DNA from: Fibrobacter sp.
Lineage (GTDB): Bacteria > Fibrobacterota > Fibrobacteria > Fibrobacterales > Fibrobacteraceae
Reading direction: 5' to 3'
DNA length: 64,000 nucleotides
Assembly (NCBI GenBank): GCA_017649565.1
Contig: JAGCGO010000066.1
Span: 1 to 64,000 of the forward strand
Program-made: the position numbers and the translations under genes
Part shown: piece after piece, positions 1 through 64,000 of the stretch
Numbering within the stretch: position 1 is the first letter of the stretch
How the letters are laid out: every line of letters starts with the position of its first letter
Notes under the pieces: model-generated
What the model was told of the DNA's origin: nothing
The model's database searches: none
Seen by the model: the letters and a program-made list of their open reading frames with translations, nothing else

Positions 1-110
1 CACTAAGCACATCTCCGATTCCTTCAAGCTGCCCGGCGGCCTCTCGGGCCTCCGTCCCTCTCGCGTTCGGCCGTTCAGGCGTCTCGTTCGTGGGTGAGGC
101 CAATTATAGA
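1..110. other. Unassigned G+C-rich edge sequence
   Basis: The first ~110 bases are G+C-rich, with short self-complementary stretches, and change abruptly at about position 110 to a T-rich tract (131-171). No start codon or recognisable domain is present. It could be the tail of a feature that begins before the window. From 110 to 251 I see only AT-rich DNA downstream of the leftward symporter gene and no clear terminator. Confidence 0.25.
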
Positions 111-251
111 ATTTTCAGGGAGAATGTCAAGGGGTTTTTTGAAAAAAATTCATTTTTTTTAATTTTTTTTGAATTGACGGGATACATTCCACGTTATATC
201 CCACTTATCAACATATTGTCAACGTTTGGCGTTTTTATTCGCATTTCTGCA

Positions 252-1601
252 TTATTTGGAAACACGGCCAATCGCCAATATAATAGCGTTCACGACGAAG
301 GCGGCAACCATTAATATATCGCCCGTGTGCGCACCAAGCGCCCCAGGCAAGGCAGGACAAAGTTTTCCTGCCAAAGCAAGCGCGCCGCCCACGACAATTG
401 CCGCCGCTACAAACTTCGGTTTCGCCTTGAGCCCGAGAAGCCCCCACAATACAGGAACTGTAAAAGCTCCCGCATATACAGCGAGCGCGAGCAGCAGCGT
501 GCCGATGATATCGGTAAACACAAGCGCAAGCAGCAGCGCCACAATTCCGTTCAGCAGTATAGTAATGCGGATCCCGCAAAGATTCCCGTCGCGGCCCCTC
601 TGCGTCATTCTGTACAAAATAACCGAACTGCTGAGAAGCGTCGTATCGGCACTGCTCAGCACAACGCTCAACAGCGCAAGCGCAATCAAGGGAATCAGCA
701 CCGGAGGCAATACGTTGTCTGCAATCGCTGTAATGCGGGCCCCCTGTGCACCATCGAGACTCACGCCGTACACCGCCAAGAAGCCGATAACAAAAGCCAC
801 AGGGACAAGGACAGCCGCCGCAATCGCAACAGACTTCTTCGCCGTCGCGGCATCCTTCGCACAGAACATGCGGCTGAAGATATCGGGCCCTGCCGTATAT
901 GTCGTGCCGTAAGTGAGAATCAGCAGGAACAAATCAAACGGGGTGAAGTTCGCGTTGAAAGGGAACGCAGGCGCACCGCGCAAAGTGTCCGATATGGAAA
1001 GCAGACCGCCTTCAGGGCCGCCCACGTAAATTGCAAACGCAGCAATGACAGCAAGCCCAAGAATAATCAGGCATGCCTGAAGGAAATCCGTCCGCAAGAT
1101 AGAATGCTGCCCGCCCGCAAGCGTATAGCCCGTAAATACCGCCGCCGAAATGACCGCAGAGGTCGTATAGCCGAGCGGAACGAAAGTCATCAGAAGTTTC
1201 GCCGCCGCGATAATCTGCGCGGCGACAATACCTGTCCATGCGATAGGAATCACGAGGGACGCTACCAGACGCGGTCCCTTTCCGTACAAATTCTCTACCA
1301 AGTCAGGAAGCGTGTATCTCCCGTGATCGTAGGCACGCCCAGCAAACGGGATCAACGCCACAAGCCCAAGCGCACCCACGAGCATGAACCAGCTGGCGGC
1401 CCCGCCGAGCCTCGCACCGGAATCCACCGCACCAATAACAGCCGACCCACCAAGAATCGTCGCAACGAGGCTCCCTGCCACCGCCTTGGCCGACGCACCC
1501 TTGCGCGCCACGAAGAAACCCGGAATGTCCTTGACACGACGCGCACTGCGAATCGCGATCACCACAAGAAAAACGAGATAGACAAGTAATGCGATAGTCA
1601 T
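252..1601 (-). CDS. Sodium:solute symporter (SSS family)
   Basis: A 449-residue polytopic membrane protein of the sodium/solute symporter family, expected to couple sodium entry to uptake of a small solute across the inner membrane. Hydrophobic segments run along the whole length. The N-terminal part has the family-like pattern of a short first helix, a basic loop (RSARRVKDIPGFFVARKG) and a Gly/Ala-rich second helix; a later GGQHSILRTDFLQ stretch is also typical of the family. The substrate cannot be told. The open frame extends 20 codons further upstream to 1661, but that ATG lies inside the terminator hairpin of the preceding esterase gene, so the ATG at 1601 (MTIALLVYLVF) is chosen. No clear Shine-Dalgarno site precedes it. 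Family call is firm; start is probable. Confidence 0.85.
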   Translation of the reverse strand: MTIALLVYLVFLVVIAIRSARRVKDIPGFFVARKGASAKAVAGSLVATILGGSAVIGAVDSGARLGGAASWFMLVGALGLVALIPFAGRAYDHGRYTLPDLVENLYGKGPRLVASLVIPIAWTGIVAAQIIAAAKLLMTFVPLGYTTSAVISAAVFTGYTLAGGQHSILRTDFLQACLIILGLAVIAAFAIYVGGPEGGLLSISDTLRGAPAFPFNANFTPFDLFLLILTYGTTYTAGPDIFSRMFCAKDAATAKKSVAIAAAVLVPVAFVIGFLAVYGVSLDGAQGARITAIADNVLPPVLIPLIALALLSVVLSSADTTLLSSSVILYRMTQRGRDGNLCGIRITILLNGIVALLLALVFTDIIGTLLLALAVYAGAFTVPVLWGLLGLKAKPKFVAAAIVVGGALALAGKLCPALPGALGAHTGDILMVAAFVVNAIILAIGRVSK

Positions 1602-1642
1602 AATGCGATAATTTAATAAAGGATACCCGATAACGGTACCAT

Positions 1643-1676
1643 AAAAAAACAGCCCCTTCATTTAAAGAGGCTGTTT
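1643..1676 (-). terminator. Rho-independent terminator of the esterase gene
   Basis: On the minus strand AAACAGCCTCTTT and AAGGGGCTGTTT form a stem with one mismatch, around a short loop, followed by a run of T. It lies 29 bases after the esterase stop codon and separates that gene from the symporter. Confidence 0.75.
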
Positions 1677-1704
1677 ATGGTGGAGAATTAATTATGAAAG
1701 ATTT

Positions 1705-3255
1705 TTAGAACTGCTCAAAGAACTTATGGACTTCCTCGGGGACCCATGTGCCCTGCCAGTCCCAGCCGACGTTCATGTTGCCCGTGTCGTGGGCGGTCCA
1801 CTGGTGGCTACCGGGCCAGCTGCACCACTTGACGGGGAAGCGCGGGTTGACCGACTGGAAGTCATAGCACACGTGGCCGGTATTGCCCTTGATTTCTTCG
1901 GGAGTTTCCTTGATCGTATCGGTGAAGTCGCCGTTTTCGTCGTCCATGCTGTTCCTCTTGAGGATTCGCGGCAGGGCGCTGTTCTTGGCGCGGTTGTAGT
2001 CGCAGCGGTCGTCGTTCACGCCGTGCACGTTCATCCACGCGATAGGCAGTTCCTTCATGGCACTGCCTTCGGGCAGCCAGATGTTGTAATCGGCCACGGC
2101 GTAGGTGGCGGCGGCGCGGACGCGGTCCTGCATGTCCTGGGCCAGCGAGTAGCTGAACATAGCGCCGTAGCTGAATCCCGTGATGAACACGCGACTCGTA
2201 TCGATGCAATAGTTGTCGTTGAGGGCCGTAAGCGTCTGCGCGAAGAAATCGTGGTCGGCCTGGCCCTTGTTCCACAGACCTCCGATAGCATCCAGCGAGA
2301 CGAATATGTAATCGCCGTTCTTGTCGAGCACCTGCTGGCCGTAATACGGGGTCGGATGGTCGTAGTCAGCGGCATGGTGGACAAAGTCCTCACCGCTGCT
2401 GCCGTAGCAGTGCAGCGCGAAGAGCACCTTGTGCGGCTTGGTGTTGTCGTAGTTCTTGGGCAGCGTGATGAAGTATTTGCGTGAGTCGCTGCCGACCCTG
2501 ATTTCGAACTGGTCGCCGTTCTCGACGCTCTTGACCTTTTGCAGCGTAGATGCCTTGCCGCAGCCCTTGCTGGGCGTGGGGTCGTTGCCGAGCGCGTAGC
2601 CGAACTTGTATGTCGGTGCGGACTTCTTAAGTTTTACGTCAAGAGTCGTGTCGAGCGTACCGAGCGGCACCGTGAGCGTGTCAAAACCATCGGCGACAAA
2701 GCGGATTGCCTCGCCCTGGGCGGCAGCCTTCATGAGTGCGGCACTGCCTGCTTGCGAACCAACCGTACTGCTGTAATTGCCATCGGTCGTAAACCTGAAA
2801 TTCTGCCTTGCATTCCCCACAGAGACATGCGCGAAATACGTACCGCGGGCCTTGATATCCCTGCCCAGGTCATAAGAACCCGCACCGTGCAAGGTCTTCT
2901 TGAAAACCTGATGGCCCAGGGAGTTGAAAATCTTGACCTGTACCGGCGAAGCTCCGCTCTGCGCATAAGAAAGGACGCCGTTATTGACGCCGATGTACCC
3001 GACGGAGTTCTTGAAAGCCGACAGGATTGCCAAAGTGGGCGAATCCGTCGGAGCGACTTCGTCCTCGTGGATGGTAAATTTGCCCAGGTCGTCGGTCGTT
3101 GCGGTCTTGGCTTCCTTGAGGAGGCTTACCGAAGCCCCCTTAATGGCCGTGCCCTGGTCATCGGAAACGGTGCCCGATATGGTGTATGCAGATGCAAACC
3201 CGCAGAATGCGAAAATGCATGCCGCCGTAAAAAGATGGGGTGCTTTGCTGATCAT
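1705..3255 (-). CDS. Secreted esterase, PHB-depolymerase/feruloyl-esterase-like
   Basis: A 516-residue secreted alpha/beta-hydrolase. It starts with a signal peptide (MISKAPHLFTAACIFAFCGFASA). An Ig-like carboxypeptidase-regulatory-type domain follows (ISGTVSDDQGTAIKGASVSL), then a small beta-rich module resembling type-IX-secretion sorting domains (VKIFNSLGHQVF ... RGTYFAHVSVG), and from about residue 250 an esterase domain with LPKNYDNTKPHKVLFALHCYG, the nucleophile elbow GFSYG (Ser near residue 362) and a late GSHQWTAHD that should carry the catalytic His. This architecture suits esterases that remove feruloyl or acetyl groups from plant cell-wall polymers; the substrate is inferred. AAGGAG five bases before ATG 3255 fixes the start; a GTG six codons upstream is less likely. 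The sorting-like module is internal rather than C-terminal, which is unusual. Confidence 0.8.
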   Translation of the reverse strand: MISKAPHLFTAACIFAFCGFASAYTISGTVSDDQGTAIKGASVSLLKEAKTATTDDLGKFTIHEDEVAPTDSPTLAILSAFKNSVGYIGVNNGVLSYAQSGASPVQVKIFNSLGHQVFKKTLHGAGSYDLGRDIKARGTYFAHVSVGNARQNFRFTTDGNYSSTVGSQAGSAALMKAAAQGEAIRFVADGFDTLTVPLGTLDTTLDVKLKKSAPTYKFGYALGNDPTPSKGCGKASTLQKVKSVENGDQFEIRVGSDSRKYFITLPKNYDNTKPHKVLFALHCYGSSGEDFVHHAADYDHPTPYYGQQVLDKNGDYIFVSLDAIGGLWNKGQADHDFFAQTLTALNDNYCIDTSRVFITGFSYGAMFSYSLAQDMQDRVRAAATYAVADYNIWLPEGSAMKELPIAWMNVHGVNDDRCDYNRAKNSALPRILKRNSMDDENGDFTDTIKETPEEIKGNTGHVCYDFQSVNPRFPVKWCSWPGSHQWTAHDTGNMNVGWDWQGTWVPEEVHKFFEQF

Positions 3256-3369
3256 TTGTACTCCTTTTTCCACAAACCCTTATTATTGATTAATCTAAAT
3301 CAAGATGTGGACAAAGTTACGCGACGAAGCACCCCGCGTATGGATGAATTGTCTATAAAGATATTTTTA

Positions 3370-4206
3370 CTATTCTATAACCATGCCGCAGCGCATTTGT
3401 TCAGCGCGGTCGCCCAAAACCTCGCGTAGGATTTCGTAGGCGCGGTTTCCGGTACAGTGCCCGGTGTAAATCTTCTGCACATCGAGTTCACGCAGCCGCT
3501 CAGCAAAGGCGCGCACGTCCCCATCTTTATAGCGAAATAAGTGAAAGCCGCCCAAAATGGCGTAAATTCGCTTATTTGGGAAGGTCGCCTCGATTTCTTT
3601 CACGATGTTGTCGGCACCGGCGTGGCTGCAGCTGTTCATGATGAAAAGGCCCCGTGGCGTGTCAAAGACCAGGCTCTGCTCGTGGTCAAAGCTGTCGTAG
3701 CGGTACGTGCCGTTTTCCTTGACACTCAGGTGCGCCCGCTCGCCAATACTTTCAAGCCCTGCGGTCTTGTGCGGTACCAGGTAGACATTCGGAGCGATCT
3801 GCATGTCGCCTTCGACATAGCGGATGCGGTCGGCAAAGCGCTTGAGCCATCCTTTGTGGATTCCGATGTACTCGTGGTAAGTCAGCTTGCCAAACAGCTT
3901 GTGCGCATGGTAGCAGTTCTCGGCGGCTCCCTCGCGCAGGTAAAAAGGCGCCGTCTTGTTGAGTGCAAAAAATCTGGCCATGCCGTTGCTGTGGTCGTAA
4001 TGGGCATGGCTCAAAATGCCGATGTCCACCTTCGAAAGGTCCACCCCCATAACGCCCGCGTTCTTTGCAAACAGGTGGGATGCGCCAGTGTCCAAAAGGT
4101 AGCGCTTGCCCTCGAACTCTACGTATACGGACAGCCCCCACTCGCCGAAGAGCTTGCGGGAGCAACAGCTGCCTTCAATATTGTCTATGAGGACCTGGAC
4201 CTTCAT
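3370..4206 (-). CDS. MBL-fold metallo-hydrolase
   Basis: A 278-residue cytoplasmic metallo-beta-lactamase-fold protein. The metal-binding signature HAHYDH (in LSHAHYDHSNG) is intact, as are downstream His residues in NSCSHAG and TGHCTG. The general shape resembles the subgroup annotated as 7,8-dihydropterin-6-methyl beta-ribofuranosylaminobenzene phosphate synthase-like proteins, but the substrate is not predictable. It is the last gene of a leftward operon, 12 bases after the expansin-like lipoprotein gene, with no Shine-Dalgarno of its own, so translation is probably coupled. Confidence 0.8.
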   Translation of the reverse strand: MKVQVLIDNIEGSCCSRKLFGEWGLSVYVEFEGKRYLLDTGASHLFAKNAGVMGVDLSKVDIGILSHAHYDHSNGMARFFALNKTAPFYLREGAAENCYHAHKLFGKLTYHEYIGIHKGWLKRFADRIRYVEGDMQIAPNVYLVPHKTAGLESIGERAHLSVKENGTYRYDSFDHEQSLVFDTPRGLFIMNSCSHAGADNIVKEIEATFPNKRIYAILGGFHLFRYKDGDVRAFAERLRELDVQKIYTGHCTGNRAYEILREVLGDRAEQMRCGMVIE

Positions 4207-4218
4207 GGCGCTACAAAG

Positions 4219-4863
4219 TTACTCGCAGTTAAGACAGGTCCATTCCACGATGCCGTCGCAGCCTTCCTTGGACCCGGAGAACTTTTCGCAGGTATAGCTT
4301 TCAACGTCGATGAGGAAGCCGAGCTGGCCCGCGTTCTGGGTGCAGCATCCGTCGCAGTCGCTGTCGGCGCACTTGTCGTAGACGACGGCGTCTATGGTGC
4401 GGCCGTTCTGGCGCAGCCTGAAGGTCTTCCCGTTGTACTTGTCCCAGTCCTTCTCGTGGATAGAGATGATATTATGTTCGCTGACCCACTGTTCGGTCTG
4501 CTGGCCTTCGATGCCCGCGAAGTAGCCCGCCCATTCGCAGCCGTTGTACTTGACGCACTCCTCGCTGCCGGGGTCCGGCCAGGAAATATACCAGGTCAGG
4601 TAAGCCTTGTTCCAGACGGTGTCGGCGGGAGCAGCTGCCGTGGTGGAACTGCTGGATTCAAGTATTGCAGAACTTTCGGGTGCCGCAGAAGACGGGTCAA
4701 CTGAACCCGCAGACGATACGGATTCACTTGACAATGCCGTCTCGCTCGATGCCGGCGTATTCCCTGCGTTCACATCTGTCGAGACGCTGCTGGAACTGCT
4801 GTCGGCGCAGGCAGCAAAAAAGACCAGGGACGAGAAAATACAGAAAAGAGAAAGGTTTTTCAT
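4219..4863 (-). CDS. Lipoprotein with expansin/RlpA-like double-psi beta-barrel
   Basis: A 214-residue lipoprotein. The signal peptide ends in a lipobox-like FFAAC (Cys about residue 19). A Ser/Ala/Pro-rich linker of about 60 residues follows, of the kind that spaces surface proteins from the membrane. The folded C-terminal ~130 residues show a double-psi beta-barrel pattern: LTWYISW at the start, GKTFRLRQNGRTIDAVVYDKC in the middle, then LGFLIDVESYTCEKF and GIVEWTC at the end. Eight or more Cys suggest disulfides. Such barrels are found in expansins, barwins and RlpA; a role in loosening plant cell wall or cutting peptidoglycan is inferred only. GGAG stands six bases before the ATG. It is 24 bases after the flavin reductase gene in the same operon. 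Confidence 0.7.
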   Translation of the reverse strand: MKNLSLFCIFSSLVFFAACADSSSSSVSTDVNAGNTPASSETALSSESVSSAGSVDPSSAAPESSAILESSSSTTAAAPADTVWNKAYLTWYISWPDPGSEECVKYNGCEWAGYFAGIEGQQTEQWVSEHNIISIHEKDWDKYNGKTFRLRQNGRTIDAVVYDKCADSDCDGCCTQNAGQLGFLIDVESYTCEKFSGSKEGCDGIVEWTCLNCE

Positions 4864-4887
4864 GAGATACTCCGTTTCAGCTGTGAG

Positions 4888-5451
4888 CTATGGGCAAAAG
4901 GTCTTCCCGTCGCTGAAGGCGTTGCCTACGCGGCGTTCCATCACATAGTAGCCGTGCCCTGCTGTGTCGTAGCACACCGGCGCGAGCTTTTCGACGGAGA
5001 GCTTGCCGTCGGCGTCCAGCACGGACTCGTCGGCAGTCACGTTCACGATCTCGCCGAGCAAAAGTTCGGATTCCTCGTCGTAGCTCACCATCTTGCATTC
5101 CAGCGTGAGCGGGAGCTCGGCAATCAGCGGGGCATCCACGTTTTCGCTCTTGACGGCGGTGAGGCCCGACTTTGCAAACTTGTCCGCGACCTTGTTGCCG
5201 CTAGTGACTCCGAGGTAGTCGATAGCCTTGATGTTCTTCGCTGTCGCCATGCTCACGGTGAACGCCTTGCGGGCAAGAATGTTCGGCATGGTCTTGTGGC
5301 TCTTGGCCACGTAGATAGCGATCTGGTTTGTATCGCTGACACTGCCCCAGGCGGCCACCATCGCGTTCGGGGTGCCGTCTTCGTTGTACGTCGCTATCAC
5401 GAGCGTGGGCTGGGGGTAAAGGTAGGTCTTGACTCCGAGATTCTTTCGCAT
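4888..5451 (-). CDS. Flavin reductase-like protein
   Basis: A 187-residue protein of the flavin reductase/FMN-binding split-barrel family. The N-terminal TYLYPQPTLVIATYNEDGTPNAMVAAWGSVSDTNQIAIYV segment is the typical FMN-binding opening, and LLGEIVNV matches the conserved later strand. Members reduce flavin with NAD(P)H or are flavoproteins of unknown partner. AAGGAG lies seven bases before the ATG. Placed 13 bases after the ABC-class ATPase gene, second in the four-gene leftward operon. Confidence 0.85.
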   Translation of the reverse strand: MRKNLGVKTYLYPQPTLVIATYNEDGTPNAMVAAWGSVSDTNQIAIYVAKSHKTMPNILARKAFTVSMATAKNIKAIDYLGVTSGNKVADKFAKSGLTAVKSENVDAPLIAELPLTLECKMVSYDEESELLLGEIVNVTADESVLDADGKLSVEKLAPVCYDTAGHGYYVMERRVGNAFSDGKTFCP

Positions 5452-5464
5452 GATTGTCTCCTTT

Positions 5465-7174
5465 TTATCGGCCTTCGCGGAGGCGGAAGGCGGCGCAGGC
5501 GATGTCCACTTCGCGCGGCAGACTCATCTCACGACTTAAGCCCTGCGGCAAGTTGCGGAATCCGACATTACGGATATTTTCGCACAGTTTGCCCGCAGCA
5601 GCCGAGACGCAGTCGCCATCCATGCTGTCGGCGTTGCTCGCCGCGTTCTGCAGAAGGTTCAAAAGCAAAAAGCCGGCGCCCAGGCGCTGCGACTTGTCCA
5701 CGAGCGTGTTGAGGCGCGAGGTGTCCGCGACGAGGAAGCCTATCTGCAGCAGGGAATCCCCGGAGAGCTTCACCTTCACCTGGCGCTCCACGGCGGAGGC
5801 GGGGCGTACGGACTTCTGCAGGGGCTGCATGTAGACCGCGAAGGCGCGGGGGGCGGGGAAAGAGGGAGGCAAGTTCGCTGAGCCTGCCGAAGCGGACTTG
5901 TCTGTTGCGTTCACTTCGGCAAGCTCAGTGAACTTTGCACATTCGGCTTTATAATTAGCCATGATAATGATGTTGTCGGCGAGGTCGAGGTAGTCGCCGC
6001 AGGCGCCCGCCACCAAAATAAAGCTGTATCCCGCCTGCGCAATTTCGCGGATGCGGTCGGTCAGCGGAATCAGAGGTTCGCGGTCGTCGCCCAGGAGCTT
6101 GCGGACGCGGATGTCGCGGATGAGGAAGTTCACCGCCGAGGAATCCTCGTCGATGAGGAACGTCCGCGAGCCCGCCTCGATGGCCTCGAGTAGGTTCGCG
6201 GCCTCGCTCGTAGAACCCGAGGCCGAAAGCGTAGTAAATTCCTTGGTACTCACGCCGCCCGGAAGGTCGCGCACGAACATCGAGAGGTCGGTAGCGCGCA
6301 CACTGCGCCCGTCCTCGACGCCGACGCGGAGCGCGGTCTCGTCCACGACGATTCCCTCGCGGCCGTCGCCCGGCACATGCGGGAACACGGAGCGCGTGAG
6401 CGCTTGCAGCAGCGTCGACTTTCCGTGGAAGGCGCCGCCCGTAATGACGGTGACGCCACGGGGGATTCCCATGCCGCGGATTTCGCGGCCGCAGACTTCA
6501 AGAGTCACCGCCATTTCCGGCGGCGCGACGAACGGCACCGCATCCTTGAGCGGAGCCTCGCTCAGGCCCGACGCCCGCGGCAGAACCGCCCCGTCGGGGA
6601 CAAACGCGCACAGGCCGCGGCCGTCCAGCTGTTCCAAAATCTCCTTGCGTTCGGCCAGAACACTGTAGTGCATCTCCAGTTGCCCGGCCCGTGCCGAATC
6701 GTTGTACAGGCTCGCCGAAACAAGGTCGGGCAGCACCATGGTCAAAATTTCGGCGGCGGCCTCCGACTCGATCTTGCGACCTTCGCCAGGAAGGCGCACT
6801 TGCAAGCAAACTCGCAGGTCCCCGTTGTCTACCCACAGGGAATTCCGCACCAGCATCTCAGGTCCCGGATTCTCGATGGCGACAGGCGCATTTTTCTCGG
6901 GAAAACGTTCCTGCACTACTGCGCTCAGACGACGCAGCAGAAAATCCGACAAGGCAAGGCGACGCTCGAAGGAGCTTCCCCATACAGGAGTGTACCCGAG
7001 TTTCTGCAAACTCGCCTTCAGCAGTACCCTAGATGCGGGGGCAAAGGGGTCACCCTGCACATGCAGGAATTCCAGTACAAAGTCACCAAAATCCCAAGAC
7101 TTTTCGGCAAGGGACTTGTACAGACCGTAATTTTTTCCGTTCAGGGCGCGAATTTTTTGGTAAAGAGCCTTCAT
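5465..7174 (-). CDS. Predicted ABC-class P-loop ATPase (PF09818-like)
   Basis: A 569-residue soluble ATPase of the 'predicted ATPase of the ABC class' family, whose cellular role is not established. The Walker A motif is GGAFHGKSTLLQAL (about residue 245) and the Walker B region is TFLIDEDSSAVNFLIRD (about 340), both characteristic of the family. The length matches the family. The stretch from about residue 415 to 435 (FTELAEV ... SAGSANL) is encoded by two inverted copies of a palindromic repeat (5873-5933) and looks like an in-frame insertion into a linker. First gene of the four-gene leftward operon. No Shine-Dalgarno precedes the ATG, and a heptanucleotide repeat array starts 20 bases upstream. 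Confidence 0.85.
   Translation of the reverse strand: MKALYQKIRALNGKNYGLYKSLAEKSWDFGDFVLEFLHVQGDPFAPASRVLLKASLQKLGYTPVWGSSFERRLALSDFLLRRLSAVVQERFPEKNAPVAIENPGPEMLVRNSLWVDNGDLRVCLQVRLPGEGRKIESEAAAEILTMVLPDLVSASLYNDSARAGQLEMHYSVLAERKEILEQLDGRGLCAFVPDGAVLPRASGLSEAPLKDAVPFVAPPEMAVTLEVCGREIRGMGIPRGVTVITGGAFHGKSTLLQALTRSVFPHVPGDGREGIVVDETALRVGVEDGRSVRATDLSMFVRDLPGGVSTKEFTTLSASGSTSEAANLLEAIEAGSRTFLIDEDSSAVNFLIRDIRVRKLLGDDREPLIPLTDRIREIAQAGYSFILVAGACGDYLDLADNIIIMANYKAECAKFTELAEVNATDKSASAGSANLPPSFPAPRAFAVYMQPLQKSVRPASAVERQVKVKLSGDSLLQIGFLVADTSRLNTLVDKSQRLGAGFLLLNLLQNAASNADSMDGDCVSAAAGKLCENIRNVGFRNLPQGLSREMSLPREVDIACAAFRLREGR
5873..5933. repeat. Inverted pair of REP-like palindromes inside a gene
   Basis: Copy 1 (5873-5897) and copy 2 (5909-5933) are 25-bp imperfect palindromes with the core TGAGCNTGCCGAAG, in opposite orientation and 11 bp apart; one is the reverse complement of the other at about 21 of 25 positions. 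Both are translated in frame in the ABC-class ATPase gene. A shorter relative lies in parB at 48637-48655. Confidence 0.7.
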
Positions 7175-7193
7175 GAAGAGGAAGATAGTAATT

Positions 7194-7326
7194 AGTGGTT
7201 AGGGGTTAGGATCTAGAGGCTAGGATCTAGGGGGGGGATGTTAGACGAGAGACGAGAGACGAGAGGGGAGAGGGGAGAGGGGAGAGATAGTGGTTAGTAA
7301 ACAGTAGGAGGTAGGAAGTAGGAAGA
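7194..7326. repeat. Heptanucleotide-phase repeat array 1
   Basis: Nineteen consecutive 7-bp words in one register fill this stretch between the ABC-class ATPase gene and the IS element. They include AGACGAG three times, AGGGGAG three times, AGGATCT twice, and single words such as AGTGGTT, AGGGGTT, AGGAGGT and AGGAAGT. Most begin with AG. No ORF or RNA is evident. From 7327 to 7378 the sequence is non-coding and ends in AAAAAAGGAGGTCCCCTCC, part of a palindrome broken by the IS. Confidence 0.85.
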
Positions 7327-7378
7327 TGTGCCCGCGTAGGCGCGTATCTCCTCTTGTTCTAAAAAAGGAGGTCCCCTC

Positions 7379-7383
7379 CCCGC
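7379..7383. repeat. Target-site duplication, left (CCCGC)
   Basis: CCCGC directly before the left end of the IS element; identical to 8801-8805. Confidence 0.75.
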
Positions 7384-7416
7384 TGAACTGACCCCAAAAA
7401 GTTGGACATTTTAAAA

Positions 7417-8211
7417 TTAGGATAAAAATGAGTTGCAGACTCGGTATTGCACCGGGCTCATTCCTTTTAACCGCAGTTTTATGCGATTATTATTGTAGTA
7501 TTCGATATATTTCCTTAACTCCTGTTTAAAATGTTCCATGTTCTTGAATGTGTTCGGGTAAAGGAGTTCCGACTTCATTATCCCGAAAAAATTTTCCATC
7601 ATGGCATTGTCTAGGCAATTACCCCGGCGACTCATGCTTTGGATAATGCCGTGCTGCTTGAGAGACATTTGGTAGTTGTAGTGCTGGTAATGCCATCCTT
7701 GATCGGAATGCAACACCAGGCCTTTCTTTATATCCCTGGTTGCATAGGCTTTTTCCAACATCTTCATGACCATATTGAGGTTTGGCCGGTCAGATAAAGT
7801 ATAGCACACGATTTCTCCGTTGTACATGTCCAATATCGGCGACAGGTAACACCAGCTTCCGTTGATGTCTACCTGTGTCACATCGGTGGTCCATTTCTGG
7901 TTTGGCGCAGTAGCGCTGAAGTTCCTGTTCAATATGTTCTTGGCGACCAGTCCTGTCTCCCCTCGATAGGAGTGGTACGAACAGCGCTTGCGAACATTTT
8001 TCAGGCATTCCTCTTTCATGAGTCTGTAGACAGTCTTGTGATTCACCTTGAACCCCTCGTTGCGAAGCTGCATCGTAATGCGACGATAACCGTACCGGCC
8101 TTTATTCTCCGCATGAACAGCCTTTATTCTCGCCCGTTCGGTTTCGTAGCGATCCGTTCTCTCTTGAATATGGTAATAGTAGGTAGAACGAGACAGACCG
8201 CTAGCTTTCAA
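7417..8211 (-). CDS. IS3-family transposase OrfB (DDE integrase domain)
   Basis: The catalytic part of the transposase, 264 residues from the first ATG. It carries an HTH_21-like start (SRSTYYYHIQERTDRYETERARIKAVHAENKGRYGYRRI) and the rve integrase core: WTTDVTQVDI with the first Asp, LHSDQGWHYQ with the second, and SRRGNCLDNAMMENFFGIMKSE with the Glu. The frame stays open upstream of this ATG to at least 8306 and is in the -1 phase relative to orfA, so the working protein is probably an OrfAB fusion made by frameshifting at the A7 run (8307-8313). Confidence 0.9.
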   Translation of the reverse strand: MKASGLSRSTYYYHIQERTDRYETERARIKAVHAENKGRYGYRRITMQLRNEGFKVNHKTVYRLMKEECLKNVRKRCSYHSYRGETGLVAKNILNRNFSATAPNQKWTTDVTQVDINGSWCYLSPILDMYNGEIVCYTLSDRPNLNMVMKMLEKAYATRDIKKGLVLHSDQGWHYQHYNYQMSLKQHGIIQSMSRRGNCLDNAMMENFFGIMKSELLYPNTFKNMEHFKQELRKYIEYYNNNRIKLRLKGMSPVQYRVCNSFLS

Positions 8212-8237
8212 CAGGTGTCTTAAGGCATGCTCGGAGC

Positions 8238-8759
8238 TCAGTCTTCGGACGATTTCGGCCCTACACCGAACATCCTGGTACTTTCTTCTTGGTCTAGGGC
8301 CTTCAATTTTTTTAAGTAGGCGACCTCTGCTTTAAGGTACTGGTTCTCCTCCCTGAGCAGTTCGAGTTCGGTCATCCCGTCACGTTTTTTCTTCGGTCTT
8401 GGCATCCTTGGTTGGCCCCTTTGAGGCTTTTTGTCTTTAAGATTGTCATAGCCGCCTTGTCGAAATTTTTTCAGCCAATCTTTGAGCGTATGTCTGCTTA
8501 TTTCGAACTTGGCGCATGTTTCCACATAAGATAGCGATTTCTTTATGACCGAATCAACCGCGGCCTTTCTTGTTTTCCAATCTGTAGGACGCCCTATGCG
8601 GGGCTTGACTTGGAATATGCCGGTAAGATGATACATCCGGCACCTATGCTTGACGTCTCGCTCTGAAAGACCCACAATTCTTGATATGGACCTAGGATTT
8701 ACGCCTTCCTTGCATAAATCAAAGGCTTTTTGCCATTCAGCTTCTTTATAGTGATTCAT
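8238..8759 (-). CDS. IS3-family transposase OrfA (helix-turn-helix)
   Basis: A 173-residue DNA-binding subunit. Two helix-turn-helix-like segments are visible (NPRSISRIVGLSERDVKHRCR and SYVETCAKFEISRHTLKDWLKKFRQGGYDNL). A basic Pro-rich linker and a leucine-zipper-like coiled coil follow (MTELELLREENQYLKAEVAYLKKLKAL), as is usual for IS3 OrfA. It starts 25 bases inside the right end of the element. Confidence 0.9.
   Translation of the reverse strand: MNHYKEAEWQKAFDLCKEGVNPRSISRIVGLSERDVKHRCRMYHLTGIFQVKPRIGRPTDWKTRKAAVDSVIKKSLSYVETCAKFEISRHTLKDWLKKFRQGGYDNLKDKKPQRGQPRMPRPKKKRDGMTELELLREENQYLKAEVAYLKKLKALDQEESTRMFGVGPKSSED
8307..8313 (-). promoter_or_regulatory. Probable -1 frameshift heptamer of the IS (A AAA AAA)
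   Basis: On the minus strand orfA reads TTA AAA AAA TTG. The A AAA AAA heptamer is in the phase required for a -1 slip, and the -1 frame is open from there through orfB. IS3-family elements commonly make OrfAB by such slippage on A-rich heptamers. Confidence 0.65.
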
Positions 8760-8800
8760 AAATCCTCAAAAGTTGTGTCCAACTTTTGGGGTTCACATCA

Positions 8801-8805
8801 CCCGC
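8801..8805. repeat. Target-site duplication, right (CCCGC)
   Basis: CCCGC directly after the right end of the IS, matching 7379-7383. Beyond it, to 8978, is non-coding DNA with a hairpin around GGGCTAAAGCCC (8828-8839; outer arms TCACT/AGTGA). Confidence 0.75.
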
Positions 8806-8978
8806 AAGGGGGATCATGGATCACTAAGGGCTAAAGCCCAAGTGACCAAAGAGATCAAGTCGGGGAAGACATATAGTATTCCCCCCATTTTTCGGCTTGG
8901 TTTCTAAACTTTTGCAAAAAAATTATATAAATTCATAGAAAACTTTGTATTTTAAGAACAAACAAACAGGAGCAATCC

Positions 8979-9518
8979 ATGAAGAAACTCTACATTTTTG
9001 CCCTTATGGTGGCTTTCCTTGTAACCGCAGCCGTCGCCGACGAAGATCCACCTCCTCGTGGCAAGGCCGCTACCATCACCATCATCACCAACCCGCCTAA
9101 CAGCGAAGTCTACCTCGGTGGTGAACTCCTGGGCAACAGCCCCATCGAAAACCGCGCCGTCAAGTCGGGCCGTCAGACGCTCGTCGTCATTGACCAGGGC
9201 TATGAGCTCGTGAACCAGCGCGTGAACGTGTGGCCGGGCAACGACAAGCGCAACACCTTCGACTACGGCACCAAGATTCCCAAGGGCCACGTCAAGGTCA
9301 CGACCAAGCCGGGCAAGTGCCTCATCTACGTCGACGGTGAAAACTCCGACAAGACCGACGGCGCCCCGCTCACCATCCACAACCTGGATGCCGGTGACCA
9401 CGTGATTCGCGCAGAATGCAGCAACCGCAAGTCTGCCGAAACCCTCGTGACCGTCAAGGGCGAAGAAACTATCGAAGTTGAACTCGACGCCACTGCCGGC
9501 GGCAAGAAGAAAAAGTAA
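8979..9518 (+). CDS. Secreted PEGA-domain protein
   Basis: A 179-residue exported protein with signal peptide MKKLYIFALMVAFLVTAAVA. Two PEGA-type modules follow: ATITIITNPPNSEVYLGGELLGNSPIENRAV (about 31-75) and HVKVTTKPGKCLIYVDGENSDKTDGAPLTIHNLDAGDHVI (about 105-150), ending in a lysine-rich tail. PEGA modules occur in surface proteins and are thought to bind other envelope components; no enzyme activity is expected. AGGAG six bases before the ATG supports the start, and TTTGTATTTT at 8944-8953 may be the promoter -10 region. It precedes the LpoB-like gene but is separated from it by a terminator. Confidence 0.8.
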   Translation: MKKLYIFALMVAFLVTAAVADEDPPPRGKAATITIITNPPNSEVYLGGELLGNSPIENRAVKSGRQTLVVIDQGYELVNQRVNVWPGNDKRNTFDYGTKIPKGHVKVTTKPGKCLIYVDGENSDKTDGAPLTIHNLDAGDHVIRAECSNRKSAETLVTVKGEETIEVELDATAGGKKKK

Positions 9519-9540
9519 TCTTACCGCTTATCGGCTAAAA

Positions 9541-9575
9541 GAGACTGGAGCCTCCACTGGAGGCTCTCTTTTTTT
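9541..9575 (+). terminator. Rho-independent terminator
   Basis: GAGCCTCC-ACT-GGAGGCTC perfect hairpin followed by TCTTTTTTT, 23 bases after the PEGA gene stop. Confidence 0.9.
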
Positions 9576-9611
9576 ATATTTAGGTACGTAAAACTTAACC
9601 AGGAGAATAAC

Positions 9612-10220
9612 ATGTCCAAATTGTTCAAGGTCTGCCTGTTCGCATCCCTCGCCTTCTTCATCGGCTGCAGCGACAGCGGCAAGAAGGTCACCCGCATCGA
9701 CACGAATTCCGTGACCGATCTTTCCGGTGCCTGGAACGACACCGACTCCCGCCTCGTCGCCGAGGAAATGATCAACGACTGCCTGGGCCGTCCCTGGTAC
9801 GACAACATGATCCAGAACAAGGGCGGAGCCGTCCCAACCGTCGTCATCGGCAAGGTCGCGAACAAGAGCCACGAGCACATCAACATCGAAACCTTCATCA
9901 AGGACATGGAGCGCACGCTCATCAATTCCGGCCGTGTCGACTTCGTCGCGAACGCCCAGGAACGTGCTGAACTCCGCAACGAGCTCGCCAGCCAGGCCGG
10001 CAACGCTACGGCCGACACCCAGAAGCAGGCCGGTCAGGAAATCGGTGCCGACCTCATGCTCACGGGCACCATCACCTCTATCGTCGACCAGGAAGGCGGC
10101 GACCAGGTCGTGTACTACCAGGTCGACCTCGAGCTCACCGACATCCAGAGCCATCGCAAGGTCTGGATCGGCGACAAGAAGATCAAGAAGTTCATCTCCA
10201 AGAACGGCGTGAAGCTGTAA
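9612..10220 (+). CDS. LpoB-like penicillin-binding protein activator lipoprotein
   Basis: A 202-residue outer-membrane-type lipoprotein with lipobox FFIGC (Cys about residue 19). The body from about residue 70 has the LpoB family layout: VPTVVIGKVANKSHEHINIETFIKDMERTLINSG, then GADLMLTGTITS, and a final strand of the type VWIGDKKIKKFI. In enterobacteria LpoB stimulates the peptidoglycan synthase PBP1b; a similar role here is inferred. AGGAG stands six bases before the ATG. The COG3014-like lipoprotein gene follows after 38 bases, an association known from other genomes with LpoB homologues. Confidence 0.8.
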   Translation: MSKLFKVCLFASLAFFIGCSDSGKKVTRIDTNSVTDLSGAWNDTDSRLVAEEMINDCLGRPWYDNMIQNKGGAVPTVVIGKVANKSHEHINIETFIKDMERTLINSGRVDFVANAQERAELRNELASQAGNATADTQKQAGQEIGADLMLTGTITSIVDQEGGDQVVYYQVDLELTDIQSHRKVWIGDKKIKKFISKNGVKL

Positions 10221-10222
10221 TT

Positions 10223-10264
10223 GGTGATTAGTAGGAAGTTAGAAGTAGGAAGTAGGCAGTGGTT
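10223..10264. repeat. Heptanucleotide-phase array 2, overlapping a gene start
   Basis: Six 7-bp words in register, among them AGTAGGA twice, AGTTAGA, AGTAGGC and AGTGGTT. The array begins three bases after the LpoB-like gene stop and its last word contains the GTG start codon of the next gene. Confidence 0.75.
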
Positions 10265-11665
10265 ACGTTGAAGCGGCTCCTTCTACTGCTCGTTGCGCTT
10301 TTGTTGGCGTCATGCGCCAACAAGTCCATGACGCGCTACGAAGAGCTTGCGCAGCCCCTCGAAAAGAAGGGCATCGACGCGACCATCGAGAAGATGAAAA
10401 AGGACCAGGATGACCTGTACGGGTCGAACAGCGAGTTCCTCTACTACTTCGACCTCGGCTGCCTCAACCACTACAAACGCAACTTCAAGGAAAGCGCGGC
10501 AAACTTCGCCAAGGCGGAGCAGATCTACGAAGATCTCTACACCAAGTCCGTCACGAACGAGGCCGCAGCCATTGTCACTAACGACAATACGCGCCCGTAC
10601 AGAGCGAGGCCCTTCGAGCTCCTGCTCATGTACGAGTTCCAGATACTCAACTACCTCGCCATGATGGACGTCGACGGCGCAATGGTGGAAGTCAGGCGCT
10701 CCCAGATAGCGATGAACGCCCTTTACCAGAAGGACCAGAAGAAGGTCAACGACAACGGCCTCCTGCGCTACCTGTCGGCCATGGTCTACGAGCTGGACGG
10801 CTCTCCCGACGATGCCGCTATCGCCTACATCAATACAGTCAAGGCCTACAAGGAAGGCAAGATCAAGGTACCCGACGAGGTGCTCGAATTTGTCACCGAG
10901 GGCCTGGTCCACGCAGACCGCGAAAACGACCTCGTGGGGCTCGGCGTGCAAGTGCCCGGGATAACGCCCAAGGCTTCCGCCATCCGAAACGAAGGCCAGG
11001 AAATCATTGTCATCGGGTACGCCGGACACAGCCCCATTTTGGGCGAGCTCTACATGTCGGGCACGTTCATCAGCGGCGGCGTCATGAACCTCACCTACAA
11101 GGACGGCGAGACAGGCAAGCTCAGCACCTTCACGCTGGTGGCCCCGCCGGTGACAGGAGCCGGAACCGGCGAATCCTTCCACATCGGCTTCTCGCTGCCC
11201 GAAATAAGAAAACTGCAAAACAGGGTGGACCATTTCGAAGTCTCGCTGGACAATTCCCGCAGAATCCGCCCTGAAATGGTAATGGCCGTGGACGAGGAAC
11301 TCAAGCAGAACATGGAAGACGAAAAGTCCTCGACAGTCACGCGCACGGCCGTCCGTGTCATTTTGCGCACCATCGCGGCACAGAAGGCCAAGCAGGCCAT
11401 GAAGACGGACAATATCCTCCTGAACCTCCTCACGAGCATCGGTACTGACGTGGCGCAGAGCCAGATCGAGCAGGCCGACCTCCGCGTAGGGCTTTTCATG
11501 CCCCATTCCCTGTTCATGACGCGCATTCCTGTCACGACGGGCAACCACAAGGTCGTCGTCACAGCGAACGGCAGGAACGGGGAGACCGTCGAACTCTTCG
11601 AATTCGACAAGCTCAACGTCGCCAAGGGCCAGAAAGTCTTCCTCATCGTCCCCTCCATCCGGTAG
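10259..11665 (+). CDS. COG3014-like lipoprotein with TPR-like repeats
   Basis: A 468-residue lipoprotein. A short hydrophobic signal (LKRLLLLLVALLLASC) ends in lipobox LLASC. The N-terminal 200 residues contain TPR-like helices (LYYFDLGCLNHYKRNFKESAANFAKAEQIYEDL; GLLRYLSAMVYELDGSPDDAAIAYINTV), and the YEFQILNYLAMMDVDGAMVEVRR stretch is typical of the COG3014 family found beside LpoB homologues. The C-terminal half is beta-rich and of unknown role. The start is unusual: GTG 10259 lies within a heptad repeat array whose AGTAGG word acts as the only Shine-Dalgarno-like sequence; TTG 10268 is the alternative. Probably works with the upstream LpoB-like lipoprotein. Confidence 0.8.
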   Translation: MVTLKRLLLLLVALLLASCANKSMTRYEELAQPLEKKGIDATIEKMKKDQDDLYGSNSEFLYYFDLGCLNHYKRNFKESAANFAKAEQIYEDLYTKSVTNEAAAIVTNDNTRPYRARPFELLLMYEFQILNYLAMMDVDGAMVEVRRSQIAMNALYQKDQKKVNDNGLLRYLSAMVYELDGSPDDAAIAYINTVKAYKEGKIKVPDEVLEFVTEGLVHADRENDLVGLGVQVPGITPKASAIRNEGQEIIVIGYAGHSPILGELYMSGTFISGGVMNLTYKDGETGKLSTFTLVAPPVTGAGTGESFHIGFSLPEIRKLQNRVDHFEVSLDNSRRIRPEMVMAVDEELKQNMEDEKSSTVTRTAVRVILRTIAAQKAKQAMKTDNILLNLLTSIGTDVAQSQIEQADLRVGLFMPHSLFMTRIPVTTGNHKVVVTANGRNGETVELFEFDKLNVAKGQKVFLIVPSIR

Positions 11666-11695
11666 GGAACCAAGGCCTCACACGGGCAAGCTTTG

Positions 11696-11744
11696 CCAGC
11701 ATAGCATTACCAGCACAGCCCTTCCAGCACAGCATTCCCTAAGC
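11696..11744. repeat. 14-bp-period direct repeats
   Basis: CCAGCAT AGCATTA, CCAGCAC AGCCCTT, CCAGCAC AGCATTC and further 7-bp words follow each other with a 14-bp period. It lies in the 343-bp gene-free stretch 11666-12008, which otherwise holds only inverted repeats and AT-rich upstream DNA. Confidence 0.55.
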
Positions 11745-11826
11745 AATAGCGGGAATACTGTATAGTCATACCCCCTCCCTCCATCGTCTAGAGAATTAAG
11801 CGTCGGCCGGGGAAGGGGAGGGTGCA

Positions 11827-11880
11827 GGGAGGGGACCGGGCGGCCTTCGCAACTCCGAGCGTGGTCCCCTCCCGCATTTT
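11827..11880 (+). terminator. Long inverted repeat, probable terminator
   Basis: GGGAGGGGACC (11827-11837) and GGTCCCCTCCC (11863-11873) form a perfect 11-bp stem with a 25-base loop, followed by GCATTTTTAT. It could terminate the lipoprotein operon. The right arm plus flank (GGTCCCCTCCCGC) closely matches 7370-7383 at the IS target site, so this is also a repeated element. Confidence 0.55.
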
Positions 11881-12008
11881 TATAAAAAAAACTCCCGTTA
11901 AGGGTACTTTCCACAAAAAAAGAGGTATTTTTAACCCGGCCTGTGTTCCGACCGGCAATTTTTCTTTATTTTTAATCCGAGAAGGAAAAATTTTATCAGG
12001 AGCGCAAT

Positions 12009-12818
12009 ATGAACTTTAAAATTATCGCCGCAGCGGCAGCATTACTTGCAACGCAATCGTTCGCTATCATTGGCGTTGGTGCCCATTATGCACCCGGTTT
12101 CGGCACAAAGATGAAGGCAGGCCCCAAGGCTAAAGTGGCCGACAACATCAATTTCAGCCACGAAGGCTTCGACGAGATGATGCAGGGCTTCGGTTTCAAG
12201 CTCTGGATCGACCTACTCCCGATTATCGACATTGAAGGTACCCTCAACATCCAGTTCGGCTCCTACGATGCAAGTCTTTACGTCGTGAACCCGACTTCCG
12301 GCGCCGAAAACGAAATCCCCCTCGAAATTGAACTGGCCGGTACCCCGTTCGCCAAGGCCAACCCGAAGTACGTGTCCATGAACGGCGACCTTTCTATCAC
12401 TTATCCCATTACTTCGCTCCCGATCATCCGCCCCTACATCGGTGGCGGTCTGACCGTCTTCGCGAACAGCTTCATCCTGAACCAGGCCTACGTTTCCGGC
12501 CTGATTGACGACCCGACCCTCCAGCAAATGATTGCGAAGGCCGCCGAGGGAGGAACAACTCCGGAAGAAATTCAGCAGCAGCAGGCTAAACTCCAAGAAA
12601 CCGGAGAAGCCCTCAAGGAACGCGTCCAGGAAAAGGCCGCGAAGGAAAGCATCAAGACAAGCATCGGCGGCCACGCCCTCGTCGGTTTCCGCCTGAAACT
12701 CCCCATTATCCCCATTGCCGCCTACTGTAACTTCAAGTACTACTTTGGCGGCGACTATCCGAAGGAAATTGACGCCGGCCACATGACTCTCGAAGTCGGC
12801 GGCGGCCTAGCCATTTAG
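12009..12818 (+). CDS. Outer-membrane-type protein of unknown function
   Basis: A 269-residue exported protein, signal peptide MNFKIIAAAAALLATQSFA. Alternating hydrophobic strands, Gly-rich turns (IGVGAHYAPGFG, RPYIGGGLTVFANSF) and the terminal strand MTLEVGGGLAI suggest an outer-membrane beta-barrel. A charged helical insert at about residues 170-215 (TPEEIQQQQAKLQETGEALKERVQEKAAK) would form a coiled coil. I do not recognise a named family. AGGAG precedes the ATG by six bases. It is 26 bases upstream of the response regulator gene and probably shares its transcript. Confidence 0.7.
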   Translation: MNFKIIAAAAALLATQSFAIIGVGAHYAPGFGTKMKAGPKAKVADNINFSHEGFDEMMQGFGFKLWIDLLPIIDIEGTLNIQFGSYDASLYVVNPTSGAENEIPLEIELAGTPFAKANPKYVSMNGDLSITYPITSLPIIRPYIGGGLTVFANSFILNQAYVSGLIDDPTLQQMIAKAAEGGTTPEEIQQQQAKLQETGEALKERVQEKAAKESIKTSIGGHALVGFRLKLPIIPIAAYCNFKYYFGGDYPKEIDAGHMTLEVGGGLAI

Positions 12819-12844
12819 AATTGAGGTCAAATAAAGGAACAAAA

Positions 12845-13573
12845 ATGACACAGAATACGAGCAGCACGAATATTCTCATTATCGAAGACGAAATTGCAAT
12901 CGCCGAAGGTCTCGTGGACCTTTGCGAACTGAACGGCTACAGCGTCAAGCATGTGGCCGACGGTGAAAGCGGCCTTAACGAGGCCCTGACCGGACAGTAC
13001 GGACTTGTCCTCCTTGACCTCATGCTTCCGGGTATGGACGGCTTTACCGTCTGCGACAAGATCCGCGAAAAGGACAAGAGCCTGCCGATCATCATCCTTT
13101 CTGCAAAGAACGCCGACGAGGACATCATCAATGGCCTCAAGTACGGCGCCGATGACTACGTGCCGAAGCCGTTCTCCGTGCCGATGCTCCTCGCCCGTAT
13201 TGAAGCCGTGCTGCGCCGCAGCCGCCAGACCATGGAAAACGAAGGCAAGCTCGTCGCCGGCAACCTCCGCGTAAACTTCCGCGAATACACCGGTACCCGC
13301 GGCACCGAAGAACTCGCATTCACCCGCAAGGAAATCGAAATTCTCGAATATCTGTGGAACAACCGCGACCACGCCGTGCCCCGCGCCGAACTTCTCAAGA
13401 AGGTCTGGGGCTACGAGAACGCCGAATCCGTGGATACCCGTACGGTGGACATCCATATCACGAAACTCCGCAAGAAAATCGAAGACGATCCCTCTCACCC
13501 GAAACTGCTCGTCACGTTCCGCGGCGAGGGCTACCAAATGCGCTCTACGCCTGAATGCGAAAAATCCACTTAA
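12845..13573 (+). CDS. OmpR/PhoB-family response regulator
   Basis: A 242-residue transcription regulator. The receiver domain (residues 8-125) has the acidic pair in IIEDE, the phospho-acceptor Asp58 in LLDLMLPG, and the KPF switch lysine in YVPKPFSVP. A winged-helix DNA-binding domain follows (FTRKEIEILEYLWNNRDHAVPRAELLKKVWGYEN ... VDIHITKLRKKIEDDPSHPKLLVTFRGEGYQM). The upstream TTG at 12821 also opens the frame, but AAGGA six bases before ATG 12845 decides the start. It overlaps the histidine kinase gene by 19 bases, so the two are translated together. Confidence 0.95.
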   Translation: MTQNTSSTNILIIEDEIAIAEGLVDLCELNGYSVKHVADGESGLNEALTGQYGLVLLDLMLPGMDGFTVCDKIREKDKSLPIIILSAKNADEDIINGLKYGADDYVPKPFSVPMLLARIEAVLRRSRQTMENEGKLVAGNLRVNFREYTGTRGTEELAFTRKEIEILEYLWNNRDHAVPRAELLKKVWGYENAESVDTRTVDIHITKLRKKIEDDPSHPKLLVTFRGEGYQMRSTPECEKST

Positions 13574-15357
13574 TATTCGTCGCGATATTCTTTGCAATTT
13601 CTATACCGGTCATCGTCCTGTTGACCCATTCGTATAAGCAATTGCAACTGAACGCGCAATACGCCTACAAGGAACACGCCTTCCTGGTTCTGCAGATGCT
13701 CAACCAGCGTTTTGTGGACGACATGGCCATCGAGGACCAGCGGTCGTATTCCGAGTACCGATTCATCCGCGCCGTGCCCGTTATCGGCGGCGAAGAGATT
13801 ACGCTTTCCGAGTTGGCCAACTTCCCCCTCCGGAGCCATTTCAAGGGTATTGTCGGGCATTTCCAGATGGATCCCGACGGCACGCTGCGCACCCCCATCC
13901 TCCCCGACGGCGTCCTCGAGAAAATCCCGATGGCCGACCGCAACAAGCGCGAGGCGGTGCTCTACAAGCTCCAGACCATCCTCATGAAGCAGAACTTCAG
14001 GATTGGCGAAATCAACAACAGCAAGCCGCAACCCCGCGATTCCATCGAATCCGTGCTTGACCAGATCTACAAGCAGGATCTCGGGCTCAACAGCAAGGGC
14101 CAGAAAAAGACGCAGCTCAAGAGGGAAAAGCGTTTTGAACAAACTTCCGAAAAGGAATCATTCGCGTTCAACGTGGAATCGGCCAAGATGGACGCCTTCG
14201 GCCTCTTGCGCACCAACATCGACACGACGCACGTGATGGAAGTGGAAATCGAGCCTTTCCAGGCGACCTTCGACAACACGCACATCATCTTCTACCGCAA
14301 CGTGAAGCGCGGCACCGAAATCTTCGTGCAGGGTTTCATCGTGGAACTGCGCACCTACCTCATGAGCCTCGTCTCGAACGAGATCAAGTTCTACCCGCAG
14401 GAACAGAACCTGGTTATCGAATTCATGAACCAGAACAGGACGCTCCTCGCCTACGGCGACAGGTACAAGACCTCCACGTTGCTGCTGACATCGCCGCTGC
14501 CCTCGCCTCTTGCAAATATTACCCTGAACATGTACGTCACGCAGAAGGAAAGCGCCCCCGGAAGCGGCATCCTCCTGTTCCTCGGCATCATCATGCTCGT
14601 CGTGCTCGCCGGCGGTCTCATCTGCATCTACAAGCTCACGCAGAGCCAGCTCGCGCTCGCCTCCAAGCGCCAGGACTTCGTCTCCGCGGTGAGTCACGAA
14701 CTGAAGACCCCGCTGACCGCCATCCGCATGTACGCGGAACTTCTGCAGAACTCCTGGGTGGCCAACGAAGAGAAGCGCCAGAAGTACTACAACCAGATCG
14801 CAAGCGAAACCGAGCGCCTCACGCGACTCATCCAGAACGTGCTGAACCTCTCCAAGCTCGACGGCAACCGCTGGAACGTGCAGCTGCGCCGCGACCGGCC
14901 GAAGGGCGTGCTCGACGACTTTGTCGCGACCTACAGCAAGAACGTCGAGAAGCAGGGCTTCGAGCTCACCGTGTCTTCCGATACCGACGTCAAGGACATC
15001 ACGCTGATGATGGACCGCGACGCCATCATGCAGATATTGATGAACCTCGTGGACAACTCGCTCAAGTTCTCGAAGAACGCAGACTACAAGATGATCAACA
15101 TCGAGCTGCGCCTCAAGGACACCGACCTCTATCTTGCCGTGCGCGACTACGGTCCGGGCATCCCGCAGTCCGAAATGACGAGAGTGTTCCAGGAATTCTA
15201 CCGCGTGGAAAACGAGATGACTCGCCAGACGAGCGGTACGGGCATCGGCCTTTCGATGGTGAAGAAACTCTGCACGCTCACCAACATGAAGATCGAACTC
15301 GAGAACGCGAATCCTGGCCTGCGTACGAAGATACACTTCCCGCCCTTGTCCATCTAG
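13555..15357 (+). CDS. Sensor histidine kinase
   Basis: A 600-residue membrane sensor kinase. TM1 is at residues 5-25 and TM2 at about 345-365 (ILLFLGIIMLVVLAGGLICIY), leaving a sensing region of about 320 residues outside the inner membrane that I cannot assign to a family. The HisKA domain holds the phospho-acceptor His381 in SHELKTPLTAIRMYAE, and the ATPase domain has N (NLVDNSLKFS), G1 (DYGPGIP), F (FQEFYR) and G2 (GTGIGLSMV) boxes. No obvious HAMP domain separates TM2 from HisKA. Cognate partner of the overlapping upstream response regulator; the signal is unknown. Confidence 0.95.
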   Translation: MRKIHLIFVAIFFAISIPVIVLLTHSYKQLQLNAQYAYKEHAFLVLQMLNQRFVDDMAIEDQRSYSEYRFIRAVPVIGGEEITLSELANFPLRSHFKGIVGHFQMDPDGTLRTPILPDGVLEKIPMADRNKREAVLYKLQTILMKQNFRIGEINNSKPQPRDSIESVLDQIYKQDLGLNSKGQKKTQLKREKRFEQTSEKESFAFNVESAKMDAFGLLRTNIDTTHVMEVEIEPFQATFDNTHIIFYRNVKRGTEIFVQGFIVELRTYLMSLVSNEIKFYPQEQNLVIEFMNQNRTLLAYGDRYKTSTLLLTSPLPSPLANITLNMYVTQKESAPGSGILLFLGIIMLVVLAGGLICIYKLTQSQLALASKRQDFVSAVSHELKTPLTAIRMYAELLQNSWVANEEKRQKYYNQIASETERLTRLIQNVLNLSKLDGNRWNVQLRRDRPKGVLDDFVATYSKNVEKQGFELTVSSDTDVKDITLMMDRDAIMQILMNLVDNSLKFSKNADYKMINIELRLKDTDLYLAVRDYGPGIPQSEMTRVFQEFYRVENEMTRQTSGTGIGLSMVKKLCTLTNMKIELENANPGLRTKIHFPPLSI

Positions 15358-15427
15358 TGCACGAAAATTTTGTATTTTCAGTACGGCGTTTTAGGCGCCC
15401 GGCTCGCACAAGCCAAAGGATATTCGC

Positions 15428-16771
15428 ATGACACAAGAAGACATTCTGCAGAACCCGGAAAAGTACGACCTTTCTATCGAATCCGTCGGTCAGGGAACAC
15501 TGAAGTCACCCATGAACGGCGTCCCGTTCGTCTCGGACTCGGACCGCGTGGCACTCACCACCGACACAAACAAGCTGCAGGCCTTCTACAAGAAGGGCAT
15601 CGCCGTGCCCTCGCTCGAAACGGCGGGCCCGCGCGAGACCATCTTCCACGACCCGGCATGGACACGCGCCGGCATCGTGACCTGCGGCGGCCTCTGCCCG
15701 GGTTTGAACAACGTTATCAAGAGCCTCGTGACCGTACTCTGGTTCGACTACGGCGTCCGTAACATCTTCGGCATTCCTTACGGCTACCGCGGGCTCAACC
15801 CCTCGTACGGCTATCCGCCCATCATGCTCAACCCCGACGTGGTCGACGCCATCCAGGACGACGGCGGAACCATCCTCGGCAGCTCCCGCGGCAACCAGGA
15901 GCCCGCTGTCATGGTGGACACCCTGATGCGCCTGAACATCAACGTGCTGTTCTGCATCGGCGGCGACGGTACGCTCCGCGGCGCGCACGCCATCGCGCAG
16001 GAAGTCAAGAAGCGCAGACAGCCCATCTCGGTCATCGGCATCCCGAAGACCATCGACAACGACCTTAACCTCATCGACCGCACGTTCGGTTTCGAGACCG
16101 CCGTGCTCAGCGCGACCAATGTCATCACGAGCGCCCACAACGAGGCGAACGGCGCCTTTAACGGGCTCGGCCTCGTGAAGCTCATGGGCCGCGACTCCGG
16201 ATTCATCGCCGCCTACGCGGCACTTGCGACCACCGTCGTGAACTTCTGCCTCGTCCCCGAGGTGCCCTTCACGCTCGAAGGCGAAAACGGGCTCTTCAAG
16301 GCGCTCGAGAACCGCTACGACTGCGGCAAGACGCACGCCGTGCTCGCCGTCGCCGAAGGCGCGGGCCAGCACCTGTTCGACGGCCAGGAAGAACGCCGCG
16401 ACGCAAGCGGCAACATCTTGAAGAAGGACATCGGCGAATTCCTTACCCTCAAGATCAAGGAACACTTCGAGAAGGTCGGCAAGGAAATCAACATCAAGTA
16501 CTTCGACCCGAGCTACACCGTGCGCAGCATCCCCGCCAAGGGAACCGACGCCATCTTCTGCTACCAGCTGGCAGAAAACGCCGTACACGCCGCCATGGCG
16601 GGCAAGACCGACATGGTCGTCGGAAGTATGAACGGCACGTTCTCGCACGTGCCCATAGAATACGCCGTGAGCGAACGCCGCAAGATAGACCCCAACGGGG
16701 CGCTCTGGCACGCCGTGCTCGGCGCCACCCGCCAACAGGACTATTTCACGGGCAAACGCCGCAAGAAGTAA
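15428..16771 (+). CDS. ATP-dependent 6-phosphofructokinase
   Basis: A 447-residue phosphofructokinase that phosphorylates fructose 6-phosphate in glycolysis. Signatures are VTCGGLCPGLNNVIKS (phosphate binding), CIGGDGTLRGAHAI and GIPKTIDNDL, then GFETAVLSATNVITSAHNEA, LVKLMGRDSGFIAAYA and PEVPFTLEG. The Gly after GGD argues for ATP as phosphoryl donor, since pyrophosphate enzymes have Asp there, while PKTIDND carries the Lys shared with pyrophosphate, plant and trypanosomatid enzymes. This mix marks the long group of ATP-dependent enzymes. TTTTGTATTTTCAGTAC 43-59 bases upstream may be the promoter -10 region. A weak AAAGGA precedes the ATG. Confidence 0.9.
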   Translation: MTQEDILQNPEKYDLSIESVGQGTLKSPMNGVPFVSDSDRVALTTDTNKLQAFYKKGIAVPSLETAGPRETIFHDPAWTRAGIVTCGGLCPGLNNVIKSLVTVLWFDYGVRNIFGIPYGYRGLNPSYGYPPIMLNPDVVDAIQDDGGTILGSSRGNQEPAVMVDTLMRLNINVLFCIGGDGTLRGAHAIAQEVKKRRQPISVIGIPKTIDNDLNLIDRTFGFETAVLSATNVITSAHNEANGAFNGLGLVKLMGRDSGFIAAYAALATTVVNFCLVPEVPFTLEGENGLFKALENRYDCGKTHAVLAVAEGAGQHLFDGQEERRDASGNILKKDIGEFLTLKIKEHFEKVGKEINIKYFDPSYTVRSIPAKGTDAIFCYQLAENAVHAAMAGKTDMVVGSMNGTFSHVPIEYAVSERRKIDPNGALWHAVLGATRQQDYFTGKRRKK

Positions 16772-16805
16772 CCATCTTTTCCGAATGTTTTACTAAGTTG
16801 TCTCT

Positions 16806-16949
16806 ATGCTGAAAAAAGAAGAACGAATTCTCATCCGCACGGCACTCATGGAGTACAGGAAAAACCTGTTCAAGACTTTCCACGGACTCGACGAGGAAAA
16901 GAAGACGCTCGCTGGCGTCAACCACATCCTGCAAAACTGGAAGGTCTAA
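16806..16949 (+). CDS. Small basic protein, 47 residues
   Basis: A short ORF, MLKKEERILIRTALMEYRKN to HILQNWKV, 47 residues, helical and rich in Lys/Glu. No domain recognised. It ends seven bases before the following signal-peptide gene, and codon use (ctc, atc, aag) resembles the neighbours, which supports it being real. A good Shine-Dalgarno site is not seen; TTTTACTAAG upstream may be a promoter element. Confidence 0.5.
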   Translation: MLKKEERILIRTALMEYRKNLFKTFHGLDEEKKTLAGVNHILQNWKV

Positions 16950-16956
16950 TCCACAA

Positions 16957-17718
16957 ATGAAAGGTCCCATCCGCGTAATTACACTCCTCTTCCTCTGTGC
17001 GGGAATCGCCATGGCAAACGAAGATCTTCGTTTCGCCGATTCCTGCTATGCAGCGAGAGCGGAGCGTTCCGTCGAAGACAAGGCGGATGCGGAAAACGCG
17101 AAGCTGATGATCGCGGCCTACAAGCGCGCCCAGGCAGACCCAGCAGTCGCCGAAGCAGCAACGGCGGGCGTCGTGAGAAGCCTTTACTATGCCTTCCGGT
17201 TCGTTCCCTTTGACAAGAAACAGCGCGCCGCGCGCCTAGACACGCTCAAGAACGTTTCCGAGGCCGCCTACGCCAAGTATCCGAAGAACAAGGAAATCGC
17301 CCACATCTACGCATCGTCGCTCTCCATGTGGGGCGCCGAGCGCGGTCCGCTCATCTCCGTCAAGGAAGGCGTGGCTGCCAAGGTCCGCGACATCGCGACT
17401 GCGGCGAACAACTACCAGGTTCTCGGACGTGCACACCAGCTGCTGCCCTACATCCCCATCATCCTGTCCTGGCCCGACAAGGCCCTGGCCGAGAAGTACC
17501 TGGTGATGGCCCTGGAGCAGGACCCCAAGGACCTCTACAACTACTTTTTCCTTGCTGAACTGCGCTTCGACCAGAAGCGCTACGCCGACGCGCTCAACAT
17601 CATCAACCGCGGCCTTTCCAGGGGAATACGCACCAGCTACTTCCTGGAAGACAAGCGCGGACGCTGGAAGCTCAAGGAACTCCAGAAAAAGATCAACGCC
17701 AAGCTCGACAAGAAGTAG
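16957..17718 (+). CDS. Exported TPR-like protein
   Basis: A 253-residue exported protein with signal peptide MKGPIRVITLLFLCAGIAMA. The rest is mostly helical with TPR-like features, clearest at ALAEKYLVMALEQDPKDLYNYFFLAELRFDQKRYADALNIINRGLSRG (about 180-225). This suggests a periplasmic scaffold role; no catalytic motif is seen. It follows the 47-residue ORF by seven bases and converges with the leftward small ORF at 17725. Confidence 0.7.
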   Translation: MKGPIRVITLLFLCAGIAMANEDLRFADSCYAARAERSVEDKADAENAKLMIAAYKRAQADPAVAEAATAGVVRSLYYAFRFVPFDKKQRAARLDTLKNVSEAAYAKYPKNKEIAHIYASSLSMWGAERGPLISVKEGVAAKVRDIATAANNYQVLGRAHQLLPYIPIILSWPDKALAEKYLVMALEQDPKDLYNYFFLAELRFDQKRYADALNIINRGLSRGIRTSYFLEDKRGRWKLKELQKKINAKLDKK

Positions 17719-17724
17719 GCGTAG

Positions 17725-17886
17725 TTATTCGTCGATAATAACGTCAATCCTGGGGGGATTATCACCCCCACCATTGCTGCCACCGAGCAGGTTGGCGCGT
17801 GCGTAAACCTTCTCCACTTTCATCCTGGGGGTAACGTAGCCCTTCTTGCATGCCGGCTCGGCGACCTTAACAAATCTTTCCATCAT
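17725..17886 (-). CDS. Small protein, 53 residues, Gly-rich C-terminal part
   Basis: An ORF of 53 residues beginning MMERFVKVAEPACKKGYV, with PRMKVEKVYARANLL and then the Gly-rich GGSNGGGDNPP before the acidic end IDVIIDE. AGAGG four bases before ATG 17886 is a fair Shine-Dalgarno. It starts 34 bases downstream of the stop of the 1563-residue secreted protein gene, same strand, so it is probably cotranscribed. The layout (charged leader, hydrophobic LL, Gly-rich core) is reminiscent of small exported or modified peptides of Bacteroidetes relatives, but no processing gene is adjacent. Function unknown. Confidence 0.55.
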   Translation of the reverse strand: MMERFVKVAEPACKKGYVTPRMKVEKVYARANLLGGSNGGGDNPPRIDVIIDE

Positions 17887-17920
17887 AAGCCTCTAAGGTT
17901 GGCAGGGGAAATGTTTCCCC

Positions 17921-20900
17921 CTACTTTTTTCCCTTAATATACATTCCTTTCGCCTTGGGCGTGCCGTTCACCGGACGTCCCTTCAGGTCGTAGGAGCGCT
18001 TTAGCTTGAATTCGCCCGTACGGGTGTTGATAGTCCCGATAACCGTCCTGTCATCACCGGGCTGAGAGTCACCTTCGGCGATGCTGGCACGCTTCTTGCC
18101 GTCTACGATCACGACGTCGATTTCCTCGGGGATGCCATTGTCACGCCATACCGACACGTGACCTGCCGGAGCGGGCTTCGGTTCCCCCTTGCTCGAGATA
18201 TCCATCAAGTAGGCGCGCATCGGGCGGATGTAGGCGCCAGTGCCCGCCTTCACGAACTGGCCGATCTTCACGCCGTTCGAAGCCGTCGCGGCAAAGCCGT
18301 AGACCTTGCCCAGATCCGGATCGCCCGATTCCCATTTCTTGTACGAATAGGTTCCGCGGAACTGCCAGTTGCCCACCGTAGCGACAGCCTCCTCCGTCTT
18401 CTTGATGGTCACAGGACCATCGTAGTCAAACACAAGATTAGATTGGAACGTGCTCAGCATATAGGGCGTGTTCGCCTTGAGATTCCCTTCATAGCCGCTG
18501 CAATCCCTTTCGGGATCAACGCCATCGCGGCACCACACCCTGCGCATGTGGACTTCCAGCTTGCCGTTGTTGTTGACCATATCCGAGAATTCGAGGATGT
18601 CGTCCAGGCCACCGATGTCAGAGGCGTTGTAATCGAACGGGAATACGATCGTGGAGTACATACCCGAATCATTCGCGGTTACCGCAAATTCACGGCTAAA
18701 CTCAACATGGTCCACTTCAATGTCTTCTTCAATATTCACAGTGTCCTTGCCGTTGTATGCACCGTCGATACGGGCAACCTTAAAGCCATCGGAATCTTCC
18801 AATATTGCAACTGCGGCAGAACCAGATTTCTTCACGACCATCAAATACAATTCCGGACCATAACTGTTCCCACTTGCATCGGACTTGAAGCGGAAAGTCA
18901 AGCTCCGGCCAGAACTAACCAAACTTCCAACACCATCATCAACCGAGATTTCAGCAAGTTTCCTTGCACTTGCATCTGCCCCGTCGTAAATAGTCAAGGA
19001 GTCTCCAATATCAGCTAAATCGTTGTTTACGTTCACATAAAACGCATATCCTTCAGGAGCGGTCAACACAAGTACCCCGTTATTGTTGTTGAAATACACC
19101 CAATCTTCATCTTCGTTCTCTTCAACCTTAGGAGAGCATTCTATATATTGCATCCCTTCTGGAATATCAAGCTTGAGCGTATCAGTCTGCGGAATGGCAA
19201 CATAATAGTTGCCATTTTCTGGCATATCAAAATAGGCGCTTATGTTAACATCCCCTGCAGGCATTACGAATTTTCCCTCGTTATTGTACCATGTACCACC
19301 TGATACATCAATATAATGGTATCGGCTCTCTGAATCATACCAAGATGCTTCAAGATCACTCAGCAAATAGCCTTCTTTTGGATTAGCGGTTATAGTAACG
19401 GTATCGCCCTCTAAAGCGGATTTCTTATCGACAGTTATACTGCCATTATTGCAATCAGGCAGAGATATACGGAATTTTCCACTTACATTAACAACACCAA
19501 CATCAATGTAGACACCACCGGCAGTTCCCTCGTCATTAGACTTGAACTGGAACGTAAGGCTTTGACCTGTACTGCGGATTTCTCCTACTTCATCGCCAAG
19601 CGATATTTTCGCAAGCCGTACCTGATTTGTATCAGCGCCATCGAAAATGACCAGAGAATCGCCTTCATCCGCGATAGCAAAACTTATATCATCAACAAAT
19701 AATTTATGCCCTTCGGGAGCAACCAATGTGAGGGAACCGTTACTATTATTGAAGTAATTCCCATAATCCCCATATTCCTTATTATAAACAGTTATTCGCT
19801 TCATCCCTTCCGGAATGTCGGCTTTAAGAGCATCTGATTCTGGGATATAGATATAAAAAGTATTCTCCAGACCACTAAAGTTAGCAGATACTTCAACATC
19901 TCCCGCAGGCATTACGAATCTTGCCTCGTTATTATACCATGTTCCTCCAATCATATCTATTGGATAGTCATTATCATATTGATCATACCATATCGCCTGG
20001 ACATAACTGAGAACAAAATCATCGTCAGGAATTGCAGTCACAACAACAGTATCGCCTTCCGCAGCCATATTCTTATCGAAGGCAACATGACCACCCCACA
20101 TACCGCCTGAAACTATACGGTGCGTTCCATTCGCACCAGTAACGCCCACCCAAATTTCAGCACCATAGGAACTTCCGTAATCATCCGACTTGAAGTGGAA
20201 TGTCAGGCTCCGGCCTGTACTACGCAATTCTCCTATTCCATCATAGGCTGATATCTCCGCAAGTTTATCATCACTTGCACTAGATCCATCATAAATGATC
20301 AAGGAATCACCTTCATCATATATTGAAATGGATCCCCTTTCAATAAACAAAATGCAACCTTCGGGAGCCGTTAGCGTCAATATGCCATCGTTATTGTTGG
20401 AATAGTAGCCATTATAATGACTGACATCAATCCATTTTATCGCATATGGAATGTTCGCCCTAATTGTATCTTTTCGCGGAATGGCAATTTCTGCATTCTT
20501 CGTTTTTTCAAAATACGGATAAATACCAATATTCCGGTTAGGCATTGCAAATTTTACGGAATTGTTATACCATGCTCCATCCGTTACCTGAACGAATTGA
20601 CTACCCGTATTTGCATCATAAATAACGACACCTTTAAAGACATATCCATTGTTAGGCGTTGCGGTCACGGTAACCATTTGTCCTGCAGTTGCTTTTGTGA
20701 AATCGCTTATTGCACTACCTTCGGAAACTTCATACACATCTATATTGAACTGCTTATTCGGATCATAAACTTCTACAATCAATTCAACACCGAGCAGTCT
20801 TTGTGCCCAACCCCAGTCATAATTTTCTTTAACCCTAATGTATTGATCATCTGACTTGAAATGGAACGTTAATGTCCGTCCCGAAGCAACTATAGGTAGA

Positions 20901-22612
20901 GACGGCTCATTTCCTTCCTGTTCAAATTTCATTCCCCACATTTTTAATATTTCCTGAGCATTGGCATCATTGCCATCGCGTACCGATAAATAGTTGTTGT
21001 CATCTATCGTTTCGACATTTACTCCGGTAATCTGCAGCATAGACCCTTCAGGAGCGGTTAGTACAAGATAACCATCATTGTTATCCCCATATGGCATTTC
21101 TTGACCACGATAATCAAAAATCCTTAACGAAGAAATATCGGGCGAAAGGTTCACCCTGATGGTATCCTTTTCCGGTATATTGATAAAGAGACCCTCTTCA
21201 GCTGTCTTTGCTGTTTCAATAAAGTGCGGAATAACTCGGACATTGCCATACGGCATCTTGAATGTGCCTTGATTGCCAGTATACCATGCACCTCCGGTTA
21301 CATTAATAAACCCATAAGGATATCCGTCAGCACCACCGGTTCCGTTCTCATCGTCAATCACTTCAATTCCGGACAGCATACAACCTTCATTAGGTGTTGC
21401 CGTCAATGTTACTGTCGTTCCTACCAGAGCCGACTCCAAATCGCTAACGACTCTTCCGCAATTGGATTCTTCCACATTAATTGAATGTGCTACATTCGCC
21501 TCAACAAGCCTAATATGGAAATCCGATATTTTATCTTCTGCTTCTGTCCTTGATTGGAAACTAATAACAGACATGACTCTACCTGAACTTGCATATCCGT
21601 TAAGCGTAGAAGGAATTTCATTACCAAGATTAGAAATATCACCTTCAAAGGCAAACCATAGACTCCCTGTTTTTTGAACCTGCAAAAGATATCCCTCAGG
21701 AGCTGTTACTACAAGTGTTCCCAATGTGTCGCCAACTCTGGAAGATGTTATAAAAGGCAGAATTCTAAACGCTTTTGTTCCTTCTGGAACATTAAACCAG
21801 CCAATATCATGCTCAGGCAAATGATAACCAGGTCCTTCATCCTCTGTAACAAAAGTAGGGATTATTGTCACTGCTGCATTAGGCATAGTAAATGTCGCTT
21901 CGTTCCCGGCAAGCCATCTCCCTCCAATGACTTCAACGCTATCGCGCCGCTCATCTATGACTGTAACATAATCCAAAACATAACCTTCATCAGCACTTGC
22001 AGTAAACGTAACGGAAGCACCTGTATTAGCTTCCGTTTGATTGGAAACAACACTTCCGCCAGAAACATCCTCAACCATTATTTCGTATGGTGCGCTAGCA
22101 TCAACGACTGTTACGGTAACATCTATGCCTGCAGAAGTTGCCTTTGGATGATATTGATGAAAGCGAAATGTCACAATATTACCAGAACTAAGCGTTCTTG
22201 GAATAACTCTCTCACCCATATCGCTATATAAGCTTGGCATGCAGCAATTCTCTAGGAAGATGCCTTCATAAACTTCAAACTCGCCTACACTATAACGATA
22301 TCCATTATATTCATACAAACCATATAAATCTCCAGAAAAACGGATTTGGTTTCCTTCTGGAGCTTTTATTACAAGACGACCATCGCAATTTCTCCAAAAA
22401 TTTCCGCTCGATCCCCCATCATCATACACCTTGAATGTCGTCACTCCATTAGGGATAACCAGCGTATCCACTCCCGTATACGGCATATTAATGTAGTAGC
22501 CGCCGTTGCCATCGGCAGTCAGCGTTCTTTGCGCAGCCCATGCAGTGGTCGAGGTGAGAAACACGAGCAAAATGCCCAGGAGAGAACCCAAAACCAACGA
22601 TTTTGTTGTCAT
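17921..22612 (-). CDS. Giant secreted repeat protein: CUB-like and InlB-B-type modules
   Basis: A 1563-residue exported protein, signal peptide about 1-27. Six CUB-like modules, each with a pattern LxLTAPEG ... GDSLxIYDG ... SGRSLTFHFKSD, alternate with five modules resembling divergent InlB B-repeats (GxTVTxTATPxxGYxLxxV ... GGxWYNNxxxFxMP). Both module types are associated with binding, for example to polysaccharide or to other cells. The C-terminal ~350 residues form a different domain ending in RSYDLKGRPVNGTPKAKGMYI, similar to type-IX-secretion sorting ends. Modules 3-6 are clearly AT-richer than neighbouring genes, suggesting recent expansion or transfer. Upstream a TTGACA/TAATTT promoter is visible; AAAGG precedes the ATG by seven bases. 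Likely surface adhesion; ligand unknown. Confidence 0.8.
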   Translation of the reverse strand: MTTKSLVLGSLLGILLVFLTSTTAWAAQRTLTADGNGGYYINMPYTGVDTLVIPNGVTTFKVYDDGGSSGNFWRNCDGRLVIKAPEGNQIRFSGDLYGLYEYNGYRYSVGEFEVYEGIFLENCCMPSLYSDMGERVIPRTLSSGNIVTFRFHQYHPKATSAGIDVTVTVVDASAPYEIMVEDVSGGSVVSNQTEANTGASVTFTASADEGYVLDYVTVIDERRDSVEVIGGRWLAGNEATFTMPNAAVTIIPTFVTEDEGPGYHLPEHDIGWFNVPEGTKAFRILPFITSSRVGDTLGTLVVTAPEGYLLQVQKTGSLWFAFEGDISNLGNEIPSTLNGYASSGRVMSVISFQSRTEAEDKISDFHIRLVEANVAHSINVEESNCGRVVSDLESALVGTTVTLTATPNEGCMLSGIEVIDDENGTGGADGYPYGFINVTGGAWYTGNQGTFKMPYGNVRVIPHFIETAKTAEEGLFINIPEKDTIRVNLSPDISSLRIFDYRGQEMPYGDNNDGYLVLTAPEGSMLQITGVNVETIDDNNYLSVRDGNDANAQEILKMWGMKFEQEGNEPSLPIVASGRTLTFHFKSDDQYIRVKENYDWGWAQRLLGVELIVEVYDPNKQFNIDVYEVSEGSAISDFTKATAGQMVTVTATPNNGYVFKGVVIYDANTGSQFVQVTDGAWYNNSVKFAMPNRNIGIYPYFEKTKNAEIAIPRKDTIRANIPYAIKWIDVSHYNGYYSNNNDGILTLTAPEGCILFIERGSISIYDEGDSLIIYDGSSASDDKLAEISAYDGIGELRSTGRSLTFHFKSDDYGSSYGAEIWVGVTGANGTHRIVSGGMWGGHVAFDKNMAAEGDTVVVTAIPDDDFVLSYVQAIWYDQYDNDYPIDMIGGTWYNNEARFVMPAGDVEVSANFSGLENTFYIYIPESDALKADIPEGMKRITVYNKEYGDYGNYFNNSNGSLTLVAPEGHKLFVDDISFAIADEGDSLVIFDGADTNQVRLAKISLGDEVGEIRSTGQSLTFQFKSNDEGTAGGVYIDVGVVNVSGKFRISLPDCNNGSITVDKKSALEGDTVTITANPKEGYLLSDLEASWYDSESRYHYIDVSGGTWYNNEGKFVMPAGDVNISAYFDMPENGNYYVAIPQTDTLKLDIPEGMQYIECSPKVEENEDEDWVYFNNNNGVLVLTAPEGYAFYVNVNNDLADIGDSLTIYDGADASARKLAEISVDDGVGSLVSSGRSLTFRFKSDASGNSYGPELYLMVVKKSGSAAVAILEDSDGFKVARIDGAYNGKDTVNIEEDIEVDHVEFSREFAVTANDSGMYSTIVFPFDYNASDIGGLDDILEFSDMVNNNGKLEVHMRRVWCRDGVDPERDCSGYEGNLKANTPYMLSTFQSNLVFDYDGPVTIKKTEEAVATVGNWQFRGTYSYKKWESGDPDLGKVYGFAATASNGVKIGQFVKAGTGAYIRPMRAYLMDISSKGEPKPAPAGHVSVWRDNGIPEEIDVVIVDGKKRASIAEGDSQPGDDRTVIGTINTRTGEFKLKRSYDLKGRPVNGTPKAKGMYIKGKK

Positions 22613-22684
22613 CTTGATGCCTTTTTTAAGCGGGGGACCGCGGACCTGCAGAAACGCCCCGGCGGGGTTTTTGATGTTACAAAA

Positions 22685-22713
22685 AAATTACCTTATTGTG
22701 TTTTTATTGTCAA
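22685..22713 (-). promoter_or_regulatory. Promoter of the giant secreted protein gene
   Basis: On the minus strand TTGACA (22708-22713) and TAATTT (22685-22690) are 17 bases apart, about 70 bases before the start codon. A second TTGACA lies further upstream. The leader carries a small CCCCG/CGGGG hairpin. Confidence 0.5.
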
Positions 22714-22778
22714 TAACCTATTTGTAAAATTACTTTGCTTGCATTACTTGGCGTTGTCAATTTTTTGCATTTTTCGCA

Positions 22779-22818
22779 CAAAAAACCGGCCCTAACGCAT
22801 AACGCAGGGTCGGTTTTT
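22779..22818 (-). terminator. Rho-independent terminator of pta
   Basis: On the minus strand AACCGACCCT and AGGGCCGGTT pair around a 12-base loop, followed by TTTTTT. It starts about 45 bases after the pta stop codon. T-rich flanks on both sides make it usable in either direction. Confidence 0.75.
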
Positions 22819-22860
22819 AATTTTTTGTCCCCCTGAATTCGGGGGTAAAAAGGGGTTTGC

Positions 22861-24261
22861 TTACCCAGCCTGAACAGCAGTCAGGGCGATGGTGTAGACG
22901 ATGTCTTCCACGAGGGCGCCGCGGCTGAGGTCGTTCACCGGCTTCGCGAGGCCCTGGAGCATGGGGCCGATGGCGATGGTGCCGCGAGCGGAGCGCTGCA
23001 CGGCCTTGTAGCCAATGTTGCCGGCGGAGAGGCTCGGGAACACGAACACGGTCGCCTTGCCGGCGACGGTGCTGCCGGGGGCCTTCAGGGACCCGACACT
23101 GGGCACGGTCGCCGCATCGTATTGGAGCGGGCCGTCCACGAGCATCTCGGGGCGGGCTTCCTTCACGAGCTTGGTGGCCTCGCGGACGAGGTCGGCATCG
23201 GGACCCTTGCCGCTGTTCATGGTGCTGTAGCTGAGCATGGCGACGCGGCTGGGGAGGCCGAAGGCCTTCGCAGTGTCGTCGCACTGCATGGCGATACCGG
23301 CGAGTTCCTCGGCGGTCGGGTTCAGGTTGATGGCGCAGTCGCCGTAGATGTAGGTCTTGCCGGGCATGCACATGAAGAACACGGAGCTCACGGACTTGAC
23401 GCCCGGAGCGCACTTGATGACCTGCAGGGCCGGACGGAGCGTGTCGGCAGTGGAGTGGATGGCGCCGGAAACAAGGCCGTCCACTTCGCCCATCTTGAGC
23501 ATCATGGTACCGAGCATCACGTTGTCGGCGAGGGCGGCGCGGGCCTGGTCTTCGGTCATGCCCTTGGACTTGCGGAGTTCCACGAGGGTCGGCACATACT
23601 TTTCGGCAAGCTCGGCACTGGGTTCGATGATTTCGATGTCGGCCGGGAGCTGCACACCCTGTTCCTTGGCGACGGCGAGGATTTCATCCTTCTTGCCGAT
23701 AAGGACCGGCACGGCAATCTTACGGTCGATCACGAGCTTTGCGGCCTGGACGGTACGCGGTTCGCTTCCTTCGGGGAGCACGATACGCTTCTTAGCCTTG
23801 GAGGCCTTGAGGAGGAGGCCGGCGCGGAACATGGCCTGGCTGGTCTTGCGTTCTGCGGGTTCTGCGGCCAGGTCAGCAGCGAGGCACTTTCCGCACTTGA
23901 GCAGGCGGCAGGGGCAGAACAGGTCGGCGTCCTCGCTGTCGGAGTAGATCTTCGCGTCGAGCGCGGTCGCGAGGGAGTCATTGAAGCTCTGGGCGACCAC
24001 ATCGCTCATGCCGGTGGCGCCTTCCACGACGACGGCGTCCACGGAGTCGAAATCCTGCTGCAGGAAGTCGGCACAAATCTTCTCCATGAGGGTGGCAGTC
24101 CTGCCGGCCTTGATTTCGGCAGCGGCATCGGAGGCGGACACGAGGGAAAGCGGATTGTAGGATCCCACCACCAGGCCGGCCTGGGCAGCAGCGTCCTTGA
24201 CTTCCTGAACCTTGGCGGCCATGCTGGATGCGGCCGTCGCGACTAGATAAATTCGATTCAT
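22861..24261 (-). CDS. pta: Phosphate acetyltransferase
   Basis: A 466-residue enzyme interconverting acetyl-CoA and acetyl phosphate, part of acetate formation with acetate kinase. The C-terminal ~325 residues are the PTA/PTB catalytic domain ([71 protein letters not shown]). The N-terminal ~110 residues look like a shortened relative of the P-loop-type regulatory region of long Pta (the E. coli enzyme is about 714 residues), without a clear P-loop. Between them lies a Cys cluster C116-x-C118-x4-C123-x2-C126, unexpected for this family. GGAG six bases before ATG 24261 ([11 protein letters not shown]) fixes the start, although the frame opens 28 codons earlier. Confidence 0.9.
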
Positions 24262-24466
24262 TTTCAACTCCATTTTTCGAAAATTGTTCCTTATAGCCGA
24301 AAAAGTAGCGAAAAATAGGCAAAATCGTGTGAACATCTTCAACAAAAAACGCCCTTTTTCCGACCCCTCCCGCAGGTCCTACCCGTTTTTCACCTTTTTT
24401 CGGGTAGTTTCGTTCCACCCTTGAGGTTATCACAACAAGTTTTGCCTATAGCTACTTTTTGTTTGC

Positions 24467-24495
24467 TTGACTTGGGTATTTCTTGAGTATATATT
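24467..24495 (+). promoter_or_regulatory. Promoter of the fibro-slime gene
   Basis: TTGACT (24467-24472) and TATATT (24490-24495) are 17 bases apart, giving a leader of about 70 bases before ATG 24575. The rest of the 313-bp gap 24262-24574 shows only AT-rich DNA and the divergent pta upstream region. Confidence 0.6.
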
Positions 24496-24574
24496 TAATA
24501 TGTAATTGTATTTGGGTTAATAATTTATCAACGCATTTAGTCGCCCCACTGGGTGGGATTCTAGGAGCGCAATA

Positions 24575-27500
24575 ATGAAGAACAAACTTCTATTTGGTGT
24601 CGCCCTATGCTTAGGGCTGTGTTCCATGGCCTCTGCGCAATTCGGAGGCCCCGGAGGACGAAACAACGGACAGACTACCGAAGAACCGGCAGCCGGTCCT
24701 GGTGCCGATGAAGGCCAAGAAGCTGTCGAACCGACCAACCCCACGCGTCCTGGCGGTAACGGCGGCAATACGGGCCGTCAGACATCCAATAACATCAGCA
24801 TCCGCTTCATGACACCGTGGACCAACTCCTCGGCCATCATGCACGCAGGTAACGCCACCGACTCGATGAAGCTCGTCAAGAACTATTGCGGCTGGTTCGA
24901 GTCCAAGGTCCCCGCCCCCGGCGAGGGCCAGAGCGCACAGATTTACTTCACCCAGACCCTGGGCGGAACCCCCTATGGCGCGGGCGGTCTCAACAGCACC
25001 GATCCCATCTCGCTGGACAGCATCCTCGCCACCGGCGCGACGACCGTCTGGATCAAGCCGGTCCCCTACCCGAACGGCACGCCCACCCTCTACAGCGACT
25101 TCCCCACCGGATCGCTGGGCGTCTGCACCAAGAAGCTCCCCGTCATGGTGTTTGACTGGCTGCACGGCGACAACGGCGACGGCGGCGTCTCTACGAGGAC
25201 CAACAGGGACTCCACGACAACGATTACTTACGGCAACGGCGCCAAGGACCAGGATCCCACCCTCGGCGCGCTGTATGCCACCAGCAACGACTTCGGTTCC
25301 GGCGGATGCGCCCGCCACACCACCGGCATGGTCGAACCCGTGCTCGGCGCGAACGGCGTCCCCGTCCGTGCGGCCGTGTTCCCCGAGAACTGCCAACTGA
25401 CCGAACACCTCAACAGCTGGTTCCTGCCCCAGCCCGTCGCCACCGGCCCCGACGGCAAGCAGTACACCAACGCGACCTGCCGCGAAATCGAACTCGAGAT
25501 GAACGAAGACGGCATGTGGCTCGGCCAGAGGGACAACAGGAGCCCCGAAGGCGGTCTCTTCCTGCTCGACGACTTCCAGTACCTGGACGAAGCTGAAACC
25601 GTCCTGAACCCCTTCTTCGACAACCTGAACGGCAACAGCGGCAGGGGCAGGCACAACTTCGGCTTCACGATGAAGATCCAGGCCCAGTTCGAATACGTCC
25701 CCGGCCAGTACTTCTCGTTCTTCGGCGACGACGACGTGTGGGTGTTCATCAACAACCGCCTTGTCGTGGATATCGGCGGCCAGCACGCACAGGTGGAAGG
25801 CTCCGTCGACCTCGACACCCTGGGCCTCACTCCCGGTGTGACCTATCCGTTCCACATCTTCTACGCCGAACGCCATATTTACGAATCGAACTTCAAGATG
25901 CTCACCTCCATCGACCTCCAGACGGAAGCGAGCCTGCTCCTGAGCAACCTCTCCACGGACGAACGCAACCTCCAGTACGACATCTGGCAGATCGTCCGCG
26001 AACAGCAGCTCTCCTGCGACTTCTCGAACACCATGCAGACCAAGGACACCACGAGGGCGCCCTCCAACTTCAACCTGAGCGGCGGCAACCTCCCGGCCGA
26101 AGGCGTGTACCTCGACTCTGCAGGCACCTGGTACGGTGGCATCATCATCAACAACGACATGTCCGGCTTCAAGGTGAACGTCGACGCCATCAAGGAAGCT
26201 CGCGCCCTTTCTCCGGGCCAGTACTGCGTGCGCTTCACCCTCCAGGCCGACCCGACCCAGGGCGACGAAGTCTGGTTCGAAGTTGACGCCTACGCTCTCC
26301 CGACTGTGGTCTTTGCCGATAACAAGTGGAAGATCCTCGGCAGCAACCTGAACAGCCAGGTGACTCCGCTTGGCGAATGGGCCTACCAGAAATACCAGGT
26401 CAACGTGCAGTACGAAGAAGAATGGGGCGCCGAATACAACGACATCCTCTACATCAACTCGACCGACACGCTGATGACCATTGTCGACGAAGCCGGCAAC
26501 CCGATTAACTACATCACGCTCAACGCGGGCAAGGGCACGTTCTACGTCATCGGCAAGGGTGAAGTCGTGAACGCCACCTTGATGGTCAAGGGCGCCGCCT
26601 CCGCGAATACCGCAGCCTGGACGAACATCAACCTCAAGCTCCCGCCTGTACCGCTTGTCGAATACGCCATCATGTACGACCGCGACGGCGACGGACGTGC
26701 CGACAGTCTCTTTGTCAAGTACACGAAGGAACTCATCGGCAAGAGCAAGATCGACTCGCTGCAGTTCACATTCGGCGACCAGTTCCCGGTACGCACCAAG
26801 TACGACCGTCACGGTGACTCGGCCCTCGTCCTTACCGCCGAAGGCGGATTCGGCAACGCCGTGTTCACGGGTATCGTCGATACGGCCTACTTCGGCATGA
26901 TTGAAACTTGGTTCACGTTCTCCGACAACGGAGGCACCTCGGTATTCCCGGTCACCGGCGACATCATCGACCGCGTGAACCCAATCATCACCTCCGCAGA
27001 AGTCGAAATCACAGACCACAATACGAACCTGGTCGTGACCTTCAGCGAAGGCATCGCCGACAGCAGCAAGAACTACTACCTGGAAGCATTCAATTACAAG
27101 TGCTGGCGCGCCGGTTCCCTGAAGGAACCCATCGACCCGATGTCCGTCAAGAAGGTGAAACCGAATATCTGGAAATTGCCCTTCAACGGTGGCATGAACG
27201 ATGTCGTCCCGGCCGTGGGTGACTCCATCCGCCTCGTCCCTGGCGACGCACCGCTCTACATTACGGGCCTCGAAGTCGCCTTCGACCTGTCCGGCACCTC
27301 GCCGCACGTGCTGAACCCCTGGGTCCGCATCACCGGTGACCAGGAAGTCCAGGTGACCAGCGCACCGGTTGCAGCCGTCAGCGCCGACAACGACAAGACC
27401 GTCCATATCGTCACGAACAAGGAAGCGACCGTTCCCACGCTCATCACGGACCTGACCAAGGACGTGAAGGAAATTGTTGACGAATACGGCGTACAGGGCC

Positions 27501-28054
27501 ACTTGATCGGATTCGACATGGCTCAGCTTGCCGCCAACGAGAACGCGGCTGTTGTGGCCGATATCGACAAGGGCAAGCTCACCGTCGACATTCTCCGCCA
27601 GATCGAATCCGGCGACTTGTCCGTCAAGGAAGCCAAGAAGACCTACGACCTGAGCGAATCCACCGTGAACGCCATCAAGGAAGGCACGCTCACCTCGTCC
27701 AACTTCGCCGGCGTCAAGAACGGCACCGTGAAGGTCATGAGCAAGGATAACATTACGCTCCACTACAAGACGAGCTACTTCACGAGCCTCGGCCATTACG
27801 TGAACGGCGAATCCGGTTCCATCGCCTGCGCCGACACGATCTACAACGGCGACTGCCTGAACAACGGCGGTAACCTGTTCCTCGCCTGGAACATGAGGGC
27901 AAGCGACAACCGCCTCGTCGCGACAGGCGTCTACATCGCCCGTCTCGAAATCAAGGTGAAGGCCGGCAACAAGACCATTTCCGAGATGACACGCGACATG
28001 CTCTGGGGTGTCCGCCGCGGAAAGATCAACGCGCTCGAGCTGAACATCAAGTAA
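24575..28054 (+). CDS. Secreted fibro-slime domain protein
   Basis: A 1159-residue exported protein, signal peptide MKNKLLFGVALCLGLCSMASA, followed by a Gly/Asn/Pro-rich low-complexity segment to about residue 70. The fibro-slime domain lies at about 305-450: REIELEMNEDGMWLGQRD, then FEYVPGQYFSFFGDDDVWVF, INNRLVVDIGGQH and the PA14-like end FHIFYAERHIYESNFKM. This domain was named from Fibrobacter succinogenes proteins and is found in surface or adhesion proteins of that group. The remainder is beta-rich, with a segment resembling a bacterial Ig-like fold (DRVNPIITSAEVEITDHNTNLVVTFSEGI), and ends in a sequence with LVATGVYIARLEIKV. No catalytic motif. Taxonomically this is the most telling gene of the window. 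Confidence 0.9.
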   Translation: MKNKLLFGVALCLGLCSMASAQFGGPGGRNNGQTTEEPAAGPGADEGQEAVEPTNPTRPGGNGGNTGRQTSNNISIRFMTPWTNSSAIMHAGNATDSMKLVKNYCGWFESKVPAPGEGQSAQIYFTQTLGGTPYGAGGLNSTDPISLDSILATGATTVWIKPVPYPNGTPTLYSDFPTGSLGVCTKKLPVMVFDWLHGDNGDGGVSTRTNRDSTTTITYGNGAKDQDPTLGALYATSNDFGSGGCARHTTGMVEPVLGANGVPVRAAVFPENCQLTEHLNSWFLPQPVATGPDGKQYTNATCREIELEMNEDGMWLGQRDNRSPEGGLFLLDDFQYLDEAETVLNPFFDNLNGNSGRGRHNFGFTMKIQAQFEYVPGQYFSFFGDDDVWVFINNRLVVDIGGQHAQVEGSVDLDTLGLTPGVTYPFHIFYAERHIYESNFKMLTSIDLQTEASLLLSNLSTDERNLQYDIWQIVREQQLSCDFSNTMQTKDTTRAPSNFNLSGGNLPAEGVYLDSAGTWYGGIIINNDMSGFKVNVDAIKEARALSPGQYCVRFTLQADPTQGDEVWFEVDAYALPTVVFADNKWKILGSNLNSQVTPLGEWAYQKYQVNVQYEEEWGAEYNDILYINSTDTLMTIVDEAGNPINYITLNAGKGTFYVIGKGEVVNATLMVKGAASANTAAWTNINLKLPPVPLVEYAIMYDRDGDGRADSLFVKYTKELIGKSKIDSLQFTFGDQFPVRTKYDRHGDSALVLTAEGGFGNAVFTGIVDTAYFGMIETWFTFSDNGGTSVFPVTGDIIDRVNPIITSAEVEITDHNTNLVVTFSEGIADSSKNYYLEAFNYKCWRAGSLKEPIDPMSVKKVKPNIWKLPFNGGMNDVVPAVGDSIRLVPGDAPLYITGLEVAFDLSGTSPHVLNPWVRITGDQEVQVTSAPVAAVSADNDKTVHIVTNKEATVPTLITDLTKDVKEIVDEYGVQGHLIGFDMAQLAANENAAVVADIDKGKLTVDILRQIESGDLSVKEAKKTYDLSESTVNAIKEGTLTSSNFAGVKNGTVKVMSKDNITLHYKTSYFTSLGHYVNGESGSIACADTIYNGDCLNNGGNLFLAWNMRASDNRLVATGVYIARLEIKVKAGNKTISEMTRDMLWGVRRGKINALELNIK

Positions 28055-28073
28055 GTTTCTCTACACGATAAAC

Positions 28074-28105
28074 AACGCCTCGCTAATGCGGGGCGTTTCT
28101 TTTTT
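28074..28105 (+). terminator. Terminator of the fibro-slime gene
   Basis: AACGCCTCGC-TAAT-GCGGGGCGTT stem (one mismatch) running into TTTCTTTTTT, 19 bases after the stop codon. Confidence 0.9.
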
Positions 28106-28156
28106 GCATTCAGAGGTTCCCGAAGGAACCGTCCCGGCGCAGCTGTCTTGATACAG

Positions 28157-28185
28157 AAAAGGCCGGACTGTGCGTCCGGCCTTAC
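28157..28185 (-). terminator. Terminator downstream of rng
   Basis: AAGGCCGGAC and GTCCGGCCTT form a perfect 10-bp stem; on the minus strand it is followed by TTTTC. Lies 28 bases past the RNase G stop codon. Confidence 0.7.
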
Positions 28186-28212
28186 TTACAAACTAACTTA
28201 AAACCTCGACAA

Positions 28213-29748
28213 CTATACGAAGTTGTACTGGTCCGTGATGTCCTCGTTGTTCTTGTCGTACATCCAGAACTGGTTCACGTGTGCACTTTCGTCTTCCACG
28301 AGGGAGATCTTCATGTTGTGCTTGTATTCCAGGTAGTTGAACATGCGGTTGAGGTCGCGGCAGAGCACGTCGACAACGGCGGGGCTCACCACGAGCGTTA
28401 CCTCGCGCAGCTTGCCCTTGGCCTTCGCGCGGGCCATCCAGCGGTCGATCATGCCGAGCGTGGATTCCAGCGTGGCAATACGTCCACCGCCGTTGCACAC
28501 CGGGCAGCGTTCCGTCTTCTCGGTCATCAGGTTCACGCGGACGCGCTTGCGGGTGACTTCCATGAGGCCGAACTGGCTGATGGGGGCCGGGCTGATAGGC
28601 GCCTTGTCGCGGCGGATAGCCTTGCGGAATTCCTGGTACACGGCCTCGCGGTCGGCGTCGGTCTCCATATCGATGAAGTCGATGATGATGAGGCCGCCCA
28701 CGTCGCGCAGGCGGAGCTGCTTCGCGATTTCGTGACAGGCGTCGATGTTTGTCTCGAGGATGATCTTGCTCTGGTCCTTGCCGTGCACCTTAGGTCCGGT
28801 GTTCACGTCGATGGACACAAGCGCTTCGGTCTGCTCAATGACGAGGTTGCCGCCACGCGGCAGCGGAACCTGGCGCTGCAGGGAACGAGCATAGTCGTTC
28901 TCGATCTTGAAGTATTCGAACAAACTCTCGCTGCTGCTCCAGAGCTTGACCTTGTCGAGCTTGTCCGGAGAAAGCACCTTGAGGTATTCGCGGAGGGCGA
29001 AGTACTCGTCGCGGTTGTCGATATACACGTAGTCGGTGTTGTCGCCAAAGTATTCGCGGACTGTCTGCTCGATAGAGTCGGACTCCTCGTAGATGCAGGT
29101 CTCGGCGGGCATGGTCTCGAAGTTGTACTTCGTCTGTTCCCACTTGCTTTCGAGCTCGCGCATCTGCTTGTTGATCTCGAACTCGGACTCGTTCAAGCCG
29201 TTGGTGCGGACGATGTAGCCCACGTCGCGGCCCTTGAGGCGGCGGACCACCTTCTTGAACTCGCGGCGCTTGGCCGGATCGCGTTCGCGCTTCGAGACGC
29301 CGATGAAGTTGGTGCCGGGCATGCACACGAGGAAACGTCCAGCGAAACTCAGGTGCGTCGTCAGACGGGCACCCTTGGTGCTGATCGGTTCCTTGACAAC
29401 CTGGACCATGATTTCTTGACCTTCCTTGAGCAACTCGTCGATGGAAATGTCCTTGGAAACGCCATCCTCGTCATCGTCGTCGCCATATTCGCGGCGGAGG
29501 AGTTCGTTCCTGTCCATTGCATCGTCCTGGTGCAGGAAGCCGGCCTTCTCGAGGCCGATATCAATGAACGCAGCCTTGAGCGCGGGGAGCACCTTCTGGA
29601 CTACGCCTTTATATATATTGCCCAGAACTCGATTAGACGAGACACCTTCAACAACTAGCTCTACAAGTTCGCCATCTTCCATGATGGCGATACGCTTCTC
29701 GTAAGGTGTCTTGCTAATCAAAATTCCGCGCTTACACTTATTTGCCAT
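28213..29748 (-). CDS. rng: Ribonuclease G/E family endoribonuclease
   Basis: A 511-residue endoribonuclease for rRNA maturation and mRNA decay. The S1 RNA-binding domain (about 35-130: GNIYKGVVQKVLPALKAAFIDIGLEKAGFLH) carries an acidic insertion (YGDDDDEDG). The 5'-sensor/RNase H-like part follows, then the DNase I-like catalytic region with magnesium ligands in SIDVNTG and IIDFIDM, and the zinc-link CPVCNGGGR near residue 418. Length matches RNase G rather than RNase E with its long tail. Transcribed alone, with AGGAG seven bases before the ATG. Confidence 0.93.
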   Translation of the reverse strand: MANKCKRGILISKTPYEKRIAIMEDGELVELVVEGVSSNRVLGNIYKGVVQKVLPALKAAFIDIGLEKAGFLHQDDAMDRNELLRREYGDDDDEDGVSKDISIDELLKEGQEIMVQVVKEPISTKGARLTTHLSFAGRFLVCMPGTNFIGVSKRERDPAKRREFKKVVRRLKGRDVGYIVRTNGLNESEFEINKQMRELESKWEQTKYNFETMPAETCIYEESDSIEQTVREYFGDNTDYVYIDNRDEYFALREYLKVLSPDKLDKVKLWSSSESLFEYFKIENDYARSLQRQVPLPRGGNLVIEQTEALVSIDVNTGPKVHGKDQSKIILETNIDACHEIAKQLRLRDVGGLIIIDFIDMETDADREAVYQEFRKAIRRDKAPISPAPISQFGLMEVTRKRVRVNLMTEKTERCPVCNGGGRIATLESTLGMIDRWMARAKAKGKLREVTLVVSPAVVDVLCRDLNRMFNYLEYKHNMKISLVEDESAHVNQFWMYDKNNEDITDQYNFV

Positions 29749-29889
29749 TAAAACTCCTAAAAGTAAGCAAAACTTGATAGCACCCTAAGAGGATGACCAA
29801 AAGTATGGAAATCCTCCGAGCCCGAGAAGGTTCTTGACGGAAAGTACCGCCCGCCCGCTCCAACGGACCTAGGGACTTTAAATATAATA

Positions 29890-30047
29890 AGACGAGAGGC
29901 TAGAGATGAGAGGCTAGAGGCTAGATATACGAAACTAGGTGCTTTAGCACCTTAGTTGTGTTATCCCATGAGGTTCGAGGTTCCAGGCTCGGTAGTCGAG
30001 ACTCCAGGTTCGAGGCTCGGGATGCGGGGGCCGGGGTCAGGATTACG
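29890..30047. repeat. Heptanucleotide-phase array 3 with palindrome
   Basis: Two blocks of 7-bp words fill the gap upstream of rng to the stop of the next gene. Block one (29890-29966) has AGACGAG, AGGCTAG three times and AGATGAG, then a module ATATACG AAACTAG GTGCTTT AGCACCT ... GTTATCC holding the palindrome GGTGCTTTAGCACC. Block two (29971-30047) has AGGTTCG and AGGCTCG twice each, AGGTTCC and AGACTCC. From 29749 to 29889 I see only the rng upstream region. Confidence 0.8.
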
Positions 30048-30884
30048 TTACTTTGTTATAAAAAAACCTTCCGGGTCGACCGGGATGCCGTCAATGCGTA
30101 CCTCGTAATGCAGTCCGACACTGGACTCACGACCGCTCTCGGCAATAACCGCGATAGGATCGCCGCGGGAGACCTTCTGGCCCGTCTTGACGAGGGCTGC
30201 ACCCAGGTGGGCATAGAACGTACGGACACGCTTCGTGTGCTCGATCTTCATCGTGAGCCCGAACCCGCGATGCGAGCGGATCTCGATGACGGTTCCACCG
30301 CCCGGGGCGAACACGGTGTCGCCTTCCGCAGCGACGAAGTCGATACCGCGGTGCGGCAGGTTCTGCTGCGTGAACTGATCGAATATCAACTCGAAACGGT
30401 TCTTGACCGTCGGGGAATTCTTGATGGGATGCAGCACGGGAATGCTCGCGGCCAATGCAGAATCCGCCTCCAGGAGCCTGACCGCCTTGCGCATGGTACG
30501 CTCGATTTCCAGGACGCCCTTGCGGTCCTTCGCCATGGGAGCGAGCTCGTCGTCCCCGCCGGCGTTCTCCAGCGAAAAGCCCATGCCGCTCAGCACAACG
30601 GTACTGTCGCGCAACAGGCGCGCCTCTTCCGCCTTGAGAATAGACTCGTCCACCTTCTCGCGAATCTGCTTGATCTGTTTCTTTATAAAGGAATTCTGCT
30701 TGTAGACATCCACCACGTTCCCGTCGGAAATGCGGTCGATAATTTCTGCAGGGGAAAACAGGATAAAACCGAGGATGGCGAAAATGCAGGCGACGATACC
30801 CACGGCAAGCTTCCACACGGGGAACCTGTAGTTCCTGCTGCCCGAGGTATCCTTGGAAAAAACGTGTACTTCGATTTTCTTCAC
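30048..30884 (-). CDS. M23-family metallopeptidase (LytM domain)
   Basis: A 278-residue inner-membrane-anchored protein. A single TM helix is at about 25-44 (LAVGIVACIFAILGFILFS), a coiled coil at about 60-100 (QNSFIKKQIKQIREKVDESILKAEEARLL), and an M23 peptidase domain from about 155. The zinc ligands are visible in LPHRGIDF (His, Asp), YAHLG and LHYEVR. Such enzymes cut peptidoglycan peptide bridges in the periplasm. It is a paralogue of the M23 protein at 47599. The upstream 83-residue gene ends three bases before its start, so the two form an operon. Confidence 0.9.
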   Translation of the reverse strand: MKKIEVHVFSKDTSGSRNYRFPVWKLAVGIVACIFAILGFILFSPAEIIDRISDGNVVDVYKQNSFIKKQIKQIREKVDESILKAEEARLLRDSTVVLSGMGFSLENAGGDDELAPMAKDRKGVLEIERTMRKAVRLLEADSALAASIPVLHPIKNSPTVKNRFELIFDQFTQQNLPHRGIDFVAAEGDTVFAPGGGTVIEIRSHRGFGLTMKIEHTKRVRTFYAHLGAALVKTGQKVSRGDPIAVIAESGRESSVGLHYEVRIDGIPVDPEGFFITK

Positions 30885-30887
30885 AGC

Positions 30888-31139
30888 TTACCGGTTACCC
30901 TTCAGTTCTCTGAGTTTTCTCAGGCGTTCCTCGATGGAGCCCACCAATTCCACGATGGCCGGATCGCTCTTCATGACCGACACGAGGTCACCCAGCACGG
31001 CATGGTATACCTTTTCACCCAGATTGCGGTAGTCGGCGGCCAGCTTAGCCTCCTCGCCCGTAACGTCGACGCGATTACGCACCATGTCGGCATAAGACTT
31101 GGCCTTGTTTTTCAGCATATTTAGAGGGATTTTGTGCAT
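30888..31139 (-). CDS. Small conserved-looking protein, 83 residues
   Basis: An 83-residue soluble, mostly helical protein (MHKIPLNMLKNKAKSYADMV at the start). No family recognised. GAGG eight bases before ATG 31139 supports this start; the frame is open further upstream but without a ribosome site. CTACTATTTT some 25 bases upstream may be the promoter -10. It is directly followed by the M23 peptidase gene, which hints at a cell-envelope link, but nothing in the sequence proves it. Confidence 0.6.
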   Translation of the reverse strand: MHKIPLNMLKNKAKSYADMVRNRVDVTGEEAKLAADYRNLGEKVYHAVLGDLVSVMKSDPAIVELVGSIEERLRKLRELKGNR

Positions 31140-31202
31140 GCTTTTTTCCTCACCGCTCTCTAAAATAGTAGATTTTTGGACATAAAACAATGGAGATTCC
31201 CT

Positions 31203-31355
31203 ATGAGTCGTAGTGAACGCAGGCGTGCAAAGCAAAATGCCAAGAATTTTGTCCCCAAGAAGTCCAACGCTCTCGACAAGCGGGTCATTGTCCTGCTCGC
31301 AGTTATCGCGGTAGTATTCTTTGTAGGAACGATGCTTATTCAGAGAGGTGCATAA
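31203..31355 (+). CDS. Small single-TM protein, 50 residues
   Basis: An ORF of 50 residues: a basic N-terminus (MSRSERRRAKQNAKNFVPKK) and one TM helix (VIVLLAVIAVVFFVGTMLI). GGAG lies seven bases before the ATG. Three bases separate it from dnaN, so it is cotranscribed with and perhaps translationally coupled to the clamp gene. Role unknown. Confidence 0.65.
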   Translation: MSRSERRRAKQNAKNFVPKKSNALDKRVIVLLAVIAVVFFVGTMLIQRGA

Positions 31356-31358
31356 TCC

Positions 31359-32480
31359 ATGAAGTTTTCAATTGACAAAACCGTTCTTCAGAACGTTCTG
31401 AAATCGGCCATTACGGCCGTTCCGAACAAGTCCACCATCCAGGTGCTCAACAACTTCTCGCTGCGCCTCGAAGGTAACTTCCTCGAAGTCAGCGCAACCG
31501 ACCTCGACCTCGGCATCAGGGTCAAGGTCGAAGTGCAGGGCGAACGGGATGGCGCGGTCGTCATCAACGCACGCAAGTTCTCTGACCTCATCAACAACCT
31601 GGTCGACCCGAGCATCACGACTATCAGCCTCGACGTGCAGGACTACCTGGCCAAGATCCAGTGGAGCGAGAAGGGCAAGGCCTCCATCACTGGTTTTGAC
31701 GCAAGCGACTTCCCGCCGTTCCCCGAGATCGAAAATGGCGAGACCCTGAACTTCGCCGCTAGCGAACTCGCGTTCCTCGCCGAGAAGACCCTGTTCGCGA
31801 CTTCCACCGACTCCACGCGCCTCAACCTGAACGGCGTCTATCTGGAAGCCAAGGACGGAAAGATTTCCATGGTCGCCACCGACGGTCACCGTCTGGGCCG
31901 CGCCTCCATTGACCAGGAAGGTGCCAACCTCGAAAACGGCGTGATCATCCCGAAGAAGGTGCTGCAGCATATCCTCCATGTCGCGAAGAGCGATTCGAAC
32001 ATCGAAGTCCGCACTTCCGCAACGCACATCCTCTTCAACACCGACTCCACGCAGGTCATTTCCAAGCTTTACGAAGGCCCGTATCCGAACTACCGCGCCG
32101 TTATCCCGCAGCAGTTCGAACGCACCATGCAGGCCAACACGCAGGACCTCCAGAACAAGATCCGTAGCGTCATTTCCATGGCGAACATCCGTACGCGCCA
32201 GATCCGCCTGCAGATGGACGGCAACAACCTCGAACTCAGCGCGACCGACCCGGATGTCGGCGGCGATTCCCGCGAAGCACTCGCCGTGACGCACAATGGC
32301 GAAGGCAGCTTCTGCATCGGGTTCAACGGCCAGTACCTGTCCGAAATCCTCGGCTTAAGCAAAAGCGAAGAAATCGTGATGAAGATGAACGCCCCCATCG
32401 GCGCCTGTGTCATCGAGCCCGTGGGCGAGAACATGGGATTCAGCTTCCTCCTGATGCCGCTCCGCCTCGTCGAGGACTAA
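31359..32480 (+). CDS. dnaN: DNA polymerase III beta subunit (sliding clamp)
   Basis: A 373-residue sliding clamp that tethers the replicative polymerase to DNA. The three-domain layout and hallmarks are clear: MKFSIDKTVLQNVLKSAITAVPNKST at the start, SLRLEGNFLEVSATDLDLGIR, KISMVATDGHRLGRASI, YEGPYPNYRAVIP and the C-terminal SFLLMPLRL that forms part of the client-binding pocket. dnaA and recF are not adjacent, so the classic dnaA-dnaN cluster is absent here. A terminator follows. Confidence 0.95.
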   Translation: MKFSIDKTVLQNVLKSAITAVPNKSTIQVLNNFSLRLEGNFLEVSATDLDLGIRVKVEVQGERDGAVVINARKFSDLINNLVDPSITTISLDVQDYLAKIQWSEKGKASITGFDASDFPPFPEIENGETLNFAASELAFLAEKTLFATSTDSTRLNLNGVYLEAKDGKISMVATDGHRLGRASIDQEGANLENGVIIPKKVLQHILHVAKSDSNIEVRTSATHILFNTDSTQVISKLYEGPYPNYRAVIPQQFERTMQANTQDLQNKIRSVISMANIRTRQIRLQMDGNNLELSATDPDVGGDSREALAVTHNGEGSFCIGFNGQYLSEILGLSKSEEIVMKMNAPIGACVIEPVGENMGFSFLLMPLRLVED

Positions 32481-32505
32481 GGTCTCGAATCAAGGATAAA
32501 TTAAC

Positions 32506-32535
32506 GGGGCTTCGCGAAAGCGGGCCCCTTTTTTT
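32506..32535 (+). terminator. Terminator of dnaN
   Basis: GGGGCTTCGC-GAAA-GCGGGCCCC hairpin (GNRA-type loop) followed by TTTTTTT, 25 bases after the stop codon. Confidence 0.9.
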
Positions 32536-32584
32536 AGACGAGATATACGATACTTGGTGCTTTAGCAACATAGTAGAGTTATCC
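32536..32584. repeat. Heptanucleotide-phase array 4 (module shared with array 3)
   Basis: AGACGAG, ATATACG, ATACTTG, GTGCTTT, AGCAACA, TAGTAGA, GTTATCC follow each other in register. The module from ATATACG to GTTATCC matches 29925-29966 of array 3 word for word, with scattered changes. After it come the palindrome GCCCCTGCGGGGC (32599-32611) and another AGACGAG at 32615. Confidence 0.75.
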
Positions 32585-32651
32585 TCTATGAGGAGAACGC
32601 CCCTGCGGGGCTACAGACGAGAGGAGATGCCCAGTCAATCCGAGCATGACA

Positions 32652-32693
32652 ACCCCTAACAACCTTCGGCCTACTTCCTACTAACCACTTCCC
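32652..32693. repeat. Heptanucleotide-phase array 5 (reverse orientation)
   Basis: Six words, including ACTTCCT, ACTAACC and ACTTCCC, which are reverse complements of array 1 and 2 type words. It ends directly at the ttcA start codon and leaves no room for a Shine-Dalgarno sequence. Confidence 0.7.
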
Positions 32694-32694
32694 C

Positions 32695-33417
32695 ATGTCC
32701 AACGCCATCCGCAAACGCATCAGCAAGAAGATTACCAAGGCGCTCCACGATTTCAAGTTGATCGAGGACGGTGACAAGGTGCTCGTCGCGGTGAGCGGCG
32801 GCAAGGATTCCAGCGTGCTGTTGATGGAACTGGCAAGCCGCATGGGCAAGTTCCTGCCCGACTGCGAAATAGGCGCCATCCACATCCAGAGCGACTTTGC
32901 CGATAAGGCGCCGCGCGAATTTTTGCAGCGCATGGCACAGCAGTACCCGCAGATCCCTTTCTACTTCAAGGACGTGGCCGTGGAAGGCAGGCTCAAGGAA
33001 GGCCGCACACTCAACTGCTACTGGTGCAGCACGCAGCGCCGTACCGAGCTTATCAAGTTCGCCCGCGAGAACGGCTACAACAAGATCGCGCTCGGACACC
33101 ACATGGACGACATCGTGGAGACGCTCCTAATGAACATGCTCTACAAGGGCGAGTTCAGCGGCATGCCGCCGATGGTGCCCTACGAAAAATATCCGTGCAG
33201 TATCATCCGTCCCTTGTGCTACTGCGAAGAAAGCGAAATCATCGAGTACGCCGAGGATGCCGACATCCGCAAGTTCACCTGCACCTGCGAGTTCTCGAAG
33301 GCATCGCACCGCAAATCCATCCGCGAAGAAATCAAGAGCCTCACCAAGGGCAACTCCACGCTGAAGGCTAACTTGTTCGAAAGCATGCGCAACATCCGCA
33401 TGGACTACCTGCTATGA
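32695..33417 (+). CDS. ttcA: tRNA 2-thiocytidine synthetase TtcA-like
   Basis: A 240-residue PP-loop ATPase of the TtcA/TtuA group, which thiolates a tRNA base (cytidine 32 for TtcA) using ATP and an iron-sulfur cluster. The PP-loop SGGKDSS is at about residues 34-40; the cluster-binding CxxC is CYWC (about 108-111), with a further Cys in TCTCEFS. HHMDDIVETLLMN is the conserved PP-synthetase motif. A repeat array abuts the ATG, so no Shine-Dalgarno is present. The downstream lipoprotein gene overlaps its stop codon (ATGA). Confidence 0.85.
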   Translation: MSNAIRKRISKKITKALHDFKLIEDGDKVLVAVSGGKDSSVLLMELASRMGKFLPDCEIGAIHIQSDFADKAPREFLQRMAQQYPQIPFYFKDVAVEGRLKEGRTLNCYWCSTQRRTELIKFARENGYNKIALGHHMDDIVETLLMNMLYKGEFSGMPPMVPYEKYPCSIIRPLCYCEESEIIEYAEDADIRKFTCTCEFSKASHRKSIREEIKSLTKGNSTLKANLFESMRNIRMDYLL

Positions 33418-34253
33418 TGCGTGCACTCGCCATATGCGCAATAGCCGCCTGCATCGGGATAAGCCTGTGCGGATGCAGCTGGTCCAAGGCAAGCATCACG
33501 GAAGGCACGTTCAACGTCTACGCCCCGGCACCCTTTACTGGAGCGGCATTCTCGATGGACGAGAAGTCAAGCGTCAAGCGCGCGAGCGTACAGATCCGCA
33601 AGTTCGACAAGGAAACGTGGCAACTCCACGGACTCACGAACGAAAAAGAAACCACGGGAAGCGGCGGATACCAACTGGAAAGGAGCGACGCGAATATCGC
33701 ATACCGGCTTTTGCGTTTCCCGGTTACGGGAGCATTCGACTACTTCAGCAAGAACCGCATTTCCATGTGGGGACTCGGACTCGGGCTCGATCCGTTTCCC
33801 TTTATTCGCGCTTCTGCCGGAATCAACTCTCGGTTTATCGAAGCGGGCATAACGGCTTACCTAAACCTGAGCATGAACCACTTTTCCGCAAAAGGCAAGT
33901 GGATATCGGTACAGGAAACGCTTGCAGGGGACATGGACGACTCCGGAGACATCGACTGCGATAAATGCCATGAAACCAAGTTCCACGGGGGCCTCGGCGG
34001 CTTTATAAACCTGTTCCCGATAAAGGAGCTCGCCGTCTCCTATGCGCCATTCCTTTACAGGCCCTGGTGGGATGACGAAATCCTGGATCGCGACATATCT
34101 TTCCAGTTCCCCTATATCATAACGCAATATTTCGGGGCGTCGTACCTGATTGCAAAGCACGTACAGATTTCGGCAGGGACCACGGTCTATCTCGGGAAAG
34201 CCTTCTCCGGGCACTACTGGTACTTTGATACGGGAATCGGATTCGTTTTCTAA
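33414..34253 (+). CDS. Lipoprotein, beta-rich, unknown function
   Basis: A 279-residue lipoprotein with signal peptide ending in SLCGC (Cys about 21). The mature part is beta-rich, with Gly-aromatic strands (ISMWGLGLGLDPFPFIRASAGINSRF; the last residues are WYFDTGIGFVF), suggesting a barrel or a beta-sandwich at the outer membrane. A short acidic stretch with two Cys (DDSGDIDCDKC) could bind metal. No family recognised. It overlaps ttcA by four bases and is tail-to-tail with the leftward lipoprotein gene, the two overlapping by four bases. Confidence 0.65.
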   Translation: MMRALAICAIAACIGISLCGCSWSKASITEGTFNVYAPAPFTGAAFSMDEKSSVKRASVQIRKFDKETWQLHGLTNEKETTGSGGYQLERSDANIAYRLLRFPVTGAFDYFSKNRISMWGLGLGLDPFPFIRASAGINSRFIEAGITAYLNLSMNHFSAKGKWISVQETLAGDMDDSGDIDCDKCHETKFHGGLGGFINLFPIKELAVSYAPFLYRPWWDDEILDRDISFQFPYIITQYFGASYLIAKHVQISAGTTVYLGKAFSGHYWYFDTGIGFVF

Positions 34254-35239
34254 TGACAGGGATACCGCCTGTACCATTCCCTGACTTGCTCCTGGTTCCT
34301 CAAGAGCCTGCAAGTGCGCATGTTCTGGGATTCGGCAACCTTGTGGGTGATAATGTAGGTCGGTAAACCAAAAAAGGCCAGGCCCACGCCCATACACGCA
34401 AGTGTCGACTTCATTTCGCCCCCCGCGACAGCGCCTATGACCCCCCAGGCAGCCGTCATGCCTCCCACCCATTTAAGCGCAGATAAATTGGGGCTCGGAT
34501 AGGGAAGCGAATCTATTTCGCACGGTAGAAACTCGTCACTCGCATAAACGACCGATTGTTGATTCTGCGCCGCGCTCATCCAGACCAGATCGCTTGACGT
34601 TTCATAGCAGACATAGCTCGCCGACACAAATTTCGAAACCTTTTCGCCGCGCTTTTCCATCAGGAAGGTGTACTTGTCCGAATCAATGGCGTACATATTC
34701 ATGCCGCTCTGGTTCGTAGCAGCGGCTGGCGCAGCCGTGGCTGCCGAGACAGGCGCAGGGAGCGTATCCGGGGCCCTGGGCAACGGCCTGGCACTTGCAT
34801 CGATGCCGTCGCGCGAACTGATGACGACCTTGTCCGCATTCATCTGTGCCGCCCCGCCCGCGAAAACAATCGGGACCATGGACACAAGCATATTCAAGGG
34901 GAACGGGACTAAAAGGATGGTTGCGAATCCACCGACGGCACCACCCATCATGATCGCATTGCCGTTCCTTTCAAAGTCGTCGGTGACAACGAGAGTCGTG
35001 TCAAGAACGATCCTTCCACCGTAATTCATGGTAATGTGGCGCTCGCCCTGCAAAAGGGAAACGCTTATCGGGGTGCTCCCCACGAATTCGCCATCGATAT
35101 AGACAGCCGTGGCACCCTGCTTGTTGTTGATATAGACAAGCCCGCGGGTCGCATCCTTTGGGGAATGGCCCACTTGCTTGGTTGTCGCGCAACCGCACAA
35201 GATCAGCAAGACAAGGATAACGACGATGGACCTGAACAT
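34250..35239 (-). CDS. Lipoprotein with PEGA-type domain
   Basis: A 329-residue lipoprotein. MFRSIVVILVLLILCGC ends in a lipobox (Cys 17). A PEGA-type module follows at about residues 35-85 (GLVYINNKQGATAVYIDGEFVGSTPISVSLLQGERHITMNYGGR). A Gly-rich hydrophobic hairpin at about 95-130 could cross the membrane (MMGGAVGGFATILLVPFPLNMLVSMVPIVFAGGAA). The Ala/Pro linker and the rest are unassigned. ATG 35239 is preferred over an earlier one (35389) because the longer form would lack a signal peptide at its start and overlap the divergent membrane gene. No Shine-Dalgarno. Confidence 0.65.
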   Translation of the reverse strand: MFRSIVVILVLLILCGCATTKQVGHSPKDATRGLVYINNKQGATAVYIDGEFVGSTPISVSLLQGERHITMNYGGRIVLDTTLVVTDDFERNGNAIMMGGAVGGFATILLVPFPLNMLVSMVPIVFAGGAAQMNADKVVISSRDGIDASARPLPRAPDTLPAPVSAATAAPAAATNQSGMNMYAIDSDKYTFLMEKRGEKVSKFVSASYVCYETSSDLVWMSAAQNQQSVVYASDEFLPCEIDSLPYPSPNLSALKWVGGMTAAWGVIGAVAGGEMKSTLACMGVGLAFFGLPTYIITHKVAESQNMRTCRLLRNQEQVREWYRRYPCH

Positions 35240-35289
35240 ACGCCAATAATAAAAAGAATGCAGGGGACCGTTTTTTATATATTCAGTAT

Positions 35290-35613
35290 ATGCAGCCCTA
35301 CATTCACCAGTTCGCAAATTTCCTGCGCGTCCACATGGATTCCATCTCGGTGGGTCTCGTGGCGACAGTACTGATGATCTACGGTGCATACATCAACAAC
35401 TACTTCAAGAAGATTACGCGGAGCATCCCGTACCTCGGACGGTTCGCGCTGTTCGTCGTGCTGTGCAGTGCAGGATATGCGTTCCTTTCGTCGCAGATGG
35501 TCAGGCTGCTCAAGATGTTCCTGCAGAACCAGGCGGACATCCCGCTCATCGGGCTTGTCGGGGGCGCCTTTGTCTTGCTCGCATTCCTTGCCCGTAGCGG
35601 AAAAGACATCTAG
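35290..35613 (+). CDS. DUF3392-like membrane protein
   Basis: A 107-residue inner-membrane protein with three hydrophobic segments (VGLVATVLMIYGAYI; FALFVVLCSAGYAFL; LIGLVGGAFVLLAFLA). The pattern resembles the DUF3392 family; function unknown. TATATT ends six bases before the ATG with no Shine-Dalgarno, pointing to a leaderless transcript. Confidence 0.7.
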   Translation: MQPYIHQFANFLRVHMDSISVGLVATVLMIYGAYINNYFKKITRSIPYLGRFALFVVLCSAGYAFLSSQMVRLLKMFLQNQADIPLIGLVGGAFVLLAFLARSGKDI

Positions 35614-35658
35614 ACACGCCCTACATTTAGCAGGGTGTAGATTACTTTATTTGTACTT

Positions 35659-36216
35659 CTATTTTCCCAGGAGGTGGCGCTGGCGAAGCGGCGCAGTCGG
35701 GTGTTCGCGGTATATGACGGCGAACAGCTTGGTATAGGGAATTTCGCAAAGGGCCAGTTCACGCATGGCATCCTTCGCACGGCTCTTGCCCAGCTGCTTC
35801 ATCGCATAGGCGTCGGCCTCGTATTCCTGGTTCCAGCAGTACAGATGGAATATGGCGCGGAAGGGAATCGCGGCTAGGTGCAGCCACAGCACCGACTCGT
35901 AAATCGAAAGACCGAACCGGGTCAGCATCGCCGCCAGGAACCACACCGCAACAATGAGGAAGATAATCTTCGTGACGCTGCGCAGGATGCCGTGATGCAG
36001 GCTCCTGTGTCCCTCTTCGTGCTTCTCGACAAAGGCGGATTCGGCTGGCGTCTTGCGCATCTCGGGCAGCGGGACGATGTCGTTTAGAAGCGGCACGACG
36101 CGGAGCACCGCGAACACGCCGCCACGGACCTGGGTCAGCCTGCGTTCTCGCACTTCGAGCACCACGCGCAGCACGACCTCGACACCGAGCAATATGTAGA
36201 GCAATACCTGTTCCAC
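35659..36216 (-). CDS. Minimal M48-like membrane metallopeptidase
   Basis: A 185-residue membrane protein. It carries HEEGH (residues 66-70), which fits the HExxH zinc motif, and EYEADAYAMKQLGK with the third ligand Glu133, spaced as in M48 (Ste24/HtpX) peptidases; EHPTAPLRQRHLL matches their C-terminal HPxxxxR-type motif. Two hydrophobic segments (about 82-98 and 106-126) lie between the ligands. It is much shorter than HtpX (about 290). Activity is plausible because all ligands are present. It ends the window's leftward pair with the DUF4954 gene, seven bases downstream of it. Confidence 0.65.
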   Translation of the reverse strand: MEQVLLYILLGVEVVLRVVLEVRERRLTQVRGGVFAVLRVVPLLNDIVPLPEMRKTPAESAFVEKHEEGHRSLHHGILRSVTKIIFLIVAVWFLAAMLTRFGLSIYESVLWLHLAAIPFRAIFHLYCWNQEYEADAYAMKQLGKSRAKDAMRELALCEIPYTKLFAVIYREHPTAPLRQRHLLGK

Positions 36217-36223
36217 CGGAGCA

Positions 36224-38104
36224 CTACCCTTCCGGCTTCACCATCTTGGCCACGGCATTCAGGCGGCGGATGGATTCCTCGAAGCGGGTCTTCTCCCATT
36301 CCACGAAGGCCGCATCCACCGGATGCGCGTCGTCGTAGTCGTCGAATATCTCACGGCCCCTTTCGCTGTCGCGGTCGAGCCCGTGACCCACGCGGTCGAA
36401 CCAGTCCTTCTCGAGAGTGCGGAAGCGCTTGACCAGCTCCTCGAACGTCTCGGGCAGCGGTACGACGCGCATGATGTCGCGGTTCACGTCGCCAGCGACC
36501 AGGCGGCGGAGTTCGCGCGGGGCCAGCGAGGCAAGCGAGCCGTCGTTTTCCACAAGCGATATCAGCATGTCGAGCACATAGCGTTCCAGGTATTCCGCAT
36601 AGGCACGCAGGGCGTCCTGGCGCACGCTCTCGCGCATGAAGTTCTCGCCGAGTCCGTCGATGTCGCGCTTGGTATAAAGGTCGCGCACAGTGACACCCTG
36701 CAGGCGTTCGTAGGCATCGAACACGCAGCGGGCGGTCTCGGCACCGTACATGTTGTAGAACGAAGGCGCAACGGCACCCTTGCCCCGCTGGGAATACTTG
36801 TAGGCGTTGCGGTCCATGGCGTAGGCGTTCTTCGCGTAGTTCCACCCGGGAATGATTTCATTCAGGCGCGCGGGCACGCTCATGAGCTGCGGGTCGCCGG
36901 AACGGATGAGCGAGAACGGGAACTTGAGCCGCTGCGGCAATGTCGTCACGCCGCTTGCGACCAGGGTAAAGGGCGACTCGCGGTAGTTGGCGGGGAACTT
37001 GACATTCACGCCAAGCCCAAAGAACATTCCCTGTCCCGGCATGATTTCCTGGTCCGGCATGCGACCGGTGTGGTTACTGCCGACGTTTGCGCCATAGCCC
37101 AGGTTGCCACAGCCTTCCGGCCACAGGGCCGCAATCAAGAGCGAATGGTGGTGCATCTGCGTCATGGGCCCTACGTAGGAGCAGTTCACCTCGGCTTCCT
37201 CAATATGGCAGCACGGCGCCACGATAGAAGACTTGACGATAGCCTTGCTCCCTACCTTGCAGCGTTCCATGAGCACCGACTTCTGGATCTCGGCACCCGT
37301 ATGGACACTCACGCCCATCTGCAGGTTTGAGTTCTCGAGAATCACAGAATCGTAGACGTGCGTGGAGCGTTCGAGCGAACTCATGATGATGGAATTGCGC
37401 ACCTTGGCGGCACCTTCGACACGGGCGTGCTCGCCTATCCAGCTGTTGCGCACGATGTTCGTGTTGCTCACGACCGCACCCTTGCCCACAATGGCGTAGG
37501 GCATGACGCAATCGTCGCGGTATGCCATGAGCTGTTCCTTGAATGCGGCCTCGGTCGCGGCATCGGCCTTATGGAAGAGCTGCAGGTCGACCAGGTCTGT
37601 CGTGATCTCGGGGAACACGTACACCATGCGGCCGCCCATCTCGTTACCTACGGAAATGCCCGTCCCCATCATGTAGTTTATCTTGCCGTTGCCGACAAGC
37701 GCACCCACGTTCTGGACAACGGCACCGCGGCGCACGAGCGCGTTGCTGAGTGTCGCGACCTTGTACACGAGCGCATTCTCGATAATGCTGTTATGTACGA
37801 GACTGTCGTAAATGCCTGTCGGGAACGAAACGTCGCCGGGCAGGAGCAGTGTGCCGAAAAACGCGGGCAGGTAGACATCGCCCATGAACACGGAACGGTA
37901 GATGCAGTTCGGGACGAACGCCGGTTCCACTAGGACCTTCGACCAGTCGTCGCAACGGTTGCCGTTTTTCTCTAGAACCTCGATTTCGGCAGGGGAAAGC
38001 GGGCGATACTTGCCGAGGGAAACCTTCAGGGACCGGAACCCCTCCACCGCCGTAGCCAAAACGCTGTTCTTTAGCACTTTTTTTAACTTGATCAATCTCT
38101 GCAT
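36224..38104 (-). CDS. DUF4954 family left-handed beta-helix protein
   Basis: A 626-residue protein of the DUF4954 family, found in Bacteroidetes, Fibrobacterota and spirochaetes. The centre (about 190-330) shows hexapeptide-type repeats of a left-handed beta-helix (GKGAVVSNTNIVRNSWIGEH, ARVEGAAKVRNSIIMSS, SVILENSNLQMGVSVHTGAEIQ), as in acyl- and nucleotidyltransferases. HHHSLLIAALWPEGCGNLGYGANVGSNHTGR is strongly conserved-looking and could be an active site. The C-terminal third is helical. The reaction is unknown. ATG 38104 (MQRLIKLKKVL) is chosen, since an upstream ATG would overlap the divergent gene; CTATTTTTTG just upstream with no Shine-Dalgarno suggests a short leader or none. Confidence 0.8.
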   Translation of the reverse strand: MQRLIKLKKVLKNSVLATAVEGFRSLKVSLGKYRPLSPAEIEVLEKNGNRCDDWSKVLVEPAFVPNCIYRSVFMGDVYLPAFFGTLLLPGDVSFPTGIYDSLVHNSIIENALVYKVATLSNALVRRGAVVQNVGALVGNGKINYMMGTGISVGNEMGGRMVYVFPEITTDLVDLQLFHKADAATEAAFKEQLMAYRDDCVMPYAIVGKGAVVSNTNIVRNSWIGEHARVEGAAKVRNSIIMSSLERSTHVYDSVILENSNLQMGVSVHTGAEIQKSVLMERCKVGSKAIVKSSIVAPCCHIEEAEVNCSYVGPMTQMHHHSLLIAALWPEGCGNLGYGANVGSNHTGRMPDQEIMPGQGMFFGLGVNVKFPANYRESPFTLVASGVTTLPQRLKFPFSLIRSGDPQLMSVPARLNEIIPGWNYAKNAYAMDRNAYKYSQRGKGAVAPSFYNMYGAETARCVFDAYERLQGVTVRDLYTKRDIDGLGENFMRESVRQDALRAYAEYLERYVLDMLISLVENDGSLASLAPRELRRLVAGDVNRDIMRVVPLPETFEELVKRFRTLEKDWFDRVGHGLDRDSERGREIFDDYDDAHPVDAAFVEWEKTRFEESIRRLNAVAKMVKPEG

Positions 38105-38132
38105 ACCCAAAAAATAGACTAAATTCCAATCG

Positions 38133-38591
38133 ATGATGAAGGAACAACTCTTCAATTTGATTGGAAAACACCGATTCAATATTTCCATCTATACGAAGGA
38201 ATTGTTTGAAAGGCGTTGCCAGGAAGAAATTATCCGCAGCGACGAGGACAAGACCTCGTTCGTGTACCTCGAGTTCAACTTTGAACAGATCGCCCGCAAG
38301 CTCGGGAACGAAGACGACAACAGCAAGTTCTGGGAAATATTCCTGGAAGCCCTGGCCAAGAACAACAGGGGATGCGATATCATCGGATTTCTCGAGAACG
38401 AGGCCGGGTTGGGCATGTTGCTCCTCGATTCCAAGGTGGAAGGATGGATGCGAGTCAAGGGCCGTATCGAGCAGACCGCCAGCATAAACAACTTCCCCCA
38501 CGTGTCAAGCATCCTCTCGACCCTCGTGACTCCCATTGTCTATCCCTCCTGCATACAGGACTTGCAGCAAAAGGCGGCAGCGAATCCATGA
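38133..38591 (+). CDS. Unknown soluble protein, 152 residues
   Basis: A 152-residue soluble alpha/beta protein (MMKEQLFNLIGKHRFNISIY at the start) that I cannot place in a family. It has an acidic first half and no signal peptide or TM helix. Its stop overlaps the start of the glycosyltransferase gene (ATGA), so the two are translationally coupled and may act in the same process. Starts 28 bases from the divergent DUF4954 gene. Confidence 0.7.
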   Translation: MMKEQLFNLIGKHRFNISIYTKELFERRCQEEIIRSDEDKTSFVYLEFNFEQIARKLGNEDDNSKFWEIFLEALAKNNRGCDIIGFLENEAGLGMLLLDSKVEGWMRVKGRIEQTASINNFPHVSSILSTLVTPIVYPSCIQDLQQKAAANP

Positions 38592-39841
38592 AAGTTCTGG
38601 TCATCGGTTCCGTCTACCCCCGGTTCCAGGAAGACGCCGAAGTCCCCTGGCTCCGCACGTCCGTCGCACACCTCAAGCAGGCCGGCGTCGAAATCCAGGT
38701 ACTCGCCCCGGCATACAAGGGACTGCGAGACCACGAAATAGACGGCACCCCCGTACACCGTTTCCGCTACGCGCCGGCAAGCTGGGAAATCCTCACGCAC
38801 GAAGAAGGCGCCCCCTCCAAGATGGCAAGCAAGCCCTGGCTGCAGCTTCTCGCCATCCCCTACATCATAAACGGCTTTTTCAGGTGCCTTTCTATCTGCC
38901 GCAAGTGGAAGCCCGACGTAATCCATGCGCACTGGCCTTTCCCGCACGCCTATATCGCGCTCGGCGCATCGAAGCTGCTGCGCATCCCGCTGGTGCTGAA
39001 CTTCCACGGGGCCGAACTGTTGCTCATCCGCAAGAAGAAATGGGTGAAGCCGCTGCTGAAATTCGCCATTGGACAGGCACGCGCCGTGTTCGCGAACTCA
39101 AGCTTTACCGCAAGCAAGATCAAGGCCATCCGCAACGTAGACGTGGAATGGAGCCCGTATGGGACTACTTTAGACGAGAGACGAGAGACGAGAGACGAGA
39201 GAGAAGGCTCGAGGCTCGAGGCTCGAGGCACGGGAAACGAGAGAGAAGGCTCGGGGCTTGTTCCGCATCCGGTGGACGGCAAGTTCAAGATCCTCTTCGT
39301 AGGTAGGCACATCGAGCGCAAGGGAATCTGCTACCTGATCGAATCTGCCAAGATGCTGCCCGCCGACAAGTTCGAGATCCGTATCGTCGGCGTGGGCGAC
39401 CTTACCGAAAAGCTCAAGCAGCAGGCCCTGCAGTACCCGCACGTCGTGTTCACGGGCAAGCTTTCGCCGGAAGACCTCGCGCATGAATACCGCACCGCCA
39501 ACGTATTTGTCTTGCCCGCCATTGTCGACCACAAGGGAGACACCGAAGGCCTTGGCGTCGTGCTCATCGAGGCGATGGAACTCGGGCTGCCGGTTGTCGC
39601 AAGCAACGTGGGCGGAATCCCCGACGTCGTCGTCGACGGCGATTCCGGCATTCTCGTTCCCGAGAAGGACCCCGAGGCACTGGCCAACGCGTTCAAGCGC
39701 CTCGCCAGCGACCGCGCGCTCGTCATGAGCCTGCTCGAAGGCGCCCGCAAGCGCATTGCCGAATGCTTTACGTGGAACGGCATCATCAAGCGCCAGATAG
39801 AAGTTTATAACAAGGTCATCAACAGGCGGAAAGGCTCATAG
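38588..39841 (+). CDS. GT4-family glycosyltransferase with repeat-coded insertion
   Basis: A 417-residue GT-B glycosyltransferase of family 4, expected to transfer sugar from a nucleotide-sugar to a lipid-linked or surface glycan. The N-terminal domain opens with MKVLVIGSVYPRFQEDAEVPWLRTSVAHLKQAG and holds HAHWPFPHAYIA; the C-terminal domain has KILFVGRHIERKGICYLIESAK and the donor-binding EGLGVVLIEAMELGLPVVASNVGGIPDVV. Residues about 196-223 (DERRETRDEREGSRLEARG ...) are encoded by twelve 7-bp repeat words and sit in the linker between the domains, where relatives have only a short loop. The frame is intact, so the protein is probably functional. Confidence 0.85.
   Translation: MKVLVIGSVYPRFQEDAEVPWLRTSVAHLKQAGVEIQVLAPAYKGLRDHEIDGTPVHRFRYAPASWEILTHEEGAPSKMASKPWLQLLAIPYIINGFFRCLSICRKWKPDVIHAHWPFPHAYIALGASKLLRIPLVLNFHGAELLLIRKKKWVKPLLKFAIGQARAVFANSSFTASKIKAIRNVDVEWSPYGTTLDERRETRDEREGSRLEARGTGNEREGSGLVPHPVDGKFKILFVGRHIERKGICYLIESAKMLPADKFEIRIVGVGDLTEKLKQQALQYPHVVFTGKLSPEDLAHEYRTANVFVLPAIVDHKGDTEGLGVVLIEAMELGLPVVASNVGGIPDVVVDGDSGILVPEKDPEALANAFKRLASDRALVMSLLEGARKRIAECFTWNGIIKRQIEVYNKVINRRKGS
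39172..39255. repeat. Heptanucleotide-phase array 6, inside a glycosyltransferase gene
   Basis: Twelve 7-bp words in one register: AGACGAG four times, AGAGAAG twice, GCTCGAG three times, GCACGGG, AAACGAG and GCTCGGG. The total of 84 bp is a multiple of 3, so the reading frame is kept. Confidence 0.85.
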
Positions 39842-39877
39842 CCGATGCCGAGTCCCCATAAAGAAAGGAGAGCCATC

Positions 39878-41335
39878 ATGTTATCGCGTTCCAGACTCTT
39901 ATCCATTATGCTTGCTGCCTGGGCAGCCTTCACGTTCTCCTTTACGGCCTGTTCCGGCGAAGACGGTGCAGACGGCGTTGCCGGCAAGGACGCCGAGGAA
40001 GTCAATGTCGACTCTCTCGCCAAGGCCATACGCACGAAGGTCACCAAGGATACCAAGAAAGTCGATGTCGACTCCCTCGCCGATGCCATACGCTCGGAAG
40101 TCACGAAGACCCTTTGGGACAGCCTCTATGCCGAGCCCTACGTGGACACGATCTACAATATCCTCTTCGACAATACCTACGCCGACAAGTGGATGGACTC
40201 CGTACGCGAAGCACTGGTCGACAGCCTGAAGGATGCCGACTACGACTCGCTCTACAAGGTACTCTACGACAGCATCTACAACGATATCTATATGCAGCAC
40301 GCCATCCGGACGCTCGACGCTGCCGTACTGCTTTCCAAGGACGATATCTACGGTGCTTTCGCGAACCAGTACTCGCTCATGTACAAGGACTTCAAGGGCT
40401 CGAAAGGGGAACTCCTTCCGGTACCGGTCGGCATAACGGCACGCAACACCTGCGACAAAAAGAGCAACGTTCCCTGCCGCTGGAAAAAGGTCACCCTAAA
40501 AGCCTGGATAGATGGCGCCACCGACACGAGCGTAACAACGGAATTCGTGAACCCCGACACCTCCATAACCCTCGGCGCCTCGCTGAAGTTCGACAACGAC
40601 TACCTGCTCAACCTGACCGCTCCCCAGCAGGAACAGATCCAGATACGCGCCTACGCTCTCGAGAACGACCGCGAAATCCTCTTCTTCTCGGAATCCAGGC
40701 CCACGAGAGTCCATCCCATGCAAATTAACGGCGGCGAATACAAGGGCGTCGAGAATCGCCACTGGTGGTACGGAGTCTGGGTCACGCCGAACATGGACTC
40801 CATTTCTACCATCCTGGACGAAGTCGCCAAGAAGCTCCCCGACGGAACGCTCAAGGTCTACCAGCAATACGGTGATGACGAATCGATAGCCGCAAGCTCG
40901 TCACGTGTGGTAGAAGCGGTATTCGATGTCCTGAAAAAACGCAACATCAAGTATATCGAAAACGACGGTGCCGGTTCTGTCGGCCAGAAGATAAACTACC
41001 CCATCGAAGTACTGCGTTCCAAGCAGGCTGTCTGCAACGAGTTCTCGCTGCTCTTCGCATCGGTTCTTGAAGCCATCGGTTTCCAGACCGCGCTCATTAT
41101 CATCCCCGACCACATGTTTGTCGGCTGGTATCCTGAAAGGGACGGCAAATACCTTGACGTCGTCGAAACGACGCTGCTCAACAGTAAGGAATCTACTTTC
41201 CAGCTCGCGAACGAGGCTGCCATAGAAACATTTACGCAAGAAGTCACGGCCGAGGCCCAACAGTCCGGAGACGCCGAAGTCATCTTGATAGACGATGTCC
41301 GCAACTTCGGCATCATGCCTAACGACATCCCGTAA
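39878..41335 (+). CDS. Lipoprotein with transglutaminase-like domain
   Basis: A 485-residue lipoprotein, lipobox in FTFSFTAC (Cys about 25), then a short collagen-like GEDGADGVAGKD stretch. Residues about 40-145 repeat a helical pattern around DSL (VDVDSLADAIRSEVTK, YVDTIYNILF, DYDSLYKVLYDSIY), probably a stalk. A beta domain follows and then a transglutaminase-like core (about 350-440) with Cys in KQAVCNEFSLLFASVLEAIGF, His in DHMFVGWY and Asp in GKYLDVVET, giving the full Cys-His-Asp triad. These enzymes cleave or crosslink peptides; the target is unknown. AAAGGAG seven bases before ATG 39878 decides the start over an ATG 33 bases upstream. Confidence 0.8.
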   Translation: MLSRSRLLSIMLAAWAAFTFSFTACSGEDGADGVAGKDAEEVNVDSLAKAIRTKVTKDTKKVDVDSLADAIRSEVTKTLWDSLYAEPYVDTIYNILFDNTYADKWMDSVREALVDSLKDADYDSLYKVLYDSIYNDIYMQHAIRTLDAAVLLSKDDIYGAFANQYSLMYKDFKGSKGELLPVPVGITARNTCDKKSNVPCRWKKVTLKAWIDGATDTSVTTEFVNPDTSITLGASLKFDNDYLLNLTAPQQEQIQIRAYALENDREILFFSESRPTRVHPMQINGGEYKGVENRHWWYGVWVTPNMDSISTILDEVAKKLPDGTLKVYQQYGDDESIAASSSRVVEAVFDVLKKRNIKYIENDGAGSVGQKINYPIEVLRSKQAVCNEFSLLFASVLEAIGFQTALIIIPDHMFVGWYPERDGKYLDVVETTLLNSKESTFQLANEAAIETFTQEVTAEAQQSGDAEVILIDDVRNFGIMPNDIP

Positions 41336-41368
41336 AAAATCAAGGCCCCTTCAAGGGGCCTTTTTTTA
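41334..41368. terminator. Bidirectional terminator
   Basis: AGGCCCCTT-C-AAGGGGCCT flanked by AAAAAA on the left and TTTTTTT on the right. It sits between the convergent transglutaminase-like gene and sbcC and can serve both. Confidence 0.9.
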
Positions 41369-44173
41369 TACCTCGATTGTCACGCGACTGATCTTGTTGT
41401 CGTCCTTCTTCACGCGAACGATCTTTTCGATTTTCCCTTCGAGTTCGCTCACGTGGCTGATGATTCCCACCAGGCGGTTCTCGCCCGCAAGCGTCTGCAG
41501 CGTGTTGATGGCAAGCCGTAAGCTTTCGTCGTCGAGCGAGCCGAAGCCCTCGTCCACGAACATCGTGTCGAGCTGGATGCCGCCCGCCGAACTCTGCACC
41601 TCGTCGGCAAGGCCGAGCGCAAGCGACAGCGACGCCAAGAAACTTTCGCCACCGCTCAGCGTCTTCACTTCGCGCTGGCGCCCGCTCGCATGGTCGAGCA
41701 CGTTCAGGTCGAGCCCGCTTTGGCTCCTGTTGTTCGTAGCTTCCATGCGCCGTACCAGTTCGTACTGTCCGTTCGAAAGGATCCTGAAGCGAACATTCGC
41801 GCGGCTCACGATGCGGTCGAAATAGGAGGCCTGCACGTAGGTCTCGAGCATCACCTTGCTTGTGCCCGAAAGTCCGCCGTTCGCCGTGGCCGAGAGGTTC
41901 CTTATCCAGCCGCGCCTGCGGAGCTGTTCCCCCAGCGAATCCACCGTCTTGCGGATTTGCGAAAGCGCATTCCTGTTCTGCGACTGTCGCGCCGTAACGG
42001 TATTTAAGCGCTGCACAAGCGCATCGCGGGTAGAGGCAGCCTCGTCGCGCTTTGCCTGCAACGCAACCAGGTCGTATTCCGGGGCGCCTTCCAACTGCGA
42101 CGCCAGCGTGCCCTTGCTTGCATTCAAATCGTTCACCTGCTTTTCGCACTCGGTGAATGCGTTTGTCGCCTTTTCAAGTTCGCGCTTGGAACTGTCGAGC
42201 TGCCGCTGCGTCTCTGCAATCTGCTTTTCGGCATCGGCCTTGCTTGCAAACACGAGTTTTTTAGAAAGTTCTTCCACAGCGAGTTTGCCCGATACCACAT
42301 CGGCCTTCAAGCCAGAAATCTGTTTTTCGAACTCTGTCGAGGCTTCCTGCAATCCCTCCAGTTCCCGGCGTTTTTCCGGAATGTTCTTTTCGAGGAATGC
42401 CTTGCGCTTTTCACGCTCTTCTTCCTTGGATACGGCCGTATTGAGCATCGCCATCTTGTCGCGGTTCTCGGCATATTCCGTATTGCCGCGCTCCCGGGCA
42501 TCTTCCAGGATGCACTCGCCAAAGAGTTCGTGTACTACCGTATCAACGCTGGCCTGCTTTTCGTCGTAGGCGCCCTTTGCCTGCGCGGCCTCTGCACTCC
42601 TGGTACTGCGCACCGATTCCGCCTGGGCCGCCAATTCCTTGAACTGCTCCAATTCGGCCTGGCTCGGAGCCTCTACCGATTTGCAGGCCTTGTGCGGGTG
42701 CTCCGTAGAACCGCATACCGGGCAGGGTTCGTTATCGACCAAGGTCTCGGCAATGATTCCCGCCTGTTCGTTCAGGAAGGCCCGATTCATCGCCTCGTAT
42801 TCCGCATTTTTCTTCTGGTAATCTGCGTCGGCCGTAATATAGAGCTGCTTCGCCTTCTCGAACTTTTCACGGCTAGTCGCCAATTCCTTGACGCTCTTCC
42901 CCACCTCCTGCAGATCTTTTTGCCTTGTCGTAAGCTTTTCCAGCTGCGCAATCAGTTCCTGCTTCTTGGAACCCGCATCGCCCAGCGATGCAAGTTCTTC
43001 TTCGAGCACAGCAATCGTCGCCTTGAGAGCTTCTACGGCCTTGCCGTTTTTTTCCAGATCCGCAACAAGACCCTTGGCTGCATTTTCCTTTTGCGCGACA
43101 TCGGAGCGCCGCGTTTCCAGCTGGTCGTAATCCGGCAATGAATTCCTGAGAGTCGTGATGCTCTCCTGCAGTCTGTCACGCTCGGGCTGCTTGGCTTCGG
43201 CCGCGAACTTCGCCTCTTTCAACGGAGCCAGGGTCGGCAAGATCTTCTCAAAGTCTTCCGTAGCCTTCTTGAGAGCGTTGCGGGTCTTCTCGATATTCTG
43301 CGCCTGTCCCAGTTCCTTGTCCATCGCAGTAAGGCGGGTTTCAAATCCGGAAAGTTCCGCCTTCATTTTCGCTTGCGCTTGTTCGTCTTCTGCAATGATA
43401 GATTCCGCAGTGCTGCAGACGCCCTGCCAGTCGGCAACCTGTCTTGCTGCGGCCAGGTTTTTTGCCTGTTCCAGATCCTGCACGGACGCCGATTCCGCAG
43501 CGCACTGGATCTGGGCAACCATCGTGCATGCCGACGATTCGCTGTCGCTGCACAGCTTCTCGATTTCCGAGGCGCGCCTCTTGAGTTCGTCCTGCAATGC
43601 GTTGAACTTGTCCGTCTTGAAAATCTTGCGGAAAATCTTCTTGCGTTCGTCCGTCGAGGCCAGCAGCAGGTTCAAGAAATCGCCCTGCGCGATCATCGCG
43701 ATTTGCGTAAACTGGTCGCGGTCAATGCCGACAATGTCCTGCACGGCAATATTGACTTCTTTTTCCTTGCTGACCGAACGGCTTGACGGTCCCTGTCTGC
43801 CGCTTGCATCCGGATAGTAGAGCGTGGCCGAGGCGGCTTCCTTCGTCATGCCGTCGCCACGGGCCTTGGGGCGCATGTACTCGGGATTGCGCACGACGCG
43901 GTATTCCTTGCCCGCATATTCAAAGGTCAGGTCGACTTCGGTCTTTGTCTCGGGCTTTGCGTTCAGGCAGCGGAACAACTTGGAATCGTCACGGCTGTCC
44001 CCGCTCGCACGGCCGAAAAGGGCGTACGTAATCGCATCGAAAATCGTCGTCTTGCCGGCACCGGTATCGCCCGCAATCAGGTAAAGTCCACTCTTGCCGA
44101 GCTTGTTCAAGTCAATGACGGTTCGGTCCGCATAGGGGCCGAATGCAGAAATAATCAATCGGGTCGGCCTCAT
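41366..44173 (-). CDS. sbcC: SbcC exonuclease/ATPase subunit
   Basis: A 935-residue SMC-like ATPase which with SbcD forms the nuclease that opens hairpins and blocked DNA ends. Walker A is GDTGAGKTT (about residues 35-43), after MRPTRLIISAFGPYADRTVIDL; QMIAQGDFLNLLLAS-type Q-loop region near 170; long coiled coils; the zinc hook CPVCGSTEHPH near 483; and the C-terminal signature TLSGGESFLASLSLALGLADEV with Walker B LDTMFVDEGFGSLD. It overlaps sbcD by four bases (ATGA), showing coupled translation. Confidence 0.95.
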   Translation of the reverse strand: MRPTRLIISAFGPYADRTVIDLNKLGKSGLYLIAGDTGAGKTTIFDAITYALFGRASGDSRDDSKLFRCLNAKPETKTEVDLTFEYAGKEYRVVRNPEYMRPKARGDGMTKEAASATLYYPDASGRQGPSSRSVSKEKEVNIAVQDIVGIDRDQFTQIAMIAQGDFLNLLLASTDERKKIFRKIFKTDKFNALQDELKRRASEIEKLCSDSESSACTMVAQIQCAAESASVQDLEQAKNLAAARQVADWQGVCSTAESIIAEDEQAQAKMKAELSGFETRLTAMDKELGQAQNIEKTRNALKKATEDFEKILPTLAPLKEAKFAAEAKQPERDRLQESITTLRNSLPDYDQLETRRSDVAQKENAAKGLVADLEKNGKAVEALKATIAVLEEELASLGDAGSKKQELIAQLEKLTTRQKDLQEVGKSVKELATSREKFEKAKQLYITADADYQKKNAEYEAMNRAFLNEQAGIIAETLVDNEPCPVCGSTEHPHKACKSVEAPSQAELEQFKELAAQAESVRSTRSAEAAQAKGAYDEKQASVDTVVHELFGECILEDARERGNTEYAENRDKMAMLNTAVSKEEEREKRKAFLEKNIPEKRRELEGLQEASTEFEKQISGLKADVVSGKLAVEELSKKLVFASKADAEKQIAETQRQLDSSKRELEKATNAFTECEKQVNDLNASKGTLASQLEGAPEYDLVALQAKRDEAASTRDALVQRLNTVTARQSQNRNALSQIRKTVDSLGEQLRRRGWIRNLSATANGGLSGTSKVMLETYVQASYFDRIVSRANVRFRILSNGQYELVRRMEATNNRSQSGLDLNVLDHASGRQREVKTLSGGESFLASLSLALGLADEVQSSAGGIQLDTMFVDEGFGSLDDESLRLAINTLQTLAGENRLVGIISHVSELEGKIEKIVRVKKDDNKISRVTIEV

Positions 44174-45402
44174 CTTTCGCCCTCCCAGATTCCGTCAATG
44201 ATACTTTGTACAAACTCGCTTTCTTCGCCGTTTATTTCGCGGCGGTTCATCTCGTAGAAGAATTCGCCGAACAATTGCATCGGTGACTTTTTCTCGACCT
44301 TCTCGACATTAACAGTAATCTTCTGGTTTTTAGTGCGCTCGTTGTCGTATTCGAGCATCATGAGGTTCGGGTAGATACCGCGCAGTTTCTGGGCTGCGTC
44401 AAGAACGTCGTTCTCGTCGGTGAGCTTCACGTAGACATAGTCGTCCAGCTTTTGGCCCGCGGCAATCTGGCCGCTTCGGAATCCTTCCGAAATGAGTTCA
44501 GCGAACGTCCCGCGGATTTCGCGCACGTCATGCAGCGGCGTGAGCGGGATCTCGCGGATTTGCAAGGATGCGCGCATTCCGCTATCCGCAAACAAATCAC
44601 CGGCAACAGCTTCGCCCGCATTCGCGGCCGCACCGAGTTCCACGACCGTCACGGACTTTGCATGACCTGCTTCCGATTGCGAGTACTTGAGCGGCGTGCC
44701 ACAGTAGCGCGCACGCACCGTGCCGTTTCCATCCTTCGCGACATTCTGCGGCTTGTGTATGTGGCCGAGCGCCACGTAGTCAAATTTTTCGAACACCGAG
44801 GCGTCCACATTCTCGAGGCCGCCCACGCACTCTTCGGCTCCTTCCGTCGTCTCGGCACCGGTCACGAACTGGTGCGCCACGAGCACGTTCCTCCGGCCTT
44901 CGGTAAACTTCATCTGCGCAATCGCCGAACGCAACGCGGTTGTATAGTCGGTGACCTCGTCACGCTCCTCGTCGCTTACGAGGCAAGCCCTTACCGTCGC
45001 GGGACGAACGAAGGGCAGCATCCACACGTCGACCTCGCCCGACACGTCTTGCAACGTGACCGGCTCGAAGGTGCCGCTGTACACAGGCGACATGTACACG
45101 CCCGTGCCTTGCATGAGCCGCGCACCGAACGCGATGCGTTCTGCCGAGTCATGGTTTCCGCTCACGACAAACACCTTGACACCCGTCGCGGAAAGCTTCA
45201 CCAGAAAATCGTCGAGCACGGCAACCGCCTCGGCCCCCGGCACCGGCTTGTCGTACACGTCGCCTGCAACCAGCACGGCGTCCGGCCTTTCGGCCTCAAC
45301 CACCTTGAGCACCTCGCCAAGGATATGCACCTGGTCTTCGAGCATACTGTGCTCGCAGACGCGCTTTCCGATATGCAAATCTGCCAAATGCAGAAACTTC
45401 AT
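44170..45402 (-). CDS. sbcD: SbcD nuclease subunit
   Basis: A 410-residue calcineurin-like nuclease, partner of SbcC. Metal-binding motifs are MKFLHLADLHIGK, DAVLVAGDVYD, VVSGNHDS and, later, HQF and GHIHKPQ. GAGG seven bases before ATG 45402 marks the start; the frame is open 17 codons further but those residues do not belong to the family. TTATATTTCTTG upstream may hold the promoter. First gene of the sbcDC operon. Confidence 0.95.
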   Translation of the reverse strand: MKFLHLADLHIGKRVCEHSMLEDQVHILGEVLKVVEAERPDAVLVAGDVYDKPVPGAEAVAVLDDFLVKLSATGVKVFVVSGNHDSAERIAFGARLMQGTGVYMSPVYSGTFEPVTLQDVSGEVDVWMLPFVRPATVRACLVSDEERDEVTDYTTALRSAIAQMKFTEGRRNVLVAHQFVTGAETTEGAEECVGGLENVDASVFEKFDYVALGHIHKPQNVAKDGNGTVRARYCGTPLKYSQSEAGHAKSVTVVELGAAANAGEAVAGDLFADSGMRASLQIREIPLTPLHDVREIRGTFAELISEGFRSGQIAAGQKLDDYVYVKLTDENDVLDAAQKLRGIYPNLMMLEYDNERTKNQKITVNVEKVEKKSPMQLFGEFFYEMNRREINGEESEFVQSIIDGIWEGER

Positions 45403-45500
45403 TCCACGACCTCGTCTTTCACGACAAGAAATATAACATCGTCCAGGCGACAAAAAATGTCAAATTGAAAATGTATGGCCAGTGACGTGAATAAAACTAG

Positions 45501-45526
45501 GGCCCCGTGCCTCTGGGCGCGGAGCC
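45501..45526. terminator. Possible hairpin between lipoprotein gene and sbcD
   Basis: GGCCCCGTGCC and GGCGCGGAGCC can pair with two weak positions. No T run follows, so this is a weak terminator candidate for the leftward lipoprotein gene. Confidence 0.3.
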
Positions 45527-45549
45527 ATGCGATTCCGGACAAATTCGGA

Positions 45550-45978
45550 TTACTGGATCTTCATGCCGGCGGCCTCGAACGTGGCCTTGTTGCCTTCTTC
45601 CTTGAGGGCGACTTCGGTGAGCCAGTTGTATTCGGCGATGCCGGCGAGACCGACGCGGGCGCAGAGCTGGTCGCGCGCTACGTTGTATGCATTGAGAATC
45701 TGGACTTTCTCGTTGTCCTGGGCCTTCTCGATGCGGTCAGTCCAGCTCACGCCAAGTTCGAGGAGAGCGGCGCTCGCCTTCACGTACATCTTGGCCTTGT
45801 CTTCGTTGATGACCGGGGATGCCGGGACATTGAAGGGCTCGACCTTGACGATTGCCTCGATCTTGGGAGCGGTCACGACAGCCTGCTGCTGTGCCTTCTG
45901 TTCGGCCTTGTCCTTAGAACAAGACACAAAAAAAGAGGTGAGTATCAAGATCGATATCGTGAGAATTCGTTTTGACAT
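45550..45978 (-). CDS. Small lipoprotein, 142 residues
   Basis: A lipoprotein with signal MSKRILTISILILTSFFVSC (Cys 20), then a Gln/Lys-rich linker and a helical C-terminal part (AKMYVKASAALLELGVSWTDRIEKAQDNEK). No family recognised. Start ATG 45978 is chosen because AGAGG lies five bases upstream; the GTG two codons earlier lacks this spacing. It lies 23 bases downstream of the tRNA gene on the same strand and may be transcribed with it. Confidence 0.65.
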   Translation of the reverse strand: MSKRILTISILILTSFFVSCSKDKAEQKAQQQAVVTAPKIEAIVKVEPFNVPASPVINEDKAKMYVKASAALLELGVSWTDRIEKAQDNEKVQILNAYNVARDQLCARVGLAGIAEYNWLTEVALKEEGNKATFEAAGMKIQ

Positions 45979-46001
45979 ACGCACCTCTTCTTCTTAGATA
46001 G

Positions 46002-46074
46002 TAGCGGCTTGTGGGCTCGAACCACAGACCTGCGGATTATGATTCCGACGCTCTACCAACTGAGCTAAGCCGCC
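46002..46074 (-). tRNA. tRNA-Met (CAT anticodon)
   Basis: A 73-base cloverleaf on the minus strand. Acceptor GGCGGCT pairs with AGCCGCT (one G-U), the D arm is GCTC/GAGC, the anticodon loop is ATCATAA with CAT, and the T arm is TGTGG-TTCGAGC-CCACA. CCA is not encoded. The G-U first pair is present, unlike the mismatch of initiator tRNA, so this is elongator Met or possibly the Ile tRNA whose CAT anticodon is modified to lysidine. The first anticodon-stem pair appears mismatched (T-C). Confidence 0.9.
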
Positions 46075-46118
46075 AATTTTTCCCCAAATTTAGTTAAATA
46101 GTTGAATATTTCAAGGGG

Positions 46119-46865
46119 TTAGTTGAAATAAACACCAGTTTCTACAAAATTTTCTCCCCATTCAATAACCTGCCAGCCCGGAGCAGAACTCATCAAGTTG
46201 AAAATGGGTGCCTGCGGATCGATTTGCATTTGCGTGGAAGGCGCGACATGCACTTCTTGCTGCGACGGCAGCTGCAGGTGAAAATTAAAATGATAATGTC
46301 CGGTAAAGATGTGCTTGATATTCTTGATTGAAGACAACGTTTCTTGAACCTCGTCAATGTTCTTGAGCGCGTACTTCAAGTCCATGAACCTGTGGTTGCA
46401 CAGGCATGGCGGATGATGCATGAACAGCAGCACCTCGTCGTCCACCTTTGCCGCTTCGACCTTCAACCAGTCCAGCTGGTCCTTGGAAACTGTACCGCAC
46501 CCGCTATCCAGGAAGAACAGCGTACGGCCGCAAATGTCGTAGCGGTAATAGCATTCACCGTTCCTGACCTTGCCCTCTAGATCGAAATACTTTTGCATGA
46601 CATCGAGGCGATCGTGGTTCCCAGGAATCACGCACACGGGGACAGAACAATTCTTGAGCAAGTCGGCCACATACTTGTAGGCGCCTTCTTCTCCGTCCTC
46701 GTTAGCCAGATCGCCGGACAGCACAAGCAGGTCAATGTCCTTCATGGACGTTGACTTCAGGGCAGACTCAAAGTTTGCACGGACGTCTATGCCCTGTACA
46801 AAACCATCGTCCTCTCCGATATGAATATCGGATACTTGTCCTATCCTGATGACTTTTGAAATCAT
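46119..46865 (-). CDS. Calcineurin-like metallophosphoesterase
   Basis: A 248-residue cytoplasmic phosphoesterase, similar in layout to cyclic-nucleotide phosphodiesterases of the CpdA group. All metal-binding motifs are present: QVSDIHIG, LVLSGDLAN, VIPGNHDR, LLFMHHPP and FTGHYHFN. The natural substrate cannot be told. No Shine-Dalgarno; TATATT ends ten bases before the ATG (minus strand), suggesting a very short or absent leader. Confidence 0.88.
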   Translation of the reverse strand: MISKVIRIGQVSDIHIGEDDGFVQGIDVRANFESALKSTSMKDIDLLVLSGDLANEDGEEGAYKYVADLLKNCSVPVCVIPGNHDRLDVMQKYFDLEGKVRNGECYYRYDICGRTLFFLDSGCGTVSKDQLDWLKVEAAKVDDEVLLFMHHPPCLCNHRFMDLKYALKNIDEVQETLSSIKNIKHIFTGHYHFNFHLQLPSQQEVHVAPSTQMQIDPQAPIFNLMSSAPGWQVIEWGENFVETGVYFN

Positions 46866-47188
46866 ACGTGTAAAGAATATAGATAATACAGCGCTACAGG
46901 CCTTGTATTATTTTGCTTATGTATCTCTTTTGCAATTGTTCTTCTGACCGGCTATGCCAGTTCTCAACGTGTTTTTGTGCCTTCACTGTGGATTGCTGTC
47001 AAAGATTGAACTTCAACATCTATCCATGTTGAAAGTCGTGAATAGAATTCGAGTTTTCAATGTAATCTACATCACACTTTCGTTTCATATCTCTATGATC
47101 TTCAAGCGTATATCTCGAAAACCCGAAATTTCTATCCACAATCAACACCATCAATACTACTTCTATTTATATAAATAGATAGAAGATA
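46866..47188. other. AT-rich gene-free region
   Basis: These 323 bases between the phosphoesterase and bactofilin genes are AT-rich and hold no convincing gene. One DnaA-box-like CTATCCACA is present at about 47131-47140, and the right end (TTTATATAAATAG) is self-complementary. The left end holds the phosphoesterase promoter. Confidence 0.4.
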
Positions 47189-47590
47189 TTAGAAAGGCTG
47201 TTGAATCTTTTCCTTGCCGTTGGCAGCAGGAGCAGCAGCTTCCTTGGCGGCAGGAACTTCGTTGGAGCCCATGTTGCAGTTACCCTGGAAGATAGCGCCT
47301 TCCTGGATGATGAGCTGCTTGGTCTTGATATTGCCCACGAACTTGGAGGAGTTCTCGAGAACGAGCTTGCCAGAGCAATCGATGTTGCCCCTGACAGTAC
47401 CGGCGATGACGGAAGAGGTCACCTTGATTTCGCCTTCGATACGGCCCGTACGTTCGACAACGAGGTCACCTTCGATGTTGACGCTGCCCTGGACGTTGCC
47501 AGCGACGCGGACGTCGCTCTTGCCGAGGATATCGCCCTTGATGGTGATGCTATTGCCAATCTGAGTGATTTCTTGTTCTTTATTAGGCAT
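47189..47590 (-). CDS. Bactofilin
   Basis: A 133-residue bactofilin (DUF583), a cytoskeletal protein that polymerises through a right-handed beta-helix. The repeats are visible as SITIKGDILGKSDVRVAGNVQGSVNIEGDLVVERTGRIEGEI followed by VRGNIDCSGKLVLENSSKFVGNI. A flexible Ala/Lys tail ends the protein. It follows the M23 peptidase gene by eight bases; bactofilin and M23 genes are often paired and set cell shape together (for example CcmA and Csd1 in Helicobacter). Confidence 0.9.
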   Translation of the reverse strand: MPNKEQEITQIGNSITIKGDILGKSDVRVAGNVQGSVNIEGDLVVERTGRIEGEIKVTSSVIAGTVRGNIDCSGKLVLENSSKFVGNIKTKQLIIQEGAIFQGNCNMGSNEVPAAKEAAAPAANGKEKIQQPF

Positions 47591-47598
47591 GTTTTCTC

Positions 47599-48414
47599 CT
47601 AGTAGTTAAAGAAAGATTCGGGGTTTTGCGGAACTCCGTCCTTCGTGATGGTGTAATGAAGATGCGGTCCAGATGCATTGCCAGTGCTGCCGATAGTGCC
47701 GATAATATCGCCCTTCTTGACCTGGCGCCCTTTGCGTGTCCTCATATCCTTGAGATGGGAATAACTCGTTATGTAGCCGTTCCCGTGATTAACAATTATA
47801 GTATTACCGAGCTCACCTTTTTCGGCCGCGAACTCAACTGTACCTGTTCCAGTGGCAAAAACGGGATTTCCGACCTTTGCAGCGAAATCTGTCCCGTTGT
47901 GTCCGGTTTCTTCGTTGAATGTCTTGCTGATCATGCCGACAACCGGCAATATGTTCGGGAGCCTCTCGATTCTCTGCCTTTCCTCGAAACTTTTCCAGCC
48001 GTGGAGGCCTTCGAAGTCGACTTCGATCTTTTCGGGCGGCGTATGCACGAACTTGCTCTTGTCGATAAGGCTGTTGATCTTGTTGGAATCGTTCTCGAGG
48101 AATGTCCCGAGAATATTCTGTATCCTTCCTTCAAAAATCCAGAGGGAATCCAGGTGGGTCAGCACTTCCTCGTAGTTGGCGTTCACCTTGACGAGCTGGG
48201 CGTCTGTCTTTTTTAACGTCTCGTAACGGGCGATTTTCGCGGTCATCTTGCCGATATGCAGAATGAACACTATCGAGAATATGATAATGACTACCAGGGC
48301 AATGCGTATTGCAGTAAGCATCGTCGCCGATACATGGTACTGCTTTATCTGCCGGGAATCATCCGGGATGACCTGGATGGTGTACGACTTGAACTTTAGC
48401 TTCAGGAATTTCAC
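47599..48414 (-). CDS. M23-family metallopeptidase next to bactofilin
   Basis: A 271-residue inner-membrane-anchored peptidase. A TM helix lies at about 35-54 (AIRIALVVIIIFSIVFILHI), a coiled region at 60-115, and the M23 domain from about 165 with zinc ligands in ETGHNGTDFAA, SYSHLKDM and PHLHYTITKDG. It should trim peptidoglycan crosslinks. The N-terminal FKSYTIQVIPDDSRQIKQYHVS is typical of the bactofilin-linked subgroup. Starts three bases after parB; cotranscribed with it and with bactofilin. Confidence 0.92.
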   Translation of the reverse strand: MKFLKLKFKSYTIQVIPDDSRQIKQYHVSATMLTAIRIALVVIIIFSIVFILHIGKMTAKIARYETLKKTDAQLVKVNANYEEVLTHLDSLWIFEGRIQNILGTFLENDSNKINSLIDKSKFVHTPPEKIEVDFEGLHGWKSFEERQRIERLPNILPVVGMISKTFNEETGHNGTDFAAKVGNPVFATGTGTVEFAAEKGELGNTIIVNHGNGYITSYSHLKDMRTRKGRQVKKGDIIGTIGSTGNASGPHLHYTITKDGVPQNPESFFNY

Positions 48415-48417
48415 GAT

Positions 48418-49413
48418 TTAGCGGTTCTCCAAAAGTTCCTGGATACGAGTCAAGTCGTCCATGGAATAGTAACTGATGACGATGGTGCCCTTGGACTGGT
48501 CGGACGCACTCGGGTTCAGCTCGACCTTGGTTCCGAAATAGCCTTCGAGCTTGGACTCGAAATTCTTGAGGTCGGCACTCAGTTCCGGCTTCGGCTTCTT
48601 TACGGCCGGACTTGTCGAGGTTGTTGAAGCGTCGGCCCCTTCGGCAAGCTCAGGGTCCTTGCCAAGGTCGGTGAGCTTGTCGAACCGCTCGTCTCTCGTC
48701 TGATAAATATCCTCCCCGCGGATGACGGCTTCGATCTGTCGGACGTTCAGTCCTTCGTCGATAATCCTCTTGGCGAGGCTTTCGGGATCTTCGACCTTGT
48801 CGCTGCAGAGGGCACGTGCGGCGCCGCTGTTCAGCTTGCCTTCTACTATCCAAGTGAGCACTTGTTCCGGAAGCTTCAGAAGGCGGAGCGAGTTCGTGAT
48901 GGCGGAGCGGGACTTACCAACAATCTTGGCCAAATCTTCGTGGGTATAGCCGTGATTATCGATCAACTGTTGATAAGATCTTGAAACTTCGACCGGGTTC
49001 AGGTCGACGCGCTGGATGTTCTCGATGAGGGCCCATTCGGCCATCGTCTTGTCGTCGAGGTTTTCGTAGACCTGCGCCTTGATGACCGAAAGACCGGCGA
49101 GCTTTGTCGCGCGGGTACGGCGTTCACCGCTGATGATCTGGTAACGGTCGCCCACCTTGCGGACGACGATCGGCTGGATCAGGCCGTGCTGTTCGATGGT
49201 CTCGGCGAGTTCCACGAGCTCGTCGTCGCTAAAAAATTTGCGCGGCTGGAACGGGTTCGGGTCGATGAGGTTGACATCGATTTCGACAATCCTGTCCTTT
49301 TCGTTTTCCTGGGCCGGCGCGGAAGCTTCAGTGGGTATGATGCCACTGTTCAAGGAATGGTCCTTGAGAATGTCGGAGAGGCCGCGGCCGAGAGCGAGAG
49401 ACTTTTTTCCCAT
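48418..49413 (-). CDS. parB: Chromosome partitioning protein ParB
   Basis: A 331-residue ParB, the CTP-dependent clamp that loads at parS. The N-terminal start MGKKSLALGRGLSDIL, the CTP-binding ISGERRTRATKLAG, ENIQRVDLNPVE and the helix-turn-helix YTHEDLAKIVGKSRSAITNSLRLLKLPE are all present, and the C-terminal dimer domain begins near residue 275. The linker carries two small repeat-derived pieces: TRDERF (about 237-242, two heptad words) and DPELAEG (about 253-260, a REP-like palindrome). AAGGA precedes the ATG. Its parS sites lie 1.6-8 kb upstream. Confidence 0.95.
   Translation of the reverse strand: MGKKSLALGRGLSDILKDHSLNSGIIPTEASAPAQENEKDRIVEIDVNLIDPNPFQPRKFFSDDELVELAETIEQHGLIQPIVVRKVGDRYQIISGERRTRATKLAGLSVIKAQVYENLDDKTMAEWALIENIQRVDLNPVEVSRSYQQLIDNHGYTHEDLAKIVGKSRSAITNSLRLLKLPEQVLTWIVEGKLNSGAARALCSDKVEDPESLAKRIIDEGLNVRQIEAVIRGEDIYQTRDERFDKLTDLGKDPELAEGADASTTSTSPAVKKPKPELSADLKNFESKLEGYFGTKVELNPSASDQSKGTIVISYYSMDDLTRIQELLENR
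48637..48655. repeat. REP-like palindrome inside parB
   Basis: CCCTTCGGCAAGCTCAGGG, sharing the core TTCGGCAAGCTCAG with 5909-5933 in the ABC-class ATPase gene; in frame in the ParB linker. Confidence 0.6.
48688..48701. repeat. Two heptad words inside parB
   Basis: CTCGTCT CTCGTCT, the reverse complement of AGACGAG twice, in the linker of ParB about 30 bp from the REP-like palindrome. Two units alone could be chance; the neighbourhood makes a repeat origin plausible. Confidence 0.4.
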
Positions 49414-49477
49414 TTTTTGAAATCCTTGATTAATATATAAATTCTGTTTGCTGCGTATTTAATGCCGATGGTATAAT

Positions 49478-50263
49478 TTATTTTTCCTTGTTCAGGATTT
49501 CTTCGGCGAGTTTCATGTAGGCCTGCGAGCCGCTGCTCTGCACGTCGTACAGGATGACCGGCTTGCCGTGGGACGGGGCCTCGCTCAACTTGACGTTGCG
49601 CGGGATGACCGACTGGAACACCGTATCGGAAAGGTTCTCGCGAACTTCCTCGGCGACCTGCTTGCAGAGACTCAGGCGGGCGTCGTACATGGTGAGCAGC
49701 GTTCCCTCGATCTTGAGGTCGCCATTCAGGTTCTTCTGCACTTCGCGGATTGTCTTGAAAAGTTCGGTCATACCCTGCAGGGCGTAGTATTCGCACTGCA
49801 CCGGGATGAGCACGCTGGTGGCGGCGGTCAGCACGTTGAGCGTGAGGAGGTTCAGGCTCGGGGGCGCGTCGATGATGATGAACTCGAATGCCTGCTTGAG
49901 GATGTTGATAACTCTTTCGAGACGGCGTTCACGGCTCATGGCGTTCACGAGCTCGATTTCCATCACGGCCAGGTCCGGTCCGGACGGGATGAGCTTCAGG
50001 AAATCCAGCGGCGTGTCGAGAATGGCAGGCTTGATGGTTTCGTAGCTGAGGTTGTCGGGATTGCCGGCCAGGTTCAGGACTTCGTGGATATCTTCGTCCT
50101 GCGCCTCGTTGAAACCGAGACCCTGGGAAGCGTTGCCCTGAGGGTCCATGTCGATAAGAAGGGTCTTCTTTTCGAGAGCGGCAAAACTTGCGGCCAGGTT
50201 CACGGCCGTCGTGGTCTTGCCCACGCCGCCCTTCTGGTTACAGATCGCTATTACTTTACTCAT
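49478..50263 (-). CDS. parA: Chromosome partitioning ATPase ParA
   Basis: A 261-residue ParA/Soj ATPase that drives separation of ParB-parS complexes. Deviant Walker A is QKGGVGKTTTAVNLAA (residues 10-25), Walker A' LLIDMDPQGNASQGLG, and Walker B FIIIDAPPSLNLLTLN. It overlaps rsmG by four bases and precedes parB by 64 bases, where TTTATATATTAATC may give parB an extra promoter. Confidence 0.96.
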   Translation of the reverse strand: MSKVIAICNQKGGVGKTTTAVNLAASFAALEKKTLLIDMDPQGNASQGLGFNEAQDEDIHEVLNLAGNPDNLSYETIKPAILDTPLDFLKLIPSGPDLAVMEIELVNAMSRERRLERVINILKQAFEFIIIDAPPSLNLLTLNVLTAATSVLIPVQCEYYALQGMTELFKTIREVQKNLNGDLKIEGTLLTMYDARLSLCKQVAEEVRENLSDTVFQSVIPRNVKLSEAPSHGKPVILYDVQSSGSQAYMKLAEEILNKEK

Positions 50264-50994
50264 TCGTTACCTCGAGTGACTAAGGCGTAAACTTGTTCTT
50301 CTTGGGGTAGTGCATATTTATATATGTGTACCGCCGGGTCGTTTTCCAAGTGAACGATATTGTTGAAACTTTTTAGGGTGAGGAACGTCCCGCCCTTCTT
50401 GAGTCCGGGTTGGGCACGTTCCCAGTCGTTTTCGAAAGTCGAGAGGGCGCGGCAGCTGATAAAGTCCAGGTCCGAAAGGCCGGAGGTCTCGAAGCGCTTG
50501 CCCACGACAGTCAGGTTTTGGAGTTGGAGCTTTTCCTTGGCGTAGTTCATGAACTGCACGCGCATGTTGCGGGGCTCGACCGCATAAAACTGGATTTCGG
50601 GCATCACGATGGCGAGCGGGAAAACCGGACAACCCGCACCCGCACCCATATCAGCCCAGCGTTTAGACGAGAGACGAGAGACGAGAGACGAGAGATTGTT
50701 TGAGGGTAAACCATTATTGGACGATGATTTTTCCCTCTCGTCTTTCGTCTGTAGGACCGCAGGTCCGTTCTCTCGTCTAATATATATATAGGGTACCAAC
50801 GAGTCGGCGATGTGGCGGCTGAGGATTTTTTCGGAATCTTTCGTCGAAATCAGGTTGCCGAACTGCTTGGTCTCCACTACCAAATCGGCATACAGGTAGA
50901 GCCGTTCAGTCGTCTCCTTGGACAGCTGTACGCCTTTCTCTGACAAAAATTGACAGAATATTTCCTGTTGCCTGGTATCTTCCGATGGTCTCAT
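50260..50994 (-). CDS. rsmG: 16S rRNA methyltransferase RsmG with repeat-coded insertion
   Basis: A 244-residue RsmG (GidB), which makes m7G527 in 16S rRNA. The N-terminal part has the HIADSLVP motif and the SAM-binding motif WADMGAGAGCPVFPLAI, followed by EPRNMRVQFMNYAKEKL and DFISCRALSTF. Between the two motifs, residues about 74-110 (IYIRRENGPAVLQTKDEREK ... LSSLVSRLSSK) are encoded by a heptad repeat array in place of the usual short loop. The frame is intact; E. coli RsmG has 207 residues. A parS-type site lies seven bases before the ATG, with no Shine-Dalgarno. First gene of rsmG-parA-parB. Confidence 0.93.
   Translation of the reverse strand: MRPSEDTRQQEIFCQFLSEKGVQLSKETTERLYLYADLVVETKQFGNLISTKDSEKILSRHIADSLVPYIYIRRENGPAVLQTKDEREKSSSNNGLPSNNLSSLVSRLSSKRWADMGAGAGCPVFPLAIVMPEIQFYAVEPRNMRVQFMNYAKEKLQLQNLTVVGKRFETSGLSDLDFISCRALSTFENDWERAQPGLKKGGTFLTLKSFNNIVHLENDPAVHIYKYALPQEEQVYALVTRGNE
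50665..50776. repeat. Heptanucleotide-phase array 7, inside rsmG, with inverted ends
   Basis: Sixteen 7-bp steps in one register. The left end has AGACGAG four times; the right end has CTCTCGT, CTTTCGT and CTCTCGT, near-complementary to the left words. The perfect palindrome GGACCGCAGGTCC (50754-50766) lies near the right end. The middle is unrelated sequence but keeps the phase. Confidence 0.8.
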
Positions 50995-51000
50995 TAAGTA

Positions 51001-51016
51001 TGTTCCACGTGAAACG
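51001..51016. promoter_or_regulatory. parS: parS-type site 1
   Basis: TGTTCCACGTGAAACG, one arm change from the consensus TGTTTCACGTGAAACA. It is seven bases upstream of the rsmG start and may let ParB affect the operon. Confidence 0.85.
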
Positions 51017-51202
51017 TCTTGTGGATATCTGACGTAACGTTCCCTAATTTAGAATATCTTACTAACAAAAAGGCCGCCGGAAATCCGGCAGACCGAAAAT
51101 TTTAAAAATATTTGTGGATAATATTTTAGTAAATGTTGAGAAAATGTTGAATCTTGTGATTTATCTATCAACACCGCCGACAGCGAAAAATAGGCCCAAC
51201 TT

Positions 51203-51218
51203 TGTTTCACGTGAAACT
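51203..51218. promoter_or_regulatory. parS: parS-type site 2
   Basis: TGTTTCACGTGAAACT; the central 14 bp are perfectly palindromic and match the consensus. Ends at the stop codon of the leftward gene. Confidence 0.92.
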
Positions 51219-52118
51219 TTATCGGCCCACTTTTATAATATGTTCGCTCTTGGCGGGGCGGCCGAGGAGGTCGAAATGTCTTACCTTTTCTGGAATGGTT
51301 GCCGGGCGGACCTTGCGACGGATCGATGTGGTGGGCTCATTGGCGAGAACATAAAACCACTTTGCATCGTTATTGCTGAAGGATACAATAAAGCCGTTTT
51401 CCGTGTTGGTTATGGTGTCTTGGTATTCGTCAATGATGTTTTCAAGGTTTTGAAATGTTGAATCATTTTTTGGGTATTCGTAAACAGTGACGTTGCAGAT
51501 ATTTTCATTGTTGGCGTCAGGTGTAGTGATGGAAATATTTTTTGCCGCTTCTATTTTTTTTAAGGTATCGTTTTTCAAAAAAGTCATTGTCATATCATCT
51601 ATAGTAAAAACTCTGTTTTGTATGATGCGGATATAGGCAAAAACGGAAGAATCAAGGGATGCGATTTCTTCATCTGTTAAAGTGTCTTTCATCATATGGT
51701 AAGAAATGAGGGTAGAAGAATCTCCTTTAAGGGAAGTGCGTTCTTCTTCGGACAATATGCCATCCACATAGATTGTTCTATTTGTTGACGTATCTGTTTT
51801 TACGGTAACAATTTCAATGGGCGCGTATTCGCAATCGCCGTTGCATTTAACAATGCTGTTGGGATTGTCATTTTCAATGGGTACGTATTCACAGTCATCG
51901 CCATAGCATCTGACCGTGCTGATGAGGTTGCCGTTCTTATAATAAAACTTTGATTCCGAATAATAAACCAGGGAACCGAAGTAATTTGCCGCATAGAGGC
52001 TATCGAGGCGGTATTCATCAAAATTCCAGAAAGATACCGAAAGGCGCATGTAGTCGCGGCAGCCGGCGGCGAAAACGTCCAATGTCAGAATGGCGAGAAT
52101 AAGGATGAGTTTTTTCAT
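51219..52118 (-). CDS. Secreted protein with C-terminal sorting-like tag (paralogue 1)
   Basis: A 299-residue exported protein, signal MKKLILILAILTLDVFA. The body is acidic, rich in Asp/Tyr/Ser, with a short internal duplication (DDCEYVPIENDNPNSIV and GDCEYAPIEIVTV). The last ~40 residues (SIRRKVRPATIPEKVRHFDL, LGRPAKSEHIIKV) closely match those of the next gene and resemble type-IX-secretion sorting ends. No family recognised. AT-richer than housekeeping genes. Lies inside the parS zone. Confidence 0.7.
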   Translation of the reverse strand: MKKLILILAILTLDVFAAGCRDYMRLSVSFWNFDEYRLDSLYAANYFGSLVYYSESKFYYKNGNLISTVRCYGDDCEYVPIENDNPNSIVKCNGDCEYAPIEIVTVKTDTSTNRTIYVDGILSEEERTSLKGDSSTLISYHMMKDTLTDEEIASLDSSVFAYIRIIQNRVFTIDDMTMTFLKNDTLKKIEAAKNISITTPDANNENICNVTVYEYPKNDSTFQNLENIIDEYQDTITNTENGFIVSFSNNDAKWFYVLANEPTTSIRRKVRPATIPEKVRHFDLLGRPAKSEHIIKVGR

Positions 52119-52125
52119 GGGCAGA

Positions 52126-52902
52126 TTACCTGTTCACTTTTATAATATGTTCGCCTTTGGCGGGGCGGCCGAGGAGGTCAAACTTTTTAACCTTTTCGGG
52201 AATGATTGCCGGGCGGATTTTGCTGTGGATTGATGTGGTGGAAACACCATTGCGCGGAACCATATAATATATCATGACCTTGTTGTCCAGCCCTTCCTCA
52301 ATATAGGTTTTGCTGACGGTAATCCTTCCATCCTGGTTGGAGGTTTCGAAACGGTCCCATGTTGTCCAGGTGCCGTCGTAGTATTCTTTTTGGTAGCAGG
52401 TGTTTGTATCCGTTTCGTCCATGACAATGATCTGGTCTTCGGAGGACCTGAAGATGGTATCGTTTTTCAAGACGTAGATGCTGGTATATTCGCCGTCTTC
52501 GTCAGTTGTAGTGACAGCGAGTGAATCCCCGTCAAAGTAGATGATATCTTTTATTTCTTCTTCGCCCGATGTTCCTATTATTGTCCAGACATTTCCTTCA
52601 TGGGTGATATTGATATTCACGCTGTATTTTTTATCGCGGTATTCCCATTCCCCGTCGCGGTAGTCGCCTTCGTGTACGCTGTCGAGAATACCGTCTTTAT
52701 AGTAGCCCTTCCAAGTGTAGATACGTTCACCCCTGTTGTTGGCAGTACCCTTGTCCACGTACATGCTGTCCAGAACGAAGTCGCTATAATCTTTATCGTG
52801 CATAAGGTATTCATATCTCTGGAATTCGAAAATCGTCTTGAGGCAGTTTGCGGAAGCCAGGGAGAAAAAAGTCAGAGCGAGAATAAGGATAATCTTTTTC
52901 AT
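52126..52902 (-). CDS. Secreted protein with C-terminal sorting-like tag (paralogue 2)
   Basis: A 258-residue exported protein, signal MKKIILILALTFFSLASA. The middle is Tyr/Asp-rich beta-type sequence of unknown role. The C-terminal SIHSKIRPAIIPEKVKKFDL and LGRPAKGEHIIKV match paralogue 1 almost word for word, while the middles have diverged. Seven bases from paralogue 1; probably one transcript. CTATATTTCCGACT directly precedes the ATG without a Shine-Dalgarno, so the mRNA may be leaderless. Confidence 0.7.
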   Translation of the reverse strand: MKKIILILALTFFSLASANCLKTIFEFQRYEYLMHDKDYSDFVLDSMYVDKGTANNRGERIYTWKGYYKDGILDSVHEGDYRDGEWEYRDKKYSVNINITHEGNVWTIIGTSGEEEIKDIIYFDGDSLAVTTTDEDGEYTSIYVLKNDTIFRSSEDQIIVMDETDTNTCYQKEYYDGTWTTWDRFETSNQDGRITVSKTYIEEGLDNKVMIYYMVPRNGVSTTSIHSKIRPAIIPEKVKKFDLLGRPAKGEHIIKVNR

Positions 52903-52932
52903 AGTCGGAAATATAGTAAAGGGTTTATCGTT

Positions 52933-52948
52933 TGTTTCACGTGGAACA
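52933..52948. promoter_or_regulatory. parS: parS-type site 3
   Basis: TGTTTCACGTGGAACA, one change from the consensus, about 30 bp upstream of paralogue 2. Confidence 0.85.
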
Positions 52949-52996
52949 ATTTGTTTTCCTTGCCGAAGGGACCGGGCGTCTCATTTTGTTATGAGG

Positions 52997-53057
52997 AGAC
53001 GAGAGACGAGACGAGAGACGAGAGAGGGCAATGGGGCCTCGAACCTCGAACCTCACC
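52997..53057. repeat. Heptanucleotide-phase array 8
   Basis: AGACGAG twice, a 5-base slip, AGACGAG again, AGAGGGC, AATGGGG, then CCTCGAA twice and CCTCACC. It runs into the stop codon of the following leftward gene at 53053. Confidence 0.7.
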
Positions 53058-53784
53058 GCTTCCTATAATATATAGTGGTATACTTGTCGCCGCCGTCGCA
53101 GGGGCCGGGTGCCTTGACATACCTGTTGCGGTTCGGTTCGAATATGTTCTGGATGAGGAAGTCTCCCCTGGTTTCGTATTCATATGTAGTGTATATTTCC
53201 TCGCCTACCTTCAGGACACTTCCGTTGCCGAACTTCTTTTCTTTTCTGTTCGCCCGGTAGCACTTGTTTTCGTCTTTGGGATCGCGGTATATAATCCAGT
53301 TTCTGGGAATCCCGTTGTCCAGTTCATGGATAGTGTCGTTCTTGATGTAGAACGTATAGTGCCGATCGGGATCTTCGTTTCGAACGATGTCGACGGAATC
53401 CTTCCCGCGGTAGACGGTGAAGTTCATGTAGGCGTTTTCCGGAGGGAAAGTCCAGGTATATTTTTTGAGCTTGCCTACCTTGGCGGAATCCACCTTCCAG
53501 TTTGGGACTATGGTCGCCTTGCTTCCCTTGTCGAGGCAGGAATGCGTGAAAGTCAAGTTGTCGAGGTGGTTCCCGTTCCAGTGGTACTTGATGGTATAGG
53601 TTAGAGATTTTTCCTGTTGGTGCAGACTGTCCGGTTTCAGGCTGCCGGGGAGGATGTATGTTCTTATATCATCGTCCGGCATGTATTGCGTGGCGAAATA
53701 CTCGAAGGTCTCGCGGACGCAGTCGACCGCATGTGCATTCAGAACGGCTAAGGTGAGAATGAGAAAAGGTTTCATGTGAAACAT
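53053..53784 (-). CDS. Secreted protein related in layout to paralogues 1 and 2
   Basis: A 243-residue exported protein; MFHMKPFLILTLAVLNAHA is the signal peptide. The opening VDCVRETFEYFATQYM recalls NCLKTIFEFQRYEYLM of paralogue 2, so they are probably related, but the C-terminal tag is missing: the gene ends in YTTIYYRKR at the edge of repeat array 8, which may have cut off an original end. The start codon lies in a degenerate parS-like sequence (ATGTTTCACATGAAACC on the minus strand); the second ATG (53775) is an alternative start. Confidence 0.65.
   Translation of the reverse strand: MFHMKPFLILTLAVLNAHAVDCVRETFEYFATQYMPDDDIRTYILPGSLKPDSLHQQEKSLTYTIKYHWNGNHLDNLTFTHSCLDKGSKATIVPNWKVDSAKVGKLKKYTWTFPPENAYMNFTVYRGKDSVDIVRNEDPDRHYTFYIKNDTIHELDNGIPRNWIIYRDPKDENKCYRANRKEKKFGNGSVLKVGEEIYTTYEYETRGDFLIQNIFEPNRNRYVKAPGPCDGGDKYTTIYYRKR
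53768..53783. promoter_or_regulatory. Degenerate parS-like site 4 overlapping a start codon
   Basis: GGTTTCATGTGAAACA: GTTTCA and TGAAAC arms intact, centre ATGT instead of ACGT. ParB binding is uncertain. Confidence 0.45.
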
Positions 53785-53800
53785 TGTTGCGGGGATTTAC

Positions 53801-54199
53801 TTATACCGTTATCTCTACCCTGTTTCCTTCGGGATCGAGGACGACGCTTTCGTAATACCCGTCGCCGGTAGTCCGGGGTTGCCCTACGACCTGGATTCCG
53901 TCTTTGGACATTTGCCGGGTGAGACGGTCCACGTCCTCTTTCGACCCGACCGAAAAGGAAAGATGGGTTAGTCCCAAATGTTCCACGTGAAACATGCGCG
54001 AGGTATCGGCGTCCTTTCCTATGTCAGGGCGATGCATGACTTCGAGGCGGGTGCCACTTTCGAAGGTGACGAATCGGCTCGTGAATTGTTTTGTCGGATT
54101 GTGATAAAGGGGTTGGACTACCCCGCCGAAATACTTTCGGTAGAATTCGCAGACCTTGTCGATGTCATTGACCCAGATGGCTACGTGTTCGATCTTCAT
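53801..54199 (-). CDS. VOC/glyoxalase-family protein
   Basis: A 132-residue vicinal-oxygen-chelate protein. The two beta-alpha-beta-beta-beta halves begin with MKIEHVAIWVNDIDKVCEFYRKYFG and HLGLTHLSFSVGS, and the ending GYYESVVLDPEGNRVEITV is typical. His5 and the late Glu could hold the metal. The substrate is unknown. A parS-type site lies inside the gene and encodes MFHVEH in the linker between the halves. Confidence 0.9.
   Translation of the reverse strand: MKIEHVAIWVNDIDKVCEFYRKYFGGVVQPLYHNPTKQFTSRFVTFESGTRLEVMHRPDIGKDADTSRMFHVEHLGLTHLSFSVGSKEDVDRLTRQMSKDGIQVVGQPRTTGDGYYESVVLDPEGNRVEITV
53979..53994. promoter_or_regulatory. parS: parS-type site 5, inside the VOC gene
   Basis: TGTTCCACGTGAAACA, one change from the consensus, read in frame as part of MFHVEH on the minus strand. 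Confidence 0.85.
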
Positions 54200-54214
54200 G
54201 GGTGCCTAACATTA

Positions 54215-54538
54215 TTACTTCAGTTTCTTGCTGGGTAGCACGAAGCAGTCGGCGGCCGCTGGCTTGTCAGCGAGAATCGAAAAAACTACTCCCGTTGCGC
54301 AGAGCGAATTTATAAATATCGGACTATCTGTCAGATTCTTCTTTCTTGGAGTATGTGTCGGTTGGTCGTTGATTTTTAAACTATCGGCGGGCGCCTCCAC
54401 ATCATCATTATAGTCTACCTTGAATATCAGGGCACGGTCAATTTTTACGGAAGGGTCTTCCGATTTTTGGGGCAAGAGTTGTGCGAACGGCAGATCAAAA
54501 ACAAGTAATATAATAGGTATGAGAATACGATATTTCAT
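54215..54538 (-). CDS. Small exported protein, 107 residues
   Basis: Signal peptide MKYRILIPIILLVFDLPFA, then a mostly polar sequence with one hydrophobic patch (IFINSLCATGVVFSILA). No family recognised. TATATT ends six bases before the ATG without a Shine-Dalgarno, so the transcript may be leaderless. It is the last leftward gene before the strand switch near 54.55 kb. Confidence 0.55.
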   Translation of the reverse strand: MKYRILIPIILLVFDLPFAQLLPQKSEDPSVKIDRALIFKVDYNDDVEAPADSLKINDQPTHTPRKKNLTDSPIFINSLCATGVVFSILADKPAAADCFVLPSKKLK

Positions 54539-54607
54539 ATCATCAATATAGATAATTTGTTTGTTGTCTCCCTAAAAAAAATGTTAAATTATGGGCAGGG
54601 TATTTTT

Positions 54608-55399
54608 ATGCAAAAGTTTTCACATAGCTATATGGTGGCCGGTCGCGATATGGACCTGGATTATCGGATGTTGCCGATGGCTGCCCTGGCATATTACGAG
54701 GACAGTTTCGCCCGTTATCTGGGTAGCCGGTTTCTTGCCGCTTTCGATATCCGGGCTCAGGGTTTGTACTGGATCATTTCCGAAATAGATATGCGGATAG
54801 ATGGAGAACTCCCCCCATGGTCCGAACGCTTTGATGTTGAACTCTGGATTTCGGAAAAGTCCAGGATAAAGATTTATTGCGACTTCACCATGAGTTACGG
54901 TGGCCGGGTCTTTGCCAGGGGGAACTGTTGCTGGATTGTCTTGGACAAGAACAGGAAGCGCCCTGCCGATACCAGGATCCTTGATGGTAAGGTTGACCTC
55001 ATCGAGGAACTTGCCGCCGGTGAACACCGGAAGTTCGAATGGCAGGCATCTGAAAAATTGATGAACATGCTCGAGCATCGCGTGGGCATGAATGACATCG
55101 ATTTCAACCGTCACATGAACAACAGGACGTACCTGGACTTGGCGGTGGCCTGCCATATGGAGAGTTCCGGTTTCGAAGATGCCGTGCGAAGAATCCGGGT
55201 GAAGTTCATGCAGGAATGTTTTGTCGGGGATGTTCTGAAGTGCCATGAATACGGACTGGAAGATAACTGTTTCGGCTACAGTTTGGAAAGGGATGGTTCC
55301 CCAGTCTGTCAGGTAATCCTGGAATTCGAGAAGAGGGTGCCGCGTGAACCTATCGAGGGGATGCCCCTGGCATTGCGTCTTGAACAGTTCAAACCGTAG
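54608..55399 (+). CDS. Acyl-ACP thioesterase family protein
   Basis: A 263-residue double-hotdog acyl-ACP thioesterase, which frees fatty acids from acyl carrier protein. The N-terminal hotdog has DYRMLPMAALAYYEDSFARY and the LYWIISEIDMRIDGELPPWSERFDVELWIS strand pair; the second begins near 165, with the active-site pattern VGMNDIDFNRHMNNRTYLDLA containing Asp, Asn and His. ATG 54608 fits the family start; a weak GCAGGG lies upstream. First rightward gene after the strand switch. Confidence 0.85.
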   Translation: MQKFSHSYMVAGRDMDLDYRMLPMAALAYYEDSFARYLGSRFLAAFDIRAQGLYWIISEIDMRIDGELPPWSERFDVELWISEKSRIKIYCDFTMSYGGRVFARGNCCWIVLDKNRKRPADTRILDGKVDLIEELAAGEHRKFEWQASEKLMNMLEHRVGMNDIDFNRHMNNRTYLDLAVACHMESSGFEDAVRRIRVKFMQECFVGDVLKCHEYGLEDNCFGYSLERDGSPVCQVILEFEKRVPREPIEGMPLALRLEQFKP

Positions 55400-55419
55400 G
55401 TGGTTTGTCGAGTAATATC

Positions 55420-55983
55420 ATGTTTCACGTGAAACTTTATCACTGTATCCTTCCGTACCTTCTTGTGCTGCTGATGGCATCTGCCTCATTTGCGGATGAG
55501 TCGGAAGAAGAGGAAAAAGCAGGGGTTGACACGAACGAATCTGGATTTGAGTTGATTCCTTGGAGTGCATTTATCGGAGGTGGGAATGCCTTTATTGCAG
55601 GAGTTGACTGGGTGTTTGGTGATTATAGCTTTCTTTATGATTCCTTTCTCGATGATTCGTCTTCCGAACGGAAGGGTTCCTCGAAACAATTATGGGTCTG
55701 GTCTCTTCGAACTCAGGTACTTTGGACTTCTAGTTATGGTATTTATTTACAGCCTACAATACAATATTTATATGTAGGAATTCCTCTTTTAGGTTTATTT
55801 AAAGTTTCGGTAGGTCCGGAAATAGGTTACAAGATAAAGAATGGTTTTGAATATGGTGGCTCAGCTCGTGTAGGCACATTCATTGATATTTTGAATTTTG
55901 AAATAGGGTATTTGGTAAAGTCAGAAAGAACCTATATGAATATTATACTCAATATCCCTTCGGGGCTCAGAATTTGGACATGA
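55420..55983 (+). CDS. Exported protein, unknown, start codon inside parS
   Basis: A 187-residue exported protein, MFHVKLYHCILPYLLVLLMASASFA being the signal peptide. An acidic stretch (DESEEEEKAGVDTNESG) and outer-membrane-like strands follow (GIYLQPTIQYLYVGIPLLGLFKVSVGPEIGY). The ATG and next four codons are the parS site itself. An upstream TTG (55405) could also start. AT-rich codon use. Eleven bases before the macro-domain gene. Confidence 0.65.
   Translation: MFHVKLYHCILPYLLVLLMASASFADESEEEEKAGVDTNESGFELIPWSAFIGGGNAFIAGVDWVFGDYSFLYDSFLDDSSSERKGSSKQLWVWSLRTQVLWTSSYGIYLQPTIQYLYVGIPLLGLFKVSVGPEIGYKIKNGFEYGGSARVGTFIDILNFEIGYLVKSERTYMNIILNIPSGLRIWT
55421..55436. promoter_or_regulatory. parS: parS-type site 6 overlapping a start codon
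   Basis: TGTTTCACGTGAAACT; begins at the T of the ATG 55420 start codon. Confidence 0.92.
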
Positions 55984-55993
55984 TGGAGGTTTT

Positions 55994-56512
55994 ATGATAG
56001 AGATTGAAGTTGTCCAGGGAGACATCACGAAGCTTGCAGTGGATGCCATCGTGAATGCGGCAAACTGTTCGCTGCTGGGTGGCGGCGGTGTCGACGGAGC
56101 GATCCACCGGGCGGCGGGTCCTGATTTGTTGAGGGCGTGCATCCCCCTGAACGGTTGCGAGACAGGTAAGGCCAAAATTACTCCGGGGTTCAAGCTTCCG
56201 GCGAAGTTCGTGATTCATACTCCGGGACCAGTCTATCGGGATGGCCAGCACGGTGAACCTGCGCTTTTGGAATCTTGCTACAAAAGTTGCCTCGCCCTTG
56301 CCGAAGAGAACGATTGCGAGACGGTCGCCTTCCCTGCCATCTCGACCGGCGTCTACGGCTACCCCTGGGAAGCGGCCACCGAGATTGCCGTAAGGACGGT
56401 CCGGAACTTCCCGGTGCAGAAAGTCAGGAAAGTCATCTTCTGCTGTTTCGGGGAAACACTATATAATATATATAGGGAAGCGGTGAGCTGTGAGGTTCAC
56501 CGCGACAATTAA
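55994..56512 (+). CDS. Macro-domain protein (ADP-ribose binding/hydrolase)
   Basis: A 172-residue stand-alone macro domain of the MacroD/YmdB type, which removes ADP-ribose or deacetylates O-acetyl-ADP-ribose. Conserved motifs are EVVQGDITKLAVDAIVNAAN, LLGGGGVDGAIHRAAGPDLL with the glycine loop, and AFPAISTGVYGYPWEAA. GGAGG precedes the ATG by four bases. The final residues are encoded up to the edge of repeat array 9. Confidence 0.93.
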   Translation: MIEIEVVQGDITKLAVDAIVNAANCSLLGGGGVDGAIHRAAGPDLLRACIPLNGCETGKAKITPGFKLPAKFVIHTPGPVYRDGQHGEPALLESCYKSCLALAEENDCETVAFPAISTGVYGYPWEAATEIAVRTVRNFPVQKVRKVIFCCFGETLYNIYREAVSCEVHRDN

Positions 56513-56513
56513 T

Positions 56514-56576
56514 CCTAACCCCTAGTCACTGTCTACCTCCTACTTCCTACTGTATACCAACCCCTAACCACTTTTT
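56514..56576. repeat. Heptanucleotide-phase array 9 (reverse orientation)
   Basis: Nine words in register, including CCTAACC twice, ACCTCCT, ACTTCCT, ACTGTCT and ACCAACC; these are reverse complements of array 1 words such as GGTTAGG and AGGAAGT. It begins directly after the macro-domain stop codon. Confidence 0.8.
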
Positions 56577-56611
56577 ATATATTTTCATCTAGTTCCATCA
56601 AGGAGATCAAC

Positions 56612-57010
56612 ATGGAAGAAGTCAAGAATTTTATCAAGGAATGCGGCGCCTATTTCCTCGCGACGGTCGACGGTGACCAGCCGCGTGTCCGTCCCTTCGG
56701 CACCATCGAAATTTTCGAGGGCAAGCTCTACATCCAGACCGGCAAGTCCAAGGACTGCTCGAAACAGATTCAGAAAAACGGCAAGGTCGAAATCTGCGCC
56801 ATGAACAAGGAAGGCAACAAGTGGCTCCGCCTGGCCGGCACTCTCGTCCGTGACGACCGCCGCGAACCCAAGGTCCACATGCTCGAGAACTATCCCGAGC
56901 TCAAGTCGATGTACTCCCCCGACGACGACAATACCGAGGTCCTGTACTTCAAGGATGCGACCGCGACCTTCTATTGTTTCACGGCGGCACCCCGCGTCGT
57001 TAAGTTCTGA
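56612..57010 (+). CDS. Pyridoxamine 5'-phosphate oxidase-like flavoprotein
   Basis: A 132-residue split-barrel protein of the pyridoxamine-phosphate-oxidase-like superfamily, likely FMN- or F420-binding. Conserved opening GAYFLATVDGDQPRVRPFGTIEIFEGKLYIQTGKSKDCSKQI. The length and end (ATFYCFTAAPRVVKF) fit small members found in many anaerobes; activity unknown. AAGGAG precedes the ATG by eight bases. Confidence 0.88.
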   Translation: MEEVKNFIKECGAYFLATVDGDQPRVRPFGTIEIFEGKLYIQTGKSKDCSKQIQKNGKVEICAMNKEGNKWLRLAGTLVRDDRREPKVHMLENYPELKSMYSPDDDNTEVLYFKDATATFYCFTAAPRVVKF

Positions 57011-57537
57011 TGCCTCAATAATTTGGATGTAATCGACTCCAATCGGTCGGTTCCAATCCCGCTCATGTGGATAGATTTGTAAACATACTATTAACTATAT
57101 CATGGCTCCAGTATATGGAGCCATGTTCATTAGTGGATAGATTTTGGATAAAATCGGATTTTTTATCAACAGCAGCCAGGTCGAATAAAGACAAAGTTTC
57201 ATTGTTTCACGTGAAACTTTTAGGAAAAATCGCCAAAAAAGCCTTTAATTTCGCTAGGAAAAAGCGAAATCTGGACAGGGGTATTGACTGCCAGAAACGG
57301 GACGCCAGAATGTCGATTTGTGGATATTATGTGAAGTTTGAAAATTAAGCGCTGTTGCATGGAAGTAGTTAATCAACAACTTGTCAACATGCTACCTGGA
57401 TGAAACTCCTGAAAAACGGAGGGAAAACGGCCTTTTTCCAGAACGATAATTGTAATAAAAATTTACAAAAAATATAATATTCATCGAAAAAATTAGTTTA
57501 TTTTGTAGCGAAGAATCCATATAAAGGAAGGTTAAAA
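57011..57537. other. Candidate origin of replication region
   Basis: A 527-bp gene-free region just right of the strand switch. DnaA-box-like sequences are TGTGGATAG (57066-57074), AGTGGATAG (57132-57140), TTTGGATAA (57143-57151), TTATCAACA (57163-57171) and TGTGGATAT (57319-57327). A perfect palindrome CATGGCTCCA/TGGAGCCATG lies at 57101-57125 and a parS at 57203. An AT-rich tract at 57450-57505 could unwind. AAGGAAG before the patatin gene is its ribosome site. Origin function is inferred. Confidence 0.5.
57203..57218. promoter_or_regulatory. parS: parS-type site 7
   Basis: TGTTTCACGTGAAACT, consensus arms, within the candidate origin region. Confidence 0.92.
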
Positions 57538-58437
57538 ATGAAACTAGTTATTTCTGTATCGGGTGGCGGTGCCTTGGGCATTGGCCCCCTCCAGTTCATG
57601 CGTAGACTCGAAGCCGATCTCGGCAAGAAACTTGGTGATGTGTGCGCCGCTTTTGCCGGTACGTCGACTGGGTCCATTATTGCTTCGGGCCTGTGCTCCG
57701 GAATGTCGGCTGACGAACTGTATGGTATGTATAATGACAATCTGTCGGCCATTTTCACGAAAAGAAAGGGCACCGTGGTTCCCGAACTCGCATCGAACTA
57801 CTACCGCTACGACAATGCCAACCTGAAAAAGCTGCTTTACAAGTATTTTCCGGGCAAGATGGATGCCTTTGACAAGCCCATCTTTATTCCCACCACCTTC
57901 ATGAACGGCGAAAGCGTCGAAAAGGTGTGGAACCGCGAAGATAGCTGGATGGACAGGGCTTTTGCCGTTCTTTCCAGCTGTTCGGCCCCGACATATTTCG
58001 ATACGCTGAATCTTGACGGCAAGATTTTCTGCGATGGCGGCTTGTGGGCCAACGATCCCATTATGGTGCTGGAATCGGGCATCAAGAACCCCTGCAAGCC
58101 GGACAAGAAGGCATGCAAGGAAATCATGGATGACGGGTTTATCATTCTCGCTTTCAATACCGGCATGGTCCATCCGAACAATGCGCCGAAGAAAAAGAAC
58201 GCTCTCGGCTGGCTGAACTACATCATGGACGAATGGGTCGCCCGTACCGGAAATTCCAACTACTTCGAAGCCTGCGCCAATATCGGCAAGGACAATATCT
58301 TCCGCTGCGCTCCGGAAGTTGCAAGTGCCTACGAAATGGACAACCTGAAGAAGGTCAAGGAAGTTTCCGATATTTGGGACAAGTACTACGGCCAGGTGAA
58401 GCAGAAAGTCCTCAAGTTCGTGAAAACGGCGCTTTAA
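57538..58437 (+). CDS. Patatin-like phospholipase
   Basis: A 299-residue patatin-family lipid acyl hydrolase. The oxyanion-hole motif is SVSGGGALGIGPLQF near the start, the nucleophile elbow GTSTGS places Ser43, and the DGG motif (CDGGLWAND) places Asp166, completing the Ser-Asp dyad. No signal peptide, so it acts in the cytoplasm or on the inner membrane. AAGGAAG lies eight bases before the ATG. A strong terminator follows, so it is transcribed alone. Confidence 0.92.
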   Translation: MKLVISVSGGGALGIGPLQFMRRLEADLGKKLGDVCAAFAGTSTGSIIASGLCSGMSADELYGMYNDNLSAIFTKRKGTVVPELASNYYRYDNANLKKLLYKYFPGKMDAFDKPIFIPTTFMNGESVEKVWNREDSWMDRAFAVLSSCSAPTYFDTLNLDGKIFCDGGLWANDPIMVLESGIKNPCKPDKKACKEIMDDGFIILAFNTGMVHPNNAPKKKNALGWLNYIMDEWVARTGNSNYFEACANIGKDNIFRCAPEVASAYEMDNLKKVKEVSDIWDKYYGQVKQKVLKFVKTAL

Positions 58438-58466
58438 TCAGACGTTTAATATACTCTCTCTACTCT

Positions 58467-58491
58467 ATCCCGGGTTTCCCGGGATTTTTTT
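58467..58491 (+). terminator. Terminator of the patatin gene
   Basis: ATCCCGGG-TTT-CCCGGGAT followed by TTTTTT, 30 bases after the stop codon. Confidence 0.92.
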
Positions 58492-58628
58492 GTCCTGTTA
58501 GATACTGTTTCATAGTAAGACACGCCAGGACGTGGCACAGAATTTGCTAAAAGTTGCTAAATTTTAGCCCGTAAATTTTTAATACAGCAAGTCCGCGGGT
58601 TTTCCCTCGGCTTTTATAAAGGATTACT

Positions 58629-61595
<2,967 letters not shown>

Positions 61596-61624
61596 GCGTT
61601 ACTTTGTAACAAATCTTGACACAG

Positions 61625-61653
61625 AATCCCCGGCCTGGTGACCGGGGATTTTT
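61625..61653 (+). terminator. Terminator of secA
   Basis: AATCCCCGG-CCTGGTGA-CCGGGGATT hairpin followed by TTTT, 29 bases after the stop codon. Confidence 0.9.
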
Positions 61654-61755
61654 GACGGGATTAGAGTGGTGTTCGATGTTTGCTAAGGACAATCGACCGC
61701 TCGGGCACTGCCGGCATTGGCAAGAACCTCCTAAAAATTTTGCATATTTGTACCC

Positions 61756-62385
61756 ATGAATACGGCAAAGCGTTTTTTTAGCCTCGAAGGTATCGACGGG
61801 TCGGGAAAGACGACCCAGATTGACATGCTTATCGAGGCGCTGACCGCGGAAGGCTATTCCGTCGTGAAACTCCGCGAACCGGGCGGTGCGAAGATTTCGG
61901 AACGCGTCCGCGAGATTCTGCTCGACCCCGACTTCAAGGGCGTCATGGGCGACAAGACGGAACTCTTGCTCTACAATGCGGCCCGTGCCCAGGTCATCCA
62001 CGAGATTATCCAGCCAGCGCTCGATGCGGGCAAGGTCGTGATCGCCGACCGTTTCGCGTGGAGCACTTATGCCTACCAAGGGTACGCCCGCGGCTTGGGG
62101 GCCGACATGGTGCAGCGCCTGACGGAGCTCACCTGCGGCAACTGCTTCCCGGAACTGACCGTCGTGCTCGACATCGACGTCGCGAGGGGCCGCGCTCGCA
62201 CCGCGAAGCGGGGCGAGGCACCCGATCGCCTGGAGCAGGAGAAAGCCGAATTTTTCGAACGGGTGCGCCAGGGATACCTGGCCGCGGCCCGCGACTACCC
62301 GGATTGCGTGGCCGCCATAGATGCCGACCGCAGCGCACAGGACGTGTTTGCGGACCTGTACAAGCTCGTGAAGGGCCGACTCTAA
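61756..62385 (+). CDS. tmk: Thymidylate kinase
   Basis: A 209-residue kinase that phosphorylates dTMP to dTDP. P-loop FSLEGIDGSGKTTQ (residues 8-21), the substrate motif LREPGGAKISERVREIL, and DRFAWSTYAYQGYARGLG are typical; the lid region carries ARTAKRGEAPDRLEQEKAEFF. No Shine-Dalgarno is visible and GCATATT ends seven bases before the ATG, so the mRNA may be leaderless. Confidence 0.95.
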   Translation: MNTAKRFFSLEGIDGSGKTTQIDMLIEALTAEGYSVVKLREPGGAKISERVREILLDPDFKGVMGDKTELLLYNAARAQVIHEIIQPALDAGKVVIADRFAWSTYAYQGYARGLGADMVQRLTELTCGNCFPELTVVLDIDVARGRARTAKRGEAPDRLEQEKAEFFERVRQGYLAAARDYPDCVAAIDADRSAQDVFADLYKLVKGRL

Positions 62386-62414
62386 TCGGCCCCTGACTAA
62401 AGGATTATACATAA

Positions 62415-63638
62415 ATGAAAAAATGGAGTTTTGACGTTTCCAAGGACGACACCCTGGCCGTAAAGGGTATCGCCATCATGATGATGCTGGTGCACCACCT
62501 GTTCGCCTTCCCGGCGCGCCTGCTTCCCGGTACGCATTTCAATAGTTTGTTCGTATTTTCCGACGCGACGACGCTGGAATGGCATGTGTCCGCCTTCTGC
62601 AAGGTGTGCGTTGCCATATTTACGCTCCTCGCGGGATACGGTATTTTCAAGAGCTATTCTTCCAAGCTGCTTCCCAGCGACGAACAGTGCGAAACGTTGC
62701 TCGCCTTTTTTGCCCGCCGCCTCAAGAAGCTCTACTTCAAGGTCTGGCCGGTGTTTATCGTGTTTGTACCGCTGGGCCTGATTCTCGGCAAGCCGAACGT
62801 GAACACCTACGTCTCGCACTGGATCAGGAACGCGCTCCTTCTCGAGACGAACTTCAATTTTGAATGGTGGTTCCTTACGGAATACGTCATCCTCATTTTC
62901 ATGACTCCGATGGTCATGTGGTTCTTCAGGCGCAAGCGGAGCAACATCTACAATGACATAGTCTGGATTATCCTTTTGAACGTGTTCGTGACGAGAATCC
63001 TTGCCGGTTTTGTCGTGAAGTTTCCCTACACCGCCGAACTCAACGTTTCGTATTTCTGGATCAAGATGTCTATCGCGCTGAGCCTGTTGCCCATATACAT
63101 GACCGGCGCATGGCTTGCCAAGTACGACGTGTTCGAGCGGGCGATCAATTCCCTGCGGACGAGTGCCGTAAAGCGTATCGTAGTCGCTGTGCTGCTTCTG
63201 CTGGTCGCCTATTTCCTGCGTGACGGCTGGAAGCAACCGGACAGGTGGGGCATCGATTTCTTTGACTTCGCGTACGCCTCGATGGTGACGCTCGGGGTCG
63301 TCCTTCTGGTGTACAGGTTGCGCGTGGTGAAGAGCGTGCTCGTGATTTTCGGCAGGCAGTCCATCGGGATCTGGCTTACGCACAGCTTCTTCTGCTACTA
63401 CTATTTCCAGGAGCTGGTCTATTCGCCGAAGAATCCTATACTGATATTCCTGCTCGCGTTCGGCCTTTCGTTCTTGAGCGCATGGATAATCGATTTTGCG
63501 TGCAATGGCGTGTATAGGCTTGCCGGGCATGCTCCGGAAAACGTGGTACTTGTCCGCGAGGAACCCAGACGCAACCGGTTCTTCAGGAACAGGGGCCGCC
63601 GTGGCAACGGCCGCCGCCCACCCCGCGACTCGAAGTAG
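62415..63638 (+). CDS. Membrane acyltransferase (acyltransferase-3-like)
   Basis: A 407-residue polytopic protein with about ten TM segments, of the acyltransferase-3 (OafA/WecH-like) type that acylates surface sugars. The N-terminal LAVKGIAIMMMLVHHLFAFP contains the His thought to be catalytic in this family, and GYGIFKSYSSK follows as the cytoplasmic loop with basic residues. The last TM segment is followed by an Arg-rich tail (PRRNRFFRNRGRRGNGRRPP), possibly anchoring it to nucleic acid or lipid heads. Twenty-nine bases after tmk; may share its transcript. Confidence 0.85.
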   Translation: MKKWSFDVSKDDTLAVKGIAIMMMLVHHLFAFPARLLPGTHFNSLFVFSDATTLEWHVSAFCKVCVAIFTLLAGYGIFKSYSSKLLPSDEQCETLLAFFARRLKKLYFKVWPVFIVFVPLGLILGKPNVNTYVSHWIRNALLLETNFNFEWWFLTEYVILIFMTPMVMWFFRRKRSNIYNDIVWIILLNVFVTRILAGFVVKFPYTAELNVSYFWIKMSIALSLLPIYMTGAWLAKYDVFERAINSLRTSAVKRIVVAVLLLLVAYFLRDGWKQPDRWGIDFFDFAYASMVTLGVVLLVYRLRVVKSVLVIFGRQSIGIWLTHSFFCYYYFQELVYSPKNPILIFLLAFGLSFLSAWIIDFACNGVYRLAGHAPENVVLVREEPRRNRFFRNRGRRGNGRRPPRDSK

Positions 63639-63714
63639 CATCTACTTGAATAAAAGGGTGAAAAAAGTAAAACCTCGGGGCCGTATCCCCTTAAATATCT
63701 ATATTTGACTGGCT

Positions 63715-64000
63715 ATGGCTCTTTGCTTGGATACAGAACATCTGGAAACGGTGCAGCGGATTTTGGGCCTCCATTTTGAAGGTATCGAAGTCTGGGCGTA
63801 CGGTCCGAGGGTCACGGGCACGGACTGTCCCCCCGATATGGACCTCGAACTTGTCGTTGTTTCGGAAAAGCCGATTTCCTTCGACGATATGACTGCCGTC
63901 GAAAAGGCTTTCGTCGAAAGCGAGCTTCCGTTCCGGGTCGATATCATCGACTGGGCCAAATTGCCTGAATCCCTGCAAAAGCAAATCAAAAAAGATCACG
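63715..64000 (+). CDS. Nucleotidyltransferase-like protein, partial (cut by window end)
   Basis: The first 95 residues of a protein starting MALCLDTEHLETVQRILGLH. VWAYGPRVTG followed by PPDMDLELVVV fits the minimal nucleotidyltransferase pattern G-S/P-x2-x-G ... DxDL of MNT domains, with Pro in place of the usual Ser, and PFRVDIIDWAKLPESLQKQI is the usual next strand and helix. Such proteins are often antitoxins (MntA) of HEPN-MNT modules, which AMPylate the HEPN toxin. The partner would lie beyond the window; not visible here. Confidence 0.7.
   Translation, partial: MALCLDTEHLETVQRILGLHFEGIEVWAYGPRVTGTDCPPDMDLELVVVSEKPISFDDMTAVEKAFVESELPFRVDIIDWAKLPESLQKQIKKDH

Follow-up and report, generated by a model that had tools for sequence, protein, structure and literature searches.

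Mixed-word heptanucleotide arrays of Fibrobacter as possible arms of small, inward-facing repeat elements

The window, a stretch of 64,000 nucleotides from a Fibrobacter sp. (contig JAGCGO010000066.1), carries a mixed-word heptad array at 7186..7326 (+ strand). The array begins with TAG-class words (7186-7231) and proceeds through three AGACGAG units (7243-7263) and three AGGGGAG units to AGTAGGA-class words. It is intergenic, lying 12 bp upstream of an ABC-ATPase gene (5465-7174, − strand), and is followed in the same island by an IS3-family element (7380-8790) with two ORFs (rve and HTH). Two congeners, G008 and G013, lack this IS3-family element and have mosaic repeat sequence instead; the orthologous site of the array itself is occupied by a different mosaic in both.

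The segment 7194-7326 is exactly 133 bp long, or 19 words of 7 bp, 16 of which start with AG. Its self-identity is 0.67 at lag 7 and 0.61 at lag 14, and between 0.22 and 0.36 at the remaining lags from 3 to 15, while 5000 first-order shuffles gave a mean of 0.352 (sd 0.051) and a maximum of 0.53. The heptad array reported here in an earlier note is therefore real, and its tandem 7-bp units exceed chance as in a heptanucleotide SSR or STRR. TRF and lag-7 scans both resolve two runs (7186-7231 and 7243-7325) separated by a weak joint (7232-7242). The "one unbroken register" attributed to the array is partly flattering, since AGTAGGA has an AG at two positions and can be read in either phase. A rule that different words share one phase was rejected: at other loci, the joints between word classes are AG-phased in only 4 of 9 cases, with ∼1.3 expected by chance.

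The earlier note also listed further positions with the same period, and lag-7 arrays were confirmed at 10223, 29890, 39172, 50665, 52997 and 56514; 32536 is not an array, and 32652 holds only ∼2.5 heptad units. The AGTAGGA-class array at 10217..10260 (+) occupies a short gap between two codirectional genes, where G008 and G013 have other words. The mixed AGACGAG/AGGCTAG array at 29890..29925 (+) adjoins a Fibrobacter-1 RNA (Rfam RF02983; 29783-29884, −), upstream of the RNA start and near its likely promoter. It is succeeded by Element C at 29923..29973 (+), a hairpin ACTAGGTGCTTTAGCACCTTAGT with the tail TTATCC..ATGAGG (other copies at L231 and L233), and by a second array, of the AGGTTCG/AGGCTCG class, found by the lag-7 scan at 29970..30041 (+). 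No Fibrobacter-1 RNA was detected at eight other array-bearing loci, and the arrays match no Rfam family. The cassette at 32536..32624 (+) starts with a single AGACGAG and consists of Element C and then a B-type hairpin (AGAACG-CCCC-TGC-GGGG-CTACAGACGA); it directly follows a terminator-like stem and T run, and GAGC/GAGG words take its place in G008. An AGACGAG array continuing into CCTCGAA words (52996..53054, +) is probably intergenic, as the + strand ORF covering it (52600-53604) lies opposite likely genes. The AGTAGGA/AGGGGTT-class array at 56503..56585 (−) is intergenic, and its orthologous sites carry other sequence.

Two of the arrays, missed by the earlier note, are in frame inside genes. 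The array at 39172..39202 (+) is a 31-bp Element A (four AGACGAG units plus AGA) within the interdomain linker of a GT4 glycosyltransferase gene (38372-39841, +), and an AGGCTCG-class array (39205..39242, +) continues in frame in the same linker. The 496-aa ORF after this gene contains a 60-bp tandem repeat (39985-40108; 2.1 copies, 81% match). A second 31-bp Element A, at 50665..50695 (+), is in frame in rsmG (50260-50994, −), and its inverted partner, Element B (AGACGAGAGAACG-GACC-TGC-GGTC-CTACAGACGAAAGACGAG; 50737..50778, −), faces it inside the same gene.

The analysis covered the array itself, its relatives in the same genome, 40 congeners and taxa beyond the genus, with one genome per species; reversed patterns or reversed sequences served as controls for word, array and hairpin counts. 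In ∼314 kb of unselected sequence from the source genome (G000), after removal of two N-masked contigs that scored at every lag, 18 segments scoring at least 14 were found at lag 7 and none at lags 4, 5, 8, 10, 13, 16 or 17. The recurring, multi-word heptanucleotide family that the note proposed is thus present across the genome and the genus. At least seven word classes were distinguished in Fibrobacter, including AGACGAG, TAGRRNY, AGTAGRN, TGAGCNN and CGAGGYN. In G000, AGACGAR was counted 11 times, TAGRRNY and AGTAGRN seven times each and the others 0-2 times (reversed controls, 0); in G008, a sister species of ∼90% identity, the counts are 36 for TAGRRNY (control, 1), 21 for TGAGCNN and 11 for AGACGAR. 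Thus, the dominant word differs between sister species.

The AGACGAG class has a nearly constant size. Three units with up to 2 mismatches match 221 times in the genome (reversed pattern, 0), and among the 47 exact loci 35 have four units, 12 have three and none has five or more. In a 675 kb sample, 20 runs are Element A of exactly 31 bp with the same ends; at other Fibrobacter loci, 31 bp is also the commonest length (35 runs), with a few runs of 53-83 bp. Ordinary heptanucleotide SSRs would be made and resized locally by slippage or unequal crossing-over, and the idea that a polymerase footprint favours 7 bp is cited in PMC4692102. TAG-class arrays behave accordingly, with lengths that decay over 2-10 units. 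Slippage would likewise spread the sizes of the AGACGAG class, so that the fixed 31 bp leads us to reject pure slippage for this class, and a vocabulary common to unrelated loci argues in the same direction. As an account of the arrays in general, we regard slippage as unlikely.

Chance or an assembly artefact is scarcely credible. The source genome is a fragmented MAG (3.45 Mb, 120 contigs, 6.1% contamination) and several contig ends fall inside arrays, which would suit an artefact, but reversed-pattern controls were zero, the same arrays and modules occur in the near-complete, low-contig congeners G003, G004 and G008, and 31 bp is far below read length. Spread by phage was considered and rejected, as four AGACGAG units occur in just a single viral contig of the collection (L355, IMGVR_UViG_3300030051_000020).

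Element B has the layout AGACGAGAGAACG-stem-loop-stem-CTACAGACGA, with a variable stem and constant flanks; of 41 Fibrobacter genomes, 35 carry it (reversed pattern, 0 matches). Across 31 copies, 99.4% of the stem cells are paired and changes occur on both sides of the stem with pairing kept; the covariation score of 0.689 is far above that of slid registers and of shuffles (0.139 ± 0.032). Perfect stems that nevertheless drift could reflect selection for the structure or correction of the hairpins by template switching. A minority class of B (CTCGCAAGCTCG and its kin) shows no stem pairing. Most observed copies of Element C, the third hairpin, are bordered by AGACGAG on at least one side. Such a linked, covarying hairpin is not expected from slippage. 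RAYT mobilisation was rejected, because Y1 transposases (PF01797) are encoded in only 12 of 41 genomes and their distribution and flanks do not fit; PF01797 is missing from several B-rich genomes (G006, G013, G018 and G061), and neither A nor B accompanies the Y1 transposase copy of G000.

Arrays and hairpins are arranged with a clear polarity. All seven pairs of neighbouring A and B are convergent, and lag-7 neighbours within 150 bp of each other, oriented by G-C skew, comprise 27 convergent, 1 divergent and 20 same-way pairs. For 27 of 32 island arrays, the nearer conserved DNA is that lying 5′ of the purine strand (p = 1e-4, an optimistic value since arrays of one island are not fully independent). 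The general layout of an island is purine-rich 7-bp words, hairpin cassettes, and again words of this kind, now on the opposite strand. At another locus of the genome (L229 1653-3498, G000:C27), three copies each of A and B lie within 1.9 kb, the A elements in ORFs that are conserved in G008 and that, judged by eye, are apparently siroheme/haem synthesis genes.

This inward polarity speaks against local slippage, but two other explanations could accommodate it. The islands might be functional signals in RNA or DNA: two-way transcription ends (with AG-rich and then CU-rich RNA in both directions), targets of a protein that binds four heptads at once, or stems that shield the 3′ ends of RNA. Polarity and the covarying hairpin are consistent with such signals, as is the four-unit size shared by Fibrobacter, a Rikenellaceae genome and Xanthomonas (PMC4692102). 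Alternatively, breaks might be healed by extending each 3′ end with AG-rich heptads from an internal template, in a telomere- or reverse-transcriptase-like manner, before joining. Inward-pointing words around a filler, and hence both the 27:1 polarity and the short distance from arrays to the conserved DNA 5′ of them, are what break healing predicts, together with AG-rich words such as TTAGGGG, a template-sized product of 31 bp and new filler at the same site. However, neither an enzyme nor a template for it came to light, it does not predict hairpin B with its conserved flanks, and many words would need many templates. We consider break healing very improbable. More broadly, islands might be scars of DNA-end extension, in which template-copied, AG-rich words are added to each 3′ end by a fixed length at a time before joining, through one widespread, unnamed bacterial repair or retro-synthesis activity. 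We give this version slightly less credence still; if true, it would account at once for the inward-facing arrays of Fibrobacter and for the convergent pairs reported in Xanthomonas.

To the earlier note, the arrays looked as if their units underwent exchange or mutation at constant length. Comparison of G000 with G008 contradicts this idea, as the content of sites is replaced wholesale. The flanks allowed nine A loci to be paired between the two genomes, and none has Element A of the same form in G008, where seven have other words or hairpin cassettes; rsmG carries an A/B variant that differs in sequence, and in the glycosyltransferase gene one AGACGAG is followed by other words. Lag-7 arrays are present in at least one of the two species in 19 of 33 unaligned islands, compared with 0-2 for lags of 5, 8, 10, 11 and 13. 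Four islands with arrays on both sides differ in length by 6, 4, 0 and 2 modulo 7, at odds with constant length. Even between G013 and G030, the closest pair compared, the rsmG insert is wholly replaced with the frame kept, in a flanking gene that is ∼96-98% identical. The lone difference within a gene that is a multiple of 7, 42 bp (6 units) in the glycosyltransferase, is compatible with slippage; wholesale replacement and differences that are not multiples of 7 speak against it. The absence of the same module from the same site in a sister species, and numbers of AGACGAG matches that range from none to ∼160 among congeners, also detract from the functional-signal explanation.

Arrays are located in ORFs conserved on both sides in 9 of 82 cases, all of the AGACGAG class (9/36 versus 0/46 for other words, p = 3e-4, in a sample partly picked around AGACGAG hits); the array at 52996-53054 is doubtful among the nine, owing to its ORF being opposite likely genes. 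AGACGAG is free of stop codons in all six frames, unlike the TAG words. RsmG from 29 Fibrobacter species takes insertions at a single site, immediately preceding the SAM-binding motif WADMGAG; the anchors on its two sides are 14 to 63 residues apart, and the rest of the protein is highly conserved. The contents of the site belong to at least seven families (A/B, a GAGGTCGC hairpin, GTCATCCTGAGC, GTCATCCCCGCG, GTCATTGCGAG, GTCATTCTCGCG and a TGAGTTT heptad array), always in frame, with near-empty forms in G035 and G029. In the AlphaFold model, residues 78-99 score below 50 while 180 of 244 residues score at least 90; the insertion segment is thus predicted to be a disordered loop. A second rsmG (G000:C13:2373-3071) in the same genome bin is 74% identical to that of the window, which suggests a mixed MAG.

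The GT4 glycosyltransferase similarly has one interdomain-linker site that accepts many families, always in frame, across ∼29 species. Residues 192-222 of the modelled protein have pLDDT below 50, in a weaker model than that of RsmG. Relatives without an array carry GAGACGGGGACGGGG at the site, a possible seed from which slippage could have started. The insertions in rsmG and the GT4 gene are in frame in functional genes whose frames are open, as in Rickettsia-type elements, and all species copies of both are in frame in these between-species data. In-frame copies inside genes also weigh against functional signals in RNA or DNA, which we hold to be a doubtful general explanation, on a par with slippage.

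No AGACGAG arrays were found in 24 further genomes from the same order, class and phylum; they do exist in Rikenellaceae, Gemmatimonadetes, Sorangium, Kapabacteria and others. Thus, heptads are a wide bacterial habit, to which Fibrobacter adds modules of its own. In one Rikenellaceae genome, 344 kb of sequence picked around hits gave a lag-7 count of 114, with the words AATTAAG, AAATGCA and AATTGAC and many AGACGAG runs of 30-31 bp. In L375-L394 of Rikenellaceae, AGACGAG..AGA is followed by AATGCAA words at a junction that recurs at many loci, a composite two-word array. A cross-phylum identity of module B was rejected, as none was found in the 344 kb. Inward polarity is not universal either, the few Sorangium pairs (2) being divergent. 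A size of 30-31 bp common to two unrelated phyla could be a functional size rather than a consequence of copying.

Taken together, small non-autonomous elements whose arms consist of heptads agree better than slippage does with the size, the polarity, the sharing of modules and the wholesale replacement. We tentatively favour the reading that the array at 7186..7326 is an arm or remnant of such small, palindromic, inward-facing elements in fast-changing Fibrobacter islands, a proposal with a little less than an even chance of being right. There would be several element families, each with its own word (AGACGAG, TAGRRNY, TGAGCNN, CGAGGYN, AGTAGRN and others). The 31-bp A and hairpin B modules would be copied as units to new places, replacing older modules or nesting in them. 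Intergenic gaps and disordered protein loops would be the tolerant sites, and words with no stop codon in any of the six frames would be able to survive inside genes. Mixed words in one 7-bp phase within an arm may arise by tandem duplication and point change. We infer that modules are copied whole, through a process of mobility, presumably via a trans-acting enzyme or template switching between copies, and that selection alone would decide which sites survive. Counting against mobile modules, no target-site duplications were noticed, no transposase is tied to A or B (Y1, PF01797, 41 genomes), and the 2-10 unit spread of TAG-class lengths is as slippage predicts.

Over-representation of heptamers in bacteria has been noted before, without a mechanism. 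We found no description of a heptanucleotide repeat family for Fibrobacter in the literature, in agreement with the earlier note. The Fibrobacter system offers several words per genome, a module of fixed size, a covarying partner hairpin and clear inward polarity. At the rsmG and glycosyltransferase sites, repeat-derived peptides are swapped in and out of working enzymes across the genus, making these sites a test bed for the spread of small repeats and for protein tolerance.

Several known systems resemble these elements in part. Phase-variable contingency loci also have tandem repeats in or beside genes, but in Fibrobacter the frame is kept in all copies examined and no stepwise on/off length change was seen. 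Rickettsia palindromic elements (RPEs) form several families of small palindromic repeats that interrupt protein genes, in frame, where the protein tolerates them. The Fibrobacter elements resemble RPEs in these respects, but differ in that heptad arms dominate and one site takes at least seven families across the genus. Di Nocera et al. 2013 (PMC3733652) group RPEs with CGTC repeats in their survey of GTAG- and CGTC-tagged REP palindromes, where Fibrobacter is unmentioned. On its other strand, Element B reads as GTAG, a 5-bp stem and a 3-nt loop (GTAG beside a palindromic stem in 31 copies), and it shares paired units and copies inside genes with GTAG REPs. Unlike them, it has no matching RAYT, a highly variable stem between constant flanks, and heptads on its sides.

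The earlier note mentioned heptanucleotide STRRs from cyanobacteria, which is incomplete, since such repeats are also known from Xanthomonas, Nostoc, Beggiatoaceae and Bacteroidetes (PMC4692102, PMC4679880). MacGregor 2015 (PMC4679880) describes TAACTGA repeats of Beggiatoaceae, Cyanobacteria and Bacteroidetes and notes mixed heptamer assemblages for some Bacteroidetes. These repeats, like STRRs and the Fibrobacter arrays, are short intergenic arrays of 7-bp direct repeats with a patchy distribution across phyla; unlike in Fibrobacter, the main-genome TAACTGA sets lie mostly just upstream of start codons and have one dominant word, and the sections consulted describe neither inward pairs nor a hairpin partner.

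The closest parallel is with the heptameric repeats of Xanthomonas and Nostoc, GGGAATC and GGGGA(C/T)T (Rehm et al. 2015, PMC4692102). There, the 7-bp units contain variable positions, four units are commonest, convergent pairs are close together, the repeats are mostly intergenic (7-11% intragenic) and nearer the 5′ neighbour, and related species differ in content at the same sites (PMC4692102). Fibrobacter shows the same preference for four AGACGAG units (35/47 loci) and for convergent pairs (27 versus 1 divergent), as well as variable positions within units, a mostly intergenic location, closeness to the 5′ neighbour and replacement at sites between species. A quadruplex function was rejected here, as the main Fibrobacter word, AGACGAG, contains no G-tracts; a four-unit preference in a word incapable of forming quadruplexes implies that quadruplexes, proposed as the explanation in Xanthomonas, do not explain heptads generally. 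In contrast to the Xanthomonas heptads, AGACGAG has no run of three Gs, which only some TAG/AGGGGAG words possess, and Fibrobacter combines several word classes per genome with linked hairpins and genus-wide, in-frame use within rsmG.

Follow-up and report, generated by a model that had tools for sequence, protein, structure and literature searches.

A tandem heptad array in the interdomain linker of a Fibrobacter glycosyltransferase and its relation to dispersed repeats lying in frame within other genes

How does a gene accommodate a tandem array of seven-nucleotide units, a length that is not a multiple of three, and still encode an uninterrupted enzyme? This question is raised by a GT4 glycosyltransferase gene of Fibrobacter sp. 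(GCA_017649565.1, contig JAGCGO010000066.1), contained in the 64,000-nt stretch of DNA analyzed here (positions 1-64,000 of the contig; hereafter the window), which derives from a MAG with an estimated contamination of 6.1%. The product carries the Pfam domains Glycos_transf_1 and Glyco_transf_4, which together with the structural model indicate a GT-B fold, and orthologues at E <= 1e-100 were present in 76 of 80 Fibrobacter genomes. The array comprises 84 bp, in frame, equivalent to 28 codons, and its register reads AGACGAG x4, AGAGAAG, GCTCGAG x3, GCACGGG, AAACGAG, AGAGAAG, GCTCGGG. The first-pass annotation described this region as twelve heptads in frame. As a count in register this was confirmed, the lag-7 identity being 0.73 overall and 0.61 in the final 56 bp, values that none of 20,000 mononucleotide shuffles matched; as twelve copies of one unit it does not hold, for the heptads belong to three related unit types. 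Only two perfect arrays are found in the insert (Table 1), and the remainder is degenerate yet keeps the period of seven. The encoded peptide is highly charged, in agreement with the earlier description.

The same annotation had placed the array in the linker between the two Rossmann domains, and the AlphaFold2 model (19 sequences, pTM 0.76) bore this out: the array follows the final strand of the N-domain (residues 186-188) and precedes the first strand of the C-domain (residues 232-238), and residues 196-225 showed pLDDT values below 50 and no secondary structure. The heptad-coded segment is predicted, on this basis, to be a disordered and exposed interdomain linker. RNA folding of the array revealed no hairpin (z = -0.2), unlike the palindromic elements used for comparison. 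The neighbouring gene (39845-41335), whose product starts like a lipoprotein, contains a 60-bp tandem repeat of 2.1 copies at 39985-40108, a period that is a multiple of three.

Table 1. Host genes and repeat features; positions without a prefix are those of the window.
Feature	Position	Strand	Basis
GT4 (GT-B fold) glycosyltransferase CDS of 417 aa that carries the insertion	38588-39841	+	ORF, Pfam, AlphaFold2, orthologues
Twelve heptads in register, interdomain linker, RRETRDEREGSRLEARGTGNEREGSG peptide region	39172-39255	+	register, shuffles, model
Perfect AGACGAG x4.4 sub-array, belonging to the dispersed Fibrobacter heptad family	39172-39202	+	
Perfect AGGCTCG (= GCTCGAG) x3.6 sub-array, within the stretch missing from the six-heptad alleles of sister species	39205-39229	+	
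ParB CDS, heptads and a second repeat (QTRDERFDKLTDLGKDPELAEGA) between HTH and dimerisation domains	48421-49458	-	Pfam, orthologues
AGACGAG x2 within parB, in frame	48688-48701	-	
RsmG (GidB) CDS, with a palindromic insert that ends in heptads, just ahead of the SAM-binding motif	50263-51048	-	Pfam PF02527 match in two parts, orthologues
AGACGAG x4.4, forming the first arm of the insert in RsmG	50665-50695	+	RNA fold
E1 element CGTCTGTAG-[GACCGCAGGTCC]-GTTCTCTCGTCT, hairpin with a GTAG tag, forming the second arm of the insert in RsmG	50746-50778	+	
ZnuA-like gene, AGACGAG array in His-rich loop, breaking the frame in the assembly	L172:7249-7262	-	
Topoisomerase III (TopB) gene, three repeat-derived inserts within the Topoisom_bac match, two with heptads and one with E2	L217:12886-15864	+	
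Nudix hydrolase, 147-bp heptad array directly after the Nudix box, in frame	L214:1246-1971	-	

The history of this linker was examined in 77 orthologous Fibrobacter loci, many of them from MAGs, by measuring it from SPYG to VGR. All 77 linkers were intact and in frame, with 33 different lengths ranging from 84 to 348 nt (median 129), whereas 11 loci of the family and order but outside the genus had linkers of 84-90 nt without the charged segment; we took this short form as the empty state. This result supports the earlier proposal of a derived in-frame insertion as opposed to a conserved feature of the protein. The net gain in the window is only about 69 nt (23 residues), and not the 28 residues previously stated, because the native linker was also replaced. 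Likewise, the divisibility of 12 x 7 by three, which had been put forward as a key argument, is not decisive, since all 77 alleles are multiples of three whatever they contain and many of the fillings are not heptads.

A lag-7 array was present in 23 of the 77 linkers; the other lags between 4 and 12 yielded no array. Three kinds of heptad were found (AGACGAG, AGTAGGA/AGTCGGA and GGAATTC) together with at least six unrelated elements, alone or joined: the SLPLA element, CHCEERSDEAIQ, the CHPERSE/VILSE types, RNGKFICRYD, RRESQPCLHGYDR and E2. AGTAGGA, which carries a forward stop, occurred in the linker only mixed with AGTCGGA or with its stop out of phase. The SLPLA core is itself dispersed: a strict pattern found 1-7 copies in 14 of 19 chosen genomes, and the window's genome had no match to it. 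On a tree from which the linker was excluded, parsimony required at least 12 changes for the heptads, 12 for SLPLA, 10 for the CHPE-type fillings and 50 for length class, figures that come from a quick tree with SH-aLRT support only, in which 29 of 74 forks are open, and that do not separate gain from loss. As a hot spot, the GT4 linker has repeatedly been filled with different repeat families, unrelated to one another, and the gene has remained intact.

Changes in heptad number were also evident among close relatives. The nearest heptad-bearing relatives (G051, G012 and G078) have six heptads versus twelve in the window, a difference of exactly 42 bp or 14 codons, and the six extra heptads are GCTCGAG x3, GCACGGG, AAACGAG and AGAGAAG. 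In G013, the closest relative (96% identity outside the linker), and in G060 the heptads are decayed and of different unit mixes. The alleles with six and twelve heptads are direct evidence for change by whole heptads under frame constraint, accompanied by point decay. All the heptad carriers at this locus present the repeat in the RRETRDE reading orientation.

The AGACGAG arrays make up a dispersed family that is found almost exclusively in Fibrobacter. A search of the window's genome with AGACGAG x3, allowing up to three mismatches, gave 276 overlapping matches on both strands, whereas the reversed control gave none. At two mismatches 69 of the 80 Fibrobacter genomes were positive, with 0 to 221 matches each; elsewhere in the phylum, at one mismatch, only G150 (59 matches) and G144 (1 match) were. 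In an 830-kb sample, consisting of the first 20 kb of contigs 1-53 of the window's genome plus the window, we found 36 arrays of period 7 besides N runs and none or one for each of the periods 4, 5, 6, 8, 10, 11 and 13, while periods 9, 12 and 15 gave 5-6 arrays, as expected for coding DNA. Among short periods, seven alone is clearly enriched in the genome. The sample and the GT4 linkers together show that dispersed tandem heptad arrays of several unit types are present in Fibrobacter, and many of those in the sample constitute one arm of longer elements. That AGACGAG is special because none of its six frames contains a stop became a weaker argument, since the fraction of 7-mers with this property is 0.504. 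Further heptad arrays of the AGTAGGA, AGGGGAG and GGCTAG types are located in the window at 7243-7325, which lies between ORFs, and at 10230-10260, 29890-29991 and 52996-53054.

AGACGAG-type repeats of the window's genome occur both between genes and in frame within them. Using codon scores on the array flanks, 35 arrays of the 830-kb sample were scorable, and in 10 of these the flanks were coding in the same frame with no stop through the array. Four further in-gene arrays fell below the score threshold (in rsmG, in an aminotransferase gene and two in the hem cluster of L197), where ORFs read by eye showed that the protein continues on both sides; in total, about 14 of 35 arrays are in frame inside genes and one in-gene array, that of a ZnuA-like gene, is out of frame. 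Compared with the one-in-three expectation, this excess corresponds to p of about 2e-6 for arrays (14 of 15) and about 4e-4 for host genes (9 of 10), values that are supportive but not exact, because the assignment to classes was partly visual and genes broken long ago would go unnoticed. The hosts identified by Pfam comprise GT4, ParB, RsmG, TopB, an HrpA-like helicase, CobA-HemD, a CbiX/CysG-N-like protein, a Nudix hydrolase and an aminotransferase. DERRETR strings had been predicted at unrelated sites, and they were found in ParB, TopB, HrpA, the Nudix hydrolase and others. The insertion proposed at first was correct but too narrowly drawn, since the GT4 array is one among many scattered copies. 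Two adjacent ORFs of the tetrapyrrole gene cluster at L197:1180-3806 contain five AGACGAG arrays between them, some in each orientation.

RsmG and ParB showed the same pattern as the GT4 linker. In the window the heptad arm of the RsmG insert pairs with an E1 arm (RNA fold z = -4.4). All 30 RsmG orthologues fetched, every one from Fibrobacter, contained a repeat-derived insert of 84-171 nt before WADMGAGAGCP, and the insert differed in each: 15 of the 30 carried AGACGAR heptads, the others unrelated palindromes. A TATATATATA codon run, (TA)n, directly preceded the insert in 29 of the 30. Similarly, orthologues of ParB from several species had the hinge filled by heptads, by a second dispersed repeat or by an acidic filler. 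Second, more distant copies of RsmG (contig C13) and ParB (contigs C13 and C67) are present in genome G000, as expected from the estimated contamination of this MAG.

Two longer elements were defined in the 830-kb sample. E1, with 17 copies, has the structure CGTCTGTAG-hairpin-GTTCTCTCGTCT, in which the stem varies, and bears a GTAG tag at the foot of the stem-loop, as REP elements do, also in its rsmG copy; E2 is a second element containing GGTGCTTTAGCACC. Neither E1 nor any GTAG hairpin was present at the GT4 array.

Taken together, our data establish the dispersal of the heptads, their placement inside genes, the tolerance of the linker to insertion, its repeated and independent refilling, the change by whole-heptad steps and the intact frame of every GT4 allele. 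Very probably, the GT4 array is one member of the heptad family scattered through Fibrobacter, and came to rest in a loop, exposed and disordered, in which extra length costs the enzyme little. AGACGAG-type heptads, which often cap palindromic elements, would have reached the linker as one dispersed copy, by insertion or by ectopic exchange between repeat-bearing sites, and their number would then have changed by replication slippage or perhaps by exchange. Insertion, as opposed to local amplification, is what we infer for GT4, because no pair of empty and filled sites with a target duplication was found there. Selection would act mainly as a frame filter, removing frameshifts, and the peptide itself may have little or no function. 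The earlier wording of an insertion that selection kept implies a benefit; the data point instead to tolerance and a frame filter: the fillings turn over rapidly and no peptide is conserved.

Since seven is not a multiple of three, a change in heptad number could toggle the glycosyltransferase by frameshift, as in a phase-variable contingency locus. Heptad tracts drive such switching elsewhere (the (ATCTTTC)n tracts of the hmwA promoters, PMC8262952), sister species do differ in heptad number, and the array of the ZnuA-like gene is out of frame in such a way that dropping one heptad or adding two would put the frame right, so out-of-frame states may exist. However, this frame break may be an assembly error. 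The relatives of that gene have other fillings at the His-rich loop, in frame. The perfect tract of GT4 amounts to just 4.4 units interrupted by others, which is short for a hypermutable tract, and many orthologues lack heptads altogether; because every one of the 77 alleles is in frame, phase variation of GT4 is quite unlikely. A linker with a function of its own, such as membrane or partner binding, for which the repeats provided raw material fixed by selection, would agree with the high charge of the peptide and with the constant RRETRDE orientation among GT4 carriers. We consider it unlikely all the same, given that the fillings of close relatives encode unrelated peptides (SLPLAPAS, CHCEERSDEAIQ, CHPERSE, SEFG) or none, that the segment is predicted to be disordered, and that other genes have heptads in either orientation (LVSRLSS in L197).

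The layout of E1, GTAG plus a palindrome, and its 17 copies would fit REP elements mobilised by a RAYT (Y1 tyrosine) transposase. The window's genome has a single Y1_Tnp gene, with no E1 copies beside it, whose product we take from its sequence to resemble an IS200-type TnpA, and the heptad-rich relatives G051, G018, G054 and G069 have none; for these reasons movement by a RAYT is not supported. No RAYT-like gene linked to the repeats was found, and with the GT4 array devoid of a GTAG hairpin this explanation is very improbable. That the array arose by chance or as an artefact might be suspected of a contaminated MAG, but no shuffle reproduced it, and since the independently assembled G051, G012, G078, G062 and G059 share an array at the same site this is excluded for practical purposes. 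The landing of a dispersed heptad copy in a tolerant loop therefore remains our preferred reading. A more speculative extension, which we regard as possible although rather doubtful, is that the GT4 interdomain linker, the RsmG loop after the (TA)n codon run and the ParB hinge are docking sites, repeatedly overwritten through ectopic exchange between elements sharing heptad ends, so that unrelated families would serve as interchangeable cassettes in housekeeping genes. If this were true, the genus would possess an active generator of diversity in protein linkers that works without a transposase of its own.

In the openly accessible literature searched, no description of these repeats turned up. 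Their hosts include parB, rsmG and topB, and dozens of related species record the turnover at one site; therefore, the entry and exit of short repeats in proteins becomes directly testable. Annotations of Fibrobacter genomes call for caution over linker lengths, gene calls and repeat-derived peptides.

Among known systems, the STRR arrays of filamentous cyanobacteria consist of degenerate heptanucleotide tandem units of many types and are dispersed, as are the several types of seven-base units described here. STRRs are found in non-coding regions (PMC2670836), whereas the Fibrobacter units, of other sequence and from another phylum, lie in frame in many conserved genes. The hmwA contingency loci also have a seven-base tandem unit in variable number, but theirs are promoter tracts of 13-24 identical units with a regulatory effect (PMC8262952), in contrast to the short mixed arrays of the GT4 coding linker, always in frame. 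REPs tagged with GTAG/CGTC are known inside genes, and different REPs occupy about one site of recB in two Xanthomonas species (PMC3733652, which makes no mention of Fibrobacter); E1 resembles them as a multi-copy GTAG-tagged hairpin, although in Fibrobacter there is no association with a RAYT and the heptad arrays themselves are not REPs. The Rickettsia palindromic elements (RPE; Ogata et al. 2000), as summarized in PMC1950309 and PMC3733652, are dispersed, lie in frame in housekeeping genes at tolerated surface sites, where they add 20-80 residues, and occur also in intergenic regions. The Fibrobacter repeats share with RPEs, as so summarized, the dispersal, the in-frame placement at tolerated sites of housekeeping genes and the intergenic copies. 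They differ in that the GT4 array is made of tandem heptads and is not a palindrome, the RsmG insert, which does fold, being another arrangement; in that, across the genus, a single site has repeatedly taken up repeats of several unrelated families; and in their hosts, gut Fibrobacterota versus reduced obligate intracellular bacteria. The best reading of this comparison is that dispersed repeats tolerated in an exposed linker work much like RPEs in genes and like in-gene REPs. Dispersed repeats inside genes, best known from Rickettsia and some REP-rich bacteria, are met here in a group that matters for the breakdown of fibre in the gut.

Follow-up and report, generated by a model that had tools for sequence, protein, structure and literature searches.

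The rsmG (gidB) gene of this Fibrobacter genome contains a palindromic element of about 116 bp, one of the copies of a repeat that is dispersed through the genus and restricted to it, that resides in frame in unrelated genes and that is predicted to fold strongly. The reading frame of rsmG remains open, and the spot occupied by the element holds a different repeat insert in almost every species of the genus. The explanation that we favour, and hold to be likely, is that rsmG contains a complete copy of a dispersed palindromic Fibrobacter repeat, non-autonomous and tolerated in a loop of the protein, where cassettes are exchanged; the element itself is probably selfish DNA that is tolerated in surface loops. 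The window mentioned below is the whole stretch of 64,000 nucleotides that was analysed.

rsmG is located at 50260-50994 on the minus strand and codes for a protein of 244 amino acids, identified as the 16S rRNA methyltransferase G by its open reading frame, a single Pfam match (GidB, 112 bits against a cut-off of 27), matches to the solved structures 1XDZ (from B. subtilis) and 1JSX (from E. coli) and an AlphaFold model. The order on the DNA is rsmG, then parA (49478-50263), then parB (48418-49413), and six parS-like sites (TGTTTCACGTGAAAC and variants, at 51001, 51203, 52933, 53979, 55421 and 57203) lie around these genes, which suggests that the replication origin is nearby. The insert, whose sequence is IYIRRENGPAVLQTKDEREKSSSNNGLPSNNLSSLVSRLSSKR, corresponds to a gap in the alignment with 1XDZ (query residues 72-114, chain residues 66-75), a position that, judging from this alignment, lies in the turn that leads from the N-terminal helices into strand 1 of the methyltransferase fold. 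The conserved blocks on both sides are separated by 43 amino acids, against 8 in the shortest congeners, in agreement with the 37 or so extra residues counted in the earlier note. In the AlphaFold model, pLDDT values are mostly above 90 in the core (pTM 0.84) and below 50 at insert residues 77-99, followed by a short helix at 101-108; this confident core with a low-confidence insert is in line with a tolerated surface protrusion. The DMGAGAG block (the SAM motif) is kept in all aligned RsmG rows and, because the core stays conserved, the enzyme probably remains active, its protrusion being disordered or weakly helical. A second rsmG, 74% identical, is present on another contig of the same bin (G000:C13:2373-3071), and it probably belongs to another species (the bin has 6.1% contamination) rather than being a paralogue.

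The inserted element as a whole, delimited by its fold and by related copies elsewhere, extends over 50663-50780 and has inverted ends, TTAGACGAGAGA and TCTCTCGTCTAA. Its array end (50665-50695, plus strand) is made of four AGACGAG heptads and an additional AGA (4.4 units, 100% matches), coding for LSSLVSRLSS in the rsmG sense, and is separated from the other repeat end by a unique filler (50696-50736) that varies from copy to copy. On the plus strand, two inverted heptads, CTCGTCT TTCGTCT (50737-50750), are then followed by a GTAG-footed hairpin (50751-50770), composed of GTAG, GGACC (50754-50758), a GCA loop, GGTCC (50762-50766) and a GTTC foot, and by the terminal TCTCGTCT heptad of the hairpin end (50771-50778). 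Read in the rsmG sense, the recurrent anatomy is T-AGACGARAGAACG-[stem-loop-stem]-CTACAGACGARAGACGARAGA-filler-(CTCGTCT)n-AA. The near-complementary ends described in the earlier note are real, the inverted heptads at 50737-50750 and 50772-50778 lying opposite the AGACGAG array, and so, as a prediction, is the long RNA hairpin: the mRNA-sense insert folds to -50.1 kcal/mol, against -26.2 ± 3.6 for shuffled sequences (z -6.6; no shuffle out of 200 reached this value), and its outer stem of 12 pairs, TTAGACGAGAGA/TCTCTCGTCTAA, corresponds to the terminal inverted repeats. The perfect 13-bp palindrome that had been described, GGACCGCAGGTCC, has GGACCTGCGGTCC as its reverse complement and is really a 5-bp stem (GGACC/GGTCC) with a GCA loop, and the 16 heptad steps do not hold either, 112 nt being 16 x 7 by coincidence. 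A fixed heptad register across the whole element was rejected, since only the arms are heptad and the filler of about 41 nt is not, and 28 full-length copies have no fixed length modulo 7. A frame-preserving length was likewise discarded as a property of the element: copy lengths modulo 3 are distributed 10/8/10, and therefore the frame is maintained by selection. A search of Rfam with positions 50200-51300 gave zero matches.

Related sequences are abundant in Fibrobacter. The window contains 16 matches to a 14-mer (with two mismatches at most) against 0.63 expected, and 82 exact AGACGAGx3 matches (41 + 41, overlapping ones included) were counted in the whole genome, with none in the reversed control and none in 16 non-Fibrobacter genomes. 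The hairpin signature TCGTCTGTAG-N-TTC-N-TCGTCT occurs 41 times in the same genome and up to 47 times in its relatives, and was found neither in the reversed-pattern control nor outside the genus; the GTAG tetranucleotide foot was confirmed as TCGTCTGTAG-stem-GTTC in the 41 copies of this genome. The stems are hypervariable yet self-complementary: 73 copies contain 55 different inner sequences, and 3.53 of their outer four pairs are paired, against 2.12 when the arms are re-dealt (maximum 2.45 in 2000), with a subset of about 19 copies (GCGAGC-N-GCGAGC or similar) that pairs only at the outer two positions. The loci examined yielded 28 unique full-length copies, 76-170 nt long, and BLAST with the element of the window retrieved near-full-length copies at 72-78% in this genome and in relatives. 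Perfect arrays of at least 21 nt in 1.22 Mb of Fibrobacter DNA are almost exclusively of period 7 (35 arrays; each of the other periods from 1 to 12 has 0 or 1). Arrays with three, four and five units number 3, 18 and 0 in coding sequence and 7, 17 and 2 elsewhere, none exceeding five. Copies are mostly intergenic, although they are also found within coding sequence; the arrays of this genome were taken from sampled stretches chosen by exact arrays or hairpins and, because this sampling is not random, their in-gene share is not a genome-wide estimate.

Many of these sampled arrays are inside long ORFs with Pfam domains around or flanking the array, and in-frame insertion affects at least 10 unrelated genes of this genome. 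Hosts with Pfam support include a glycosyltransferase, TilS, a siroheme synthase (CobA-HemD fusion), HrpA, a NUDIX hydrolase, a topoisomerase (with several arrays), an UvrA-like ATPase, TruB, HrpB and an EF-G-like GTPase, to which RNase HII, recognised through matches to solved structures and its relatives, can be added. The array peptides are RRETRDE or LVSRLSS, depending on the orientation; as seven is coprime to three, an array gives the same seven codons in every frame. AGACGAG arrays contain no stop codon on either strand, which is permissive and not remarkable, given that a rough estimate puts the share of random heptads free of stops on one strand at about 70%. Repeat-built indels were rejected as a general feature of the proteins, since, of about 160 ORFs matched in genome G008 (in 117 kb), rsmG alone had one that reached 8 aa; the glycosyltransferase, with a difference of 7 aa, fell below this threshold. 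That gene (38372-39838) carries a second in-frame array of four AGACGAG heptads (39172-39199, plus strand) between its two domains; our genome (G000) has four units there against a single one in G008, and the frame is preserved by this difference of 21 nt.

Every readable Fibrobacter allele that spans the rsmG site has an insert in frame, between 8 and 85 aa long, and the frame is open in all 46 alleles; the few rows available from outside the genus have a loop of 18-23 aa, counted from HIADSL to DMG with the conserved residues included. Pairwise allele alignments, together with the set of 46 alleles, delimit a hypervariable cassette site (approximately 50656-50791, minus strand) between the codons for HIADSLVP and (K/R)WADMGAGAG. 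The pool of inserts comprises AGACGAR heptads, accompanied or not by the GTAG hairpin, heptads of other kinds (L118 and L119 have the CTCAAAA type, L100 the GAGC type, L121 and L122 GCATTCN and AATTCNN), other hairpins with variable stems (GATCC...GGATGAC, GATTG...CAATGAC and GATCCCC...GGGGATGAC) and short KGNG loops, as in the contrasting allele L020. The earlier note, which considered the insertion notable, was right about a real in-frame insert, but this is not a one-off: rsmG holds just one of the copies of a dispersed element, in a loop that is hypervariable across the genus. That note also held that its point would fail if orthologues without arrays had equally long loops of unrelated sequence. 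This is partly so, because several congeners do carry such loops (52 aa in L083, 53 aa in L089 and 47 aa in L090), and the finding widens rather than vanishes, because most of these loops are themselves other dispersed repeats.

The insert class carries no phylogenetic signal. On a tree of the 46 RsmG rows, built with the insert removed and with five insert classes assigned by simple motif rules, the class changes 23 times; shuffled labels give 24.2 changes, with 62 of 200 shuffles as low as the real tree, and the AGACGAR class undergoes at least nine changes on well-supported branches. L083 has 99% core identity to the gene of the window and an insert of another class. L092 and L119 have nearly identical flanks and unrelated inserts, whereas the inserts of L085 and L096 are 98% identical between flanks that are about 80% identical; these contrasts indicate that the cassettes are exchanged as units. 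An exchange through long homologous tracts in rsmG was rejected for L085 and L096, whose identity drops to about 80% at both edges. The insert of the window is identical at 112 of 112 positions in three alleles that diverge by 2-11% in their rsmG flanks, which could reflect either a recent exchange or selection on the insert.

The RNase HII and TruB sites turn over like that of rsmG. In RNase HII the single variable site, which precedes IAVDGN, is occupied by AGACGAG heptads in G000 and G013, by heptads of the GCTCATA type in G008 and of the CCACTAA type in G010, and by hairpins with variable stems in other genomes. The TruB site follows GEVVEQDE and contains AGACGAG heptads in G000, a ATTGCGAGCGTAGCGAAGCAAT hairpin in G013 and AATTCGG heptads in G002. 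Replacement of one family by another between G000 and G008 was also observed at two intergenic sites (32536 and 109862).

Could the heptads be simple repeats grown in place, from chance AGACGAG-like seeds, by seven-step slips of the polymerase? Over-representation of heptamers has been described in many bacterial genomes, and slippage suggested (PMC4692102, citing Mrazek 2007), and both the excess of period-7 arrays and the glycosyltransferase difference of exactly three units speak for such a process. However, the number of units peaks at four in coding and non-coding sequence, without decay and with none above five, which argues against free slippage; moreover, at dozens of sites the GTAG hairpin is found again together with the paired inverted ends and with conserved framing sequence, something that slippage cannot yield, and whole cassettes are swapped at fixed sites. 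We regard slippage as unlikely for these reasons, and give a somewhat lower chance to a functional insert, whose hairpin or peptide would be useful, for example, by slowing translation, tuning the overlapping rsmG-parA-parB mRNA or binding a partner. The strength of the predicted fold and the conservation of the insert in three alleles with differing flanks favour such a function, but the loops that congeners have at this position are unrelated in sequence and range from 8 to 85 aa, with a class that does not follow the phylogeny, the same elements are present in unrelated genes and between genes, and the inserted peptide is predicted to be disordered.

The GTAG foot, located 5' of a stem-loop as in the GTAG REPs (PMC3733652), together with the A/T-rich edges, would also be compatible with REP sequences mobilised by RAYT, a Y1 tyrosine transposase. 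This possibility appears improbable, since Y1_Tnp was detected in only 5 of the 19 Fibrobacter genomes searched (drafts, in which absence is not absolute) and the stem sequence is not conserved within the family; no Y1_Tnp was found in G003, G006, G008, G010, G012, G013, G015 and G018, which have 8-47 hairpins each, and draft genomes with many hairpins and no Y1 gene lean against RAYT. As for an artefact of assembly or binning, most of the genomes are draft MAGs, and that of the window, with its contamination, has the second rsmG on another contig. Nevertheless, such an origin is barely credible, because an insert identical over 112 nt, between diverged flanks, is present in G013 and in RGIG9997, from another study, the frame is open in 46 of 46 alleles, and several near-complete genomes with few contigs carry inserts of this kind.

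According to the explanation that we favour, a tolerated copy of a dispersed repeat, non-autonomous palindromic copies would spread across the genome, landing between genes and in coding sequence, and those within genes would survive only when their length is a multiple of three, they contain no stop and their peptide falls in a surface loop. The RsmG loop would be a landing and exchange site across the genus, where cassettes would be replaced faster than the flanking gene changes. Copies may be spread in trans, through DNA transposition or through gene conversion, and cassettes may be swapped by short-homology recombination at their AT-rich edge. Entry would take place at A/T-rich spots, and the TATATATA run that rsmG and the EF-G-like gene both contain seems suitable for it; the insert would be neutral or mildly costly, leaving RsmG functional. 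The edges of the elements are indeed rich in A/T (93% at -2 and 80% at -1, against a background of 46%). No filled site could be paired with a clean empty one showing a target-site duplication, the rsmG alleles replacing the whole loop, nor was a transposase or a parent transposon linked to the element. A reverse transcriptase was rejected as the driver: PF00078 is present in only 5 of 19 Fibrobacter genomes and is, therefore, not common to the carriers. More tentatively, and with doubts that outweigh our confidence, an active exchange might swap whole cassettes of unrelated families, in frame at fixed gene sites and also between genes, outpacing the flanks and with the stems being rewritten so that they stay self-complementary.

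The Fibrobacter element works like the Rickettsia palindromic elements (RPEs), to which it is likened here without being filed among them. According to a review (PMC10969869) that covers the work of Ogata (2000, 2002), these are selfish palindromes located in frame inside conserved genes, and Rickettsia is the only genus well known for them; the RPEs share with the Fibrobacter element a short dispersed palindrome (about 100-150 bp, a range that includes the 116 bp found here, with their strong fold), in-frame residence in unrelated conserved genes, a host protein that is apparently used and several families per genus. In contrast, the Fibrobacter element consists of heptad arrays and a variable-stem hairpin, is read in both coding orientations, sits at fixed sites where unrelated families replace each other and is found in the phylum Fibrobacterota. 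The GTAG REPs (PMC3733652) also have GTAG beside a stem-loop and many copies, often 3' of genes and some of them intragenic, whereas in Fibrobacter the stem varies in each copy, the hairpin is placed within heptads and Y1 is absent from most carriers. Heptamer repeats such as GGGAATC in Xanthomonas and GGGGAYT in Nostoc (PMC4692102) or TAACTGA in marine Beggiatoaceae (PMC4679880) are similar in their seven-base units, high copy number, genus specificity and mostly intergenic location. Those of Fibrobacter share the over-representation of 7-nt units, although they do not drift freely in copy number, being capped at four to five units with a peak at four, form inverted pairs with a hairpin and are commonly in frame; the TAACTGA repeats (PMC4679880), unlike them, read stops in frame. 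Finally, MITEs are also small, non-coding and dispersed, with terminal inverted repeats, but neither a target-site duplication nor a parent transposon was identified for the Fibrobacter element. Our literature search found no publication on heptad or palindromic repeats in Fibrobacter.

A free-living genus of the rumen and gut thus does what Rickettsia is well known for, with heptad cassettes that lie in frame in enzymes modifying rRNA and tRNA, in RNase HII, in a topoisomerase and in a translation factor. The genus offers a natural library of insertion-tolerant sites, in which the dozens of alleles of a single enzyme vary chiefly in one loop. Since its array has a set size of four units and does not drift freely, the element also bears on why seven-base repeats abound in bacteria. 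For annotation, such loops should be taken as repeat DNA and not as protein features.

Other repeats accompany those described above. In the glycosyltransferase, the AGACGAG array is followed by a second heptad array, AGGCTCG x3.6 (both within 39172-39229). A second class of variable-stem hairpins (GTCAT-stem...stem'-GATC), present in L083, L089, L105, L108, L255, L259 and others, is read as IPAFAGMT, ARNDK or STSPNGSAQDD and fills the same loops. The EF-G-like GTPase (L236:1692-3746, minus strand) has a charged heptad insert of about 47 residues (DERREPRDERREARDERRETRDE...) between domains II and III, which entered after TATATATA, as in rsmG. The longest array run, of about 60 residues (RDERRE/RDERGE), is encoded at L234:1995-3731 (minus strand), in a predicted protein that had no Pfam match at the threshold used. 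In the window, positions 7243-8906 include about 1.3 kb of transposase-like sequence that is absent in G008, adjoins AGACGAG and AGGGGAG arrays and looks like an IS element.
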